In this document: piece by piece, positions 1 through 64,000 of the stretch
Layout of the letters: each line of letters starts with the position of its first letter
Position numbering within the stretch: position 1 is the stretch's first letter
DNA from: Flavobacterium cheniae
GTDB lineage: Bacteria; Bacteroidota; Bacteroidia; Flavobacteriales; Flavobacteriaceae
Direction: 5' to 3'
Length of the DNA stretch: 64,000 nt
Assembly: GCF_004363695.1 (NCBI RefSeq)
Contig: NZ_SNZC01000005.1
Span: 62,001 to 126,000 of the forward strand
Notes under the pieces: model-generated
What the model was told of the DNA's origin: nothing
Database searches by the model: none
The model's input: the letters and a program-made list of their open reading frames with translations, nothing else
Made by a program: the position numbers and the translations under genes

Positions 1-728
1 TTAGTAAGAATGGAGATGTGTGGTGTACCATCAAAAACAAACGAGAAACTAAAAATAATGTAACTTTATATTTCGAAATAAAAGATAACGGAATTGGTAT
101 CCCAAAAGACAAACAAGATGCTATTTTCGATAGTTTTAGCCAAGGTTCGGTTGAAATTAATCGTACTTATGGCGGAACAGGTTTAGGGCTTTCCATTGTG
201 AAGAAAATCTTAGAATTAATGGGAAGTGAAATTCACTTAACGAGTGAATCTGGCAAAGGAAGTGCTTTTAGTTTTGAATTAGAATTTGAAAAAGGAGTAG
301 CTAATAAAACTAAGGAAATAGAAGCTAAGCCAGACTTAACTTTACTGAATAAGAAAAAAGTTCTTTTAGTTGAAGACAACAAAATCAACCAAATGATTAC
401 ACAGAAAATGCTTGAAAAAAGAGGCATTTCTTGTAATATTATTGACAATGGTGAAGATGCCATTGAAGATGCAAAAGCAAATGATTACGACTTAATTTTG
501 ATGGACGTTCACTTACCTGGAATCAATGGAACGGAAGCCACTAGCGAAATCAGAAAATTCAATAGTCATATTCCAATCGTAGCATTAACAGCAATCTCTC
601 TGAATGAAAACAGAGAAATGCTCTTGTCCTATGGTATGAATGAAGTAATCACCAAACCTTTTGAACCAGAGCATTTCTATACAGTTGTTACCAAATACTT
701 AACTAGTACTGAGCAATCAAATTCTTAA
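1..728 (+). CDS. Hybrid sensor histidine kinase, C-terminal part (5' end outside window)
   Basis: The reading frame is already open at the first bases, so this is the 3' part of a longer gene. It starts within a HATPase_c ATP-binding domain: the G1 box (DNGIGIP) and G2 box (GGTGLGLSIVKKIL) are intact. A complete receiver domain follows, with an acidic pair in LLVEDNK, the phospho-acceptor Asp in LILMDVHLPG, the switch Thr in VALTAIS and the conserved Lys in TKPFEP. The protein ends right after the receiver domain. Such kinases autophosphorylate on an upstream His and pass the phosphate to their own receiver. The sensor and dimerisation parts are not visible, so the stimulus is unknown. The 3' end overlaps the convergent phosphorylase gene by 26 bases. 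Confidence 0.9.
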   Translation, partial: SKNGDVWCTIKNKRETKNNVTLYFEIKDNGIGIPKDKQDAIFDSFSQGSVEINRTYGGTGLGLSIVKKILELMGSEIHLTSESGKGSAFSFELEFEKGVANKTKEIEAKPDLTLLNKKKVLLVEDNKINQMITQKMLEKRGISCNIIDNGEDAIEDAKANDYDLILMDVHLPGINGTEATSEIRKFNSHIPIVALTAISLNENREMLLSYGMNEVITKPFEPEHFYTVVTKYLTSTEQSNS

Positions 729-1515
729 TTAAGTTTCTTACATGAGGTTCTGCTTTTTGAGCCGCTTGTAACACTTCTTCATGATTTACCTCTTCGATAT
801 TTTCTTCATCACCCATATCAGTAATCACAGAAACACCAAAGCATTCCATATTCATATGTCGCGCTATAATCACTTCAGGAACGGTTGACATTCCTACGCA
901 ATCTGCTCCTAAAGCTTTTACCATTTTATATTCGGCAAGCGTTTCAAATGTTGGCCCTTGTAACCCTAAATAAATACCTTTTTTTAAATCGATATTTAGT
1001 TCTTTAGCTAATTCAAATGCTTTAGCATTCATCGCTTTTGAATAAGGTTCACTCATGTTAACGAATCTTGGCCCAAAACGTTCATCATTATGACCACGCA
1101 ATGGGTGTTCAGGCATCATGTTGATGTGATCTGTAATCACTGCAACATCACCTATTTTATAAGATGGATTTACGCCACCCGAAGCATTGGAAACAATTAA
1201 TTTTTCAACACCTAAATATTTCATTACACGCACTGGAAACGTTACTTGTTTCATATCGTAACCTTCATAAAAATGAAAACGCCCTTGCATTGCCATCACT
1301 TTTTTTCCTTGAATGGTTCCAAAAACCAAAGCACCTTTGTGGCCTTGAACGGTTGAAACGGGGAAGTTTGGAATTTCCGTATAAGGTAATGTATGTTCAA
1401 TGGTAATATCCGCAGTAAATCCGCCTAATCCTGAACCTAAAATCACACCGTATTCTGGAGTAAAATTGGTTTTATTTTTAATATAACTAACTGTTTCTTG
1501 TACTTTGTCCCACAT
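703..1515 (-). CDS. Purine nucleoside phosphorylase, trimeric (PNP/MTAP) family
   Basis: 270 residues, normal for the trimeric class. It cleaves purine nucleosides with phosphate in purine salvage, in the cytoplasm. Visible landmarks: the phosphate loop GSGLGG (about residues 27-32), the phosphate-binding His in QGHKG, the RFHFYEG segment, SNASGGVNP, the purine-binding Glu at 191 (GPTFET), and GMSTVPEVIIARH. Residue 233, in SVITDMG, is Asp where mammalian and many bacterial trimeric enzymes have Asn. That position (human Asn243) controls 6-oxopurine versus 6-aminopurine preference, so substrate range may be broad. The ATG at 1515 lies inside the end of lpxK (29-base overlap), so the two genes are probably translationally coupled. 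Confidence 0.93.
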   Translation of the reverse strand: MWDKVQETVSYIKNKTNFTPEYGVILGSGLGGFTADITIEHTLPYTEIPNFPVSTVQGHKGALVFGTIQGKKVMAMQGRFHFYEGYDMKQVTFPVRVMKYLGVEKLIVSNASGGVNPSYKIGDVAVITDHINMMPEHPLRGHNDERFGPRFVNMSEPYSKAMNAKAFELAKELNIDLKKGIYLGLQGPTFETLAEYKMVKALGADCVGMSTVPEVIIARHMNMECFGVSVITDMGDEENIEEVNHEEVLQAAQKAEPHVRNLIKNLIAQY

Positions 1516-2500
1516 AATCTTCTATCGTTTTATCAATATTTGTATTTAAAAAAGCTGATTTTATTGGCAAATAGAACAATTGCGCTTTAGGCAATAATCC
1601 GTTTAAACGAACAAAATCTTTTTCTGTTGTAATTATTTTTCTTCCATTGGCTTTTGCCAAAATTTGCTCACAATCTTGTTTCGAAAAATGATGATGATCT
1701 GGGAAAACCAAAGTTTCATCAGATTCATTTTTTAGAAAATCGAAGAATAATTTAGGTTTTGCAATTCCGGCAACCAACACTTTACCTTCTGATTGAATTT
1801 CAGAAACCAACAATTGACTATCATTTCCAAAAACAAAATCGTCGTACTGAATTGTGGTGAAGAAAACTTGCTGCTTTACCTTTAACTTTTCTCTGATTTT
1901 CTGCTGTGCAATTTCGGACAAATCATTCGGACATTTTGTGACAATTATCATATCCGCTCTTTTTTTACCTGAAGAGGGTTCGCGTAAATTCCCGAAAGGC
2001 AAAATATAATCATCGCAAAACAAATCGTCATACGCCGTGAGCAAAATATAAAATCCAGCTTTTACTTTTCTGTGCTGAAAAGCATCGTCCAATAAAATAA
2101 CATCAGGCTTGTTTGAAAGTTGTAATAAATTTTCAATTCCGTTTTTTCTATTTGCATCAACCGCTACTTGAATATTCGGGAATTTGGAATAAAATTGAAA
2201 AGGTTCATCACCGATAGAACTCGCAGTAGCTTTTTCATCAGCCAAAATAAAACCTTCAGTTGTACGCTTGTAACCGCGACTTAAAACTGCCACTTTATAA
2301 TTGCAGGAAAGTAAACGGATTAAATATTCGATTTGAGGTGTTTTTCCGGTTCCGCCAACGCTAAGATTTCCAACTGCAATAATTGGAATATCAAAAGAAG
2401 AACTCTTGAAAATGCCTTTGTCGTAAAGCCAATTTCGGATAAACGTAATGAGCCAATACAAAAAGGCCAAAGGGAAAAGTATTTTTCGTAACAAAATCAT
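1487..2500 (-). CDS. lpxK: Tetraacyldisaccharide 4'-kinase (lipid A synthesis)
   Basis: 337 residues. LpxK phosphorylates the 4' position of the lipid A disaccharide precursor at the inner face of the cytoplasmic membrane. The N-terminus is a hydrophobic, membrane-associated segment (residues 1-25). The P-loop lies in AVGNLSVGGTGKTP, the LpxK signature, followed by VLSRGYKR and ILLDDAFQHRKV (Walker B-like). The C-terminal FPDHHHFSKQD and ITTEKDFVRL are also typical. It is the first gene of a two-gene unit with the phosphorylase, which starts inside it, and it is divergent from the Nif3-like gene. The ATG at 2498-2500 is the only good start. Confidence 0.96.
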   Translation of the reverse strand: MILLRKILFPLAFLYWLITFIRNWLYDKGIFKSSSFDIPIIAVGNLSVGGTGKTPQIEYLIRLLSCNYKVAVLSRGYKRTTEGFILADEKATASSIGDEPFQFYSKFPNIQVAVDANRKNGIENLLQLSNKPDVILLDDAFQHRKVKAGFYILLTAYDDLFCDDYILPFGNLREPSSGKKRADMIIVTKCPNDLSEIAQQKIREKLKVKQQVFFTTIQYDDFVFGNDSQLLVSEIQSEGKVLVAGIAKPKLFFDFLKNESDETLVFPDHHHFSKQDCEQILAKANGRKIITTEKDFVRLNGLLPKAQLFYLPIKSAFLNTNIDKTIEDYVGQSTRNS

Positions 2501-2610
2501 ATTACGAAAGTATAATAAATTATCATCATATTAAAGTTTATGCTATTTATCATTTCATTTCTAACTGGTATTTCGTTAATTTGTGTAATCATTTAGTAAA
2601 ATCAAACATC

Positions 2611-3726
2611 ATGAAACTTTCCGATATACTTTCTGTTCTTGAAGAAATGGCGCCACTAGGTTACGCCGAAGATTTTGACAATGTTGGGCTCTTAGTTGGA
2701 AACCCGAATCAAGAAATTGATGGCGTTTTAGTTTGTCATGATGCGTTGGAATCGGTGATTGATGAAGCGATTTCGAAAAAATGTAATTTGGTCGTTTGCT
2801 TCCATCCTATTTTATTTTCAGGAATTAAGAAAATTACGGGTAAAAATTATGTCGAACGCGCGATTTTAAAAGCGATAAAAAATGACATTGCAATTTATGC
2901 CGTTCATACTGCTTTGGACAATCATCAAAAAGGAGTGAATAAAATTTTCTGTGATGCTTTAGGTTTGAAACATTCGAAAGTATTGATTCCGAAAGAAAAT
3001 TACATTCAAAAATTAGTTACTTACACCATTCCTGAAAACGTTGAAAAATTGCGAAATGCGTTATTTGATGCTGGCGCTGGAACTATTGGTAATTATGAAG
3101 ATTGTAGTTTTAATTCGAAAGGAATTGGAACCTATATGGGAAATGAAAATTCGAATCCCGAAATTGGAGAACGTTTTGAATTTGTAGAAAACGAAGAAAT
3201 TAAAATCGAGCTAACGTTTGAAAAGCATTTGCAAGGTAAAATTTTGAAGGCTTTATTCAAAAATCATGTGTACGAAGAAGTAGCTTACGAAATTTATCAA
3301 TTGGAAAACAAACATCAAAATATTGGTTTAGGACGCGTTGGAGAATTCGAAAACCCGCTTTCTGAAACTGATTTTTTACAATTGGTAAAAGACAAATTAC
3401 AATGCGAAGGCATCAGACATTCGGCTTTCACAGGGAAATCAATAAAAAAAGTAGCAGTTTTAGGTGGAAGCGGCAGTTTTGCAATTAAGAATGCAATTTC
3501 CTCAGGTGCAGATGCTTATCTTACGGCCGACTTAAAATATCACCAATTCTATCAAGCTGAAAATCAATTACTTTTGGCCGATATTGGACATTTTGAGAGC
3601 GAAAGATTTACAAAAAATTATATAGTTGATTTTCTTAAAGAAAAAATCACTAATTTTGCACCAAATTCGCTGCAATGCGGAATTATTTTATCAGAAGAAA
3701 ATACAAATCCAGTTAAGTACTTTTAA
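2611..3726 (+). CDS. Nif3-like dinuclear metal centre protein
   Basis: 371 residues from the ATG at 2611. A TTG 30 bases upstream would extend it, but the family begins at MKLSDI. The Nif3/YqfO family forms toroidal hexamers with a two-metal site. Its cellular role is not settled, although some members are annotated as GTP cyclohydrolase-type. Metal-binding landmarks are present: a His in CFHPILFSG, then C-terminally the His and Glu in DIGHFESE. The middle (about residues 125-230) is the PII-like insert found in the long Nif3 form. The next gene starts 2 bases after its stop, so they form an operon, a pairing I know from other Bacteroidota. Confidence 0.92.
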   Translation: MKLSDILSVLEEMAPLGYAEDFDNVGLLVGNPNQEIDGVLVCHDALESVIDEAISKKCNLVVCFHPILFSGIKKITGKNYVERAILKAIKNDIAIYAVHTALDNHQKGVNKIFCDALGLKHSKVLIPKENYIQKLVTYTIPENVEKLRNALFDAGAGTIGNYEDCSFNSKGIGTYMGNENSNPEIGERFEFVENEEIKIELTFEKHLQGKILKALFKNHVYEEVAYEIYQLENKHQNIGLGRVGEFENPLSETDFLQLVKDKLQCEGIRHSAFTGKSIKKVAVLGGSGSFAIKNAISSGADAYLTADLKYHQFYQAENQLLLADIGHFESERFTKNYIVDFLKEKITNFAPNSLQCGIILSEENTNPVKYF

Positions 3727-3728
3727 AT

Positions 3729-4508
3729 ATGGCAACAATCAAAGAGCTAAATGTAGAAGATAAGTTAAGAGCCCTTTATGCTTTACAACTAGTTGATTCT
3801 AAAATAGACGAAATAAGAAATGTAAGAGGAGAATTGCCTCTTGAAGTAGAAGATTTAGAAGATGAAGTTGCAGGACTTTCTACTCGTTTAGAAAAACTAA
3901 AAAGCGATTTAGAATCTATTGATGATTTAATCAAAGAAAAGAAAAATGCTATCGACGAGCACAAAGCTGCGATTAAAAAATATTTAGAGCAACAAAAAAA
4001 TGTTCGTAATAATAGAGAATTCAACTCTTTAACTAAAGAAGTGGAGTTTCAGGAATTGGAAATTCAATTGGCTGAAAAACACATTAAAGAAATGAAAGCT
4101 TCTATTGAGCACAAAAAAGAAGTAGTAGCTCAAACTAAAGAAAAATTAGACGGAAAACAAACTCACTTAAAACATAAAAAAGCGGAATTAAGCGATATTA
4201 TGGCTGAAACTGAAAAAGAAGAAAACTTCTTATCAGCAAAATCAGAAGAATTAAGAGGTCAAATTGAAGAGCGTTTAATTGCTGCATACGACAGAATTAG
4301 AAATAGCGTAAGAAACGGTTTAGCGGTTGTTTCTATTGAGCGTGGCGCTTCTGCTGGTTCATTCTTTACAATTCCACCACAAACGCAAATGGAAATTGCA
4401 GCTCGTAAAAAAATCATTACAGATGAGCACAGTGGAAGAATCTTAGTAGACGGTGTTTTAGCTGACGAAGAAAAAGAAAAAATGGAAAAATTATTTGCTA
4501 GCATCTAA
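3729..4508 (+). CDS. Coiled-coil protein of the C4-type zinc-ribbon (COG1579) family with its cysteines lost
   Basis: 259 residues. Residues 30-180 form a long charged coiled coil. The C-terminal block (GLAVVSIERGASAG to ILVDG) aligns with the zinc-ribbon end of COG1579 proteins, whose usual form is GACGGCF and CEHCGR. Here the four metal-binding Cys positions are Ser208, Ser211, Asp232 and Ser235, so the fold appears kept without zinc. Relatives have been linked to nucleic-acid or flagellar functions, but no firm function is known. It is translated 2 bases after the Nif3-like gene, and a strong hairpin follows it, so it closes the operon. Confidence 0.87.
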   Translation: MATIKELNVEDKLRALYALQLVDSKIDEIRNVRGELPLEVEDLEDEVAGLSTRLEKLKSDLESIDDLIKEKKNAIDEHKAAIKKYLEQQKNVRNNREFNSLTKEVEFQELEIQLAEKHIKEMKASIEHKKEVVAQTKEKLDGKQTHLKHKKAELSDIMAETEKEENFLSAKSEELRGQIEERLIAAYDRIRNSVRNGLAVVSIERGASAGSFFTIPPQTQMEIAARKKIITDEHSGRILVDGVLADEEKEKMEKLFASI

Positions 4509-4531
4509 TTGAATCCTTTTCCAAATAAATG

Positions 4532-4560
4532 AAAGTCCTTTTTTTAAAAGGGCTTTTTTT
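4532..4560 (+). terminator. Intrinsic terminator of the Nif3-like operon
   Basis: Arms AAAGTCCTTTT (4532-4542) and AAAAGGGCTTT (4546-4556), with one G-T pair, run into a T-tract 24 bases after the stop codon. Confidence 0.75.
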
Positions 4561-4563
4561 GTT

Positions 4564-4705
4564 TTATTACACAGAGTTTCACAGAGATTTTTTTTATTTT
4601 GATTGTGTTGAAAAGAATTACACAGAGCCTTTAACTTTTTAAAAACTCATAAAGAAACTTTGTGTTACTCTTTGAAAACTTTGAGAAACTTTATGTAACA
4701 AAAAA
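4564..4705. repeat. Degenerate intergenic CACAGAG / CTTTGTG repeat tract
   Basis: ACACAGAG occurs at about 4569-4576 and 4620-4627, with a further CACAGAG between them (about 4580). Complementary CTTTGTGTTAC, CTTTGAAAACTTTGAG and CTTTATGTAAC words follow from about 4650 to 4700. The left half is therefore an imperfect inverted copy of the right half. No reading frame fits. From memory, this is the same style of decayed repeat seen between genes in many Bacteroidota. Confidence 0.55.
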
Positions 4706-4720
4706 ATCACTAAAAAATTC

Positions 4721-4733
4721 TATCTTTGCATCA
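4721..4733 (+). promoter_or_regulatory. Flavobacterial -7 element directly before rluF
   Basis: TATCTTTG (4721-4728) matches TAnnTTTG and lies only 4 bases before the ATG. Transcription would start at or near the start codon, giving a leaderless mRNA. No convincing TTG -33 element is seen at the usual distance. Confidence 0.5.
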
Positions 4734-5521
4734 TGGAAGAAAATACAACACGAATTAATAAATTTTTATCAGAAACTGGCTATTGTTCTCGCAGAGAAGC
4801 CGATCGTTTGATTGAGCAAGGAAGAGTTACTATTAACGGAAAGATTCCGGAAATGGGTACGAAAGTGAGCCCTGGTGATGAAGTTCGTGTGAATGGTGAA
4901 TTGGTACAACAGAAAAACGAGAAACCTATTTATTTAGCGTTTTACAAACCTGTTGGTATTGAATGTACAACCAACTTAGGTGTGCGTGACAATATTGTAG
5001 ATTACATCAATTATCCTGAGCGTATTTTTCCTATTGGTCGTTTAGACAAAGCCAGTGAGGGATTGATTTTTATGACGAATGATGGTGATATTGTAAACAA
5101 AATTCTTCGTGCGAGAAACAACCACGAAAAAGAATACATCGTAACCGTAAACAAACCTATTACCGACCGATTTATTGACCGAATGGCAAACGGAATTCCG
5201 ATTTTGGAAACGATTACCAAAAAATGTAAAGTAGAACAAATTAGTAAATACGTTTTCCGAATTATTTTAACGCAAGGTTTAAACCGCCAAATTCGTAGAA
5301 TGTGCGAATATTTAGATTACGAAGTAACGGCTTTAAAACGTACTCGTATTATCAACATTTCCTTAGACGTACAAGAAGGCAAATACCGAAACTTAACTGA
5401 TGCCGAAGTTGCTGAATTAAACCAATTAATTGCTCCTTCAAGTAAAACCGAAGAAGCGAGTTTGCCAAGTAATAAAAGTAAGTTTACTGGGAAAAGGAAT
5501 TATGGGGAGAGGAATAGATAG
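4733..5521 (+). CDS. rluF: 23S rRNA pseudouridine synthase, RluF type
   Basis: 262 residues. An N-terminal S4 RNA-binding domain (residues 7-50: [20 protein letters not shown]) is followed by the RsuA/RluB/E/F catalytic domain. The catalytic Asp is in [11 protein letters not shown], and [13 protein letters not shown] is the late motif of this subfamily. The closest match I recognise is RluF, which modifies U2604 in 23S rRNA helix 74. RluB/RluE would be the alternative. The basic tail after residue 240 is typical of flavobacterial versions. It has its own putative promoter and a perfect terminator palindrome downstream. Confidence 0.87.
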
Positions 5522-5535
5522 AAAATATATAATTT

Positions 5536-5566
5536 GAAAAAGCACGAGAAATTTCTCGTGCTTTTT
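5536..5566. terminator. Palindromic bidirectional terminator
   Basis: AGCACGAGAAATTTCTCGTGCT is a perfect palindrome flanked by an A-run and a T-run, so it works for both rluF and the convergent gene at 5618-6088. Confidence 0.85.
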
Positions 5567-5617
5567 TGTTTTGTGTACATGAGCAAAACACTTGCGTTAG
5601 CGTGTGCTAGCATCTAT

Positions 5618-6088
5618 TCACATAGCTAATCTAGATTTCTCAATAAGGCGTAAATCAACATTAATACCATAGCTAGAATCTGAAAATGATGGATATAATG
5701 GCATCTCATAATTGTAGTAAAAAACTTTTTTTGTAGATTTCTTTTTCTTGTAAATTAAAAACTCTACGTAAACTAACTTTAAATCCTTGTAATAAAAAAC
5801 AAACTCCTCTTTTAACTTACTTTTTTTTTCAGAATAAATCATTTTAAGAATCTGTTTTTCAATTTTTAAAACTTTTTTTTCTGTTTCAATTTTTTCAATA
5901 GGCTTACCATTAATACTCCCATGAGCAGGAAGTATTACATCATATGACATTTCTTCATTTAAACTAAATGAAATACTATCAACATATTTAACATAAGAAT
6001 CAATATCCCTTATTATTTCAATTTCATTCGAAGTACTTTGCCCAACAATAAAAAGTGGAAAAAATAAAAATATAATTTTAAATTTCAT
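5618..6088 (-). CDS. Small secreted protein of unknown function
   Basis: 156 residues from the ATG at 6088. A TTG 9 bases upstream is a weaker start. MKFKIIFLFFPLFIVGQS is a signal peptide with cleavage likely after VGQ or GQS. The mature part is rich in Lys, Glu and aromatic residues, with no Cys, no repeats and no motif I recognise. A beta-rich fold is suggested by alternating stretches such as FVFYYKDLKLVYVEFLIY. It sits 29 bases after the stop-distal end of nothing obvious in common with the acetyltransferase gene at 6118, which is on the same strand upstream. I cannot assign a function. Confidence 0.7.
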   Translation of the reverse strand: MKFKIIFLFFPLFIVGQSTSNEIEIIRDIDSYVKYVDSISFSLNEEMSYDVILPAHGSINGKPIEKIETEKKVLKIEKQILKMIYSEKKSKLKEEFVFYYKDLKLVYVEFLIYKKKKSTKKVFYYNYEMPLYPSFSDSSYGINVDLRLIEKSRLAM

Positions 6089-6117
6089 ATAATTCAAATT
6101 AATAAATTAGAAATCAA

Positions 6118-6609
6118 TTAAATTACAACCTCCATCACATAATCATCCATTACATAACCATTTCCAATATCAATCACCTCATCTTTTACTTTTGTAAAGC
6201 CTAGTTTGGAGTAAAAATGTATGGCGTTGTTGTATTTGTTAACGTTTAAGAAAATGGCGTTTTGTTGGTTTTCAATGGCTTTTTCTTTTACCAATTCAAA
6301 AAACTGTCGGCCTAAACCTGTTCCTTGAGTTTCGGGTAACACGTAAATTTTATGGATTTTAGTTTTGTTGGGTTCGCTATTAATTTCATAGGAAACAAAA
6401 CCTACATCTTTTCCATTATTGTCTTGCGCTAAATAAAAAACGTGACTTTTTTGCATTAATTCGCGCAAAGCGGTTTCGTTATAAAACTTGTCAATCATGT
6501 AATCTAATTGCGCTTTAGACAAGATTTCGCCATACGCTACGGGCCAAATTTTCTTGGTTAAGTCGATTACTATTGGGAGTTGTTCTATTTTTAATGCTGT
6601 CAATTTCAT
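6118..6609 (-). CDS. GNAT-family N-acetyltransferase
   Basis: 163 residues. The acetyl-CoA binding signature LPETQGTGLGRQFFELV (the Q/RxxGxG/A loop) lies near residues 92-108. It is followed by NAIFLNVNKYNNAIHFYSKLGF, the motif B region, where Tyr commonly acts as the general acid. Members transfer acetyl groups to small amines or protein N-termini. Nothing in the sequence or neighbourhood identifies the substrate. It lies downstream of the giant secreted-protein gene, behind that gene's terminator. Confidence 0.88.
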   Translation of the reverse strand: MKLTALKIEQLPIVIDLTKKIWPVAYGEILSKAQLDYMIDKFYNETALRELMQKSHVFYLAQDNNGKDVGFVSYEINSEPNKTKIHKIYVLPETQGTGLGRQFFELVKEKAIENQQNAIFLNVNKYNNAIHFYSKLGFTKVKDEVIDIGNGYVMDDYVMEVVI

Positions 6610-6626
6610 GTTGCTAAAATAAAAAC

Positions 6627-6660
6627 AAAAAGGGCCAACCTCTAAAGATTGACCCTTTTT
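6627..6660 (-). terminator. Terminator of the giant secreted-protein gene
   Basis: Arms AAAAAGGGCCAA (6627-6638) and TTGACCCTTTTT (6649-6660) pair with one G-T mismatch. Read on the minus strand, the hairpin follows the stop at 6679 and ends in a T-run. Confidence 0.75.
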
Positions 6661-6678
6661 TATTTAAAAAACTTAACT

Positions 6679-9600
6679 TTATTTTTTAATTACTTTAATT
6701 TCAGTTTGGTTTCCACCTGCGTTCACTTTTACAATATACATTGCAGCAGCTAATTCAGACATGTTTACCTCAACCTCAGTTTGATTTGGTGTAATTTGTT
6801 TCACCAATCTTCCACTTAAGTCATATACGTTAATTGCAGTAATTTCTTCATTATATCTAATTGATAAAATGTCAACAACTGGATTAGGATAAACAGTTAA
6901 AGCATTCATATCAAAAGAAGAAGATCCTAAAGTAGTAACATCAAAACAAGTACTTCTAGAAGTACATCCGTTCAATGTAACATCCACAGCATAACTACCA
7001 ATTGCAGTTGCTGTATATGATTGAGAAGTTGCTCCTCCAATAGGTGTGTATACAGGACCAGCAGCACATGTATACCATTGGTAAGTTGCCCCAGTTTCAG
7101 CAGCAGTTAATACGTCATCAACACGAGAAACTGTAGCATCTGGTAATGCATTTACAGTAACACTTACAGTATTATTTCTAAAACATCCTGTTGCTCCAAT
7201 TGTAGCTGTAGCAGTATAAACTGTTGTGCCAGGAGTTGCAGATTGTACATAAACTGTTGTAGCGTTTGTTCCTGTATATGGAATTGTTGCTCCTGCATCA
7301 GTAAATAAATTAGTTACTGGAGACCAAGTAATATTAGCAGTTTCTAACGTAGAAATTCTAAGGTTTGGTCTTGTTGTAGTAGCTGTAGGAGCTGTTACAT
7401 TTGTACAAACAGTAGCATTATTATCTTGAGATAAATACAAGTTTAACCCTGTAGCCACAACTGTAGATTCAACAGAAATAGAATTCGCAGCAACTCCACC
7501 TCCATTGTTATTATTAAAACAAGTTTCAATTAATAAACTAGATACACCATCCCATGTTAAAGGAGTTGAAAGAGTAAAATTAATATTACCAGTTCCAGTA
7601 CTAGGAGTGTAATTAGTTGGTGCTAAAACAACGTTTGTTGCACCTGGAATAAATGCTGCACCTAAAGTTGTATTAGAAACAAAACCTGCATTAATTGTAA
7701 AGTTATTCAATACTAGAGGAGTTCCTGATAAAGCAACATACCCAATTGAATTGATACTTTGTCCAGCTGCCATACCTAAAGCAGTTAACTCAGCAGGCGT
7801 ATAAAGTGCTTGCATTTTTGAACCACCCCAAAATCCTTTGAAAGGAGTTGATGTAGTATTAGTTGCAACTCCTGAACCCACTTTTCCTACTACTCCTAAA
7901 GTTCCACCTGTAACAGCTAAACTTTGAATTGTGTTAACACAAATTGAAGGTGCCGCTGGAGTAATTGTTACATTAGTTGGTAATGGATTAACATTTACAG
8001 TGAAAGTTGCAGTTGTTGAACATAAAGCTCCAGAAGTCTGAGTAGCTGTTAAAGTATAAGTTGTAGTAATTGTAGGATTGAAAGTCCAACCTAAAATTTC
8101 ATCACCACTTACACCAGTTGCTGGACTCCAAACAAATGTATTGTAATCCCCAGAACCTGCAGTTAAAGTAACTGCACTAGAAGAATCTCCAGAACATATT
8201 GTAGCAGTCGCTGCACTCAATGTTAATGCTGGAGGTGAAGATACAGTTGCTACAACTGGTACTCTTGTTGAAGTACAAGCCGCTTGACCACCAAAAATTA
8301 CATTAAGTCTATTTACAGAAGTTGTACCTGTAGTGGTTGCACCTGTGTAACTATTTACCCATAATACTTTATTATCTGCAGTAGCAGTATAATAAGTTTG
8401 TGAATTATTTATCGCATCAGCACCATCATGAGTTACGTTTACAACTATATTAGACACTCCATCCCACACATACGGAGTAGCAAATGTAATAGTTTGCCAT
8501 CCACTAGCAGTGTGAGTATAAGTAGAAGGTCCATATACCGTAGTATAACCAGTTGTTGCTAAGAATGTAGTATTAGCAAAGTTATTACCTGCTGTTGTAC
8601 CAATTCTAACAGTAAAGTTAGCATTTGTTGCAGCATCACCTAATGAAGCAATATTATATGCCATAGAAGTAATATTACCAGCACTTAATCCAGCAGCTGT
8701 TAATTCTGCAGCTGTATAAATTGTTTGACTCCAATAATTTGGCCATCTGTTACAAAATGCTGTTGGCTGAACTGTAGCACCTGTTAAAGTACTAGCTGTA
8801 CCAATGGTAACAAAACCAGGAGCAGCAGTGGTTGCAGCGGCATAGTAAGTAGTGGTAGCACTAATTGAAGGAGTTGTAAATAAATTACCAGAAGCTAATG
8901 AAGCTCCCCCTGTTGCAGCTGCGAACCAATTAATAGTTGCACCAGCGCTTGGCGTAGCACTTAAATCAACTGTTCCTGTTCCACATCTTGTAGCTGGTAC
9001 AGTTGCTGTTACTTCATTTGCAAAAGTTATTTGCACAGGAGTTGAAGCTGCAGTTGAAGGACCTGTAGCACAAGTAACTTCACACATAAAATATGTAGAC
9101 GCAGTAGGAGTAGTTGAATATGTTGGGTTTGTTGCCGCAGCAATTGGTGAATATGTCACTCCATCTGGAGATGAAAACCATTGATAAGAAACACCCGAAC
9201 CCGTTGTTAAATTTTGTAAACTTAAAGTAACAGAAGTTCCTAAACAAATTGTATTACTTGACGCAATTGTATTACCTGGAGTAGGAACTCCAACACAAGC
9301 GTTAGAATTTGCATAACTTAAGAAACCTGTGTAGTTTGCAGTTAGTACAGGTGTAGTTGATTGAGTTGAAACTCCTGCAACAGCAGTAGCAACCGATCCA
9401 AATGTACTTGTATATTCACCAGCAGCAGATGGCGCTTGAACAGGAATACTTGTTGCTAAAATTCCAGCATCACCTACTCTAACATTAATATCAGTAATTG
9501 TTCCTGACACTAATGGTAATTCCCATCTTCTGTTGGTTGCCATATTTGCAATCGCAGCATTTTGTGTTCCAGTATTAGAATCAAAAGTTTCTGCCTTCAT

Positions 9601-12600
9601 TACGGTTGCAGTGGTAGTAGTTGGTGCAGCCCACACAGGAGCATAAGCTACTTTACCAACAGGGAATAGTAAATAATTTGTATTTGCATTAGCATTAGAA
9701 ATAGTTCTTGCGAAAGGACCTCTAACCATGTTAGTAGCACTTGGAGTACCTGCTAAAGTTCCTCCTGCAGTTGCAGTACCTAATGTTAATAAATTTGTAT
9801 TTGTAGTATTAATGATACCAGATGTCATTGTTAATGTACCACTAACTGATAAAGGTATGTTTAACGTTACACCTGTCGCATTAGTATTATTAACCGTCAA
9901 TGACGTTAAGTTTGCTGTTGGAGCAGCAGCTAAGTTTCTGTAAACCCCTGTACCTCCAATTGTTTGAGCATTTGTAGTTGCAGTTTCAGCACCATTTAAA
10001 TAGTTAGCTAAAAACAATGAAGTTGTAGTGGTAAAAGTACCGTTGTTAACTATATTTCCTGCTACATAAGACGTTCCAAATATTACTTCAGAACTTGGTG
10101 CAATTGTTACATTTCCACTGAAACCTAACGACCAAGCCGTTGTAACTTGTCTATTTGTACCACCTAAAGTGTTTACTTCTAAGTTACCAAATAAAATTCT
10201 ATTAGACCCTACAAAAGTATTTAATCTAAAACCATTAGTAGCATTACCACCAGCATCTGTTGAAACACCATCACCTAATTTAAGTGTATGTGTATTTGGA
10301 ACATTTACGTGTGCTGTACTATTAGTGTAAGCTAATGTATTTGATGCAGTAGCATTCGCATGTGGATCTAAAATAGTTAAAACACCACCTGTCCAGTTAA
10401 TAAATTGTGAATTTAATTGTACGATTGCAACTCCTGAAGCTACTGAATTTGCAGCAACACCACCTTCATTACCATCTACCAAAATATCACCACCACTTTG
10501 ATTAAAAGTTGAAGCAGCATTATGTACCATATTACCATTAACTGCTAATAGACCTCCTGAAACAGTTAAAGTACCACTATTAGCTAAAGTATTGTTATTT
10601 AATGTACAACCCACTGTTAAATCTCCTGCAGAAACTACTAAAGTTCCTCCAGTTGCAATAGTTACATTTCTTGCGACATTACCAGATGTAGTAGACGTAA
10701 CTGTATGACCATTTGCAATTACAGCTGAGTCTGCACATGTTGGCACTACTCCACCATTCCAAGTTGAAGTTGCATTCCAATCTCCTGATGCAATAGAAAC
10801 TACAGGAACATCAGCTGCATTAACACCAAGGTATAAACCTGTAGCAGAAGTTAAATCAGCAGTTGAAACACCACTTCTTTGTCCGTAAGGTGCACTAGAA
10901 GTATTAACGTGAGTACCAGACAATGCCACATTTTCACCTGTAATTCTAGCACCAAGTGCAGTTGTAAAGAAAGCATTTGGAGTAAACATTGTTACCCAGT
11001 TTGAAGCTGCTGCAGGAGTTGTACCATCTAAGGTAACAACGAAATTACCATCCCATTGATTAGTAATTGTATATGCTCCATCAACAATACTTAAACCAGT
11101 TGTAGTAGTTGTAGCGTTATTATAAGTCACCGCATATTTACCACCCGCAGTTGGAGTTGTTCTACCAATGTAGAATATTCTTTGTTCCCCTGTTGGCGAA
11201 TAAAAAGGATATCTTCCTCCAGCACCTGTTGGAATTGCTGTTGGACCTGTAGTAGTATACCCTGTCTGAGTAGCTGTCCACCATCTAGAAAAAGTTCCGT
11301 TTAAGAAACCACCATTAGTAATTGTAAATGTATTACCAGTATCTGCAGCAACTGCCGATCCAATACCAAAAGTAATTTTATTACTATTTAAATTAATTTT
11401 AGCGTTAGCAATATTTAGATTATAAGCTACACTTATACCATCAAAACCCCAGTTGATATTTGGAACTGCTGTTGATGTATTAGTAAAAATTAAATTTCTT
11501 ATTAAATTATTAGCAAAAGTTCCAGATCCAGTAATTGACTGAACCGTACTACCGTTTAATGTTAAGCTTCCTGCAGTTGTTGCTCCAACAGAAAGATCAA
11601 TATTTCCATCGTTTACAATATTACCTGAAACTACGATTGCTTTACCAGTTGTTCCATTAAATACAAGAAATTCAGCACCAGGTTCAAGAGTTAAATTACC
11701 ATTCACATTAAATGTTGTTGGCGTTGTGCCAAACTCTAAAGATCCTTGAACTGTTAAATTATTAATTGCTGAACCAGCTACATCAATTGTTACTGTATGA
11801 GCTGCCACAGTTGCGTTGTCCGCACCCGTAGGCACAGCATTTGCATCCCAAGTAGCAGGATTACTCCAGTTACCATTAGCAATAGAAATAAATACTCCTG
11901 GTGCTTGAGAAACCAAAGAAATCTCATCTAAAGCAGCTGGTGGATTAACTATATCCGAAATATCACTTTTCCATTGAAAAATTAATCTATAAGTACCTGG
12001 TGCAGCTGAAAAAACAATTGTTTCCGTATTCCAACTTGCACTACTTAACTTGTACATTCCACTTACAGCGCCAGGACCACTTAACTGTGTAGCACCTGTA
12101 ACAGCAGCTGTTGAAGAAGGTGTAAAAGAAGTTGGCGACCAAAAAACCTTCATGTTATCCCAATCTGAGGCTACTGTACCTTCGCCACCAACTTTCCATT
12201 TGAAAGATAAAGTTACTTTATTCTCACCCGCAGGAATTGTCACATCTCTGTAAACATGATTAAATACACTAAGCTGAGAATAAGTCCATGCCGCACCGCC
12301 ATTAGCAGAAACGTATGCACAATTAACACCATTTGACGAAACCGGAACATTCCCAACCTGCCATGTATCTGTAGCAGGGTTTACAGTTGTCCACCCATTA
12401 GCTGCAAAAGTTGCGCCATTTTCAAAACCTCCATCACCAGTTGGTGATATCAAAGTCGTTTGACCTTGTACAAAAACAAAAGAAAACAACATCAAAAACA
12501 CAGTCATAAAGGAAACTAAAGTTCCTTTTTTTCCTGTTAAGGATGTCGATTCTTGTTTTTTTGAATTTGCTGAGCCTTTTAAAAGACAGGTCTCAACCGA

Positions 12601-12618
12601 ATCGTAATTGTTTATCAT
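6679..12618 (-). CDS. Giant type IX-secreted surface/adhesin-like protein (1979 aa)
   Basis: An unusually long N-region (about 33 residues) precedes the hydrophobic signal segment (residues 34-52, ending FVFVQGQ). A jelly-roll-like domain follows (about 57-240). Residues 245-1000 carry beta-helix-like stretches in which NGNWSNPATWDANAVPTGAD and GDWNATSTWNGGVVPTCAD repeat. Next come Ig-like, Cys-containing units (SNTICLGTSVTLSLQN, ATICSGDSSSAVTL). Two copies of a module of about 180 residues occupy about 1265-1450 and 1565-1760. The last 73 residues (LTVYPNPVVD to IKVIKK) form a type A T9SS sorting domain that directs export and attachment. Composition is Thr/Ala/Asn-rich and poor in charge. 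The ligand is unknown. A paired operator-like repeat lies upstream. Confidence 0.9.
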   Translation of the reverse strand: MINNYDSVETCLLKGSANSKKQESTSLTGKKGTLVSFMTVFLMLFSFVFVQGQTTLISPTGDGGFENGATFAANGWTTVNPATDTWQVGNVPVSSNGVNCAYVSANGGAAWTYSQLSVFNHVYRDVTIPAGENKVTLSFKWKVGGEGTVASDWDNMKVFWSPTSFTPSSTAAVTGATQLSGPGAVSGMYKLSSASWNTETIVFSAAPGTYRLIFQWKSDISDIVNPPAALDEISLVSQAPGVFISIANGNWSNPATWDANAVPTGADNATVAAHTVTIDVAGSAINNLTVQGSLEFGTTPTTFNVNGNLTLEPGAEFLVFNGTTGKAIVVSGNIVNDGNIDLSVGATTAGSLTLNGSTVQSITGSGTFANNLIRNLIFTNTSTAVPNINWGFDGISVAYNLNIANAKINLNSNKITFGIGSAVAADTGNTFTITNGGFLNGTFSRWWTATQTGYTTTGPTAIPTGAGGRYPFYSPTGEQRIFYIGRTTPTAGGKYAVTYNNATTTTTGLSIVDGAYTITNQWDGNFVVTLDGTTPAAASNWVTMFTPNAFFTTALGARITGENVALSGTHVNTSSAPYGQRSGVSTADLTSATGLYLGVNAADVPVVSIASGDWNATSTWNGGVVPTCADSAVIANGHTVTSTTSGNVARNVTIATGGTLVVSAGDLTVGCTLNNNTLANSGTLTVSGGLLAVNGNMVHNAASTFNQSGGDILVDGNEGGVAANSVASGVAIVQLNSQFINWTGGVLTILDPHANATASNTLAYTNSTAHVNVPNTHTLKLGDGVSTDAGGNATNGFRLNTFVGSNRILFGNLEVNTLGGTNRQVTTAWSLGFSGNVTIAPSSEVIFGTSYVAGNIVNNGTFTTTTSLFLANYLNGAETATTNAQTIGGTGVYRNLAAAPTANLTSLTVNNTNATGVTLNIPLSVSGTLTMTSGIINTTNTNLLTLGTATAGGTLAGTPSATNMVRGPFARTISNANANTNYLLFPVGKVAYAPVWAAPTTTTATVMKAETFDSNTGTQNAAIANMATNRRWELPLVSGTITDINVRVGDAGILATSIPVQAPSAAGEYTSTFGSVATAVAGVSTQSTTPVLTANYTGFLSYANSNACVGVPTPGNTIASSNTICLGTSVTLSLQNLTTGSGVSYQWFSSPDGVTYSPIAAATNPTYSTTPTASTYFMCEVTCATGPSTAASTPVQITFANEVTATVPATRCGTGTVDLSATPSAGATINWFAAATGGASLASGNLFTTPSISATTTYYAAATTAAPGFVTIGTASTLTGATVQPTAFCNRWPNYWSQTIYTAAELTAAGLSAGNITSMAYNIASLGDAATNANFTVRIGTTAGNNFANTTFLATTGYTTVYGPSTYTHTASGWQTITFATPYVWDGVSNIVVNVTHDGADAINNSQTYYTATADNKVLWVNSYTGATTTGTTSVNRLNVIFGGQAACTSTRVPVVATVSSPPALTLSAATATICSGDSSSAVTLTAGSGDYNTFVWSPATGVSGDEILGWTFNPTITTTYTLTATQTSGALCSTTATFTVNVNPLPTNVTITPAAPSICVNTIQSLAVTGGTLGVVGKVGSGVATNTTSTPFKGFWGGSKMQALYTPAELTALGMAAGQSINSIGYVALSGTPLVLNNFTINAGFVSNTTLGAAFIPGATNVVLAPTNYTPSTGTGNINFTLSTPLTWDGVSSLLIETCFNNNNGGGVAANSISVESTVVATGLNLYLSQDNNATVCTNVTAPTATTTRPNLRISTLETANITWSPVTNLFTDAGATIPYTGTNATTVYVQSATPGTTVYTATATIGATGCFRNNTVSVTVNALPDATVSRVDDVLTAAETGATYQWYTCAAGPVYTPIGGATSQSYTATAIGSYAVDVTLNGCTSRSTCFDVTTLGSSSFDMNALTVYPNPVVDILSIRYNEEITAINVYDLSGRLVKQITPNQTEVEVNMSELAAAMYIVKVNAGGNQTEIKVIKK

Positions 12619-12646
12619 ATAGTTATTTTTTATTAGTTGCTGTAAA

Positions 12647-12654
12647 CAAATTTA
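12647..12654 (-). promoter_or_regulatory. -7 element of the giant secreted-protein gene
   Basis: TAAATTTG on the minus strand, 28 bases before the ATG at 12618. A TTG lies 22 bases further upstream, slightly longer than the usual spacing. Confidence 0.5.
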
Positions 12655-12715
12655 ACTTCATTTACAAAAAGCTATACAATTTCTATAAAAAAACAACAAC
12701 TAAGACAAATCACCG

Positions 12716-12744
12716 ATGAAAGGTAATATTAATCGATGAAAGGC
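12716..12744 (-). promoter_or_regulatory. Paired direct repeat, candidate LytTR-type operator
   Basis: On the minus strand, GCCTTTCAT (12744-12736) and ACCTTTCAT (12724-12716) lie 20 bp apart. The first continues as CGATT and the second as CGGTG. They point toward the gene starting at 12618 and end about 62 bases upstream of its -7 element. A matching pair precedes the other giant gene at 56896. Confidence 0.5.
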
Positions 12745-12750
12745 GTAAAA

Positions 12751-12779
12751 AAATTCCTCAACATTATATTGAGGAATTT
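12751..12779 (-). terminator. Terminator of the DUF3467 gene
   Basis: Arms AAATTCCTCAA (12751-12761) and TTGAGGAATTT (12769-12779) lie right after the stop at 12783 on the minus strand, with T-runs on both sides. Confidence 0.8.
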
Positions 12780-12782
12780 TTT

Positions 12783-13091
12783 TTATGCTTGCCCTGTCGG
12801 TCCAAAATTTAAAGGAATTGGAGGCTGTTCACTCTCTTCAATTTTTCCGTGCGCAGCTTCAAATCGATGAATATTTTCTCCTAACGCTTTTAGCAAACGT
12901 TTGGCGTGTTGTGGCGTTAAGATAATTCTCGATTTTACTTTTGCTTTTGGTACTCCCGGCATAATGGTTACAAAATCAACTACAAACTCAGAATTAGAAT
13001 GATTGATTATTGCTAAATTTGAATAGGTTCCTTCTGCTGTTTGCTCGTCTAATTCGATGTTGATTTGCCCTTGTTGGTTATTATTTTCCAT
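12783..13091 (-). CDS. DUF3467 family protein
   Basis: 102 residues. The sequence matches the DUF3467 family as I know it: an acidic N-terminus, then TYSNLAIINHSNSEFVVDFVTIMPG, then RIILTPQHAKRLLKALGENI. These are small cytosolic proteins, widespread in Bacteroidota, with no established function; the fold may be immunoglobulin-like. The gene sits directly downstream of rpoC, separated from it by a terminator and a 184-base gap. The ATG at 13089-13091 is the clear start. Confidence 0.85.
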   Translation of the reverse strand: MENNNQQGQINIELDEQTAEGTYSNLAIINHSNSEFVVDFVTIMPGVPKAKVKSRIILTPQHAKRLLKALGENIHRFEAAHGKIEESEQPPIPLNFGPTGQA

Positions 13092-13221
13092 AATTATTTT
13101 TAATTTTTAAACATATAAGTCATATAAGTTTTAAACTTTAATTAGACAGATATTCTATTATTAGTTCATTTAGGTAATCTCTGATAATCTTATACAAGAA
13201 TAAGTATAATTTCGATTAAAA

Positions 13222-13253
13222 AAAAACCTAACAGAAAAATCTGTTAGGTTTTT
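13222..13253 (-). terminator. rpoC terminator
   Basis: Arms AAAAACCTAACAGA (13222-13235) and TCTGTTAGGTTTTT (13240-13253) form a perfect 14-bp stem with a 4-base loop, 23 bases after the rpoC stop. This ends the ribosomal/RNA polymerase gene block. Confidence 0.88.
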
Positions 13254-13275
13254 AGTATTTGAATAATCGTTGCTA

Positions 13276-16200
13276 TTAATAGTTGAACTCTTCTTTAGCA
13301 GCCATTAGTTCGTTGTATTCTTCTTTAGAACCTACTATTGTATTGTCGTAGTCTCTCATACCTGTACCGGCTGGTATTCTGTGACCTACAATAACATTTT
13401 CTTTTAATCCTTCTAATGTATCAATTTTACCTGCTACTGCAGCTTCGTTTAACACTTTAGTTGTTTCCTGGAACGATGCAGCAGAAATGAATGATTTCGT
13501 TTGTAACGATGCTCTCGTAATACCTTGAAGTACTGGAGTAGCTGTAGCCGTAATAACATCACGAGCTACTACTAAGTTTTTATCATTACGTTTTAATAAC
13601 GAATTTTCGTCTCTTAACTGACGTGGAGAAATAATTTGACCTGGTTTTAAATTCTCAGAATCACCTGCTTCTTCCACTACTTTCATTCCGTATAATTTAT
13701 CGTTTTCTACAAGGAAATCTCTCGTATGTGCTAATTGATCTTCTAAGAATAATGTATCTCCTGGATCTACAATTCTTACTTTACGCATCATTTGACGAAT
13801 TACCACTTCAAAGTGTTTATCGTTGATTTTTACCCCTTGTAAACGGTATACTTCTTGAATTTCATTTACTAAATACTGTTGAACAGCAGATGGCCCTTGA
13901 ATTCTTAAAATATCTTCTGGTGTAATTGCTCCGTCTGAAAGTGGAGTTCCCGCTTTTACGTAATCATTTTCTTGAACTAAGATTTGGTTCGAAAGTTTTA
14001 CTAAGTATTTCTTCACTTCACCAAATTTAGACTCGATAGCGATTTCTCGGTTACCTCTCTTAATTTTTCCGAATGTTACAACTCCATCAATTTCAGAAAC
14101 TACTGCAGGATTTGAAGGATTACGAGCTTCTAACAACTCTGTAATTCTTGGTAAACCTCCTGTAATATCTCCTGCTTTTGAAGAACGACGTGGAATCTTA
14201 ACTAAAATCTTACCAGCTTTAATTTTTTCTCCGTCATCTACCATAAGGTGAGCCCCTACTGGTAAGTTATAAGAACGAATCAATTCACCATCTTTACCAT
14301 AAATTAATAAAGTAGGAACTAATTTTTTATTTCTACCTTCAGAGATTACTTTTTCTTGGAAACCAGTTTGCTCATCGATTTCAACTAAGAACGATTGTCC
14401 TTGTTCTAAATCTTCGTAAGCAATTTTTCCTGTAAATTCAGAAACAATAACTCCATTATATGGATCCCATTTACAAATTGTAGTACCTTTTTCAACAACG
14501 TCTCCGTCTTTAACAAAAATACTTGAACCGTAAGGAATATAGTGTGTATTTAATAAAATACCTGTTTTAGCATCTACTAATTTTAACTCAGTTGAACGAG
14601 AAATTACGATATCAACAGTATTTCCTTCAGAATCTTCACCCTTAACTGTTTTTAAATCTTCAATTTCTAATTTACCTGCAAAACGAGCAACAATACTAGA
14701 TTCTTCAGAAATACCTCCAGCAACCCCTCCAACGTGGAACGTACGAAGTGTTAACTGTGTACCTGGCTCACCAATTGATTGCGCTGCAATAACTCCAACT
14801 GCTTCACCTTTCTGAGTCATCTTACCAGTAGCTAAGTTTCTACCGTAACATTTCGCACAAATACCTTTTGTAGCTTCACATGTTAATGGCGAACGTACTT
14901 CTACTTTTTCAATTGGAGATGCTTCAATTCTCTTAACATCAGCTTCTGTAATTTGTTCTCCAGCATAAACTAAAATTTCATTATCTAGAGGATTAATTAC
15001 ATTTTGTAACGCTACACGTCCTAAAATTCTTTCTCCTAATGATTCAACGATTTCCTCATTTTTCTTTAAAGGAGAAACTACAATTCCTCTTAACGTACCA
15101 CAATCAACAGAGTTTACAATAACATCTTGAGATACATCATGTAATCTACGCGTTAAGTAACCTGCATCGGCAGTTTTAAGAGCCGTATCCGCAAGACCTT
15201 TACGAGCACCGTGAGTAGAAATAAAGTACTCAAGAATCGAAAGACCTTCCTTAAAGTTAGATAAAATCGGGTTTTCAATAATTTCACCACCACCAGCAGT
15301 TGATTTTTTAGGCTTAGCCATCAAACCACGCATACCAGTTAACTGACGAATCTGTTCTTTAGAACCCCTTGCTCCAGAATCAAGCATCATATATACCGAG
15401 TTGAAACCTTGTTGGTCTTCACGGATATTTTTCATTGCCAACTCTGTTAATTGAGCATTAGCAGAAGTCCAGATATCAATAACTTGGTTGTAACGTTCGT
15501 TATTAGTAATAAGACCCATACTATAGTTCATCGAAATTCCATCAACTTGCTCACGAGCATCAGCGATTAACTGCGTTTTTTGTTCTGGAATTCTAATATC
15601 ACCTAATGAGAAAGATAATCCTCCACGGAATGCGAACTTATACCCCATATCTTTCATGTTATCCAAGAAAGCTGCTGTTGTAGGAACGTCAGTAACCGCT
15701 AAGATTTTACCAATAATATCACGAAGTGATTTCTTAGTTAATACCTCATTAATATATCCTGCAGCTTCAGGTACTACTTCGTTAAATAATACTCTACCTG
15801 CTGTAGTTTGAATAATTTTATATACTAATTCACCTTCTTCATTAAAATCTCTTGCTCTAATTTTCACTCTAGCATTTAATTCTAATTTTCCTTCATTCAA
15901 AGCAATATTTACTTCTTCAGCAGAATAGAAAGTTAAACCTTCTCCTAAAATTTTCATTTCTGGAGTAGACAAACGCTCTTTGGTCATATAATAAAGACCA
16001 AGTACCATGTCTTGAGAAGGTACAGTAATTGGGGCACCATTTGCAGGATTCAAGATATTGTGAGAAGCCAACATTAATAATTGTGCCTCTAAAATAGCTT
16101 CTGGTCCTAATGGTAAGTGAACCGCCATCTGGTCACCATCGAAATCGGCGTTGAATGCCGTACAAACTAATGGGTGTAACTGGATTGCTTTTCCTTCAAT

Positions 16201-17583
16201 TAACTTAGGTTGGAATGCTTGAATACCCAATCTGTGTAACGTAGGAGCACGGTTTAGTAATACTGGGTGACCTTTAATTACGTTTTCAAGGATATCCCAT
16301 ACAACTGGCTCTTTTTTGTCAATAATTTTCTTAGCCGACTTAACTGTTTTAACAATTCCTCTTTCGATTAACTTACGAATAACGAATGGTTTGTATAGTT
16401 CAGCAGCCATATCTTTTGGAAGACCACATTCGAACAATTTCATTTCTGGTCCAACGACAATTACAGAACGAGCAGAATAATCTACACGTTTTCCTAATAA
16501 GTTTTGACGGAAACGACCTTGTTTACCTTTTAATGAATCTGATAAAGATTTTAATGGTCTGTTTGATTCTGTTTTAACTGCAGAAGCTTTACGTGTGTTA
16601 TCAAATAATGAATCTACAGATTCTTGTAACATACGTTTTTCGTTTCTTAAGATAACTTCTGGAGCTTTAATCTCCATTAATCTTTTTAAACGGTTGTTAC
16701 GGATGATAACTCTTCTGTATAAATCATTTAAATCTGAAGTTGCGAAACGACCTCCATCAAGTGGCACTAACGGACGTAATTCTGGTGGAATAACTGGAAT
16801 TACTTTTAAAATCATCCATTCTGGACGGTTTTCTCTGTTTAAGTTAGACTCACGGAATGATTCTACAACATTTAAACGTTTTAACGCTTCTGTTTTACGT
16901 TGTTTAGATGTTTCGTTATTAGCAGCATGACGTAAACTATAAGAAAGTTCATCTAAGTCAGTACGAGCTAATAAATCCATAATACATTCAGCACCCATTT
17001 TAGCGATGAATTTATTAGGATCGTTATCATCTAAATATTGATTTTCCATTGGAAGTGTATCTAAAATATTTAAATACTCTTCTTCCGTAAGGAAATCTAA
17101 TCTTTGTAATGATTCGCCATCAGTGTTTTTAGCGATACCTGCTTGAATTACTACGTATCTTTCGTAGTAAATAATCATATCTAATTTCTTAGATGGTAAA
17201 CCTAAAATATAACCAATTTTGTTTGGTAACGAACGGAAATACCAGATATGAGCAATAGGCACAACAAGATTGATGTGTCCAACTCTATCTCTACGTACTT
17301 TTTTCTCTGTTACTTCAACACCACATCGGTCACAAACGATTCCTTTGTAGCGAATTCTTTTATATTTTCCACAAGCACACTCGTAATCTTTTACTGGACC
17401 GAAAATACGTTCACAGAAAAGACCATCTCTTTCTGGTTTGTGAGTACGATAGTTGATAGTTTCTGGTTTTAAAACCTCACCTCTAGATTCTCCTAAAATT
17501 GATTCTGGAGAAGCTAATCCTATCGTGATTTTGTTAAATCTTTTGATTTGTTGCTTGTCTTTACTATTTCTATTATTCATCAT
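13276..17583 (-). CDS. rpoC: DNA-directed RNA polymerase subunit beta'
   Basis: 1435 residues from the ATG at 17583. A TTG 27 bases upstream is less likely because flavobacterial RpoC starts MMNNRN. It is the catalytic beta' subunit. The N-terminal zinc-binding Cys are in [20 protein letters not shown]. The catalytic Asp triad is in [10 protein letters not shown]. The second Cys cluster is [17 protein letters not shown], and the trigger helix region includes [16 protein letters not shown]. The Bacteroidota-type beta-barrel insert is present in the C-terminal third. It is transcribed after rpoB, with a 242-base spacer containing hairpins. Confidence 0.98.
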
Positions 17584-17633
17584 AGTTTTTACTATTGATT
17601 TATTTTGCAATTAAAAATTGATTTTGAACAGCT

Positions 17634-17646
17634 GTAGCAATGCTAC
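17634..17646 (-). other. Small hairpin in the rpoC leader
   Basis: GTAGC and GCTAC pair around a 3-base loop, 51 bases upstream of the rpoC ATG. There is no T-run after it, so it is more likely an mRNA structure than a terminator. Confidence 0.35.
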
Positions 17647-17780
17647 TTTTCTGTTGACTCGGATTACTTCTCTAAACTTCAAACCTAAAATTTTGAAGTG
17701 CTAATTATAAAAACCAAAAGGCTTAAATAAAAAATCGGAACGGTTTACGGTTATAAATCCTTAAAAACTTAATTATAAAA

Positions 17781-17815
17781 AGTATTCAGCTCCGAAAAAA
17801 TCGAAACTGAATACT
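17781..17815 (-). terminator. Hairpin with T-run between rpoB and rpoC (possible partial terminator)
   Basis: AGTATTCAG (17781-17789) pairs with CTGAATACT (17807-17815), extended internally by TCCGA and TCGA. On the minus strand it follows the rpoB stop by about 10 bases and is trailed by TTTTTAT. rpoC has no other obvious promoter, so it would have to be read through or used for processing. Confidence 0.5.
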
Positions 17816-17825
17816 GCATTCTTTT

Positions 17826-20800
17826 TTATTCTTCTAATCTGATGTCTAATCCAAGACCTTTCAATTCATGCATTAATACATTGAATGATTCTGGTAATCC
17901 TGGTTCTGGCATAGTTTCACCTTTTACGATAGCTTCGTAAGTTTTAGCTCTACCAATTACGTCATCCGATTTAACAGTCAAGATTTCTCTTAAAGTACTT
18001 GATGCACCATATGCTTCAAGTGCCCAAACCTCCATCTCTCCAAAACGCTGACCTCCAAATTGAGCCTTACCTCCTAATGGTTGTTGCGTAATTAACGAGT
18101 ATGGACCAATAGAACGTGCGTGCATTTTATCATCTACCATGTGTCCTAATTTCAACATGTAAATTACACCCACAGTTGCACGTTGGTGGAAACGCTCTCC
18201 AGTTCCTCCATCATACAAATACGTATGACCGAATCTTGGAATTCCAGCTTCGTCTGTAAATTCATTAATTTGATCTAAAGTAGCACCGTCAAAAATTGGA
18301 GTAGCAAATTTCTTGTTCAATTTTTGTCCAGCCCAACCAAGAACAGTTTCATAAATCTGACCGATGTTCATACGAGATGGTACCCCAAGTGGATTCAATA
18401 CGATATCAACTGGTGTTCCGTCTTCTAAGAATGGCATATCTTCATGACGAACGATTTTAGCAACAATACCTTTGTTACCGTGACGTCCTGCCATTTTATC
18501 TCCTACTTTTAATTTACGTTTCTTAGCGATGTAAACTTTAGCAAGTTTTAAAATTCCAGAAGGTAATTCATCTCCAACAGTAATTGTAAATTTCTCTCTT
18601 CTTAACCAACCTTGTAAATCATTTAATTTGATTTTGTAGTTGTGAATTAAGTCGTTCACCATTGCATTGGTATGCTCATCTGTTGTCCATTGACCTTTAG
18701 TTAAGTGAGCAAAATCTTCTACTCCTTGTAACATCTTTTTAGTGAATTTTTTACCTTTTGGTAATACTTCTTCACCTAAATCGTTCATTACACCTTGAGA
18801 AGTTTTACCATCGATAATAACAAATAATTTTTCAATTAATTTGTCTTTCAAGTCAGTATACTTAACTTCAAATTCAACTTCTAATTTATCAACGTCTTCT
18901 TTATCTTTAGAACGTTTTCTCTTATCTTTTACTGCTTTCGCAAATAATTTTTTATCTAAAACCACACCATGTAAAGATGGAGACGCTTTTAATGAAGCAT
19001 CTTTTACATCACCTGCTTTATCTCCGAAGATAGCTCTTAAAAGTTTTTCTTCTGGAGTAGGATCTGATTCTCCTTTTGGTGTAATTTTTCCGATTAGAAT
19101 GTCGCCAGGTTTAACCTCTGCACCAATTCTAATCATACCGTTTTCATCTAAATCTTTAGTAGCTTCTTCAGAAACGTTTGGAATATCATTAGTTAATTCT
19201 TCGTTACCTAATTTAGTATCACGAACTTCTAATGTATAATCATCAATATGTAATGATGTAAAAATATCATCACGTACTACTTTTTCAGAAATTACGATTG
19301 CATCCTCGAAGTTGTAACCTTTCCATGGCATGAACGCCACTTTTAAGTTTCTACCGATTGCTAATTCTCCGTTTTGAGTAGCATAACCTTCACATAATAC
19401 TTGTCCTTTAGAAACTCTGTCACCTTTTCTCACGATAGGTTTAAGGTTAATACAAGTACTTTGGTTGGTTTTTCTATATTTGATTAATTGATATGTCTTC
19501 TCATCTGTATCAAAGCTAACCATACGTTCTTCTTCAGTTCTGTCGTATTTGATTGTGATCATATCAGCATCTACATACTCAACAGTTCCGTTTCCTTCCG
19601 CATTGATTAATACTCTTGAATCAGAAGCAACTTGTCTTTCTAAACCAGTACCTACGATTGGAGCTTCAGGACGTAATAATGGAACGGCCTGACGCATCAT
19701 GTTAGATCCCATCAACGCACGGTTCGCATCATCATGCTCTAAGAAAGGAATCAATGAAGCTGAAATCGAAGCAATTTGATTTGGAGCAACGTCTGTATAA
19801 TGAACGGCAGTTGGAGCAACCACTGGGAAATCTCCTTCTTCACGCGCAATAACATTCGTAGCGGTAATTTTACCATTTGCATCCATTTCAATGTTTGCTT
19901 GAGCAATCATTTTACCTTCTTCTTCCTCTGCACTTAGGTACACTGGAGTAGACTCTAAATCTACAACACCATTTGTTACTTTACGGTAAGGTGTTTCGAT
20001 GAATCCCATTCCGTTAACTTTAGCATATACTCCTAAAGATGAAATAAGTCCAATGTTTGGTCCCTCTGGTGTTTCAATTGGACAAAGTCTTCCGTAGTGC
20101 GTATAGTGAACGTCACGAACCTCGAAACCAGCTCTTTCTCTAGATAAACCTCCAGGTCCAAGGGCAGATAAACGACGTTTGTGTGTAATCTCTGCTAATG
20201 GATTCGTTTGGTCCATGAACTGAGATAACTGGTTAGTTCCAAAGAATGAGTTAATTACCGATGATAATGTTTTAGCATTAATCAAATCGATAGGTGTAAA
20301 CACCTCGTTATCACGAACGTTCATTCTCTCACGGATAGTTCTAGCCATACGAGCTAAACCTACACCGAATTGAGCAGATAATTGCTCACCAACTGTTCTT
20401 ACACGACGGTTTGATAAGTGATCAATATCATCAATCTCTGCTTTAGAGTTGATAAGTTCAATCAAGTATTTAACGATTGTAATAATATCTTCTTTCGTTA
20501 AAACTTGTTTTTCCATAGGAATATCAAGGTTTAACTTTTTGTTCATTCTGTAACGACCTACTTCACCTAAGTTATAACGTTGGTCAGAGAAGAATAATTT
20601 ATCTATAATACCACGAGCCGTTTCCTCATCAGGCGGTTCCGCGTTACGTAATTGTCTGTAAATATGTTCAACAGCCTCTTTTTCAGAGTTTGTTGGGTCT
20701 TTTTGTAACGTATTGTGAATAATTGTGTAATCAGCCGCGTTGTTATCCTCTTTATGTAAAAGAATAGTTTTTACGTCTGCTTCAATTATTTCTTCGATAT

Positions 20801-21638
20801 TATCTTTATCAAGAATTGTATCACGATCTAAGATAATTTCGTTACGCTCAATAGAAACTACTTCACCAGTATCCTCATCAACGAAGTCTTCATGCCATGT
20901 ATTTAATACACGTGCAGCAAGTCTTCTTCCCGCATATTTCTTGATACCGGTTTTAGAAACTTTAATTTCTTCTGCTAAGTCGAAAATCTCCAAGATATCT
21001 TTATCTCTTTCAAATCCGATAGCTCTAAATAAAGTAGTTACAGGTAATTTTTTCTTTCTATCGATATACGCATACATTACGTTATTGATATCGGTAGCGA
21101 ATTCAATCCAAGAACCTTTAAAAGGAATGATTCTGGCAGAATATAATTTAGTTCCATTTGCATGGAAAGACTGTCCAAAGAATACACCTGGAGATCTATG
21201 TAATTGCGATACAACTACACGCTCAGCACCATTAATTACGAATGTACCACTAGGAGTCATATATGGTATTGTTCCTAAATACACATCTTGAACGATTGTT
21301 TCAAAATCTTCGTGTTCAGGGTCAGTACAATATAATTTTAATCTAGCTTTAAGAGGCACACTATAAGTTAAGCCTCTATCAATACACTCTTCGATGGTAT
21401 ATCTAGGTGGATCAATAAAATAATCTAGGAATTCTAATACGAACTGATTTCTCGTGTCCGTAATTGGGAAATTTTCCATGAAGGTATTATACAGCCCTTC
21501 GTTGCCTCTTTCGTCAGATTTAGTTTCTAATTGAAAAAAATCTTTAAACGATTTCACTTGAATATCTAGAAAATCCGGATATTGTGGAATGTTTTTTGTT
21601 GAAGCAAAATTTAATCTTTCAGTCTGATTAGCAATCAT
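17826..21638 (-). CDS. rpoB: DNA-directed RNA polymerase subunit beta
   Basis: 1270 residues from the ATG at 21638. The frame is open 81 bases further upstream, but that extension is not homologous, and [13 protein letters not shown] is the usual flavobacterial start. The rifampicin-binding region ([33 protein letters not shown]) is wild-type in the classical resistance positions. [12 protein letters not shown] and the C-terminal [12 protein letters not shown] and [12 protein letters not shown] motifs are intact. It lies between rplL and rpoC in the conserved order. Confidence 0.98.
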
Positions 21639-21820
21639 CAATGGATAAAATTTTGATTTAAAAAAAGTAATTTTTGTGTAAATACACTGTTTTAATAATA
21701 CTTCCTTTTTAATAAACAATACATCTTTAAAATAAACCAGGAAAGATAGTTTAATTTTTTTCTTCGTTATTGTCTACTTTTTAACGCATAAAAAATACAA
21801 TAATTTAATATACGCAAAAT

Positions 21821-21857
21821 GGTTTAGGTCTTTGAGAACACTCTCAAGACCTAAACC
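21821..21857 (-). other. Long hairpin between rplL and rpoB (attenuator or RNase III-type site)
   Basis: The 17-base arm 21821-21837 pairs with the 16-base arm 21842-21857 (TCTCAAGACCTAAACC) with one bulged base and a 4-base loop. It lies 22 bases after the rplL stop and about 180 bases before rpoB. Downstream on the minus strand there is no strong T-run, so it resembles a processing or partial-termination element rather than a full terminator. Confidence 0.6.
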
Positions 21858-21878
21858 TAGCTTTATTATGAGTAAAAA

Positions 21879-22250
21879 TTATTTTAACTCAACTACAGCT
21901 CCTGCTTCTTCTAAAGCTTTCTTAAGACCTTCAGCCTCATCTTTAGAAACACCTTCTTTTACATTTGTTGGTGCAGCATCAACTAAATCTTTTGCTTCTT
22001 TAAGACCTAAACCAGTTAATTCTTTAACCGCTTTAACAACTCCTAATTTAGAAGCTCCAGCCTCTTTTAATACTACTGTAAATTCTGTTTGCTCAGCAGC
22101 AGCTCCAGCATCTCCACCACCAGCAGCAACTACAACAGCTGCAGCAGCAGGCTCGATACCATACTCATCTTTTAATATTGTTGCTAATTCGTTAACTTCT
22201 TTAACTGTTAAGTTAACTAATTGTTCTGCGAATTGTTTCAAATCTGCCAT
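21879..22250 (-). CDS. rplL: 50S ribosomal protein L7/L12 (bL12)
   Basis: 123 residues. An N-terminal dimerisation helix ([25 protein letters not shown]), an Ala-rich hinge ([12 protein letters not shown]) and the C-terminal domain ([35 protein letters not shown]) are all complete. It forms the flexible stalk that recruits translation factors such as EF-Tu and EF-G. It is 55 bases after rplJ, the gene for its stalk partner L10. Confidence 0.98.
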
Positions 22251-22305
22251 TTTTTCTATCGTTTAAAATGTTTTGTAAAAAATATAATTTATTTGTGCGT
22301 ACTTA

Positions 22306-22803
22306 TTATTCTGCTCCTTCTTCCTTGTTAGGTTGATTTTTAAGAGCTGCAATAACTCTTTGAGCAGGAGATTGTAATAATCCAATGATTTCTCCAATAA
22401 CTTCTTCTTTAGATTTAATAGCTACTAAGCTGTCTAACAAGTTGTCACCGATGTAAATTTCTTGGTTAATGTAAGCTCCTTTAAAAAGTGGTTTTTCACC
22501 TTTCTTACGGAATTCTTTAATGATTTTTGCTGGACCATTAGCTGTATCAGCAATAAACATAGAAGTATTTCCTTTAAGAACTGTAGATAAATCACCAAAG
22601 TCACTATCAGAAGCTTCCATTGCTTTTTCAAGTAATGTATTCTTCACAACTTCTAATTTAATACCTGCTTTGAAACAAGCTCTTCTTAAATTTGAAGTAG
22701 TATCTGCATCAAGTCCTGAAATGTCTGCTAAATAGATAACATTAACATCCGCTAACTGTGCAGTTAAATCTTTAATCGCGATTGATTTTTCTTCTCTAGT
22801 CAT
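22306..22803 (-). CDS. rplJ: 50S ribosomal protein L10 (uL10)
   Basis: 165 residues, the stalk base that binds 23S rRNA and anchors L12 dimers. It starts with MTREEKSIAIKDLTAQL and contains ISGLDADTTSNLRRACFKAGIKLEVVKNTLLEKA, the rRNA-binding segment. The C-terminal helix (ALKNQPNKEEGAE) is where L12 docks. Only 22 bases separate it from rplA, so no long autoregulatory leader of the E. coli type is present between L1 and L10. Confidence 0.98.
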   Translation of the reverse strand: MTREEKSIAIKDLTAQLADVNVIYLADISGLDADTTSNLRRACFKAGIKLEVVKNTLLEKAMEASDSDFGDLSTVLKGNTSMFIADTANGPAKIIKEFRKKGEKPLFKGAYINQEIYIGDNLLDSLVAIKSKEEVIGEIIGLLQSPAQRVIAALKNQPNKEEGAE

Positions 22804-22825
22804 ACTAAAAATTTTTAACTACCAA

Positions 22826-23515
22826 TTATACTGCTTTAGGATCTAAAGCAATAGCAGGACTCATTGTACAAGATAAGTGAATAGACTTAATATATGTACC
22901 TTTAGCTGCAGTTGGTTTTAATTTGATTAATGTTTGAACGATTTCGTGTGCGTTGTCATAGATTTTATCAGCATCAAAAGATACTCTACCTATTCCTGCA
23001 TGAACGATACCAGTTTTATCAACTTTGAAATCGATTTTACCAGCTTTTACTTCTGCAACAGCTTTAGCAACATCCATAGTTACAGTTCCTGTTTTAGGGT
23101 TAGGCATTAAACCTCTTGGTCCTAAAACACGTCCTAATGGACCTAATTTACCCATAACAGCTGGCATAGTGATGATTACATCAATATCAGTCCAACCATC
23201 TTTGATTTTTTGAAGGTAGTCATCTAAACCTACGTGGTCTGCACCAGCAGCTTTAGCTTCCGCTTCTTTATCTGGAGTAACAAGAGCTAAAACTCTTACA
23301 TCTTTACCAGTTCCGTGAGGTAATGTTACAACCCCTCTTACCATTTGATTCGCTTTTCTAGGATCTACCCCTAATTTCACTGCGATATCAACAGACTCAT
23401 CAAATTTTGCAGAAGCAACTTGTTTAATTAATGCAGAAGCATCTTTTAAACTATAAAGTTTGTTCTTTTCAATTTTTGCTGCAGCCTCTTTTTGCTTTTT
23501 TGTCAATTTTGCCAT
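22826..23515 (-). CDS. rplA: 50S ribosomal protein L1 (uL1)
   Basis: 229 residues, the usual length. It begins [15 protein letters not shown] and contains the L1 signatures [24 protein letters not shown] and [26 protein letters not shown]1 forms the mobile stalk at the ribosomal E site and in many bacteria represses its own operon by binding the L11 leader. The gene is 20 bases after rplK. Confidence 0.98.
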
Positions 23516-23535
23516 TGTCTAATTCTTTTTAGAGA

Positions 23536-23973
23536 TTAAAAAGGAGCATTCCCTGTTACTGTTATACCCATAGATCTAGCTGTTCCAGCAATCATACTCA
23601 TCGCTTTTTCGATTTCGAAAGCGTTTAAGTCTGCCATTTTGTCTTCAGCAATAGTTCTAATTTGATCCCAAGTAACGTTAGCTACTTTTTTACGGTTAGG
23701 TTGCCCTGAACCAGACTTTAATTTTGCTGCTTCTAATAACTGAATTGCAGCAGGTGGCGTTTTAACAACAAAGTCAAAAGACTTGTCTTTATACACAGTA
23801 ATTTGTACTGGTAAAACTTTGCCAGGTTTATCTTGTGTTCTAGCATTGAACTGCTTACAGAACTCCATGATGTTAACCCCAGCAGCCCCCAAAGCAGGTC
23901 CAACCGGTGGCGATGGATTCGCTGCACCTCCCTTAACTTGTAGTTTAACTACTTTACTAACTTCTTTTGCCAT
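23536..23973 (-). CDS. rplK: 50S ribosomal protein L11 (uL11)
   Basis: 145 residues. N-terminal domain: [32 protein letters not shown], with the flexible Pro-rich linker. The C-terminal rRNA-binding domain ends [16 protein letters not shown]. It forms the GTPase-associated centre with 23S rRNA and is the target of thiopeptide antibiotics in other bacteria. It is 66 bases after nusG, with a hairpin in that gap. Confidence 0.98.
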
Positions 23974-23989
23974 TTTTAAAAAAATTTAG

Positions 23990-24019
23990 CACATCTATCA
24001 ATTGGAAGCGATTGATGTG
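23990..24019 (-). promoter_or_regulatory. Hairpin in the rplK leader, possible L1 site
   Basis: CACATC and GATGTG, extended by ATCAAT/ATTGAT with one bulge, enclose a short loop 17 bases upstream of the rplK start. In E. coli the L1 repressor site lies in this leader. I cannot confirm an L1 target motif here, so this is a positional inference. Confidence 0.3.
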
Positions 24020-24039
24020 ATTTATATATGTAACGAAAA

Positions 24040-24591
24040 TTATACTTTTTCAACTTGCATAAAACTCAATTCTAATGGTGTTTTTCTTCCGAAAATCTTA
24101 ACCATAACTTCAAGTTTACGCTTTTCTTCATTCACTTTTTCAATTGTTCCATTGAAACCATTGAAAGGACCATCTACCACCTTAACCGTTTCTCCAATAG
24201 TATAAGGTATTGAGACATTATCCACTGTGACAGATAATTCATCTACTTTACCTAACATTCTGTTTACTTCAGATTGTCTTAATGGCACAGCATCACCACC
24301 TTTAGTTTCACCTAAAAAACCGATAACTCCTGGAATCGATTTGATGATATGAGGAATTTCACCAGTTAAGTTAGCTTCGATCATAATATAACCAGGAAAG
24401 TATACTTTATCCTTAGCTATTTTTTTCCCATCTTTAACTTGAACTACTTTTTCAGTAGGAACAAGAACCTGAGAAATATAATCAGCCATACCTAATCTAG
24501 CTGTTTCTGTTTCAATGTAAGCTTTAACTTTGTTTTCCTGACCACTTACAGCTCTTACTACATACCACTTATTAACATTATTATCAGCCAT
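24040..24591 (-). CDS. nusG: Transcription termination/antitermination factor NusG
   Basis: 183 residues. The NGN domain (WYVVRAVSGQENKVKAYIE, then VLVPTEKVV and VYFPGYIMIEANL) is followed by a KOW domain (VKVVDGPFNGFNGTIEKVNEEKRKLEVMVKIFGRKTPLELSF). NusG travels with RNA polymerase and couples it to Rho and the ribosome. It starts 10 bases after secE, in the usual secE-nusG pair. Confidence 0.97.
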   Translation of the reverse strand: MADNNVNKWYVVRAVSGQENKVKAYIETETARLGMADYISQVLVPTEKVVQVKDGKKIAKDKVYFPGYIMIEANLTGEIPHIIKSIPGVIGFLGETKGGDAVPLRQSEVNRMLGKVDELSVTVDNVSIPYTIGETVKVVDGPFNGFNGTIEKVNEEKRKLEVMVKIFGRKTPLELSFMQVEKV

Positions 24592-24601
24592 ACTGTAAGT
24601 A

Positions 24602-24796
24602 CTATTTTAAAATGTTAAAAAAACCTTCAAGTGCTTTTACAAATAATTCATCAACACCCCAAGTTAATAGAGCGAAAACAATTGAAAATACAGCTACAAT
24701 AATTGTTAAACGTTGTACATCTGCCCAAACTGGCCAAGTAACATTCGTTTTCAATTCATGAAATGCTTCAGATATGTAATTAACTACTTTTGTCAT
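24602..24796 (-). CDS. secE: Preprotein translocase subunit SecE
   Basis: 64 residues from the ATG at 24796. The open frame continues upstream only into the tRNA-Trp gene, so that part is not coding. It is a single-span form: an amphipathic cytoplasmic segment (AFHELKTNVTWPVWADVQRLT), then one membrane helix (IIVAVFSIVFALLTWGVDELF). SecE clamps SecY in the Sec translocon. It is probably transcribed together with the tRNA-Trp gene just upstream. Confidence 0.95.
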   Translation of the reverse strand: MTKVVNYISEAFHELKTNVTWPVWADVQRLTIIVAVFSIVFALLTWGVDELFVKALEGFFNILK

Positions 24797-24811
24797 TTTA
24801 ATCTTTATTTG

Positions 24812-24883
24812 CACGGGCGGAGGGATTCGAACCCCCATCAATGGTTTTGGAGACCACTATACTAGCCCTTGTACTACGCCCGT
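24812..24883 (-). tRNA. tRNA-Trp (CCA anticodon)
   Basis: Acceptor ACGGGCG/CGCCCGT with discriminator G. The anticodon loop CTCCAAA gives CCA, and the T-loop GGTTCGAATCC is standard. The 3' CCA end is not encoded. It lies between tuf and secE, the common position in bacteria. Confidence 0.95.
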
Positions 24884-24891
24884 TTGTTAAA

Positions 24892-24917
24892 AAAACCAGC
24901 AGCGAACTGCTGGTTTT
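24892..24917 (-). terminator. tuf terminator
   Basis: AAAACCAGCAG (24892-24902) and CTGCTGGTTTT (24907-24917) around the loop CGAA, read on the minus strand after the tuf stop and followed by a T-run. It separates tuf from tRNA-Trp-secE. Confidence 0.85.
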
Positions 24918-24936
24918 AATTATTATCGACTTATAA

Positions 24937-26124
24937 TTAGTCTAAAATTTCAGTAACCTGACCAGCACCTACTGTTCTACCACCCTCACGGATAGCAAAA
25001 CGTAAACCTACTGATAAAGCGATAGGGCTTAACAAAGTAACATCAATTGTTAAGTTATCACCAGGCATAACCATCTCTACACCAGCTGGTAAAGAAATAG
25101 TACCCGTTACGTCAGTTGTACGTACGTAGAACTGTGGACGGTAGTTATTGTGGAATGGAGTGTGACGTCCACCTTCTTCTTTTTTCAAAATATACACCTC
25201 AGCTTTGAAGTGAGCGTGTGGTTTAACAGATCCTGGCTTAACAATTACCATTCCTCTTTTGATATCTTCTTTAGCGATACCTCTTAATAATAAACCTACG
25301 TTATCTCCAGCTTCACCTCTATCAAGGATTTTACGGAACATCTCAACTCCTGTAATAGTAGAAGTTAATTTATCAGCTCCCATACCAATGATTTCAACAG
25401 CATCACCTGTATTAGCAACTCCTGTTTCGATACGACCTGTAGCTACAGTTCCACGACCAGTAATTGTAAATACGTCTTCAACTGGCATTAAGAAAGGTTT
25501 TTCAACGTCACGAACTGGTAATTCAATCCAGTTGTCAACAGCTTCCATTAATTCCATGATAGTAGCAACCCATTTTGGATCACCATTCAATCCACCTAAA
25601 GCAGAACCTTGGATAACTGGACCATTATCACCATCATATTGATAGAAAGATAATAAATCTCTAATTTCCATTTCTACTAATTCTAATAATTCAGCATCAT
25701 CAACCATATCCACTTTGTTCATGAATACAACCATTCTAGGCACACCTACTTGACGACCTAAAAGGATGTGCTCTCTTGTTTGTGGCATAGGACCATCTGT
25801 AGCAGCAACTACTAAGATAGCACCGTCCATTTGAGCAGCACCTGTAACCATGTTCTTTACGTAATCCGCGTGACCTGGACAGTCAACGTGAGCGTAGTGA
25901 CGGTTAGCTGTAGAATATTCTACGTGAGATGTATTAATTGTAATACCTCTTTCTTTTTCTTCTGGAGCATTATCAATTTGATCAAATGATTTTGCTTCTG
26001 ATAAACCAGCATCAGCTAATACTTTAGTAATTGCAGCTGTTAACGTAGTTTTACCGTGGTCAACGTGTCCGATAGTTCCAATATTTAAATGGGGCTTCGA
26101 ACGATCAAAGGTTTCTTTTGCCAT
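24937..26124 (-). CDS. tuf: Elongation factor Tu
   Basis: 395 residues. G1 is GHVDHGKT, G2 includes [13 protein letters not shown]3 is DCPGHADY and G4 is NKVDMVDD. Domains 2 and 3 follow with standard motifs ([37 protein letters not shown]). It delivers aminoacyl-tRNA to the ribosome. It lies downstream of three tRNA genes and is probably cotranscribed with them, as in the thrU-tyrU-glyT-thrT-tufB operon of E. coli. Confidence 0.98.
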
Positions 26125-26181
26125 GATTTAATAATTTAATCTTAGTTATATATTAGTGTTCAAAAAATAAACTTTTTTAAG

Positions 26182-26253
26182 AGCCAATGACGGGAATTGA
26201 ACCCGTGACCTCTTCCTTACCAAGGAAGCACTCTACCCCTGAGCTACACCGGC
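26182..26253 (-). tRNA. tRNA-Thr (GGT anticodon)
   Basis: Acceptor GCCGGTG/CATTGGC (two G-T pairs), anticodon stem CTTCC/GGAAG with loop TTGGTAA, and T-loop GGTTCAATTCC. No CCA is encoded. It is the last tRNA before tuf. Confidence 0.94.
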
Positions 26254-26323
26254 TTTTGTGTATTCAGAAGTTAGCCATCAGAATTCAGAAAACCAAATCC
26301 TTCTCTCTAAATTCAAAATCTCG

Positions 26324-26405
26324 TGGGGAGAGCAGGATTCGAACCTGCGAAGACGTAGTCAGCGGATTTACAGTCCGCCCTCGTTGGCCGCTTGAGTATC
26401 TCCCC
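26324..26405 (-). tRNA. tRNA-Tyr (GTA anticodon)
   Basis: A long-variable-arm tRNA of 82 bases: acceptor GGGGAGA/TCTCCCC, discriminator A, anticodon loop CTGTAAA giving GTA. No CCA is encoded. Confidence 0.95.
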
Positions 26406-26437
26406 AAACCTTTTACATTCAGTTACTTAAAACTTTG

Positions 26438-26511
26438 AGCCGATAGAGGGACTCGAACCCACGACCTGCTGATTACAAATCAGCTGCTCTAGCCAGCTGA
26501 GCTACATCGGC
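26438..26511 (-). tRNA. tRNA-Thr (TGT anticodon)
   Basis: Acceptor GCCGATG/TATCGGC, anticodon stem CTGAT/ATCAG with loop TTGT, and T-loop GGTTCGAGTCC. It is the first gene of the tRNA-tuf unit. No CCA is encoded. Confidence 0.95.
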
Positions 26512-26522
26512 GTATTGAATAT

Positions 26523-26548
26523 AAAAAGTCCGCTATTTCTAACGGACT
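26523..26548 (-). terminator. Hairpin with T-run after the xerC-hpf unit
   Basis: AGTCCG (26527-26532) and CGGACT (26543-26548) with a 10-base loop, followed on the minus strand by TTTTTAT. It overlaps the predicted start of the tRNA-tuf transcript, so terminator and promoter regions are interlocked. Confidence 0.6.
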
Positions 26549-26549
26549 G

Positions 26550-26578
26550 CAAATGTATATAATTTATTTTTGAATCAA
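26550..26578 (-). promoter_or_regulatory. Promoter of the tRNA-Thr/Tyr/Thr-tuf operon
   Basis: On the minus strand, TTG (26578-26576), an 18-base spacer, and TACATTTG (26557-26550). This fits the flavobacterial TTG/TAnnTTTG consensus and lies about 40 bases before the first tRNA. Confidence 0.75.
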
Positions 26579-26603
26579 AACATTTTTTATGTTTTTTTTC
26601 TTT

Positions 26604-26906
26604 TTATGAATGGGCTCTTAATTTTTCTTTTCTTTTTAAGATCACTCGCTCTAAAGAATCAACCGACAAATCTACTCCCTCTTCAAAACTTTTTGCCGTT
26701 TTTTTAACTACAAAATCGTCTCCAGGAACGTTAATTTTTATCTCTACTGTTTTATTTTCTTTATCACTCGTGTTTTCAAGTCTCAAAAAAACTTCAGCCG
26801 AAACTATTTTATCATAATATTTTTCCAATTTATCCATTCGCTCTTGAATGAAATCTACCAATTTTCTGTCTACATTAAAATTTACTGCTTGCACATTAAC
26901 TTTCAT
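26604..26906 (-). CDS. hpf: Ribosome hibernation-promoting factor, short form
   Basis: 100 residues. The single HPF/RaiA domain runs MKVNVQAVNFNVDRKLVDFIQERMDKLEKYYDKI to LKRKEKLRAHS. The long-form C-terminal dimerisation domain is absent. Short HPF binds the 30S decoding region and inactivates 70S ribosomes in slow growth. It is 33 bases after the recombinase gene and precedes the tRNA-tuf unit. Confidence 0.92.
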   Translation of the reverse strand: MKVNVQAVNFNVDRKLVDFIQERMDKLEKYYDKIVSAEVFLRLENTSDKENKTVEIKINVPGDDFVVKKTAKSFEEGVDLSVDSLERVILKRKEKLRAHS

Positions 26907-26939
26907 AATTCTGTTAATTAAAATGGTTATACAATCGAG

Positions 26940-27830
26940 TTATTTCTTATTTCTAGGATGCGCTTCTTGATACACTTTTTTTAATTCAGCCAAACTGCTG
27001 TGCGTATATATCTGAGTAGATGACAAACTAGCATGACCTAATAACTCTTTTACGGAATTTAAATCGGCTCCATTATTCAACAAATGTGTTGCAAAGGAAT
27101 GCCTAAGAACGTGGGGACTCTTCTTTTCTTTTTTCGAGACTGTACTAAAGTAATCATTTATTAAACGATAAACAAACGATTCACTTACTTTATTTCCGGT
27201 TTTAGATAAAATTAACATCTCTTTCTCTTTAATTACCTCTAAATGATTTCGTTGCTCCTTGTATATTTTATACAAATTTACTGTACAATCTAACATTGGA
27301 ATAATTCGCTCTTTATTTCGTTTACCTATAACTTTTATTGTTTTTTGAATTTCGTTTACACTATTCATTTTTAAGTTAATCAACTCTGCTCTACGAATCC
27401 CAGTTGTATAAAAAAGCTCTATTACAAATTGATTTCGGATACCTTCAAAGTCATTTGCATATTCATTTTCAGAAAAAACATCTTGTAACTCTTTTTCGGA
27501 AAAAGGAATTTGAACTTTCTTCGCTGTTTTTAGGGATTTATGTTTCAATAATGGATTAATCGAAATTTGCTTCACCTTCAACAAAAATTTGTAATACGAT
27601 TTTAAAGCTGATATTTTACGATTGACCGAAGTAGTTGAAATGTTCTGTTCTACCAAAGTTACAATCCAATTTCTAACATGTGGGTAAATAACTTCCTCAA
27701 GATTTACAGATTGACCTAGAAGATATTCTTGAAAAGATTTGATATCATCTAAATAAGCACGAACCGTTAAAGGAGAATAGTTTTTCTCTTTAACCAAATA
27801 ATCCTGATATGCTTGTAGATTTGTAGACAT
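26940..27830 (-). CDS. xerC: Tyrosine recombinase, XerC/XerD family
   Basis: 296 residues. A SAM-like N-terminal DNA-binding domain (residues 5-85) precedes the catalytic domain. The catalytic residues are visible: Arg146 (TTGIRRAEL), Lys170, His240 and Arg243 (HVLRHSF), His266 (LGHASL) and Tyr275. It is the chromosomal dimer-resolving type rather than a phage integrase: no att-like repeats flank it and it sits in a conserved housekeeping block. Whether it is the XerC or XerD partner cannot be told from this sequence alone. Its ATG directly follows the T-run of the rpsU terminator. Confidence 0.92.
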
Positions 27831-27875
27831 AAAAAAACCGCTAACAACAAAGTTACACTTTATTAGTTAGCGGTT
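27831..27875 (-). terminator. rpsU terminator, its T-tract abutting the xerC start codon
   Basis: AACCGCTAAC (27837-27846) and GTTAGCGGTT (27866-27875) with a 19-base loop. Read on the minus strand, the stem is followed by TTTTTTT and then immediately the ATG of the recombinase. TAACTTTG, a possible -7 element, lies in the loop (27855-27848). Confidence 0.75.
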
Positions 27876-27896
27876 AGTATAGTTTATTCAAAAAAA

Positions 27897-28091
27897 TTAA
27901 CTCTCTAATGAGTCTCTTAATCCTTGAATGTAAGATGCTTTTTGGATCTTAGCTCTGTTTACAACAGATGGTTTAATGAAAGCTTGACGTGCGCGTAACT
28001 GACGAACAGTTCCTGTTTTATCAAATTTTCTTTTATAGCGCTTTAATGCTCTATCGATATTTTCTCCGTCTTTAATTGGTATAATTAACAT
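27897..28091 (-). CDS. rpsU: 30S ribosomal protein S21 (bS21)
   Basis: 64 residues: MLIIPIKDGENIDRALKRYKRKFDKTGTVRQLRARQAF, the standard bS21 sequence with its basic C-terminus. In Bacteroidota, bS21 together with bS6 and bS18 helps hold the 16S rRNA tail so that the anti-Shine-Dalgarno is not free. The gene itself has a perfect Shine-Dalgarno (28107-28100), in contrast to the other genes here, which fits known autoregulation of bS21. It is monocistronic: its own -7 element lies upstream and a terminator lies downstream. Confidence 0.97.
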   Translation of the reverse strand: MLIIPIKDGENIDRALKRYKRKFDKTGTVRQLRARQAFIKPSVVNRAKIQKASYIQGLRDSLES

Positions 28092-28099
28092 AATATAGA

Positions 28100-28107
28100 C
28101 ACCTCCT
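28100..28107 (-). promoter_or_regulatory. Full Shine-Dalgarno of rpsU
   Basis: AGGAGGTG on the minus strand, 8 bases before the rpsU ATG. This is an 8-base match to the 16S anti-Shine-Dalgarno. None of the other start regions I examined in this window has one of this quality. Confidence 0.9.
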
Positions 28108-28120
28108 CTCGTTAAGGGTG

Positions 28121-28128
28121 CAAATGTA
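28121..28128 (-). promoter_or_regulatory. -7 element of rpsU
   Basis: TACATTTG on the minus strand. Transcription would start about 20 bases before the ATG, so the Shine-Dalgarno sits near the 5' end of a very short leader. Confidence 0.6.
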
Positions 28129-28163
28129 GAAAATAATTCCGAATTAAAAATTATAAATTAAAA

Positions 28164-29333
28164 TTATTTAACTGCAGGTTTATAATTCTGATTATCAATT
28201 ATCATTTTTGATAAAATCTCCTTTAAAATTTCAGAAGTTCCTCCACCAATTGGCCCTAAACGACTATCTCTTAATAAACGCGCCAAAGGATATTCTTCCA
28301 TATAACCATAACCACCCAACATTTGCAAACAATCATAGATTGCTAAATCTGCTACTTTAGTTGATTTTAATTTTGCCATGGTAGCTTCTTTAACTACATA
28401 TTCTCCTTTATCTAAACGAGCTACAGCAGCATAATTAAACAATTTACAATGTTCTACTTCTGTTGCATGTTCTACCATGGTATGTCTCAAGGCTTGAAAC
28501 TTGTTGATTGTACTTCCAAAAGCTTCTCTTTGCGACATATATTCTATAGTATACTCAAGTGCATATTCCGCTCTAGCATGTGCATTTATTGCCATAATTA
28601 AACGTTCAAAAGCAAAATGTTGCATGATGTATGGAAAACCTTTGCCTTCTTCACCCATTAAATTTTCTAATGGAATTTCAACATTATCAAATGCAATTTC
28701 AGCAGTATCTGAAGCTCTCCAACCTAATTTATCTAATTTTGTAGCCGATATACCTTTTGTAGCCGTATCAACTAAAAATATACTAATTCCTTTATTTCCA
28801 AGTTCTGGATTTGTTTTTGCAGCCACCACATAGTAATCTGCATATACACCGTTCGTAATAAAAGTTTTAGAACCATTGATAACAAATTTATCTCCTTTTC
28901 TTACAGCAGTTGTTCTCATTCCTGCAACATCACTTCCTCCAAAAGGTTCCGTAACACACAAAGCGCCTATTTTTTCTCCAGCAATACTTGGTGCTAAATA
29001 CTCTTGTTTGATTCTTTCATCACCTTCTGCATTTAAGTGCGTCATTGCTAAATAAGCATGTGCCCACATAGCTGCAGCAAAACCAGAAGATTTAACTTTT
29101 TGAAGCTCTTCTAGAAACACAACTGTATAAAACAAATCTAAATTCATTCCACCATACGCTTCCGGGTAGTTTAATCCGAAAAAGCCCATATCTCCAAACT
29201 TTTTCCAAATGAAGCGTTCAATTGTTCCTGTTTTTTCCCATTTTTCAATGTGGGGAACCACTTCTTTATGTAAAAAATCTCTAAAACTTTGTCTGAATAA
29301 TTCGTGTTCTTCTGTAAAATATAATGAATTCAT
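28164..29333 (-). CDS. Acyl-CoA dehydrogenase
   Basis: 389 residues, full length. Domains in order: N-terminal helical (1-120), beta (121-215; LCVTEPFGGSDVAGMRTTA and GSKTFITNG bind FAD and substrate), and C-terminal helical (ALEYTIEYMSQREAFGSTINKFQALRH; QMLGGYGYMEEYPLARLLRDSRLGPIGGGTSEI). The first oxidation step of acyl-CoA breakdown, passing electrons to ETF. Chain-length or branched-chain preference cannot be read from the sequence. It stands alone, with no beta-oxidation or leucine-degradation genes beside it. Confidence 0.93.
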   Translation of the reverse strand: MNSLYFTEEHELFRQSFRDFLHKEVVPHIEKWEKTGTIERFIWKKFGDMGFFGLNYPEAYGGMNLDLFYTVVFLEELQKVKSSGFAAAMWAHAYLAMTHLNAEGDERIKQEYLAPSIAGEKIGALCVTEPFGGSDVAGMRTTAVRKGDKFVINGSKTFITNGVYADYYVVAAKTNPELGNKGISIFLVDTATKGISATKLDKLGWRASDTAEIAFDNVEIPLENLMGEEGKGFPYIMQHFAFERLIMAINAHARAEYALEYTIEYMSQREAFGSTINKFQALRHTMVEHATEVEHCKLFNYAAVARLDKGEYVVKEATMAKLKSTKVADLAIYDCLQMLGGYGYMEEYPLARLLRDSRLGPIGGGTSEILKEILSKMIIDNQNYKPAVK

Positions 29334-29377
29334 ATTAAGGTATTATTGTTTTTTGGTGTGTTTTTTAGGGTATTTTT

Positions 29378-30256
29378 TTAGAATTCCAAATATAAGGCGA
29401 TTATTTTTATTTTTTCGTTAGGCATTCCCTTAATTTTTGTTAAATCGTCAATATTTTTAATTCCACTATTCATCGTTCTGTAAATCACAATTTCCTTTGC
29501 CAAAGCATAATTGAAATAAGGAAATTTTGCTAATTCTTTTTGAGACAAATCATTTATTGCAATTTTCTTGATTCCGATTTGACTTTTTATGGTAAATCTT
29601 TTTTCTAAATCTGAAATTGCTTCTGGGCTAATTCCCCACATAAACTGAAATTGTTCCATGCTAACAAAACCGCCTAGCTTTTCTTTTTCTTGCAAAATTT
29701 TGTCCGCCAACTTTTCGCCAATTCCGTATACTGCAATTAAATCTTCTCTCGTTGCAACGTTTATGTCTTTTTGAATAATTTTTTCCTTTTCCTTTGGTAA
29801 AAACTTATGGAATTTTTCCGAAGTAGCAGTTCCCTTATTTTTGACCCAATCTGGAAATTTGAAGTATGGACTAATCTTCGATAGAAAAGCATTTGAAACT
29901 TTAGTAACTTGTTGAAACTCTTCTACAGAATTTACAAACTTCCCTTGTTTTCGAAACGCATGTAAACGATCAATTTCTTGAATTGTCATTCCTAGCTTAT
30001 AGCCTTTGAAATCGGTTATATAATTTGGATTAAATGGATAAATCGTATCTTTTTTTGTTGATTGAATACTTTTTAAACTATCAATTTCATTTTGAACCAA
30101 CAACCAAGCTTTATCCTCAGTAGTATTATTCTTTGTTATAAAGTAATCGCCAAAAAAGATATAAGATAATTGAACTAAAATAATAATTGCAAACAACAAA
30201 AAAATCCCACTTCTGTGTTCTCTAGAAAACAGGAAGTAGGATTTAATCTTATTCAT
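29378..30256 (-). CDS. Helix-hairpin-helix (ComEA-like) membrane-anchored protein
   Basis: 292 residues. One N-terminal membrane helix (about residues 18-36, GIFLLFAIIILVQLSYIFFG), then a periplasmic part with three helix-hairpin-helix units: one near GYKLGMTIQEIDRLHAFRKQG, one at REDLIAVYGIGEKLADKILQEKEKLGGF, and one at the C-terminus (NSGIKNIDDLTKIKGMPNEKIKIIALYLEF). HhH motifs bind DNA without sequence preference, and ComEA-type proteins take part in DNA uptake. A role in competence is possible but not shown by the context: the neighbours are an acyl-CoA dehydrogenase and a transporter small subunit. Confidence 0.8.
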   Translation of the reverse strand: MNKIKSYFLFSREHRSGIFLLFAIIILVQLSYIFFGDYFITKNNTTEDKAWLLVQNEIDSLKSIQSTKKDTIYPFNPNYITDFKGYKLGMTIQEIDRLHAFRKQGKFVNSVEEFQQVTKVSNAFLSKISPYFKFPDWVKNKGTATSEKFHKFLPKEKEKIIQKDINVATREDLIAVYGIGEKLADKILQEKEKLGGFVSMEQFQFMWGISPEAISDLEKRFTIKSQIGIKKIAINDLSQKELAKFPYFNYALAKEIVIYRTMNSGIKNIDDLTKIKGMPNEKIKIIALYLEF

Positions 30257-30267
30257 TTATGTAAATA

Positions 30268-30423
30268 TTAATCGTTTTTTCTAACTAATTCTTCATCGTT
30301 TTCCTCATAAGAATCTGGTTCTTGTTTTGGAGGTGTACTTAAAACCAAGTAGAAAAAATATCCCGTAACAGCCGTTACTGTTCCAACTGCTGTAAGCATT
30401 GTAATTAAAGCTTCTGTTTTCAT
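30268..30423 (-). CDS. MetS-like small membrane subunit of the NSS transporter (51 aa)
   Basis: 51 residues: MKTEALITMLTAVGTVTAVTG at the N-terminus leads a single membrane helix ending near YFFYLVLSTPP, then an acidic cytoplasmic tail (PDSYEENDEELVRKND). The ATG lies 2 bases after the stop of the sodium symporter gene, so the two are cotranscribed and probably coupled. This size, topology and position match the small subunits (MetS type) that accompany some NSS symporters, as in MetPS of Corynebacterium. Function is therefore inferred from context. It is too short to be called by most gene finders. Confidence 0.75.
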   Translation of the reverse strand: MKTEALITMLTAVGTVTAVTGYFFYLVLSTPPKQEPDSYEENDEELVRKND

Positions 30424-30425
30424 GA

Positions 30426-32003
30426 TTATATTCTCCCTTCTTTTTTACGTTTTTTATAAGCCACAAATACTAAGTATGAAATTCCTAAGAATACTAAAAG
30501 TAATAGCAATCTTGAAGCGTTTACAAATAAAATTGTTTCATTTAATAATTCTAATTCTTTAGGATCTGTTGTAATTGCAATTTTTTGATAAATATCTTTA
30601 TTCGTTATTTTATCCCATACTCCAGGTAAGCTTGAGAAAAAGACAACACCTAAAAATAATGGTGTAACATATTTAATAATAAATTTATATACACTAGGAA
30701 CTTTAATATCTGCACCTGTTGTAATTTCTTTCCAACCTTTATCCATACCAAAAATCCATGCGAAAAGTATAATTTCAAAGAAAGCAAAAACTACTAACGA
30801 GAAAGTTCCTGCCCAGTAATCGTATTCGTCAAAAACTCCGTAATTGAAAAATAATACTGTTGGAAGTCCTAGAATAAATACTAATCCTCCAAATGCCCAA
30901 GCTGCATTTTTATGTTTCCAACCAAATTCATCTTTTAGGAATCCCATAACTGGAGTTCCCATTGCTAAAGAAGAAGTAACTCCAGCGAAAAACAACAAAC
31001 CAAACCAACAAACACCACATAATATTGCTAAAACTGTTCCCCATTGTTCAAATAAGAATGGTAATGTTTTAAATCCTAACCCTAAACCTCCTGTTTGGGT
31101 CATTTCTAAAACTTTATCTACTCCTAAATATCCAACAGAAATTGGGATAATAATTGCAGCTCCTAAAACAACTTCAACAAACTCATTCATCCATCCAGCA
31201 CTCATAGCATTCAAGGCAATATCGTCATTCTTTTTAACATAAGAAGCATAACACTGAATTGAACCCATACCTACCGAAAGCGTAAAGAAAATTTGTCCTG
31301 CTGCAGCTAACCATACTTTTGGAGACCATATCGTAGAAAAATCAGGTGTCCACAAGAAATTCAGTCCAACAGAAGCATCATTGATTGCCCCAGCAACTCC
31401 AGCCTCAACATTAAAAGCCATAATTGCTAAGAAAACACCAAAAACAATTAATAATGGCATTCCTATTTTAGCGACTTTCTCAACACCACCACTTAACCCT
31501 TTAGATAAAATCCAAGTATTTAAAAGCAAACACACTAACCAAAAGAAAATTGTTTCAAATGGCATTTCTAAACCTACATAGCTATTGAAAAATCCAGCTA
31601 CTTCATCCTGAGATTGTCCAGCAAAAGTTCTTGAAATACTATGCCAAACCCAGCTTAAAGTCCATGATTCTAAATAACAATAGTAAGCAGCAACGGCTAA
31701 GTTTGTAAAAATTCCGAAAACACCAATGTATTTCCAAAATTTTCTTTTATCCATACTATCTAAAATAAATGGTGTACTGTGATGACCGTATTTTCCACCG
31801 AATCTTCCCATACTCCATTCTACGAATAGCAACGGAATTCCCATTAATAAAAAACACACTAAATAAGGAACAATAAAAGCTCCACCACCATTTTGAACTG
31901 CCTGAACAGGAAACCTTAAAAAGTTACCTAGTCCTACGGCGTTTCCTGCCATGGCTAAAATAAGTCCAACTCGTGATCCCCACGATTCTACTTTTGCAGT
32001 CAT
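30426..32003 (-). CDS. Sodium-dependent amino-acid-type transporter (NSS/SNF family)
   Basis: 525 residues with about 12 membrane helices. The N-terminal motif WGSRVGLILAMAGNAVGLGNFLRFP is the NSS signature of helix 1, which binds Na+ and substrate in LeuT-fold carriers. GGGAFIVPY and FFTLSVGMGSIQCYASY (helix 6 region) are also conserved. Substrates in the family are amino acids or related compounds; which one is not determined here. A complete promoter lies upstream (32057-32029), and the following 51-residue gene is likely its partner. Confidence 0.93.
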   Translation of the reverse strand: MTAKVESWGSRVGLILAMAGNAVGLGNFLRFPVQAVQNGGGAFIVPYLVCFLLMGIPLLFVEWSMGRFGGKYGHHSTPFILDSMDKRKFWKYIGVFGIFTNLAVAAYYCYLESWTLSWVWHSISRTFAGQSQDEVAGFFNSYVGLEMPFETIFFWLVCLLLNTWILSKGLSGGVEKVAKIGMPLLIVFGVFLAIMAFNVEAGVAGAINDASVGLNFLWTPDFSTIWSPKVWLAAAGQIFFTLSVGMGSIQCYASYVKKNDDIALNAMSAGWMNEFVEVVLGAAIIIPISVGYLGVDKVLEMTQTGGLGLGFKTLPFLFEQWGTVLAILCGVCWFGLLFFAGVTSSLAMGTPVMGFLKDEFGWKHKNAAWAFGGLVFILGLPTVLFFNYGVFDEYDYWAGTFSLVVFAFFEIILFAWIFGMDKGWKEITTGADIKVPSVYKFIIKYVTPLFLGVVFFSSLPGVWDKITNKDIYQKIAITTDPKELELLNETILFVNASRLLLLLVFLGISYLVFVAYKKRKKEGRI

Positions 32004-32028
32004 ATAATTTTATTGGTTGTTAATTTTT

Positions 32029-32057
32029 CAAAGATAAGAAAACTATCTAAAATTCAA
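32029..32057 (-). promoter_or_regulatory. Promoter of the NSS transporter operon
   Basis: On the minus strand, TTG (32057-32055), an 18-base gap, and TATCTTTG (32036-32029), 25 bases before the ATG. Confidence 0.7.
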
Positions 32058-32081
32058 ATAAAACTTACACTTAATGAAATT

Positions 32082-32303
32082 TTATAAGTCAAAAACTGAA
32101 CTTCTTTTTGTTTTTATCATATCTTTTAGCTTTAAAAGGAATGCTAAAGTGAGATACAACCCAAACCCTAAGCCTACAGTTATGAAAGATATGTAAATAA
32201 AAAACAAACGCACATTAGTTGCTCGCATCCCCAATCGGTCGGCTAAACGAGTTGCTACGAAAAATCCGTGCTTTTCAAAAAAATGTAACAAGTTCTGAAC
32301 CAT
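32082..32303 (-). CDS. PspC-domain-like small membrane protein
   Basis: 73 residues. FEKHGFFVATRLADRLGMRATNVRLFFIY is the PspC-like start and ISFITVGLGFGLYLTLAFLL is a membrane helix, followed by a basic tail. PspC proteins act at the membrane in envelope stress; this short form lacks the rest of a Psp system nearby. It is 27 bases after the DUF2851 gene and probably shares its transcript. Confidence 0.75.
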   Translation of the reverse strand: MVQNLLHFFEKHGFFVATRLADRLGMRATNVRLFFIYISFITVGLGFGLYLTLAFLLKLKDMIKTKRSSVFDL

Positions 32304-32330
32304 TTTTTATTTATTTTTTCAAAAATACGA

Positions 32331-33599
32331 TTATTTTTTAAGTATGAAATGCCCTACAGCACAATCTAAACATTTTTTTAAATCGCAATACTCCTTTTTT
32401 AATTGCAATAAAGCTTGTGATTCATATACATTTTCAGATGCAATACCAAAAGTCTTAAATTTATCAATAATAACATTTTTCTCTGATGGAATTGAATTGG
32501 CTAAATCAATCAAATCTTGGGTAATTTCTTTTTGTCGACTTCTCGCATAAGCAAATTGTAATGGAATAATTGTATTTACTACCAATAAATCAACAAAAGA
32601 TTTTGAAAGTTTTTTCATCTTTTTCGAACTTTCTCTATCAAAATTGTAATGAGTTTCCCAATATTGGCTAACACCAACATTAAAAACTTGATACAATTCA
32701 TTTATAGAACTACAATTCATCACCAAAGAAAATAGATTCTTTTGATGAAAATACAAACTAGCCAATTGCACCAATCGAACAGTAGGAAAATTATCGGGAC
32801 GATGTTTGAAAAATTCTAAAGAGCCAACAACTTTTTCACGCAGTTGATGTTTCTGAACTAAGTAATGATAAGATTTTTGTAATTCTCTAGCATAACTATC
32901 TTGAAAATCATGAGAAAGTAAATTCGCTTGACCTAGCAACAAGGATTCTAATGATTCTAGAGAAAAAGATTCTTTTCGAACAACCGAAAAAGGAATAGAT
33001 TTAGCGATTTTATAAAACATTTCGCCATTCGTATTCAATCCAAAATTCTTAACCAAAAGACAAAATAAAACCGCTTCCCAATCGTGATTGGATGTTTCTA
33101 GTAATCCAAAAATCAAATTAGCTTTTCTTTCCAAACGTTCAAAAAACAAACGTTCTTGCCAATTCTTGAAAACAAATTGATCTACATTCTGCAGTTCATT
33201 TTCGCAATAAATCCAAGATTTTTGACTGACTAACGATTGATATTTATGTAAATCAGATAAAGCAACATATTCCTTAAGCTCTAATGTTGGAATTTCTGAA
33301 TTATCTTTTCTGAAAATCGGCACATCATGTTCCCAAACAACATGTAAAATCACCGAATCATAATTCGAATCTTTTTCGTGATTATGCACATACCAATCTG
33401 ATGACTTGAGATGTATTTCTACATTTCCAGCCCATTTTTGATTTTCGATAATAATTTGCGCATTGAAAAAATCAGGTCCAGCAAGTTGTAAATATTGACC
33501 TGAATTGAGAATCTGAATCGATTCACCTTTTGTAGTTTTTAAATTGGCAATATCAAATTTCTTGAATTGCCACACGTGGTGCAAAAAATCTTCTTTCAT
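32331..33599 (-). CDS. DUF2851 family protein
   Basis: 422 residues. The N-terminus (MKEDFLHHVWQFKKFD, then LAGPDFFNAQIIIENQKWAGNVEIHLKSSDWY and VILHVVWEHD) is the signature of DUF2851, a family common in Bacteroidota with no established function. The C-terminus has a Cys/His cluster (CDLKKCLDCAVGHF). No signal peptide, so it is probably cytosolic. It is divergent from the PNGase F-like gene, and the start lies about 20 bases from the other gene's promoter. Confidence 0.85.
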   Translation of the reverse strand: MKEDFLHHVWQFKKFDIANLKTTKGESIQILNSGQYLQLAGPDFFNAQIIIENQKWAGNVEIHLKSSDWYVHNHEKDSNYDSVILHVVWEHDVPIFRKDNSEIPTLELKEYVALSDLHKYQSLVSQKSWIYCENELQNVDQFVFKNWQERLFFERLERKANLIFGLLETSNHDWEAVLFCLLVKNFGLNTNGEMFYKIAKSIPFSVVRKESFSLESLESLLLGQANLLSHDFQDSYARELQKSYHYLVQKHQLREKVVGSLEFFKHRPDNFPTVRLVQLASLYFHQKNLFSLVMNCSSINELYQVFNVGVSQYWETHYNFDRESSKKMKKLSKSFVDLLVVNTIIPLQFAYARSRQKEITQDLIDLANSIPSEKNVIIDKFKTFGIASENVYESQALLQLKKEYCDLKKCLDCAVGHFILKK

Positions 33600-33617
33600 T
33601 CTGTATGGCGTATATAA

Positions 33618-33647
33618 TTGAAAAACAAAGATAAAAAATTATATTTG
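33618..33647 (+). promoter_or_regulatory. Promoter of the PNGase F-like gene
   Basis: TTG (33618-33620), a 19-base spacer and TATATTTG (33640-33647), followed by the ATG 19 bases later. A textbook flavobacterial promoter. Confidence 0.8.
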
Positions 33648-33665
33648 CTGAACAACTCCATTTTT

Positions 33666-35354
33666 ATGAAAAAATTTATAACCATCACATTACTAAGCCT
33701 TTTTACGTTTGCGCAATCTCAAACTGGCGTAAAACCACCAAAAGGATTCAAAATTACTTACAGCAGAAGTTCAAATGGGAAGCTAATCGAAAATCAAGAT
33801 GCAATATTTGTTTTCACGAATCCAACAGAAACTTTAGTAACTACTGAAAAAATGAATTCTGGAAAAGCGGAATTTCCTTTCGAACAAACGTTAATCAATC
33901 GTTCTGACAATAAAATTGTTCAAGTTACCCAACTTAAAAAAGAGAAATCGGTCACAACTGTGGATAGTCTTTCTTTAGCGAAACAAAACTTCGAATTTCT
34001 AGTAGAAACCAAAACTATTTTAGGTTATAAATGTCAAAAAGCAAAAACGATTATCAATTCGAACACTATTGAACTTTGGTACACGAATGAATTACAAGTT
34101 AAAGGAGCACCAACAACTTTAGGTCAAAACATTGGCTTGGTTTTGGAAATGGTTCGCAATGGTAATTTTGTGATTTCGGCTACTAAAATTGAGAAAATGA
34201 AATCGGTTAGTCCAAGTTTAGAATTACAAAAGAGCACCACAAAAAGCCCTATTTTAGATGGATTGACTTATAAAGATTTGGTTTGGAAAAGTCGTTTTAC
34301 TACGATTAAAGTTTTTGAAAATGAAATCATTAATTTTTCAGACGCTTCAAAATCAAACGATAGTATTTTACGATTTGCCAATGGAACTATTATTTTAAAG
34401 AAAATTACTTTTCCGGAAATTAAAAAAGGGGATTTAGTCTTTTTAGATTTAGCCGAACAATCCAATGGTGATGCATATGACAGAACGGGTTCGGTTTTTA
34501 TGATTCCGCAAGATAAAAAGCAATCGTTTTTAGATGGTTTGCAAAATGGCGCTAAAACACTACCTATTTATGAAAACGGAAATGGAAAGCAATATCAGGG
34601 TGTTGTGGCAACTCCAGAATTTTCTCCAATAATTGAATTGATGCGATTTTTTACGCCTTTTGGAATTAAGCAATACAACTACATTCAATTGAAAGGCAAA
34701 ACTTGGCACGAAATTGTTCCGTACAGAATGGACATTACCGATTTAAAACATAATTTATCAGGAAAAACCGTTTATGTAGGAACTTTTATTGGTAATTATG
34801 ACAAAGGCGGACACAAAATTTCGATGAATATCACCATTAATCCAAGCGAAAGTTCTTTAGACAAAACTAATGTTTCTATTCCGTTATTTAATACGACAAA
34901 CGTAATGGAAATGGCGGGACAAGAATATGCTACGATGTTCAATCATGAAAAAGGATTGGAAATTACTTTTACTTTAGACAAAGAAATCAAAAATGCTCAA
35001 TTGCGATATATTACAACTGGGCATGGTGGTTGGGAAAATGGAGACGAATTTGTACCAAAAAGAAACACTATAGTTTTAAACGGAAAAGAAGTATTTTCGT
35101 TTATTCCATGGCGACAAGATTGTGGTGGTTACCGATTGTTTAACCCAGCATCAGGAAATTTTAATGATGGATTATCTTCATCCGATTTGAGTCGTTCAAA
35201 TTGGTGCCCAGGAACAGCAACGAATCCGATTTATATTGAATTAGGAAATTTAAAAGCAGGAACACATACAATACAAGTAAAAATCCCACAAGGACCAAAT
35301 GAAGGTGGAAGTTTTAGCTCTTGGAATGTATCAGGCGTTTTACAAGGAGAATAA
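33666..35354 (+). CDS. Secreted PNGase F-family protein with an N-terminal GLPGLI-like domain
   Basis: 562 residues from the ATG at 33666; the frame is open upstream but not coding. Residues 1-19 are a signal peptide (MKKFITITLLSLFTFAQSQ). Residues 25-180 resemble the GLPGLI family (ILGYKCQKAKTII, IELWYTNELQ). Residues about 195-562 match peptide-N-glycosidase F in two lobes: NGDAYDRTGSVFMI, with Asp272 at the place of catalytic Asp60, and GHGGWENGDEF, with Glu461 at the place of Glu206, then DCGGYRLFNP and SRSNWCPG. The equivalent of Glu118 is not obvious, so activity on N-glycans is likely but not certain. There is no type IX sorting tail. It is monocistronic. Confidence 0.8.
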   Translation: MKKFITITLLSLFTFAQSQTGVKPPKGFKITYSRSSNGKLIENQDAIFVFTNPTETLVTTEKMNSGKAEFPFEQTLINRSDNKIVQVTQLKKEKSVTTVDSLSLAKQNFEFLVETKTILGYKCQKAKTIINSNTIELWYTNELQVKGAPTTLGQNIGLVLEMVRNGNFVISATKIEKMKSVSPSLELQKSTTKSPILDGLTYKDLVWKSRFTTIKVFENEIINFSDASKSNDSILRFANGTIILKKITFPEIKKGDLVFLDLAEQSNGDAYDRTGSVFMIPQDKKQSFLDGLQNGAKTLPIYENGNGKQYQGVVATPEFSPIIELMRFFTPFGIKQYNYIQLKGKTWHEIVPYRMDITDLKHNLSGKTVYVGTFIGNYDKGGHKISMNITINPSESSLDKTNVSIPLFNTTNVMEMAGQEYATMFNHEKGLEITFTLDKEIKNAQLRYITTGHGGWENGDEFVPKRNTIVLNGKEVFSFIPWRQDCGGYRLFNPASGNFNDGLSSSDLSRSNWCPGTATNPIYIELGNLKAGTHTIQVKIPQGPNEGGSFSSWNVSGVLQGE

Positions 35355-35385
35355 AAAAAGGACGTTCAAATTGAACGTCCTTTTT
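35355..35385. terminator. Bidirectional terminator
   Basis: AAAAAGGACGTTCAA (35355-35369) and TTGAACGTCCTTTTT (35371-35385) form a perfect 15-bp stem. It serves both the PNGase F-like gene and the convergent CBS gene. Confidence 0.88.
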
Positions 35386-35389
35386 AAAA

Positions 35390-36751
35390 TTATTTTATTG
35401 AACCAATAATATCATATTTAGTAATAATGTGATGTTTTCCATTTCCTAAATCGACTAAAACCGCTTGGTTATCTTTAGTGATTAGTTTAGAAACATCTTC
35501 TACTGGAGTTCCAATTTTTACGATTGGAAATGGTTTTCCCATAACTTCACGAATTGGTCTTTCTGCTGTGTTTTTATCTGAAATGAAACTTTGGAATAAA
35601 TCCGATTCATCAACCGAACCTACAAATCCATTTACATCAACTACTGGAATTTGTGAGATTTTATATTTTCTCATTCTTTCGATAGCATGTGAAACTAATT
35701 CTTCTGTACGAACAATTACTAATGGTTTGTCGATATGTTCTTTGATTAAATCTTCTGCTTTTGTAATTTCTTCTTCTAAGAAACCTCTTTCGCGCATCCA
35801 ATCATCGTTAAACATTTTTCCAACATAACGGCTTCCAGAATCGTGAAATAAGACCACAACTACATCTTCTGGGCTAAAGTGTTCTTTTAACTGCAATAAA
35901 CCCTTTACAGCGGCTCCAGCAGAGTTTCCAACAAAAATTCCTTCTTCTAAAGCAATTTTTCTTGTATAAACAGCTGCATCTTTATCCGTAACTTTTGTAA
36001 AACCATCGATTAATGAAAAATCAACGTTTTTAGGTAAAATATCTTCACCAATTCCTTCAGTGATATACGAATAGATTTCGTTCTCATCGAAAATTCCAGT
36101 TTCGTGGTATTTTTTGAAAACCGAACCATAGGTATCAATTCCCCAAATTTTAATGTTTGGATTTTTTTCTTTTAAATATTTAGCAACTCCAGAAATCGTT
36201 CCTCCTGTTCCAACTCCAACTACAAAATGCGTAATTTTCCCTTCGGTTTGTTCCCAAATTTCTGGACCAGTTTGTTCGTAATGCGCAATAGCGTTACTTG
36301 GATTATCGTATTGATTTACGTACCAAGAATTTGGAATTTCATCTCCTAATTTTTTAGATACGGAATAATAAGAACGTGGATCTGTTGGTTCAACATCTGT
36401 TGGACAAACGATAACTTTTGCTCCAACTGCACGAAGAATATCTGATTTTTCTTTAGATTGCTTATCAGAAATTACAAAAATACATTTGTAACCTTTTACG
36501 ATTGCGGCTAATGCTAAACCCATACCTGTGTTTCCTGAAGTACCTTCAATGATAGTTCCTCCTGGTTTTAAACGACCGTCTGCTTCTGCATCTTCAATCA
36601 TTTTTACAGCCATTCTGTCTTTTACAGAATTACCTGGATTAAACGTTTCTACTTTAGCTAACACTAATGCATCAACTTCAGCAGTTACTTTGTTTAATTG
36701 TACTAAAGGTGTATTACCAATAGTTTCTAATATATTTTTTGCGTATTTCAT
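35390..36751 (-). CDS. Cystathionine beta-synthase/cysteine synthase-type PLP enzyme with two CBS domains
   Basis: 453 residues. The PLP Lys is Lys44 in NPGNSVKDRM. The phosphate-binding and substrate loop is EGTSGNTGMGLA, and GVGTGGTISGVAKYLKE binds the cofactor phosphate. The C-terminal part (about 335-453) holds two CBS domains (SHAIERMRKYKISQIPVVD, then VEDVSKLITKDNQAVLVD), which usually sense adenosine compounds. This architecture is that of cystathionine beta-synthase rather than plain CysK. The reaction is PLP-dependent beta-replacement to cystathionine or cysteine. A promoter with both elements lies at 36809-36781. Confidence 0.88.
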   Translation of the reverse strand: MKYAKNILETIGNTPLVQLNKVTAEVDALVLAKVETFNPGNSVKDRMAVKMIEDAEADGRLKPGGTIIEGTSGNTGMGLALAAIVKGYKCIFVISDKQSKEKSDILRAVGAKVIVCPTDVEPTDPRSYYSVSKKLGDEIPNSWYVNQYDNPSNAIAHYEQTGPEIWEQTEGKITHFVVGVGTGGTISGVAKYLKEKNPNIKIWGIDTYGSVFKKYHETGIFDENEIYSYITEGIGEDILPKNVDFSLIDGFTKVTDKDAAVYTRKIALEEGIFVGNSAGAAVKGLLQLKEHFSPEDVVVVLFHDSGSRYVGKMFNDDWMRERGFLEEEITKAEDLIKEHIDKPLVIVRTEELVSHAIERMRKYKISQIPVVDVNGFVGSVDESDLFQSFISDKNTAERPIREVMGKPFPIVKIGTPVEDVSKLITKDNQAVLVDLGNGKHHIITKYDIIGSIK

Positions 36752-36780
36752 TACTTATGAATGTCTGATATTAATTTTTG

Positions 36781-36809
36781 CAAAGATAGTGTGAATATTA
36801 CGAATACAA
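36781..36809 (-). promoter_or_regulatory. Promoter of the CBS gene
   Basis: On the minus strand, TTG (36809-36807), 18 bases, TATCTTTG (36788-36781), then the ATG 29 bases further. Confidence 0.7.
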
Positions 36810-36819
36810 AAATGAAAAT

Positions 36820-36941
36820 GATTGGCTATCTAACCCTGATGAAAGTGAAAATCCTGTTATTGTGAGATTGCTTCGCAAGCTCGCAATGACAGATTGTAGC
36901 GAACAGCAGGAACACGGTTTGCAAAAATGCCCAAGCCAATC
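36820..36941. repeat. Dispersed hairpin-forming intergenic element, copy A
   Basis: Outer 8-bp inverted repeat GATTGGCT (36820-36827) and AGCCAATC (36934-36941). Inside: TAACCCTGAT (36831-36840), AGTGAAAATCCTG, an inner hairpin around GATTGCTTCGCAAGCTC (about 36866-36885) and right arm AGCGAACAGCAGGAA (ending 36912). The same left and right words occur in copy B at 45149-45238, with a different inner hairpin. The inner part resembles the widespread CATTGCGAGC/GCAATCTC repeat of bacterial intergenic DNA, so this may be a repeat inside a repeat. No coding potential. Confidence 0.6.
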
Positions 36942-36945
36942 GTTT

Positions 36946-38838
36946 CTATTTAAAGAAATTCCAAACTAAACCAAAACGAACCATAAAATCACGATACGGA
37001 TAATTTGGCGCTGAATAAAAATCATAACCCGTCCAAGCAGAGTTGAAATGTTCCGCTTTTAAGAAGATTCGGGTTTGTTTTACTCTTGCATTTACGAAGA
37101 AATCAAACATAGGAAAGCCCCCAATTTTAGTTTCATTTTGGACGTAAAACTCTCCAAGTAGAGGATTATAATCGTTGGCGTAGTACTTAGAAAAGTATTG
37201 AAAAGTTACTCCTGTTTGTAAAAGCATTGCTTTTTTGAACACAAAATCCGTAAAATATAAAGTATTTCGGGTTACAATTTGAGGTACGTTAACAACATTA
37301 TCTGATTGATCAACGGATTGATACAAAATGGTGTTATCTAAAGCTAATTTCCAAAACTTGATTTCTTTGTTTGCTTTTACAGAAAGATAATTAATGGTTT
37401 TATCGTATTGTACTGGCTTTACCATTAACTCTGTTATATCATTTGTTTGATTATCAAAAAACAAGTGATCATTAATAACTTTGTATGTTGCAGAAACGTT
37501 TAACCATTTAGTTTGAGCTGAAAATTCAAATTGGTTCAGCTTTTCGTTTTTAAAATTATTAAACCAATTGTAATCCACATAACCGCTTTGGTACAATGTG
37601 AAATTCAAATTAGGTAAACTATTTAATTTTTGATATTTGAATTGAAAATTATAATCCTCATTCACTTTATAGTTTGCAGTAGCTTCAATATTTGAAATTG
37701 ATTGATCTGAAATTGATTGTGAAGCATGTAATCTTACATTAACATTATTAATTAGATAGGAATAGTTACCACCCACCATGTTAATTCTATCTGAAACAGC
37801 ATTTGGAACCGTTATATTTCCAAGAGCGTCATAAACAACACTATTATAGTAATAGTTGTAATTGTTATCGTCTATAAAAAATTCCAAATCACCATAAGAT
37901 TTAGTTTTATAGGCTACTCCAAATTTATTGTATAAATGATTGTATCGAGTTTTAGTACTAATGTTATTTGTATAAGTATCACCAAATCTTTCGCTAATAG
38001 TAGGCTGTGTGAATTGGAAAAACTTATATTCTTGATTGAATTGATGTGTAAAAACTAAACTATTGGGATTTGTTTTATTCAACTTAAAAGATTGATCAAT
38101 AAAAAAACGATTTCCCTTTAAAAGTGATGTAGCATTGGTAAAATAAACTTCTATTCTTTCTCTTTCATTAAATGGATCTTCACTAGTTTCGAATTCTTCA
38201 GCATTTACAATTCCACCATTTTCCTGATTGGATATATCTTGACCCGTAAAGTGAGCATTTAGAATATAACGTTTATCATTAGTAAAATAACTAGTAGTAA
38301 ATCTAAAATTACCTGAACTTGTTAAATTATTCACATATTTTCCTAAAGAACGAAGTCCGCGATAAGCGATAGAAAAATTCAGATTTGGCTTCGTATTAAC
38401 GGTTAAAAAAGCATCTAAAGCTTGCCCTTGTTCCATAACCGTCTTAAAATACAAATCGGTCAAAGGAGTTGGCACCGAATAATAATTTATATCATCGACC
38501 TCTAAATAATTAAAATGTTTGGCTTTGAAGCCAAAATTTGGAGCAGCACTTTTGGTGTACAACCCAAAATCTAAGGAATTATAAGTATGTCCTTCATTTG
38601 CAAAAGGCATCAATCCGAAAATATCTTTACGTAATAAATTGTATTTGTATTCACTTTGAATGGTAAGCGAAGTATCTACATAAGTGGTGTCTTTATGTAG
38701 GGTGTAGATTTTATATAGATCTATAGGGGCTTTGACAACTTTTGAAGTGTCTTGATCAATAACATTTTTTGTGTTTTTTTGAGCAACAACAGAAAAAGTA
38801 ACGAATAGAAATAGAAGAAATAAATTTTTCATTTGCAT
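36946..38838 (-). CDS. Putative outer-membrane porin
   Basis: 630 residues. Residues 1-19 form a signal peptide (MKNLFLLFLFVTFSVVAQ; two ATGs 6 bases apart, 38838 and 38832, are possible). The rest has beta-barrel character: many alternating strands rich in Tyr, Phe and Asn, and the C-terminus ends FMVRFGLVWNFFK with a terminal aromatic residue, as for barrel insertion. There is no TonB box or plug domain, so it is a diffusion porin or structural barrel; this matches the Bacteroidota 'putative porin' family. It has its own -7 element (TACATTTG, 38856-38849) after the SusD terminator. Confidence 0.8.
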   Translation of the reverse strand: MQMKNLFLLFLFVTFSVVAQKNTKNVIDQDTSKVVKAPIDLYKIYTLHKDTTYVDTSLTIQSEYKYNLLRKDIFGLMPFANEGHTYNSLDFGLYTKSAAPNFGFKAKHFNYLEVDDINYYSVPTPLTDLYFKTVMEQGQALDAFLTVNTKPNLNFSIAYRGLRSLGKYVNNLTSSGNFRFTTSYFTNDKRYILNAHFTGQDISNQENGGIVNAEEFETSEDPFNERERIEVYFTNATSLLKGNRFFIDQSFKLNKTNPNSLVFTHQFNQEYKFFQFTQPTISERFGDTYTNNISTKTRYNHLYNKFGVAYKTKSYGDLEFFIDDNNYNYYYNSVVYDALGNITVPNAVSDRINMVGGNYSYLINNVNVRLHASQSISDQSISNIEATANYKVNEDYNFQFKYQKLNSLPNLNFTLYQSGYVDYNWFNNFKNEKLNQFEFSAQTKWLNVSATYKVINDHLFFDNQTNDITELMVKPVQYDKTINYLSVKANKEIKFWKLALDNTILYQSVDQSDNVVNVPQIVTRNTLYFTDFVFKKAMLLQTGVTFQYFSKYYANDYNPLLGEFYVQNETKIGGFPMFDFFVNARVKQTRIFLKAEHFNSAWTGYDFYSAPNYPYRDFMVRFGLVWNFFK

Positions 38839-38876
38839 AAAATAATGACAAATGTAATGAGAAAATAGGGAATAAA

Positions 38877-38902
38877 AAAAGGGCTACAAAAGTAGCCCTT
38901 TT
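38877..38902 (-). terminator. Terminator of the susCD-like operon
   Basis: AAAAGGGCTAC (38877-38887) and GTAGCCCTTTT (38892-38902) with a 4-base loop, 22 bases after the SusD stop, followed on the minus strand by TTTTTTT. Confidence 0.85.
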
Positions 38903-38923
38903 AAATATTTGATATACTAAATA

Positions 38924-40465
38924 TTAGTAACCAGCATTTTGTTGGATAGCACCATTAGCATTGATTTCTGATTGTGGTATAGGTAAAGCCCATTTGTAAC
39001 TATTCAATGGTAAATTAACTGGATCTCCACCAGGAATATTTAAACCATTATAGTCCATAGGATCTCTATCTAAACCAGTAATTCCAGCTAAAACTCCTAA
39101 ACGTTTGATGTCAATAAATCTGTGACCTTCAAAAGCAAGCTCTAAACGTCTTTCGTCTAAAACACCTTTCCATGCCGCAGTAACATTACCATAAACAGGA
39201 GCTGCTTGGTCTGAACCAAAACGAGCATCTCTAATAGCATCAATAGCAGTTGCAGCACCAGCAAAATCATTTGCAGCAGCTCTACACTCAGCTTTGATTA
39301 AATACATTTCAGAAATTCTCATAATTTTATGATCATTATTGAAAGCATTTGTAGCAGAAGTAGCAGCAGTTGCACTACCTGTAGCAACACCACCATGTTT
39401 GTGTAAAACTAAACGATCAGATCCTAAATAATCAGCTTCATTTTGGTAATCAGCAGAAATAATTGAAGACGGAGCAACAATTACACCTCTTCTTACGTCT
39501 GAAGGAGTAGCATCTAAGATATTGAATAATGATCTACCAACTTCATAGAATGGTGAACCACCTACTGAAGGACGAATTGAACACCATCCATTGTGTAAGT
39601 TAGTACCTTGCGCATTTTGTTGAGCTGTACGTTTTAAATCAAAAATAACTTCAACATTAGCTGGCTCATTATCAGTCCAGAAAACTTGTCTGTACTGAGC
39701 TGGAGTAGCTAAACTAACACCTGAAGTAGCAATTACATCATCAGCCCAAATTTCTGCATTAGGATAATCTCCTTTATAAGCATAAGCACGAGCTTTTAAT
39801 CCTTTAGCAAAATTTCTGTTTGCTTGGAAAACAGCTGGAGCTGGAGCAGTATTCGTAGCTAAAATAGATAACGCTGTATCTAAGTCAGAATGAATTAAAG
39901 TATAAAAAGCTTGATTTGTAGTTCTTAAAGGCGCTTCATCAGCTCCAATAACTCTATCAGCTAAAATACCTGCCAAAGCAGCATTATCTTTCGTGTCTGG
40001 AGAGAAGTAAGCAAGAATGTTTAAATGAGCATAAGCTCTTAAAATTAAAGCCTCAGCTCTTAAACGATTGATAAATTCTTGATCAGCTGGACTTGCAGCT
40101 ACAATAGAATTAGAACGATCAATTACACGGTTGATTCTAGCTAAAGCAAAATAATTTGATTGCCAAATAGCTGTAGGAGCAGCAGAAGAAGGGAAAATAT
40201 TGAAAACAATTTCAGCTGAAACCCCTTGACCACCGTTGTTAAAACCTTTAGTTGCCTCATCAGTAAATACAGATGTAAATACTGGAGCTGTTCTATCTGT
40301 TAACAAGTTGTAACCCGAGTTCAACAACCTTTGCATATCTGTAGATGTTACAATAGCAACCTCTTCAGTTAATTGCCCAGGAGCAAAAGTCTCGGTCAAA
40401 TCCTCATCACAAGATACTATAAAAATAGTACTTGCAACTAATAAATAACTTAAATATTTTTTCAT
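38924..40465 (-). CDS. SusD/RagB-family surface lipoprotein
   Basis: 513 residues. The lipobox is IVSC with Cys19, followed by Asp-Glu-Asp, an acidic stretch of the kind that directs lipoproteins to the surface in Bacteroidota. The SusD landmarks FINRLRAEALILRAYAHLNI (TPR-like helices) and the C-terminal DERRLELAFEGHRFIDIKRLG are clear. SusD caps the SusC barrel and grips the substrate. It starts 12 bases after the SusC stop. No glycan enzymes lie nearby, so the substrate, sugar or peptide, cannot be named. Confidence 0.95.
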   Translation of the reverse strand: MKKYLSYLLVASTIFIVSCDEDLTETFAPGQLTEEVAIVTSTDMQRLLNSGYNLLTDRTAPVFTSVFTDEATKGFNNGGQGVSAEIVFNIFPSSAAPTAIWQSNYFALARINRVIDRSNSIVAASPADQEFINRLRAEALILRAYAHLNILAYFSPDTKDNAALAGILADRVIGADEAPLRTTNQAFYTLIHSDLDTALSILATNTAPAPAVFQANRNFAKGLKARAYAYKGDYPNAEIWADDVIATSGVSLATPAQYRQVFWTDNEPANVEVIFDLKRTAQQNAQGTNLHNGWCSIRPSVGGSPFYEVGRSLFNILDATPSDVRRGVIVAPSSIISADYQNEADYLGSDRLVLHKHGGVATGSATAATSATNAFNNDHKIMRISEMYLIKAECRAAANDFAGAATAIDAIRDARFGSDQAAPVYGNVTAAWKGVLDERRLELAFEGHRFIDIKRLGVLAGITGLDRDPMDYNGLNIPGGDPVNLPLNSYKWALPIPQSEINANGAIQQNAGY

Positions 40466-40477
40466 AGTAAAAATTTT

Positions 40478-43400
40478 TTAAAATTTAATATCTAAACCAA
40501 AAGTATAGATTCTTGGTGTTGGATATTGATATAAATCTTCAAGTCTTGGACTTTCTGGATCATACCCTTTCCATTTAGTAAAATTAACTAAATTTTCACC
40601 TTGTAAGTTAAACGATAAATCAGTAATAAAAGTTTTCTCTAAGAATCTCTTAGGTACTTTGTAACCAATTTGTAAGTTTCTTAAACGAACGTAAGAAGCA
40701 TCTCTTAAGAATCTATCAGATAAATCATCTGAACCTAAATTAGCTGCTGATAACGAAGGTACGTCAGTAGTAGTATTTGTTGGTGTCCAAGCAGTAGCCA
40801 ACTCAGAAGCAACAGTAAACTGTCCTAAGTTTGTTGGATCCATTAAAGACTCGTAATCAGTGTCAAATCTCCACACATCAGTCACAAAAGTGAAAGTTGT
40901 TGCAGCGAAGAAACCTTTGTAGTCAAAATCAAGTCCAAAACCACCTTGCCATTTAGGCTGGAAACTTTTACCTGTTTTTCTTTGATCTGCAGCAGTTACA
41001 GTTTCAGTTACGTTACCGTTGATATCTAAGAACAATAATTCACCATTTGCCTCGTTAACACCTACATAAGGAATTGTGTAGTACTCATAGTACATACCAC
41101 CATTGTCAGAAACGTTAACTGTACCATGTTGGATTCTACCATTATTTGTTACAATACCACTAACTTCGTTAGTATTGTGAGCAGCATTAGCTCTAATAGT
41201 CAACTTCATTTCATTAGCATCATTTTTAATTAAATCATAAGCTAATTGAATTTCATGACCAAAGTTTCTTAAACTTGCATCAGAGTTAACATTTAAAGAT
41301 CCTGTACCAGAAGTATTTGTTACTGGTTGACCTAAATACATATCTAATGTTTCTCTGTTGTAGTAATCGTAAGTACCTCTTAAACGACCTTTGAATAATT
41401 CAAAATCGATACCAGCATTCCACTGTTTAGTATACTCCCATTTTAATGAAGGGAAACCAAAGTTAATACCGTATCCTAAACCACCATTGTAAGTGTTGTT
41501 AGTTGGTTGATAAATATCTAAATATCTTACAGGAACAATTGGAGCATACACAGTACCATCAACGATACGAGCATTACCTACAGTACCAATTGACCCTCTT
41601 AATTTCAACACATCTACGAAAGATGCACCATCCATGAAAGACTCTTTGTCGATATTCCATCTACCACCTAAAGACCAAAATCTTTCAGATTGATTATCAG
41701 CAGCGAAATAACTAGTTCTATCAGATCTAACAGAAGCAACTAAACCATATTTTTCTTTATAATCGTAATCAAATGATCCAAAATAAGAAATATAATCAAC
41801 TCTTGATCTTCCTGCAGAAGCCTGAGCAACATACCAGTCATTAGTACCTAAATCAGCAATATATCCAGCTCCAGTATTAGGAACAAACGTTTGAGGATTT
41901 AAACCTCTTTGTCTTTGGTTATCAGCTTGAAAAGTTTGAAAGTTATATTCAGCACTTCCGTTTAAACCAATTTTATGATTACCAAATTGTTTTGTATAAT
42001 CTAATTGATATAAATTATTAAAAATAAACTCTCTTCTATTGTTGATATCTTCAAAACCATTAAAAGCACCACCATCAAAACTCGCTACACCAGGAGTGTT
42101 AGAGAATAAAAGAGCATTAAATGAGTTAGGATATTCAACTTGATTTCTAAAAGTTGTTAAATTTTCAGCTGAAGTTCTAATTCTTGCAGTTAAATCATTC
42201 GTAATTTTATAAGCAGCCTGAGTAGCAACATTTAATCTAGTTTCTTCAACTAAATTTCTATATTGAAACAACTTATCCATCAACATATATGGAGTAGCTA
42301 ATAATCCTGGAGTATTGTTATACTCATCGAAAGTCCAAGTTGAACCTTGGTAACGATTTGGATCTAAGTAAGGAGCTCCTAAATAAGCACCCAAGATATA
42401 GTTACGGTTTACACCAGTTGTACCAATACTTGGATCTTCATTGTTTTTAGAAAAACCTACACCAATATTCATATAGTAAGTAAACTTACCATTGTTTGAT
42501 TTACCGTTTAAGTTATTACGTACTGTAAATCTTTTTAAACCTGTAGTTTTTAAAGTACCTTCTTGATCAAAATAACTAACAGATGTAAATGAGTTAATGT
42601 TTTTTCCATTATTCTCTACACTTAAGTTATGACTTGAAGACTGACCAGTTCTGAAGAAATAATCAACCCAGTCTGTATCAACATCATAAGCTGCAATATC
42701 AGCATCAGACAAAGACACACCTAAACCTGTTCCATATTCTTTCTCAAGTGCCAATAAACCTCTAGCACTTATGAAATTATATTTTGGAGTTTGTAATTCA
42801 GTTAAACCATACTGAGAAGAATATCTAAAAGTAGTCTTAGACTCTCCAAAAGTTCCTGTTTTAGTTTTAATTACAATAACACCATTCGTACCTCTTGAAC
42901 CATACTCAGAAACTGCAGCAGCATCTTTTAACACCTGTACTGATTCAATGTCATTAGGGTTAATAGATCTAAAGTTATCACTGTTAGATGGAAAACCATC
43001 AATAACATATAAAGGATCCCCATTTGCAGAGAAAGACCCAATACCTCTAATAATAACACTAGATTTAGCACCTGGCTGACCAGTTGAAGCTGTAATATTA
43101 ACCCCTGCTAACTGACCTTGTAATGTATTCATAACATTGGCATTTGGTCTGTTTTCAATAGTTTTACTATCAACTTTAGCTACAGAAGTAACAGCAGATT
43201 GCTTAGTTACTGTTCTATAACCTTGAATAACTACATCTTTACCTTCAACAACATCATCTTTTAATGACACATTGTAAGTACTTGCAGCAGTTACAGAAAT
43301 TTTAGCAGCTTTCTTACCTGTGTAAGTAATTACTAAAACTTCACCTTGTTTAGCCTTGATAGTATAGTTACCATCAAAGTCAGTAGTAGTACCACGAGTT

Positions 43401-43543
43401 GTTCCTTCAACAACCACGTTAGCACCTGCAATTGGGCCTAGTTCATCAGAAACCACACCCGTAACAGTTTTCTCTTGCGCGAACGAAAACTGCATTGTAA
43501 ACGCTACTAAAAGCGTAAAAATCCATTTGAACTTCGATCTCAT
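40478..43543 (-). CDS. SusC/RagA-family TonB-linked outer-membrane protein
   Basis: 1021 residues. Signal peptide 1-22 (ending FSFAQ), a carboxypeptidase-D regulatory-like domain (TVTGVVSDELGPIAGANVVVEGT, to about 95), a plug with VIIRGIGSFSANGDPLYVIDGFP and YGSRGTNGVIVIKTK, and a 22-strand barrel ending TPRIYTFGLDIKF. TonB drives import of the ligand caught by SusD. It is the first gene of the pair. Upstream (43565-43618) are inverted 7-mers TATTCCG/CGGAATA. No clear -7 element is seen, so a regulated or alternative promoter is possible. Confidence 0.96.
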   Translation of the reverse strand: MRSKFKWIFTLLVAFTMQFSFAQEKTVTGVVSDELGPIAGANVVVEGTTRGTTTDFDGNYTIKAKQGEVLVITYTGKKAAKISVTAASTYNVSLKDDVVEGKDVVIQGYRTVTKQSAVTSVAKVDSKTIENRPNANVMNTLQGQLAGVNITASTGQPGAKSSVIIRGIGSFSANGDPLYVIDGFPSNSDNFRSINPNDIESVQVLKDAAAVSEYGSRGTNGVIVIKTKTGTFGESKTTFRYSSQYGLTELQTPKYNFISARGLLALEKEYGTGLGVSLSDADIAAYDVDTDWVDYFFRTGQSSSHNLSVENNGKNINSFTSVSYFDQEGTLKTTGLKRFTVRNNLNGKSNNGKFTYYMNIGVGFSKNNEDPSIGTTGVNRNYILGAYLGAPYLDPNRYQGSTWTFDEYNNTPGLLATPYMLMDKLFQYRNLVEETRLNVATQAAYKITNDLTARIRTSAENLTTFRNQVEYPNSFNALLFSNTPGVASFDGGAFNGFEDINNRREFIFNNLYQLDYTKQFGNHKIGLNGSAEYNFQTFQADNQRQRGLNPQTFVPNTGAGYIADLGTNDWYVAQASAGRSRVDYISYFGSFDYDYKEKYGLVASVRSDRTSYFAADNQSERFWSLGGRWNIDKESFMDGASFVDVLKLRGSIGTVGNARIVDGTVYAPIVPVRYLDIYQPTNNTYNGGLGYGINFGFPSLKWEYTKQWNAGIDFELFKGRLRGTYDYYNRETLDMYLGQPVTNTSGTGSLNVNSDASLRNFGHEIQLAYDLIKNDANEMKLTIRANAAHNTNEVSGIVTNNGRIQHGTVNVSDNGGMYYEYYTIPYVGVNEANGELLFLDINGNVTETVTAADQRKTGKSFQPKWQGGFGLDFDYKGFFAATTFTFVTDVWRFDTDYESLMDPTNLGQFTVASELATAWTPTNTTTDVPSLSAANLGSDDLSDRFLRDASYVRLRNLQIGYKVPKRFLEKTFITDLSFNLQGENLVNFTKWKGYDPESPRLEDLYQYPTPRIYTFGLDIKF

Positions 43544-43564
43544 ATTAAATTTATTTGAGTTAGT

Positions 43565-43618
43565 TATTCCGCAAACTTCTTAATTATTTCTTAAATAAAC
43601 AAATAATACTTCGGAATA
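43565..43618. promoter_or_regulatory. Inverted repeat upstream of the SusC-like gene
   Basis: TATTCCG (43565-43571) and CGGAATA (43612-43618), 40 bases apart, lie 22 bases before the SusC start. This is possibly a regulator site. It is short, so it could be chance. Confidence 0.25.
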
Positions 43619-43741
43619 TTACTAATTTATTTTTGTTAAAGTTTTAAATTTAAAAAAACATTTTACGGAGATTTCTCATACTAAAGATGAAAATATCGCA
43701 AAAAGGTTGCTTATAAAATTATATTTTTGTCAAAAAAAAGC

Positions 43742-44401
43742 ATGTTAAGTAAAAGTTACAGTAATTTAATATTAGAATGCGGAACTGACGAAGCTGGAAG
43801 AGGATGCTTGGCTGGCCCAGTAACCGCAGCAGCTGTATTATTACCTACAGCATTTGAAAACAATCTATTAAATGACTCTAAACAACTTTCCGAAAAAAAC
43901 AGAGAAAAATTAAAGCCAGTCATTGAAGAAACAGCAATTAGTTTTGCAGTTACCCATATTTTTCCAAATGAAATTGACGAAATAAACATCTTAAATGCTT
44001 CAATGAAAGCTATGCAAGAGTGTATTTTGCAGCTAAATCCAACTCCTGAGTATATAATTGTAGATGGAAATCGTCCTTTAAATGGAAAATTAGGTATGAA
44101 ACAAAAAAAAGGAAAGATTTTTACTACAGAGGAAATTGAAATTTTAAAATTAATTCCTTCTACAAGTATTATTAAAGGTGATAGTAAATATTTAAGTATT
44201 GCAGCAGCATCCGTTTTAGCAAAAACTTACCGAGACGAATACATGGATAAAATCCATGAAGAATTTCCAATGTACAATTGGAATAAAAATAAAGGCTACC
44301 CAACAAAAGACCACAGAGAAGCCATTAAAAAATACGGCCCTTGCAAATATCACCGAATGAGTTTTAAATTATTGCCTGAACAATTGACTTTGGAATTTTA
44401 A
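43742..44401 (+). CDS. rnhB: Ribonuclease HII
   Basis: 219 residues from the ATG at 43742; a TTG 15 bases upstream is not needed. Catalytic residues: Asp-Glu in [12 protein letters not shown], the Asp in YIIVDGN, and the [17 protein letters not shown] segment. It cuts RNA in DNA-RNA hybrids, including single ribonucleotides in DNA. The 3' end overlaps the convergent lipB by 4 bases. It is divergent from the SusC-like gene. Confidence 0.95.
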
Positions 44402-45093
44402 ACAATCTCTGCTTCAAACAAATTTTGAAAATGTTTTAAAATTTTTTCTTTTACTTCTTGTTCGTTTATTTCTTTTCCTAATTCGGCATGCATTGATGTA
44501 ACGGCTTTTCCTTTTATGCCACACGGAATGATATTATCGAAATATCCTAAATCGGCATTTACATTTAATGCAAAACCGTGCATGGTTACCCAACGTGAAG
44601 CTCTAACGCCCATAGCGCAAATTTTTCTAGCAAATGGTGTTCCTACATCAAACCAAACTCCGGTTTCGCCTTCGCTACGAGTTCCATGTAAACCATATTC
44701 TGCTAGAGTTAGAATGATAGCCTCTTCTAAAAAGCGTAAGTATTTATGAATATCAGTAAAAAAATTTTCTAAATCTAAAATAGGATAACCTACAATTTGT
44801 CCAGGTCCGTGGTAGGTGATATCACCTCCTCTATTTATTTTGTAAAAAGTGGCTCCTTTTGCTTCCAACTGTTTTTCAGAAAGTAATAAATTTGAAACAT
44901 CGCCGCTTTTTCCTAAAGTATAAACATGTGGATGTTCTACATATAAAAAATAATTTGGTGTAGCAATTGAAGTTTCCTCTCTCCTATTTTGAACTTTGAT
45001 GTCCACAATTTCTTTGAATAATTCTTCTTGATAATCCCAAGTGTCTTTATAATCTTTATTTCCTAAATCTTGAAGTTGGACTTTTTTATTCAT
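44398..45093 (-). CDS. lipB: Octanoyltransferase (lipoate synthesis)
   Basis: 231 residues from the ATG at 45093; the upstream extension is non-homologous. It transfers octanoate from acyl carrier protein to lipoyl domains. Motifs: [21 protein letters not shown], the Lys in [25 protein letters not shown], and the catalytic Cys191 in [19 protein letters not shown] on the minus strand (45132-45125) is a good -7 element 31 bases before the ATG. Confidence 0.95.
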
Positions 45094-45148
45094 GGTAAAC
45101 GAAATTGTGTTTTGAAAAGTGATGCAAAGATACAAATAGTTTGCTAAT

Positions 45149-45238
45149 TAGCCCTGACAGGAGTGACATCCTTTTTTTATATGTTGCCATCGAGAACCTC
45201 AGGCAACATATAAAAAAAGATAAAACGGATGGCAGGAA
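45149..45238. repeat. Dispersed hairpin-forming intergenic element, copy B
   Basis: The left arm AGCCCTGACAGGAGTGACAT is at 45150-45169, followed by a perfect 18-bp inverted repeat (45171-45188 with 45202-45219, containing ATATGTTGCC and GGCAACATAT) around a 13-base loop. The right arm AAAACGGATGGCAGGAA ends at 45238. It shares both outer arms with copy A at 36820-36941, while the inner hairpin is unrelated. It sits between the divergent lipB and lysS promoters, so neither predicted transcript includes it. Confidence 0.65.
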
Positions 45239-45303
45239 AATGATAACCAAAAAAAACCAAGCCATTCGCTCCAAAACCTCTGTAGAATTTTCAAATTTTC
45301 AAA

Positions 45304-45334
45304 TTGGTACATTTTTAAATTATACCTATCTTTG
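45304..45334 (+). promoter_or_regulatory. lysS promoter
   Basis: TTG (45304-45306), a 20-base spacer and TATCTTTG (45327-45334), 19 bases before the ATG. Confidence 0.7.
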
Positions 45335-45353
45335 CACGCTTAAATACAATACT

Positions 45354-47051
45354 ATGCAACTTTCGGAACAAGAAATCATTAGAAGAGACAAACTAAACGC
45401 TTTACGCGAACTTGGAATTAACCCTTATCCAGCGGATTTATTTCCGGTGAATCACACTTCAAAGCAGGTGAAGGAAAATTTTGAAGAAGGTAAGAAGGTT
45501 ATTTTGGCTGGACGTTTGATGAGTGTTCGTGATCAAGGAAAAGCTTCGTTTGCTGAATTACAAGATAGCGAAGGAAGAATTCAGTTGTATTTTAATCGCG
45601 ATGTGCTTTGCGAAGGTGAAGACAAAACGCTTTACAATCAAGTTTTCAAAAAATTAACCGATTTAGGTGATTTTGTTGGAATTGAAGGAGAATTATTCAT
45701 GACGAAAGTTGGCGCTATGTGCGTTCGTGTGGATGATTTTAAAATGTTGAGCAAAACTTTAAAACCGCTTCCGTTACCAAAAACTGACGAAGAAGGTCAC
45801 GTTTTTGATGCGTTTACTGACCCAGAATTACGTTACCGTATGCGTTACGTAGATTTAGTGGTAAATCCACAAGTGAAAGAAGTTTTCATGAAGAGAACAA
45901 AATTGTTCACGGCTATGCGAACGTTTTTCAACGAAGCAGGTTATATGGAAGTGGAAACTCCAGTTTTACAATCGATTCCAGGTGGAGCGGCAGCACGTCC
46001 TTTTATTACACATCATAATAGTTTAGATATTCCATTATATATGCGAATTGCTAACGAATTATATCTAAAAAGATTAATCGTTGGTGGATTTGACGGTGTT
46101 TACGAATTTTCAAAAAACTTCCGTAACGAAGGAATGGACAGAACGCATAATCCAGAATTTACTGCAATGGAAATTTATGTAGCTTACAAAGACTACAACT
46201 GGATGATGGAAATGACTGAAAATCTTTTAGAATATTGTGCTACTCAAGTTAACGGAACAACAGAAGCTACTTTTGGCGAACATAAAGTAAACTTCAAAGC
46301 TCCTTACGCTAGAGTAACGATGACCGATGCCATCAAACAATTCACAGATTTTGACATTACTGGAAAATCGGAAGATGAATTGCGCGAAGCTGCAAAATCT
46401 ATGGGAATCGAAGTGAATGACACCATGGGGAAAGGAAAATTAATTGATGAAATTTTTGGTGAGAAATGCGAAGGTAACTTCATTCAACCAACTTTCATCA
46501 CCGATTATCCAAAAGAAATGTCGCCATTGTGTAAATCTCACCGTGATAATCCTGAATTAACAGAGCGTTTCGAGTTGATGGTTTGTGGAAAAGAAATTGC
46601 AAACGCCTATTCAGAATTAAACGACCCAATTGACCAAAGAGAGCGTTTTGAAGCACAAATGGCTTTAGCCGAAAAAGGTGATGACGAAGCTAACGGAATC
46701 ATTGATGAAGACTTTTTAAGAGCTTTAGAATATGGAATGCCACCAACTTCTGGTTTAGGAATTGGAATGGACAGACTGATTATGTTCTTAACGAACAATC
46801 AATCGATTCAAGAAGTATTGTTCTTCCCACAAATGCGTCCTGAGAAAAAAGGACCAGAATTAACAGAAGACGAAAAACACATTATTGAAATTTTAAAAGC
46901 TAACGAAGGAATTTCGATTGGTGATTTAAAAATAAAATCAGAGTTAAGCGGTAAAAAATGGGACGCTGCCAGCAAAGGTATTAGCAAACATGGCTTAATG
47001 AAGATTACAGTTGACGGTGATAATAAAATTGCTGAATATTTAGGGAAATAA
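45354..47051 (+). CDS. lysS: Lysyl-tRNA synthetase, class II
   Basis: 565 residues from the ATG at 45354. The frame runs upstream through the repeat element, but that part is not homologous. The N-terminal OB-fold anticodon domain (VILAGRLMSVRDQGKASFAELQDSEGRIQLY) is followed by the class II catalytic core: motif 1 in FFNEAGYMEVETPVLQ, motif 2 in FRNEGMDRTHNPEFTAMEIY, and motif 3 in GLGIGMDRLIMFLTNN. A C-terminal extension of about 55 residues after motif 3 is normal for Bacteroidota. Confidence 0.97.
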   Translation: MQLSEQEIIRRDKLNALRELGINPYPADLFPVNHTSKQVKENFEEGKKVILAGRLMSVRDQGKASFAELQDSEGRIQLYFNRDVLCEGEDKTLYNQVFKKLTDLGDFVGIEGELFMTKVGAMCVRVDDFKMLSKTLKPLPLPKTDEEGHVFDAFTDPELRYRMRYVDLVVNPQVKEVFMKRTKLFTAMRTFFNEAGYMEVETPVLQSIPGGAAARPFITHHNSLDIPLYMRIANELYLKRLIVGGFDGVYEFSKNFRNEGMDRTHNPEFTAMEIYVAYKDYNWMMEMTENLLEYCATQVNGTTEATFGEHKVNFKAPYARVTMTDAIKQFTDFDITGKSEDELREAAKSMGIEVNDTMGKGKLIDEIFGEKCEGNFIQPTFITDYPKEMSPLCKSHRDNPELTERFELMVCGKEIANAYSELNDPIDQRERFEAQMALAEKGDDEANGIIDEDFLRALEYGMPPTSGLGIGMDRLIMFLTNNQSIQEVLFFPQMRPEKKGPELTEDEKHIIEILKANEGISIGDLKIKSELSGKKWDAASKGISKHGLMKITVDGDNKIAEYLGK

Positions 47052-47053
47052 AT

Positions 47054-47083
47054 AAAAAAGGAACTCAAATGAGTTCCTTTTTT
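47054..47083. terminator. Bidirectional terminator
   Basis: AAAAAAGGAACTCA (47054-47067) and TGAGTTCCTTTTTT (47070-47083), a perfect stem between the convergent lysS and TonB-receptor genes. Confidence 0.88.
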
Positions 47084-47084
47084 A

Positions 47085-49076
47085 TTATAAACTATAATTC
47101 AAATTTATAAAGATATTTCTACCCACTCTTGGAATATTATTCCAATCAGCATAAGTAGAATAATATGTATCTAATAGATTTTCCCCACCTATTCTAGTTG
47201 TAAAATTATTTGTCCCTAATTTGAATTTGTATCCACTACTAACATTCAATATGGCATAACTTGGAGTTTTATCTTCACCAAATTCACTATTATAATTTAT
47301 TTGTGAAGCATTTCCAGATACTGAAATTTCAGCATTAAATTGATTTTTAATAAATCGCAATGAAGACATATAACTTAGCGGACTAATAAACGGCAAGTTT
47401 TTGTTTTCACTATCTTTTCCTTTTGCAAAAGTGGCTTGAGAAAACCATTTAAAAGAATTTGACAAATATATTTCAGCAGAAATATCCGTATTAAAAAGCG
47501 TAGCATAATCTAATGCGGTATAAATCCTTACCCCATTTGCTCCTATCGTCATTGGAACTAAACTAACATCTGTTTTAGCAATAATATAATCATAAATTTT
47601 AAAATATGAAGCCGAAGCGTTTATCTTAAATTTATCATTTTTAAACCCAATAGATAAACTTCCTTCTAATGCTTTTTCATTTTTTAAATTTGGATTTCCA
47701 ATATTATCATATCCATCAAAACTATTAAAAAGATAAAAACCATAGCCTTCTGAAACCGAAGGCGCTCTTTCGCCATAAGCTAATCCAAAGCCATACTCAA
47801 AACCTAATTTCACATGATTATATCTGGAAGCAACGCTTTTTAAAATTCTACTTTTTTCAGCTTTTAATTCAGGATAAAAAATTTGAATACTTTCTAACCC
47901 AAATTGACTTGCCACATGATTGATATGACTTCCAAAAGAAGTTAAAATTTTTAAACTAGAATGACAATTAAAAACAAATTCATCTTCTAAAAAAACACCA
48001 TTATAAAGTGTTCTAACATCGGGCCAAGTATACATAAACATCAAATTTTCATTTGGATCTGATGGATACATTGTCATTTCTGCTATCGACTTGTTATAAA
48101 ATGAATTTAAATTAATCAAAAAATGATGTTTTGCTTTTGAAAAATTTACTTTTGAATAATAACCAAAAGTTTCGCTCCAGCCTGGCATATCCATATGAAT
48201 GGGAACATTTGGACGAGTTGTATCATCCATTTTGTGCTTAATGGTGTTGAAATAAAGTTTGGTTTCCCAATTTTTTACTTTTGAATTTAATGGAACATAC
48301 TCATATTTAATTGAAGCAATAGCAGCCTCTGCCAATGAAACATCCATGGGTAAAGCTGGATAACCAACATTAGTAGCTTTATCATAAATTATAGCTGTTT
48401 CTATGCTTTTATTATTGCTAAATCTAAATCCAAATGTGCTTGAAAAGTTTGCCTTACTAAATTGAGAAAACAATACTTCATTGCCATTTCCTGCTTTATA
48501 GTTTTCTGCATTACGAAGCATAACATCTGAATCTACATAAAACAAACTATCACGATAATTAACCGAAGCGCCGAGTATTTTTTGTTTATTATTAGTTTCA
48601 AAACCTGAATTTAAATGAAATTCCCACTTTTTTTCTCCAAACGTGTTTTTATTTCTTTTTAAATCAATTGAACCGCCAATAGTGTTACCAAAACATCCGC
48701 CTTCTTGTCCAGATACTATTGTAGCTTCTTCTAAATTCGAAACTTCAACATAAGAAGTTATTGGATCCATCTTATCGGTACAAGCACCAAAAATTCGCAT
48801 TCCATCAATGGTTACAAGTGTTCGTTCTGATGGCATATTATTAATAATTGGTTCCCAAGCGTAGGCACCGCGTTTAATCATATCAACTTTTAGAGATTGC
48901 TGTAAAAATTCATCAATAGAACCCAAAGATTTTGATTGTTTTTCATACAAATTGGCCTTTTTTCCTATCAAAATAACTTCTTTAAGTTCTTTGATTTTTA
49001 GCGAGTCATTTTCTTGATTTTGTGCCAACACAAATACAGAAAATAACAGCACTAAAATTGAGACTGTTTTTTTCAT
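47085..49076 (-). CDS. TonB-dependent receptor, OprC/NosA copper type
   Basis: 663 residues. Signal peptide 1-19, then a plug (SLGSIDEFLQQ to about 135) and barrel ending NIFINLNYSL. The segment RIFGACTDKMDPITSYVE (Cys99 and Met103, CxxxM) and NTIKHKMDD (His281 and Met283, HxM) match the copper-binding CxxxM...HxM residues described for OprC of Pseudomonas aeruginosa, with a second HMDM at 294-297. It therefore likely imports or binds copper. It lies downstream of a Met/His-rich lipoprotein, separated by a hairpin with a T-tract that ends just before its start codon. Confidence 0.85.
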   Translation of the reverse strand: MKKTVSILVLLFSVFVLAQNQENDSLKIKELKEVILIGKKANLYEKQSKSLGSIDEFLQQSLKVDMIKRGAYAWEPIINNMPSERTLVTIDGMRIFGACTDKMDPITSYVEVSNLEEATIVSGQEGGCFGNTIGGSIDLKRNKNTFGEKKWEFHLNSGFETNNKQKILGASVNYRDSLFYVDSDVMLRNAENYKAGNGNEVLFSQFSKANFSSTFGFRFSNNKSIETAIIYDKATNVGYPALPMDVSLAEAAIASIKYEYVPLNSKVKNWETKLYFNTIKHKMDDTTRPNVPIHMDMPGWSETFGYYSKVNFSKAKHHFLINLNSFYNKSIAEMTMYPSDPNENLMFMYTWPDVRTLYNGVFLEDEFVFNCHSSLKILTSFGSHINHVASQFGLESIQIFYPELKAEKSRILKSVASRYNHVKLGFEYGFGLAYGERAPSVSEGYGFYLFNSFDGYDNIGNPNLKNEKALEGSLSIGFKNDKFKINASASYFKIYDYIIAKTDVSLVPMTIGANGVRIYTALDYATLFNTDISAEIYLSNSFKWFSQATFAKGKDSENKNLPFISPLSYMSSLRFIKNQFNAEISVSGNASQINYNSEFGEDKTPSYAILNVSSGYKFKLGTNNFTTRIGGENLLDTYYSTYADWNNIPRVGRNIFINLNYSL

Positions 49077-49086
49077 ATCTTATCTA

Positions 49087-49120
49087 AAAAAGGTCAAAAA
49101 CAACAGAATTTGACCTTTTT
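49087..49120 (-). terminator. Hairpin and T-tract just upstream of the copper-receptor gene (attenuator?)
   Basis: Arms AAAAAGGTCAAA (49087-49098) and TTTGACCTTTTT (49109-49120) with a 10-base loop. On the minus strand it follows the lipoprotein stop and its T-tract ends about 10 bases before the receptor ATG. No promoter fits between them. Confidence 0.7.
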
Positions 49121-49129
49121 ATTTTTTTA

Positions 49130-49978
49130 CTAAAACTCTATTTCAAAAAAGATACTACTTGAAGTAACGGTGTCGGTAATTTCTTCACCTTTTACAATTG
49201 TTCCATCAGGTTTTGCTAATTGCAGATTAATTTTCCAATATCCTGTCATGGTTAAAGACAATTTACCATTATACAATTCACCTGCAGTAGTTTGTGTTGC
49301 ATGAACATTGTTTGGCGAACTATGATTACCCATACTTGGCATTCTTGGATCAATTTTTAAAGTATAACCATCTACAACTGGAAATGTCATCATATCTTGC
49401 ATTTTCCATACTCCTACAACCATATCATTTAACGCAACAGAAGGGTGATGAGGCTCAGCATAAGCAACTAAATATTTTACGCCATCTGTTCCCATAAAAG
49501 TATTAACAGTTCTTTTTGCTGAAGCTGGCACATCAATAACAGAAGTTGTTGTGTAATCTATTCCATCAATAGAATAATCTATTTTTAAATCCCAATATTC
49601 TGTATCATTTTGAGCCATTTGAAACATAATATAACCTTCATATAATGTTCCTTCTGATGTAATTTTTTCTACCTCAGAATTTGGACACGAATGGTTCATC
49701 ATTGCCATGTGCATAACAGGCATCCAAGATACTGTTGCATTTTTAATGTATTGATTTGTTACATTATCCTTAATTCTTAATTTAACTTCGTTATAACCTT
49801 GAACTAAAGCTCCGATGTGAGAATACAACTCAATTGTGTGTGTAGTATTTGTCATTTCTTGAAATTTTGTAAGTCCATCTAACTCATTAATAGTAGTAGA
49901 ATCATCGTTATCAGAACATGAAATAAGTGTTAAAGCCATAAATAATATGGCTACTATATTTTTTAATTGAAATTTCAT
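49130..49978 (-). CDS. Met/His-rich, probably copper-binding lipoprotein
   Basis: 282 residues. Lipobox LISC with Cys21, followed by an acidic stretch (SDNDD). Two similar halves, each with a metal-like cluster: WMPVMHMAMMNHSCPN (about residues 85-100) and DPRMPSMGNHSSPNNVHA (about 211-228). The first half resembles the FixH/YtkA-like fold found in periplasmic copper proteins. The gene is followed by the OprC-type receptor and preceded by a Cys-rich small protein. Together they suggest copper capture at the surface and delivery to the receptor. The exact role is inferred. Confidence 0.72.
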   Translation of the reverse strand: MKFQLKNIVAILFMALTLISCSDNDDSTTINELDGLTKFQEMTNTTHTIELYSHIGALVQGYNEVKLRIKDNVTNQYIKNATVSWMPVMHMAMMNHSCPNSEVEKITSEGTLYEGYIMFQMAQNDTEYWDLKIDYSIDGIDYTTTSVIDVPASAKRTVNTFMGTDGVKYLVAYAEPHHPSVALNDMVVGVWKMQDMMTFPVVDGYTLKIDPRMPSMGNHSSPNNVHATQTTAGELYNGKLSLTMTGYWKINLQLAKPDGTIVKGEEITDTVTSSSIFFEIEF

Positions 49979-50100
49979 TTTGAAAATTATTTTAGTTTAA
50001 AATTTAATATTATTTGTGTTTAAAGATTGATTTCTTTAAATAATTTTGGACATAGATATCCTAATCGAATCTTAGCATTAGAAACGATTGCAATAAAAAA

Positions 50101-50478
50101 TTAAACTAAAAAGGTGGGTGGATGAAAAGTGGACTGTATTGCAGTCAAAGCATACAAATTCTGATAATCAGAATTGATTTTTTTGTTTGTGAAAACGAAA
50201 TTTTCAGCAAAAGAAACTGCTTTAAATTCTTGACAAAACATGGTTTCAATTTCTTGTTTTACGTTTTGCTTTTTGTCGGAAGAAATGGGTTTATCTTCCT
50301 CTGCAGATTTTGCTAATTGTTTCGCTAAGTGACATTTTCCATTACATTTAAGTACTGGTTTATCCTTATTTTCACAAAGCTCTTTTACAATATAGTCATA
50401 GTTAATAACGTATTCCAAAAATGGAATAACTGGCTTTGCCAGCATAAAAAAAGCGATTAAAATGACTAAATTTTTCAC
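50101..50478 (-). CDS. Small Cys-rich membrane-anchored protein of the copper locus
   Basis: 125 residues from the GTG at 50478. A TTG 15 bases upstream is the alternative. An N-terminal hydrophobic segment (LVILIAFFMLAKPVIPFLEYVI) is followed by LCENKDKPVLKCNGKCHLAKQ, with Cys35, Cys45, Cys49 and His50 as a likely metal site, and the conserved-looking tail FHPPTF. No named family comes to mind. TATATTTG (50490-50483) lies 4 bases before the GTG, so the transcript may be leaderless. It is the first gene of the minus-strand copper cluster. Confidence 0.65.
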   Translation of the reverse strand: MKNLVILIAFFMLAKPVIPFLEYVINYDYIVKELCENKDKPVLKCNGKCHLAKQLAKSAEEDKPISSDKKQNVKQEIETMFCQEFKAVSFAENFVFTNKKINSDYQNLYALTAIQSTFHPPTFLV

Positions 50479-50606
50479 TTTACAAATATACAAACGATTT
50501 TACTATTGAAATTGATAAAAATCAGTTTTTACTAATTTTTTGTCAATGATTAAACCTTTTCAAATTGATTCTGTCTTATCATCAAACAATTAAAAAATAT
50601 AGAAAG

Positions 50607-51038
50607 ATGAAAAAATTAATTTTAGCAATTGCATTAGTAGCTACTACACTAACCTTTGCACAAGACAGAAAAGCAAGAGGAGAAAAACTAACTCCAGAGC
50701 AACAAACTGAACTTCAAGTTAAAAGAATGACTCTTGAATTAGATTTAGATGAAAAACAGCAAAAAGAAATCAAAACTATTTTAGCAGAACAAAGCAAAAA
50801 AAGAGAGGCTAAAGTTGCTGCAATGAAAGCCAAAAAAGAAAAAGGTGAAAAACCAACAGCAGATGAAAAATTTGCGATGAAAAATGAGATGCTTGACAAT
50901 CAAATTGAAATGAAAGCCAAAATGAAAAAAATTCTGAAACCAGAACAATACACAAAATGGGAAGATAAGCAAGCAGACAAAAAAGAAAACAGAAAAGAGA
51001 GAATTGAAAAAAAAGTTGAAAAACGTAGTGCCAAATAA
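50607..51038 (+). CDS. Secreted LTxxQ/Spy-like protein
   Basis: 143 residues from the ATG at 50607. Signal peptide 1-18 (LILAIALVATTLTFAQ). The mature part is strongly helical and rich in Lys and Glu, with LTPEQQTEL and LKPEQYTKW, the LTxxQ-type motifs of the Spy/CpxP family. Such proteins act as periplasmic chaperones or stress sensors and often respond to metal. It is divergent from the copper cluster and is followed by another small secreted protein. Confidence 0.75.
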   Translation: MKKLILAIALVATTLTFAQDRKARGEKLTPEQQTELQVKRMTLELDLDEKQQKEIKTILAEQSKKREAKVAAMKAKKEKGEKPTADEKFAMKNEMLDNQIEMKAKMKKILKPEQYTKWEDKQADKKENRKERIEKKVEKRSAK

Positions 51039-51056
51039 TTATTTTATTGAAAAATT

Positions 51057-51086
51057 TTGATTTTTATTGAATTTAATATAGTTTTG
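51057..51086 (+). promoter_or_regulatory. Promoter of the 108-residue secreted protein
   Basis: TTG (51057-51059), 19 bases, TAGTTTTG (51079-51086), 23 bases before the ATG. Confidence 0.6.
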
Positions 51087-51109
51087 ACGAAACAACATTA
51101 AAATTAATT

Positions 51110-51436
51110 ATGAAAAAGATATTCTTTTCAACTCTATTCTTATTTGCTATTAGCAATGTAACATTTGCACAAGAAAAAAAAGAAGCTGACGCTAAAACTT
51201 TAGCTAAAGCTGAATTAAATGAACTTGTAGCAGAAATTACATTAGATAATTCATTAGAAAACGGATTATACATGTTATTAGTTTACAAACATGATGCGTT
51301 AGCAAAAGCTACTTCTGACAATGAGCGAAATGCAGTATATGAAACTATGAAAAGTAAATTAGATGGATCGCTTACTCCAGAGCAGTTAAAAAAGCTAAAG
51401 AGTAATAAAAAACTTTACGAAAATTTAATCAAATAA
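51110..51436 (+). CDS. Small secreted protein with an LTPEQ motif
   Basis: 108 residues. Signal peptide MKKIFFSTLFLFAISNVTFAQ. The mature protein is helical and charged. It contains LTPEQLKKL near the C-terminus, like the neighbouring Spy-like protein but shorter and without the second motif. No recognised family. It lies 72 bases after the previous gene with its own promoter, and a perfect terminator follows. Confidence 0.7.
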   Translation: MKKIFFSTLFLFAISNVTFAQEKKEADAKTLAKAELNELVAEITLDNSLENGLYMLLVYKHDALAKATSDNERNAVYETMKSKLDGSLTPEQLKKLKSNKKLYENLIK

Positions 51437-51465
51437 AAAAAGTCCCGATTTTATCGGGACTTTTT
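51437..51465. terminator. Bidirectional terminator
   Basis: AAAAAGTCCCGAT and ATCGGGACTTTTT (51437-51449, 51453-51465), between the convergent small secreted-protein gene and hemL. Confidence 0.88.
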
Positions 51466-51467
51466 GT

Positions 51468-52754
51468 TTATAACTCTTTTGCTACTTCTTTAATTTTAGC
51501 AATAGTAAAATCTAAATCTTCATACGTTAACGCATCAGTAATAAACCACGTTTCATAAGCTGAAGGCGCAATATAAATTCCTCTGTTTAACAATCCGTGG
51601 AAGAACTTCTTAAACGTATCGTTATCTCCGTTTTTAGCCGTTGCAAAATCATAAACAGGATTAGCATCAAAATGAACTGAAATCATCGAACCTACTCTGT
51701 TAATAGTGAAAATAACATTTTCTTCTGTTAATACTTGTCGGATTCCGTTTTCTAAATACGCTGTTTTTTCATCTAAACGTTTAAAAATATCCGCATCAGT
51801 ATTCAAAGCTTTCAACATTTCTAATCCAGCAGCCATAGCTAACGGATTTCCAGATAATGTTCCCGCTTGATAAACTGGTCCTAATGGCGCTAAGTAATTC
51901 ATAATTTCTTCTCTTGCTGCAAATGCACCAACAGGTAATCCACCACCAATTACTTTACCAAAACAAACAATATCCGCTTGAACTCCGTATAATTCTTGCG
52001 CACCACCTTTTGCCAAGCGAAATCCAGTCATTACTTCATCAAAAATAAGCAAAGCTCCGTTTTCAGAACAAACGAATCGCAAAGCTTCTAAAAACCCTTG
52101 TGCTGGCGGAATGCATCCCATGTTACCAGCAACAGGTTCTATAATAATAGCCGCTATCTCATTTTTATTAGCTTCAAATAATGCTTTTACGTTGTCAATA
52201 TCATTATAAGCTGCCAACAACGTATCTTTTGCTGTTCCTTCTGTTACACCTGGAGAATTTGGCACACCAAACGTACTCAAACCACTTCCTGCTGCAATTA
52301 AAAACGAATCTGAATGTCCGTGATAGCAACCCGAAAACTTGATTATTTTATCTCTTTTTGTAAATCCTCGTGCTAATCGAATAGCACTCATACAAGCTTC
52401 TGTACCTGAATTTACAAAACGGATTTTATCGATATTTGGAACCATAGAAACTGCCAATTGAGCAATCTGAGTTTCTAATTCTGTTGGCATTCCAAAAGAA
52501 GTTCCTTTTTTAGCTTTTTCTATAACTGCATTAACAACCGGCTCATAAGCGTGCCCTAATATCATCGGTCCCCATGAATTGATATAATCAATTAATCGGT
52601 TACCATCTTCATCATACAAATAAGCTCCTTTTGCTTCTTTCGCAAAAATAGGCGTACCTCCTACTCCTTTAAATGCGCGTACTGGAGAATTTACGCCACC
52701 AGGAATTACTTTGTTAGCTTCTACAAATAGTTCGCTACTTCTTTTATATAACAT
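51468..52754 (-). CDS. hemL: Glutamate-1-semialdehyde 2,1-aminomutase
   Basis: 428 residues. It makes 5-aminolevulinate for haem. Motifs: [45 protein letters not shown], and the PLP Lys in [16 protein letters not shown]. Its ATG overlaps the stop of the upstream glucosaminidase gene by one base (TAATG), so the two are translationally coupled and belong to one operon. Confidence 0.97.
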
Positions 52755-53644
52755 TATTTTATTTTGATTTGTTGCCCAATAGAAATGGCATTGTCAGACA
52801 TATTGTTTAATTTCTTTAAATCATCCACCTTAAGATTGAATTTTTTTGACAGAGAGTACAAAGTATCACCTTGTTGAATGGTATAATAATCGCCGCCTTG
52901 CGCTAGAATCACTTCTTTTTTTGAAGGTTTGAAATCGCGACTTAGGACTTCGTTATCGTATTTGTATAATTCGAAACGTTCGATTAATCCAATTAATTTA
53001 TCTGGATATTTTACATCCGTTGCATATCCTGCTGATTTTAATCCTTTTGCCCAAGATTCATAATCACCTTTATCTAACTTAAATAAATTAGAATAACGCG
53101 GTCTAGAGGTTAAGAATAATGAATGATCGCGATACGATTCAGATGGATGTTCATACTTTCTAAAACATTCTTGCGCGGCATCGTCATCGTGTTTTACACT
53201 TTCACCGTTCCATTCTTTATGACATTTAATTCCGAAATGATTATTGGCACTTAATGCTAATTTCCCTTTACCTGCTCCCGATTCTAAAATACCTTGCGCC
53301 AATGTAATACTTGCAGGAATTCCGTGAGCTCGCATGTTATTTTGAGCAATTTCTTTGAAATTATCTACATAAATTTGAATTTCTTCGGCATACGTTTTTA
53401 CGTTAGATGTAGCCACTAAACTAACTTCTGAATCGGTTTTAGGTTTAGAATCTGTAGTTTCCGATTTAGTTGGTGAAGTTACAACAACAGGTTTTGTAGT
53501 TGTTTTTGTCGTCGTTTTTGTTTGGGTTACTGGCTTAGATTTTGTCGTTACTTTAGGCTTTGTGGTAGTTCTAACAACAGGTTTGGTGCTAGTACAACTT
53601 ACAACAAAAAGAGCCAAAATAAATAGAGCAAATTTAATTTTCAT
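52754..53644 (-). CDS. Glucosaminidase-LysM lipoprotein (peptidoglycan hydrolase)
   Basis: 296 residues. Lipobox VVSC (Cys17), then a low-complexity Thr/Lys/Val linker (about 18-75). The glucosaminidase domain lies at about 88-232 ([30 protein letters not shown], with the catalytic Glu in [19 protein letters not shown]). A LysM peptidoglycan-binding motif ends the protein ([28 protein letters not shown]). It likely cuts glycan strands in the cell wall. It overlaps the upstream desulfhydrase-type gene by 11 bases and hemL by one. Confidence 0.92.
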
Positions 53645-54545
53645 AAAACTGTATTATTTCTTTATTCTTACTTTGTAAAGCAAAATTCATGCCTTTAATT
53701 CCTTGTAAACCACCGGTGTGAATCATTAATATTTTTGAATTTTCTGGAAAATATCCTTTCTCAATTAAATCCAAAACTCCAAAAACCATCTTGCCCGTGT
53801 ATACAGGATCCAATGGAATAGCCGTTTGACTGTAAAACGAATTTAAAAACTGAATCAATTCGTCTGTTACTTTTCCATAACCTCCAAAATGATAATTATC
53901 GTTTATACTCCAATTGGTTTTCGATACAAAATTACGAATTACCTCAGACAAAAAAGCACCTTTTAACGAAGAAAATCCAATTATCTGCTGTTTTTCAGTT
54001 GACGAATTAATCAAACCTGAAATTGTTCCACCTGTTCCTACTGCACAAGTAATGTGTGTGAAATATTCCATATCTGAATCCGTTAGGATTTCTTCACAGC
54101 CTTTTATTGCCAAATTATTAGTGCCGCCTTCAGGAACTAAATAGAAGTTACCATACTTTTCATGCAAATGTGAAACAAAAGAAGGTTCTTCTTTATCGCG
54201 ATAAGCAGTTCGGCTCACAAAATAAAACAGCATGCCTAATTCCTGTGCTTTAGCTAAAGTAGGATTTTCACCTATTTTACTTTCAAGTTCTTCACCTCGT
54301 ATTACTCCAATCGTTTTAAAACCAGATTCAGCTCCAGCACCAGCAACCGCTAAAATATGGTTTGAAAAAGCTCCGCCAAAAGTCAACAAAGTAGTTTGAT
54401 TAGCTTTTTTTACCTCTTCGATATTGTATTTGAGTTTTCTATATTTATTTCCCGAGATAATGGGATGCAATTTATCTTCTCTCTTTATAAAGAGTTCGAT
54501 GCCGTTTGGTAATGCGATTTTGATTTTTTGGTTTGATGATTGCAT
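53634..54545 (-). CDS. 1-aminocyclopropane-1-carboxylate deaminase/D-cysteine desulfhydrase family PLP enzyme
   Basis: 303 residues. The PLP Lys is Lys34 in ISGNKYRKLKYN. TFGGAFSNHILAVAGAG binds substrate and cofactor, and CAVGTGGTISGLINSS is the phosphate loop. The family splits 1-aminocyclopropane-1-carboxylate or D-cysteine, releasing ammonia and a keto acid; which one is not decidable here. Its ATG is fused to the T-run of the hairpin at 54546-54573. Confidence 0.85.
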   Translation of the reverse strand: MQSSNQKIKIALPNGIELFIKREDKLHPIISGNKYRKLKYNIEEVKKANQTTLLTFGGAFSNHILAVAGAGAESGFKTIGVIRGEELESKIGENPTLAKAQELGMLFYFVSRTAYRDKEEPSFVSHLHEKYGNFYLVPEGGTNNLAIKGCEEILTDSDMEYFTHITCAVGTGGTISGLINSSTEKQQIIGFSSLKGAFLSEVIRNFVSKTNWSINDNYHFGGYGKVTDELIQFLNSFYSQTAIPLDPVYTGKMVFGVLDLIEKGYFPENSKILMIHTGGLQGIKGMNFALQSKNKEIIQFYEN

Positions 54546-54581
54546 AAAAAAAGCAGCCTTTTAAAGCTGCTTTCAAATATA
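54546..54581 (-). terminator. Terminator whose T-tract abuts the next ATG, with an embedded -7 element
   Basis: AAAGCAGC (54550-54557) and GCTGCTTT (54566-54573). On the minus strand the stem is followed by TTTTTTT and then the ATG of the PLP enzyme. TATATTTG (54581-54574) just before the stem could start that gene's transcript inside the terminator of the preceding gene. Confidence 0.65.
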
Positions 54582-54596
54582 CTATAATAGAGTTTA

Positions 54597-56435
54597 TTAT
54601 TTTCTAGAAATAATTACTTTTTTACTTACATCTAAATTGTCTCTTGTTTTTGTTTTTACAACATAAACACCATCACTTAAAGCTGAAGTTGAAAACTCAT
54701 ATGAAACTGCTTTTCCTAAATTAGTCTTATTCATTACTAATTTTCCAGTAACATCATACATCATTAAAGCTGTGATATCTTTATTTAAAGTATTATAAAT
54801 GGTTAACATTCCGTTTTCGTTATTTTGAAAAACAGTAAAAGCATCAGCAAAATCAGTTGGGTTATCCAACACCACATCAGTGTTTTTGAATGTAATTTCA
54901 TAACGCGATCTATTATCACCTGCTGGCATTACCATATCAAAAATACCATTCTTAATATCATAGTAAATTCCTGTTTGCTTGTCGTGTAAGTATACCGGCT
55001 GGTTATCATCAAAGTCTACCACATCTTTCACTTGAAGTTTAAAGTTTGTGCTTGCAGTACATCTGAAACCTACAGGTATTCTTTTATCAATATCAAATTG
55101 AACCGCAGTTGCTACATATTCATGAGGCATATCAGTTAATACATAATAAAATTCTGCTGTTTCACCAGATGGCGAACGTCCGTCAGCACCATAATCAAAA
55201 CCATCTGTAGCTGTATCTAAAAACGCAATAGTTGTTGGGCGAACACCACCATTATTGTACATAGCATGAATTCTAATGTAAGGAGCTGTACCTTTTCTAA
55301 TTTGAGTGTAATCTGTTCCTGCTACGTTAGGTATTTCAGGAAAAAATTCAGAATTTGGATCATATACATCGGCTGAAGCAACTTCAGCATTTCTTGCAAA
55401 TTGCGACTGATTTACTACTCCTTCTTTTACGAAAACACGAAATGCATTTTGCATAGTAACACTACCTGCAGCAGTTCCCATTACCATAAATCCTTGTCCA
55501 ACTGGACTGAATCTTCTTTGAAAAATTGTACCAGCTCCAGCAGGTACTCCTTGATTTCCAAGATTATCATACGTCCAAAAAGCAGCAGGAGTATAAATTC
55601 CAGTTCCTGGATTATAAATTCCGTATCCTCCTTGGTATTGGTTTAAAACATGCGTATTAACCACTACTTGTTCCCAAAAATAAGCTTGACCATTAATTAC
55701 CGCAGCATTTGATGGGTGTAATAAATAAGCATTTAAATCGATTGCACTTGGATAGGGATTACCAACTAACGTAAAATTACCTGCAGATACAGGGATTGAC
55801 ATATTTCCATCATTAGGTTTTCCTCTAAAATCATAACGTTGTCTGCTTCCAGAATTATTTTGAACTCCCTCTATTGCTTGAGCAACAGTAGCATCTGTAC
55901 CAGAAGTCCCTTTCATGGTAAAACCTTCACCTGCGTTAATTGTAGATCCAGCACCTACATACGTCCATTGCGCATATGCATTTGAAGTTATGAAGCGGTA
56001 AATCCATCTTGGAGAAATCGCTAAAGGGCTCGATGTACCATTAAGATTACTGGTTGGTAAAACGATTGCTGGCGTGCTCGTTGTTAATCCTGTTGGACGA
56101 TTCAACATTGCAATACCAAAAGTTTCATTTCCAACTGCAGCCGAAGCATTACCTACTGGAGAACACCAATAATTGTATTGAAAATTATTCGTCGTACCTT
56201 CCTGAAAAACAGAAAGTTTACCAGCACCTGTATTGGCACCAGCACCAGCAGTACCTTGTAATAATTGTGAATTATTCCTAAGAAAGAAATTTCCATTATT
56301 TTGTAAATTCACATCTTGTCTTACGTACATGAACTGATCGTTAACAAATACGTAACTATTTGGGCTAACATACATTTGAGAGAATGCTGTTAACGAACCC
56401 AAAAAGCCTAAAGTGGAAAGTATAATTCTTTTCAT
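54597..56435 (-). CDS. Type IX-secreted protein (612 aa) with a NPYPSA module
   Basis: 612 residues from the ATG at 56435. The signal peptide ends LTAFSQ (about residue 20). Residues about 90-350 hold the module NYWCSPVGN ... LVGNPYPSAIDLNAYLL ... GQGFMVMG, shared with the divergent giant protein. The last 85 residues (FTVFQNNENGMLTIYN to VSKKVIISRK) are a C-terminal sorting domain for type IX export. No catalytic motif is seen; it is probably a surface or matrix protein. A good -7 element (TATCTTTG, 56470-56463) lies upstream. Confidence 0.85.
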   Translation of the reverse strand: MKRIILSTLGFLGSLTAFSQMYVSPNSYVFVNDQFMYVRQDVNLQNNGNFFLRNNSQLLQGTAGAGANTGAGKLSVFQEGTTNNFQYNYWCSPVGNASAAVGNETFGIAMLNRPTGLTTSTPAIVLPTSNLNGTSSPLAISPRWIYRFITSNAYAQWTYVGAGSTINAGEGFTMKGTSGTDATVAQAIEGVQNNSGSRQRYDFRGKPNDGNMSIPVSAGNFTLVGNPYPSAIDLNAYLLHPSNAAVINGQAYFWEQVVVNTHVLNQYQGGYGIYNPGTGIYTPAAFWTYDNLGNQGVPAGAGTIFQRRFSPVGQGFMVMGTAAGSVTMQNAFRVFVKEGVVNQSQFARNAEVASADVYDPNSEFFPEIPNVAGTDYTQIRKGTAPYIRIHAMYNNGGVRPTTIAFLDTATDGFDYGADGRSPSGETAEFYYVLTDMPHEYVATAVQFDIDKRIPVGFRCTASTNFKLQVKDVVDFDDNQPVYLHDKQTGIYYDIKNGIFDMVMPAGDNRSRYEITFKNTDVVLDNPTDFADAFTVFQNNENGMLTIYNTLNKDITALMMYDVTGKLVMNKTNLGKAVSYEFSTSALSDGVYVVKTKTRDNLDVSKKVIISRK

Positions 56436-56665
56436 AATCCTGGTTTTTAATATATTACTTGACAAAGATAAGTATTAAGTATTTATTTTTTGTTAAAAAA
56501 AACATCTTTTAAACGATAAAAAACGCATTTCATCTAAATTAATCGCAATTAAACTTGAAAAAAGTAGTTTATTACTTAAAATTTTAAGAAAAACTACCTG
56601 ACAAAAAGCAATAAAACCAGACCAAATTGCAAAAAAATTGAATTAAAAAAATCAATTCAAACAAT

Positions 56666-56695
56666 GCATTTCATCGATTTTTTTATACATTTTAT
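56666..56695 (+). promoter_or_regulatory. Paired direct repeat, candidate LytTR-type operator
   Basis: GCATTTCAT (56666-56674) and ACATTTTAT (56687-56695), both continuing as CGATT, with a 21-bp period. They point toward the giant gene, 86 bases upstream of its -7 element. The motif matches the pair upstream of 12618 and resembles the repeat I know for E. coli YpdB. Confidence 0.55.
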
Positions 56696-56780
56696 CGATT
56701 TTTTTGCTGTTTTTTACCAACAATGCAAGGTTTTCACAAAACCACCTTTAATTGTGATGTAAAATATTCTATTTTATTGC

Positions 56781-56788
56781 TATATTTG
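56781..56788 (+). promoter_or_regulatory. -7 element of the giant type IX-secreted gene
   Basis: TATATTTG, 107 bases before the ATG at 56896, giving a long leader. The -33 TTG is at a non-standard distance (about 26 bases), consistent with activator dependence. Confidence 0.5.
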
Positions 56789-56895
56789 TTTTTGTATAGT
56801 CTAAAATTAGCATTTCATTCATTTACGAGGAAATTCAAATCTTGGATTTAAAAAAGATAAAAAAAATCAAAACAAAGAATACAAACCCCCTATTT

Positions 56896-59800
56896 ATGAA
56901 ACAGAATTACAATTTATTAACCCATTCTAATGCACTAACACTTGCATGGAATAACTTTTTTCTGAAAGGTAAAACACAAACAATCAGCTTATTTGTGATA
57001 TTTTTTACACTTTTTGGATTTTCTGATGCTTTTGGACAATTTCCAGGAAATGACAATGTCGCTGGAGCTGCTAAAATTTTTAACGTTCCTGCTGGAGTAA
57101 CCTCAGTAACAGCTTCTGCATGGGGTGCTGGTGGTGGTGGTGGTGGCTCAAGCACAAACGGAGCTGGTGGTAACGGTGGTGGTGGTGGTGGTGCTACTAC
57201 TAGAGTTATTGCAGTAACTGGAGGAACAACTACTTTTACATACACCGTTGGTGGTGCTGGTACTGCTGGAGCCGCTGGGGCAACGGGAGGTAACGGTGGG
57301 TTATCAAACATAACTTCATTAGCACCTGCTACTAACATGATTGCAAATGGAGGTACTGGAGGTAGAGCAAATGCATTAGCATTGAACCTTCCTGTTAATA
57401 GCGCAGGAGGTACTGCTTCTGGCGGAACAACAAACAACACAGGAAGTAATGGTATCTTGGGCGGAGCTTCGGGTGGAAACGGAGGTAACTCTGCTACTGT
57501 TATTGGAATATTTGGTGCTGGTGGTAATGGTCAAACAAATAACCCAGGATTACCAGGAACAATTCCAGGTGGCGGTGGTGGTGGTGGTGAACGCGGAGGC
57601 GGTAACCAACCAGGTGGCGCAGGAGCAAATGGCCAAGTATCTTTTCAATATATTGGAGTAACAAACATTACTCCTAATCCAGTTTGTGTAGGTAGTACAA
57701 TCACAATAACTGGATTTAATTTTAACCTTGGAGCAACAACAATTACCGTAAACGGAACTGCTTGTACAAGTGTAACTGTAGTGAATGCAACAACTATAAC
57801 AGCTGTTATCGCAGCTGGAACAACTTCAGGAACAGTAGTTATAACAAACCCTAACGGAACTAATAATGGACAAACTTTAACTGTTAATCCTTTACCAGCA
57901 GCTATAGCTGGTGGTTCAGCAACTGTTTGTACAGGCGCTTCTACACCAGCATTTACAAGTGCAACAGGTGGAGGAACTTGGTCTGTAATTCCTGGAACAG
58001 GAACTGCTAGTATTTCAGTAGGCGGTGTTTTAACAGGCACAACTGCAGGTACAGTTACCGTAAGATATACATTACCAACAGGATGTTTCGTGAATTCTGG
58101 AACTATAACAATAGAACAAACCCCTGGCGCAATAGCAGGTGGTTCAGCAACAGTATGTAATGGAGCATCAACTCCTGCCTTTACAAATCCAAATGCAGGC
58201 GGAACATGGTCTGTACTAAACGGAACAGGTACGGCAACTATAACTGGTGGAGGAGTTCTTACAGGAACTTCACCTGGTACTGTAACCGTAAGATATACTA
58301 TTGGGACATGTACTCCTGCTACATTCAATGTAACGGTAGTTGCACCCCCACCAGCAATTGGCGGTGGCGCTATTACAGTTTGTACTGGTGCTAATACGCC
58401 AGCTTTTACTAACGCAACTGGAGGAGGAACATGGTCTATTATTAACGGTACAGGTTCTGCTACAATAAACCCTGCTACTGGTGTAGCAACAGGTGTTACA
58501 GCAGGAGATGTAACCGTAGTTTATACGGTTTCAGGATGTAGTACAACTACAAACTTAACCGTAACAACCGTACCGGTAGTAGTTACTGGCCCAACACCAA
58601 CAAATGCCGCTACTGGAATTTGTTATTCTGGTGTAGGAGCAATTTCAAGTATTTCTTGGGGAGCTTCAAGCGGCGCTTCTTCTTACGATGTTTATTTTGG
58701 AGCAGGAAGTGTTCCTGGAACAGTTACTGCTAACGTAGCTACAAATTCATATAACACAGGAGCTTTAGCAGCAAGTACAACATACTTTTGGAGAGTGGTT
58801 GCTATAAATGCTTGTGGAAACGCAGTTACTTCTGCAACTTTCTCTTTTACAACAGCTGCAGCGCCATGTGTACCTTCTTATTGTGTACCAACTTTCACAA
58901 GTGGAGTTGAACCAATTAGTAATGTAACTTTTAATACAATTAACAATACAAGTGCAAATGTTTGTAGTGCTGGTTTACAATATGAAGACTTCTCTGGAAC
59001 AAGCACAACAGTTATTAAATCTTCTATTTATAACCTATCTGTAACAGGAAACACTTGTGGAAATTTCACAAACAACATAAGAGCTTATGTTGACTGGAAT
59101 ATTGATGGTGATTTCCTTGACGCTGGAGAGAGTTTCGATATAGGAACCATAACTAACTCTGCAACCGGAATAGCAACACTACCTATTACAATTCCAGCTG
59201 GTGCCACAACAGGTGTTGCCAGAATGCGTATTATGAAAAGATTTGGTGGCTATCCAACTTCAGCTTGTCAAACTGGTGCTGGTTTTGGACAAGCAGAAGA
59301 TTATAGTTTAAATATCATTGAGCCTGCAAATTGTACTGGAATGCCTTTAGCGGGTACAGCAACACCAGCAACTCAAACAATAACTACAGGAACTTCTACA
59401 AATATATCTGTAGTTGGTTATTCTACAAATTTAGGAATCACGTTCCAATGGCAACAAGCAACAGCTCCGGCTGGACCTTATACAAATGTTGTTGGCGGAA
59501 GTGGAGCAACAACTGCGACCTATACAACACCAAACTTAGCGACACCTACCTATTATATATGTGTTGTTACTTGTACAAATAGTAGCTTAAGTGCTAACTC
59601 AACTGTAGCCGAAGTTTTAGTTGCTAATCAAGTTTTAGTTAGCGGCCTTGGCACGAACAATGTAAATTGTGGTACCAATGTAGTATTAAAAGACCATGCA
59701 GGTGATGCAAACTATGGAAATGCTAGAGATGATTGGTCTGCATTAAATGTTACTTCAACTGCTGTTGTAAACATCAGCGGAACCTATGATACTCAAAGTG

Positions 59801-62800
59801 GTAGTGATGGTATCATCTTATATGACGGTGTAGGAATTTTAGGAACACAATTAGCAGTTTACACAGGAACTGGAACTATTAATTACACAGGAACACCTGG
59901 GCAAACCATAACAGTAAGATTTGTATCAAACGGTTCTGTTGTAGCATCAGGTTTTGTACTAAATGTAACTTACAGCGGAAATTGTAATATTCCTTGTGTG
60001 GCACCTACTGCATTACCTACTGCATTATCTTTAACAGCAACAGGTACTGTAATTTCAGGAGCATTTACACATGCGGTTCCACAACCTGACAACTACCTTG
60101 TAGTTGTTAGTACTAACCCAGTTGCCCCTACTCCTGCAAACGGTACAAGTTATGCAGTTGGAGCTACAGTGGGTGCTGGTTATACTGTAGTTGCAAATGG
60201 AACTAATAATTCTTTTTCTGCATCAGGACTATTAAACTCAACTACTTATTACATATACGTATTCTCATTTAATAGATTATGTATTGGAGGCCCTTTATAT
60301 TTAGGAAACTTAAACGGAAGCATTACTACAACTGCTACTGATCCTTACTGTATAGCCACATCTAACGTAAGTACACGATATATTGAAAACATATTCACAG
60401 TTGGAGCAATTACTAACTTAAATAATATGGGAACTGGTAGAGCTCCAAGTGGCTATGCCGACTATACTGCTTCTACCCCAGTTACTCAAATTCCAGGAGG
60501 TGGTGTTGCAATCGATTATTTACTAAGAGTTTCAAGACAGTTTATTAGCATGTGGGTTGACTGGAACAATGATGGAGACTTCGTAGATGGTGGAGAGGCT
60601 GTTTATACCTCTACTGCCGTTCAAACCATTGAAGGAACAGGAGGATTTGTAGTTCCGCCAGCACAACCATTAGGAACGTACAGAATAAGAATCAGAACAC
60701 ACGAAACAGTATCTGCAATTAATCCTTGTACCTCGCCTTATCCAACAGGTGAAACAGAGGATTACAGATTAGTTGTAGTTGCAGACTGTTTAGCAAAACC
60801 AGTTGCTCTATACGATGGATCACGATGTGATAACGGAACAGTTGTTTTGGGAGTAGAAGGTTCTGCTGGAGTAACTGAATTTAGATTTTACGATTCATTA
60901 TATGGTGGTAACTTAATAGGAACGCAAGCAGCTGTACCAGGAACAACTAACTGGACAACTCCTTTCTTAACTGCAACTACTAAATATTATGTTACTGCTT
61001 TTAACGGAAGTTGTGAATCATGGTATAGAGAAGAAATTATAGCAACTGTAAATCCTACAGCTAACATTGTAGTTACACCTTCTGTTCCAGAAGTGTGTGG
61101 TGAAAATAATGTTGTTCAAATTGACGCAGGTGGTGACGAAGTAATTGACTACTTAGTTAATGAAGAATTTGAAGGTGGTTTGGGAACAATGGTAAGATTC
61201 AACGTAGCAGGTCAAGCAAACGTTGACACGCAATGGACAGGAAGAACAAGTCCGTATGTTCCAGTTGGATCTGTATGGAAACCAGCCCTTACATCAAGAG
61301 CTATTGGAAATGGATTTGCTTTAGCTAATTCCGATTTTACAGCACCAAACCCTAAAGACACACAACTTAGAACAGCTGTATTAGACGCATCTGCTTACAG
61401 TGATTTAACATTAAGCTTTAGACATCATTTCTCTTATTATCCAGGAGAGCCTGTACAATTTGGTTATGTTGATGTTTCAACAGATGGTGGGGCTTCTTGG
61501 CCAACAACTTTAGCAACTTATACGTCAAACCAAGGATTTGCTGGGCAATTCTCGACCGTAAATATAGATTTATCTGCATTTGCCGGACAACCAAGTTTAA
61601 TGGTTCGCTTTAGATATTACCTGGCTGGAGGATCAGCATGGTGTAATGGCTGGGCTATTGATGATGTACAATTATATGGTACGCGTCCATTAAACACAAC
61701 ATTTACATGGACAGGTGGAACAGTTGATGCATTTATCGACCCAGCTTGTTCAACACCTTACGTAGCACAAGCAGTATCAACTGTGTATGTTAGACCTACG
61801 GCTTTACAGTTAGCTTCAACTTCATGGTCGTTTACAGCAAATGCAACACTTGGTAATGGATGTCCAATATCAGAATTTATTGTAATTAATAATAAAACTA
61901 AACTTTGGAAGGGTAATGTTGACAACAATTGGTACAACGCAAACAACTGGGAACCAGTAGGTGTACCAGATGCAAATACTTGTGTATTTATATACCCAGG
62001 AACTCCAGCTATTAATACTTCAAATATTAATACTGCAACTAATGATGGTTTTGCAAAAACCGTAACTGTTAGACCTTCTGGAGTACTTACAATACATCCA
62101 GGTAATGATTTAACTGTAACTGATAACGTTACTGTTGATGCTGGAGGAACATTCAATATTGAAAACTCAGGAAGTTTAATTCAAGTTAACAATTTAGCTA
62201 ATAGTGGTAACATTTCAATGAGAAGAAATGTCAACTTAAGAAAACTAGATTATGTGTATTGGTCTTCACCAGTAGCAAATTTCCAAGTAAGCGCAGTATC
62301 GCCTGGTACATCGGCTGGATATAGATTCAAATGGATTCCAACAATTGGAACTAATCTTAATGGTTGGGGTAACTGGACAGCAGCTAACGAAGCAATGGTA
62401 GCCGGAAAAGGTTACATTGTAAGAGGCCCTAATACGTACACTACAGTTCTTCAAAACTTTACCGCTAACTTTGTAGGTGTTCCTAATAATGGTATTATCA
62501 ATATGCCTATAAGCAGAGGTATTTATGATGGTGCTGATTATGCAACAGGAGCATCAGCAACTCTAGCTACAAGAGATGATGACAACTGGAATTTAATTGG
62601 TAACCCATATCCTTCAGCTGTAAATGCTAATTTATTCTTAGCTACTAATACAAACATTGCAGGATTCATCAAGTATTGGACACATGGTACTTTACCATCA
62701 GCGGTTACATCTGATCCGTTTTACAACAATTATGCTCAAAACTATACTGTTGGAGATTATGTAACTTACAATGCTACTGGAGCTAATCCAGCAATTGGAA

Positions 62801-63630
62801 ATGGAAATATTGCTGCAGGTCAAGGATTCTTTGTATTAATGAACCACAGTTCTGCCGCTACAACCGAAAATGTAGTTTTCAATAATAGCATGAGAAGAAA
62901 TGATTACAGAAATGATATTTTCTACAGAAACGCGAATGTAACCGACGCGGGTAGTGAAGAAAAACACAGAATTTGGTTAAATTTAATTACACCTTCTTCA
63001 ACTTCAAGCACAACTTTGATTGGTTATATAGCTGGTGCAACTAATGAACTAGACCGTATGTTTGATGCACCTGCTTTAGATGTAAAAACGAATTTTGAAT
63101 TGTATTCTTTCTCAAATGCAGACAAATTAAATATTCAAGGTAAGGCATTGCCATTTAATAATGAAGATTTAATACCATTAGGGGTTAAAATCTCACAAAA
63201 TGGAATACACACTTTAGGAATTTCAACAGTTGATGGTCTATTTACAGATACTGCTCAAAACATTTATTTAGAAGATAAAACATTAGGAATAACTCACGAT
63301 TTACGTGTTGCTCCGTATAGTTTTACTGGAGCAGTAGGTAACTACGAAAATCGTTTTGTTTTGAAATTCAATAATGCGACTTTAGGAAATGAAGACTTTA
63401 CTGCTAATGCAGTAACTGTTTATACAAATGAATTTATCAACATTACTGCAACGAATCAAACTATTAAATCTGTTAAAATTTATGATTTATTAGGACGCGT
63501 TTTAGGAACATTTGATAATGTAAATTCAGAAACATTTACTAGCAAAAACATTGCAAAAACTCAAACTGCTTTATTAGTAGAAGTTAAACTTGACAATGGT
63601 GCAACCAAAACTTACAAAGTGATTTTCTAA
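56896..63630 (+). CDS. Giant multidomain type IX-secreted protein (2244 aa)
   Basis: Start ATG at 56896, with a long signal peptide (residues 1-48, ending SDAFGQ). In order: a Gly-rich domain (about 55-200, AWGAGGGGGGSS); an IPT/TIG-like domain (256-330); three 76-residue tandem repeats (334-561); an Fn3-like domain (565-654); GEVED domain 1 (VDWNIDGDFLDAGESFD, 662-808); an Ig-like unit; a CUB-like domain (912-1032); an Fn3-like domain; GEVED domain 2 (VDWNNDGDFVDGGEAV, 1149-1295); a MAM/jelly-roll-like domain (about 1419-1598); a beta-helix-like NGNW-type unit; and a YWSSPV/NPYPSA module (1785-2020). The C-terminal 75 residues resemble a type C T9SS sorting signal (VKIYDLLGRVLGTF ... LLVEVKLDNG). 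No catalytic site is evident; it is likely an adhesin or matrix protein. Confidence 0.88.
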   Translation: MKQNYNLLTHSNALTLAWNNFFLKGKTQTISLFVIFFTLFGFSDAFGQFPGNDNVAGAAKIFNVPAGVTSVTASAWGAGGGGGGSSTNGAGGNGGGGGGATTRVIAVTGGTTTFTYTVGGAGTAGAAGATGGNGGLSNITSLAPATNMIANGGTGGRANALALNLPVNSAGGTASGGTTNNTGSNGILGGASGGNGGNSATVIGIFGAGGNGQTNNPGLPGTIPGGGGGGGERGGGNQPGGAGANGQVSFQYIGVTNITPNPVCVGSTITITGFNFNLGATTITVNGTACTSVTVVNATTITAVIAAGTTSGTVVITNPNGTNNGQTLTVNPLPAAIAGGSATVCTGASTPAFTSATGGGTWSVIPGTGTASISVGGVLTGTTAGTVTVRYTLPTGCFVNSGTITIEQTPGAIAGGSATVCNGASTPAFTNPNAGGTWSVLNGTGTATITGGGVLTGTSPGTVTVRYTIGTCTPATFNVTVVAPPPAIGGGAITVCTGANTPAFTNATGGGTWSIINGTGSATINPATGVATGVTAGDVTVVYTVSGCSTTTNLTVTTVPVVVTGPTPTNAATGICYSGVGAISSISWGASSGASSYDVYFGAGSVPGTVTANVATNSYNTGALAASTTYFWRVVAINACGNAVTSATFSFTTAAAPCVPSYCVPTFTSGVEPISNVTFNTINNTSANVCSAGLQYEDFSGTSTTVIKSSIYNLSVTGNTCGNFTNNIRAYVDWNIDGDFLDAGESFDIGTITNSATGIATLPITIPAGATTGVARMRIMKRFGGYPTSACQTGAGFGQAEDYSLNIIEPANCTGMPLAGTATPATQTITTGTSTNISVVGYSTNLGITFQWQQATAPAGPYTNVVGGSGATTATYTTPNLATPTYYICVVTCTNSSLSANSTVAEVLVANQVLVSGLGTNNVNCGTNVVLKDHAGDANYGNARDDWSALNVTSTAVVNISGTYDTQSGSDGIILYDGVGILGTQLAVYTGTGTINYTGTPGQTITVRFVSNGSVVASGFVLNVTYSGNCNIPCVAPTALPTALSLTATGTVISGAFTHAVPQPDNYLVVVSTNPVAPTPANGTSYAVGATVGAGYTVVANGTNNSFSASGLLNSTTYYIYVFSFNRLCIGGPLYLGNLNGSITTTATDPYCIATSNVSTRYIENIFTVGAITNLNNMGTGRAPSGYADYTASTPVTQIPGGGVAIDYLLRVSRQFISMWVDWNNDGDFVDGGEAVYTSTAVQTIEGTGGFVVPPAQPLGTYRIRIRTHETVSAINPCTSPYPTGETEDYRLVVVADCLAKPVALYDGSRCDNGTVVLGVEGSAGVTEFRFYDSLYGGNLIGTQAAVPGTTNWTTPFLTATTKYYVTAFNGSCESWYREEIIATVNPTANIVVTPSVPEVCGENNVVQIDAGGDEVIDYLVNEEFEGGLGTMVRFNVAGQANVDTQWTGRTSPYVPVGSVWKPALTSRAIGNGFALANSDFTAPNPKDTQLRTAVLDASAYSDLTLSFRHHFSYYPGEPVQFGYVDVSTDGGASWPTTLATYTSNQGFAGQFSTVNIDLSAFAGQPSLMVRFRYYLAGGSAWCNGWAIDDVQLYGTRPLNTTFTWTGGTVDAFIDPACSTPYVAQAVSTVYVRPTALQLASTSWSFTANATLGNGCPISEFIVINNKTKLWKGNVDNNWYNANNWEPVGVPDANTCVFIYPGTPAINTSNINTATNDGFAKTVTVRPSGVLTIHPGNDLTVTDNVTVDAGGTFNIENSGSLIQVNNLANSGNISMRRNVNLRKLDYVYWSSPVANFQVSAVSPGTSAGYRFKWIPTIGTNLNGWGNWTAANEAMVAGKGYIVRGPNTYTTVLQNFTANFVGVPNNGIINMPISRGIYDGADYATGASATLATRDDDNWNLIGNPYPSAVNANLFLATNTNIAGFIKYWTHGTLPSAVTSDPFYNNYAQNYTVGDYVTYNATGANPAIGNGNIAAGQGFFVLMNHSSAATTENVVFNNSMRRNDYRNDIFYRNANVTDAGSEEKHRIWLNLITPSSTSSTTLIGYIAGATNELDRMFDAPALDVKTNFELYSFSNADKLNIQGKALPFNNEDLIPLGVKISQNGIHTLGISTVDGLFTDTAQNIYLEDKTLGITHDLRVAPYSFTGAVGNYENRFVLKFNNATLGNEDFTANAVTVYTNEFINITATNQTIKSVKIYDLLGRVLGTFDNVNSETFTSKNIAKTQTALLVEVKLDNGATKTYKVIF
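57895..58578 (+). repeat. Three tandem 228-bp coding repeats
   Basis: Units start at 57895, 58123 and 58351, each exactly 76 codons. Conserved words: ATVC.GA.TPAFT, GGTWS, GTGTA.I, GVLTGT and GTVTVRYT. The length is constant but the sequence has diverged, so the repeats are older than a recent slip duplication. Confidence 0.85.
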
Positions 63631-63651
63631 TTAAAAATCTCAAAATAATTT

Positions 63652-63683
63652 AAAAAAGGCTAACAATTATGTTAGCCTTTTTT
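63652..63683 (+). terminator. Terminator of the giant gene
   Basis: AAAAAAGGCTAACA (63652-63665) and TGTTAGCCTTTTTT (63670-63683), a perfect 14-bp stem with a 4-base loop. Confidence 0.88.
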
Positions 63684-63803
63684 TTGTTTTACCAAATCCG
63701 CAACCAATACAACTTAAAAAAATGAAAAGTGTTTATTTATCGATATAGCCTTCTAAAGTTATCAACAAAATAACGTTTTCTTAACAAATGTTTCATTTTA
63801 AGC

Positions 63804-63833
63804 TTGCTCAATTCACATAAAAAAGTATTTTTG
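63804..63833 (+). promoter_or_regulatory. Promoter of the last, partial gene
   Basis: TTG (63804-63806), 19 bases, TATTTTTG (63826-63833), 48 bases before the ATG. Confidence 0.65.
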
Positions 63834-63881
63834 TGTCAAAATCAACACAATCAACTATAAACTACAATTTATTAACTTAAA

Positions 63882-64000
63882 ATGAAAACTCTTCCCTACT
63901 CTTGGAAAAACTTTCTGGTTTTTCTATTTTTTATTTTTACTACTATTACGTTTGCGCAAAGTGGAAATGATAATTGCTCGAGTGCAACTGCCTTAACACT
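63882..64000 (+). CDS. N-terminal part of another secreted surface protein (cut by window end)
   Basis: Only 39 codons are visible. MKTLPYSWKNFLVFLFFIFT and TITFAQ form a signal peptide, followed by SGNDNCSSATALT, the NDNC start that opens many flavobacterial type IX-secreted adhesin-like proteins. It probably continues the cluster of surface proteins. No domain can be identified yet. Confidence 0.7.
   Translation, partial: MKTLPYSWKNFLVFLFFIFTTITFAQSGNDNCSSATALT

Follow-up and report, generated by a model that had tools for sequence, protein, structure and literature searches.

A paired, probably LytTR-type operator upstream of type IX cargo and other surface-protein genes in the Flavobacteriaceae, and an orphan LytTR protein as its putative reader

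The window, a stretch of 64,000 bp (G000:C5:62001-126000) from the 2.74-Mb, 18-contig genome of Flavobacterium cheniae, contains two giant genes that are each preceded by a paired motif. The first, on the plus strand at 56896..63630, encodes a glycine-rich protein with GEVED and Ig-like domains. The length of 2244 residues given for it in the initial annotation holds when counted from the ATG at 56896; the list of open reading frames, which begins at an earlier TTG, gives 2262 aa. As to the type IX secretion (by the type IX secretion system, T9SS) that had been ascribed to this protein, its very C-terminus matches the type C sorting model NF033708 over the full length, but at 34.2 bits it does not reach the cut-off of 40. 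Upstream of it lies a divergent gene on the minus strand (54597..56435, with its ATG at 56435 and its listed start at the TTG of 56465) whose product carries a type A T9SS sorting domain (PF18962, 35.3 bits, cut-off 27). The second giant gene, on the minus strand at 6679..12618, encodes 1979 aa, and its C-terminal type A sorting domain scores above the curated cut-off (TIGR04183, 48.2 vs 23 bits; PF18962, 47.1 bits).

Upstream of the 56896 giant, GCATTTCATCGATT from 56666 and ACATTTTATCGATT from 56687 form a plus-strand direct repeat with a period of 21 bp that is aimed at the gene, just as first described. The whole paired operator, GCATTTCATCGAT and ACATTTTATCGAT, occupies 56666..56699 and ends 197 bp before the ATG. 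The motif that was said to recur before the second giant was also found there, as an intergenic pair on the minus strand at 12712..12744 with a period of 20 (GCCTTTCATCGAT and ACCTTTCATCGGT, with CCTTTCATCG halves). According to the available part of PMC4847170, a LytTR site is built from a repeat of 9-11 nt that occurs twice around a spacer of 11-13 nt, and such sites have no common consensus. The LytTR layout proposed for the window fits this description, with cores ATTTCATCG and ATTTTATCG separated by 12 bases at 56666 and by 11 at 12712. A weaker third pair with a period of 20 lies on the plus strand at 56505..56537, in the same intergenic region as the 56666 pair and nearer to the divergent cargo gene. 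The further single copy previously noted at 56525 does exist, but it is one half of this pair and not single. The first half, CTTTTAAACGAT, is the same as halves found upstream of the LytTR gene in other genomes, and the pair as a whole received no confirmation from other genomes. When the window was ranked with a half-site matrix, the three pairs scored 40.3 (56666), 32.1 (12712) and 17.3 (56505), and the next candidate 6.7. The matrix was made from 49 training sites which include the 56666 pair but neither of the other two, so that the rank of the 56666 pair itself is partly circular. Taken alone the half-sites are unremarkable, with 12 matches in the window at no more than one mismatch against 9 expected.

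The consensus of the operator is TGCATTTYATCGAT, arranged head-to-tail and repeated every 20-21 bp. The exact 30-base pair pattern has 2 matches in the F. cheniae genome versus 0 for the reversed control, and 21 versus 4 in 150 genomes of the genus (own included). At least 5 of these 21 matches are inside genes, and therefore some of them are due to chance. A search of the own genome allowing two mismatches gave 25 matches against 16 for the reversed control, mostly intragenic, and was dropped in favour of a profile. This profile was built on 12 intergenic sites taken from these pattern searches, whose consensus is TGCATTTCATCGATTTTTTT-N4-ATTTTATCGAT with Y as the eighth base of each half, and was searched in 299 genomes of the genus; 60 of the best hits outside the own genome were fetched as loci. 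The 56666-56699 pair, itself among the 12 training sites, is the top match of the whole F. cheniae genome at 39.0 bits. The site is also conserved upstream of orthologous metalloproteases in several species. We regard the motif as genuine and as part of a predicted regulon that is spread across the Flavobacteriaceae.

In the F. cheniae genome, sites precede both giants, a metalloprotease gene (site at C8:12316) and an outer-membrane protein gene (C6:68050), as well as a CAP lipoprotein gene (C1:570424-570471, with a -7 box 9 bp behind). A weak site (E 0.036) is found before an OmpA-family gene at C2:195014, and the apparent counterpart of this gene in another locus (L138) has a site too. A strong pair is present at only 3 cargo genes of this genome, compared with 40 PF18962 hits (39 above the cut-off). 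Across the fetched loci, 14 of the 37 complete genes downstream of a site encode a type A T9SS sorting domain, versus 22 of the 437 other complete genes (Fisher p 3e-8). The initial annotation had named as one refutation that the pair is no commoner upstream of T9SS-cargo genes than elsewhere, and these counts speak against it. They derive from 60 sites, of which 8 were missed by the ungapped matrix and 7 had no downstream frame (in some cases owing to masked stretches), leaving 45 sites with 37 complete genes and 8 cut by contig ends; one site was counted twice (L092 and L106). The sites are not independent, since many of the downstream genes are orthologues. When the orthologous metalloproteases (7 of the 14) are removed, 7/30 remain (p 0.001). 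Type C giants do not enter the count unless they also pass the type A model; in the three examined (the window gene, L112 and L115) the NF033708 match is nearly or fully full length and below the cut-off.

The proposal that the operator serves T9SS-cargo genes thus stands as an enrichment, but cargo is not the sole class of target, and other surface products are found as well. Family searches identified a reprolysin-type metalloprotease with a sorting domain (L082, and L002 in the own genome with the domain at C8:9291), CAP-domain lipoproteins (L098), an L,D-transpeptidase (L110) and a small outer-membrane protein (L024, own genome); further CAP-domain lipoproteins were recognised by sequence likeness (L108, L129 and L141). 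At L098 two CAP-lipoprotein genes stand in tandem; their products agree in predicted N- and C-terminal sequence, and both genes have an operator copy to themselves. In three genomes (L120, L126 and L128) the site precedes a glycosyltransferase operon whose first gene encodes a CheY-like receiver protein. The gene order is this single-domain protein, a membrane protein, the glycosyltransferase and two more genes, and it is likely that this is a surface-polysaccharide operon. In one genome (L095, G240) the downstream gene encodes GldK of the T9SS ring (TIGR03525, 605 bits vs 350). The operator there, at 14859-14897, lies upstream of gldK and the T9SS core genes that follow it, and in this lineage the T9SS machine itself may be under the control of the operator. 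In two other genera (L332 and L336) the operator precedes a gene for a cysteine-bearing protein of about 76 aa, judged by eye to be possibly iron-sulfur binding, which means that the targets outside Flavobacterium differ.

The genome of F. cheniae has five LytTR genes over the cut-off of PF04397. The genomic neighbourhood does not name the regulator, since a model made from four of the five own LytTR proteins (L029 left out) picked out only one gene near an operator (L141, two genes off) among the 784 open frames of the 60 loci. After a PF04397 search of 20 genomes (10 with a strong motif, 10 with a weak one or none), LytTR genes were taken from 6 genomes of either kind and grouped with the five own ones (13 genomes including the own; 60 of 61 loci yielded a frame). 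Only two types, L026 and L027, are present in every one of the 7 motif genomes. Of the 6 remaining genomes, 4 have the L026 type and 2 the L027 type. The L026 type is dispensable, having no match at 1e-50 in four complete motif genomes (G005, G024, G030 and G092). L027 is a LytTR response regulator with a receiver and a LytTR domain. Its gene lies outside the window between rpsF and priA (C1:816158-816856), and it is an orphan, as no kinase gene adjoins it at the locus. Elsewhere in this genome, another LytTR regulator and its kinase (L028, G000:C2:286957-290196) immediately precede the gene of a large cadherin-like secreted protein, and this could be a second cargo-linked LytTR system.

Of the 299 genomes of the genus, those at least 90% complete were kept, and G121 was also left out. 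At E < 1e-3 the motif is present in 131 of 228 genomes with the L027 type and in 0 of 28 without it (Fisher 3e-10, kinship ignored). The E-values are optimistic in AT-rich DNA, as complete genus genomes lacking the LytTR still reach about 1e-3, and the floor was chosen after the data were seen; floors from 1e-3 to 1e-6 all agree in direction (p 3e-10 to 0.03). The motif occurs in the absence of the L027 type in six assemblies that are 74-89% complete (G003, G036, G125, G134, G211 and G257), and 97 of the 228 genomes have the L027 type with no motif at this floor. A diverged L026 is carried by 21 of the 28 L027-less genomes, which suggests that these 21 are probably one clade; the remaining 7 (counted by hand) are all motif-free (p 0.003). 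The family was searched with a 49-site profile in 249 genomes of 235 genera. With 37 genomes below 90% completeness set aside, along with 5 of unlisted completeness that had no LytTR match and no motif listed, the motif was found at E < 1e-3 in 122 of 172 genomes with an L027-level match and in 3 of 35 without (G314, G339 and G491), kinship again being ignored. Fifty of the 172 have the LytTR and no motif at this floor, and four of the set-aside genomes (G353, G363, G377 and G386, 81-88% complete) have the motif and no LytTR. Both are missing from some genomes of over 4 Mb (G122, G157 and G267), and a small genome alone is therefore not the cause.

A similar pair is found before the L027-type gene itself. 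In other genera it usually lies 43-48 bp before the start, and in 27 of the 29 best-matching family loci it scores above the 99th percentile of 200 shuffles. In Flavobacterium it mostly lies about 60 bp before the start in the opposite orientation, pointing away from the gene, and mostly has a period of 20. There it beats all 100 shuffles in 12 of 16 readable strong-motif loci versus 4 of 18 readable weak-motif loci (scores differ, p 0.001); six of the 40 loci were unreadable by the start pattern and were dropped (L277, L278, L280, L281, L302 and L312). Among the LytTR genes of the 13 grouped genomes, a pair scoring above 5 precedes 4 of 9 of the L027 type, 0 of 11 of the L026 type and 1 of 40 others. 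No such site was found in the own genome or in 16 close relatives, including F. proteolyticum, F. lacisediminis and F. aquaticum (one of 15 loci, L219, was not read in one set). With the site at 27 of 29 family loci and none here, self-control of the L027-type gene looks conserved in the family and lost in F. cheniae. The initial assignment of the operator to the LytTR class is supported by these comparisons, in that the motif goes together with a single LytTR orthogroup, whose own gene is preceded by a similar pair in much of the family. It is most likely the rpsF-priA LytTR that would bind the pair.

The operator could instead be real and read by another LytTR paralogue or by an AraC-type regulator, with the rpsF-priA LytTR co-occurring by ancestry and its gene being just another target. 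AraC-type proteins, with subunits in tandem, likewise recognise direct repeats at a spacing of about 21 bp. The association counts, which ignore kinship, leave room for this, as do the few genomes with the motif that lack the rpsF-priA LytTR and the scope of the comparison of candidate regulators, which was LytTR genes. However, of the LytTR types of the 13 grouped genomes none but L026 and L027 is present in all 7 motif genomes, L026 is missing from four motif genomes, and the site precedes L027-type genes and hardly any other LytTR genes. We consider a different reader unlikely, while giving it more weight than any other alternative.

The flavobacterial -7 box is TAnnTTTG, as given in the available part of PMC9723704. 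At a score of at least 33 there are 52 sites, and in 22 of them such a box begins 19 or 20 bp past the second ATCG, where shuffling gave a mean of 0.1 and a maximum of 2. Split by target, this spacing is found in 12 of the 13 metalloprotease sites and in 10 of the 39 others. At 14 further sites the first box is at 10 (five sites), 22, 29, 30, 32 (two), 42 (two), 82 or 83 bp, and most of these distances differ from 19.5 by whole helical turns (p 0.0001 for unique distances). In the other 16 there is no box within 110 bp. A wider set, with 53 of 62 sites usable, has a box no more than 45 bp behind the site in 35 cases, versus 3 of 60 equal-length stretches in front. The 83-bp case is the promoter of the 56896 giant, where a putative box, TATATTTG, is found on the plus strand at 56781..56788 (box motif from the same part of PMC9723704), and the 82-bp case (L115) is that of another genome's giant, which is similar at its N-terminus. 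No TAnnTTTG box was seen close behind the 12712-12744 pair when the sequence was read by eye. Since the 19-20 bp spacing and the helical phase are the layout of an activator contacting the polymerase, they suggest that the operator serves an activator. A LytTR protein that binds the pair and chiefly represses would be in keeping with the 10-bp distance, at which the site almost touches the -7 box (CAP lipoproteins), but the commonest position at 19-20 bp and the phasing out to 83 bp fit polymerase contact better, and we rate repression as slightly less probable still than a different reader. That the pairs are chance or low-complexity AT-rich repeats, as the near-expected frequency of half-sites and the mostly intragenic two-mismatch matches in the own genome might hint, is highly improbable and, for the strong pairs if not for 56505-56537, already contradicted by the greater number of exact pairs than of reversed-control matches, the conservation across species, the fixed promoter spacing and the cargo enrichment.

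Drawing on the site and its conservation, the promoter-box spacing, the targets, the co-occurrence and the own-gene site in relatives, all of which are read from sequence, we think it probable that the operator is an activator site, read by the rpsF-priA orphan LytTR and governing secreted and surface products. A LytTR dimer would sit on two direct TGCATTTYATCGAT half-sites on one face of the DNA, the period of 20-21 bp being two turns. It would contact RNA polymerase, mostly from a position that covers the -33 region and lies just ahead of the -7 box TAnnTTTG, or else from whole helical turns further away, as at the 56896 giant. The regulon would take in part of the T9SS cargo together with CAP lipoproteins and outer-membrane proteins, as well as gldK in a single genome. 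In much of the family the L027-type regulator seems to control its own gene, too. That this protein binds the pair, that it activates rather than represses and that phosphorylation controls it is what we infer; phosphorylation is likely since its receiver domain scores over the Pfam cut-off. A broader proposal, on which we are evenly divided, is that most Flavobacteriaceae have a surface regulon with a single orphan LytTR, retained at rpsF-priA, as its ancestral activator. This protein would switch on type IX giants and other surface proteins in varying sets, T9SS parts in some lineages, and its own gene, by way of promoters tuned by helical phase.

To our knowledge, little is known about how the expression of type IX cargo genes is controlled in flavobacteria. 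No report of the operator, of an L027-type LytTR as its reader or of a link to flavobacterial T9SS cargo was found in searches confined to open PMC text. LytTR operators are already known as a kind, and what appears to be new here is a flavobacterial motif with an unusually wide predicted regulon. Now that the operator is defined, a candidate regulator named and the targets listed, the question of a cargo switch can be put directly to the test in a laboratory species, and any Flavobacteriaceae genome can be scanned for the site.

The YpdA/YpdB pair is a LytS/LytTR-type system, and the YpdB operator repeats with a period of 21 bp. At PyhjX of Escherichia coli the YpdB operator is a direct repeat of GGCATTTCAT, as given in the available part of PMC4847170, and the present operator resembles it in being a direct repeat with nearly the same core, GCATTTCAT. 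It differs from it in that the repeat extends to ATCGAT, that the candidate regulator is an orphan encoded between rpsF and priA, and that the predicted targets are secreted and surface proteins in the Flavobacteriaceae. The PorY-PorX-SigP system of Porphyromonas gingivalis likewise ties transcription control to the T9SS, but it acts on the genes of T9SS components via an ECF sigma factor, and the available part of PMC4800418 mentions no LytTR operator. The SM1-SM6 motifs of Flavobacterium psychrophilum, from the study that is also the source of the TAnnTTTG box (PMC9723704), similarly concern transcription control, including that of the sprB adhesin operon; unlike the present site they are sigma motifs and not an activator operator, and TTTCATCG is absent from the main text of that source. 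LytTR operators in general, as described in the available part of PMC4847170, are like the present one in repeat length and gap, the cores here being 20-21 bp apart, but whereas the known ones lack a shared consensus, here the same letters recur across the family, in which about 235 genera were searched.
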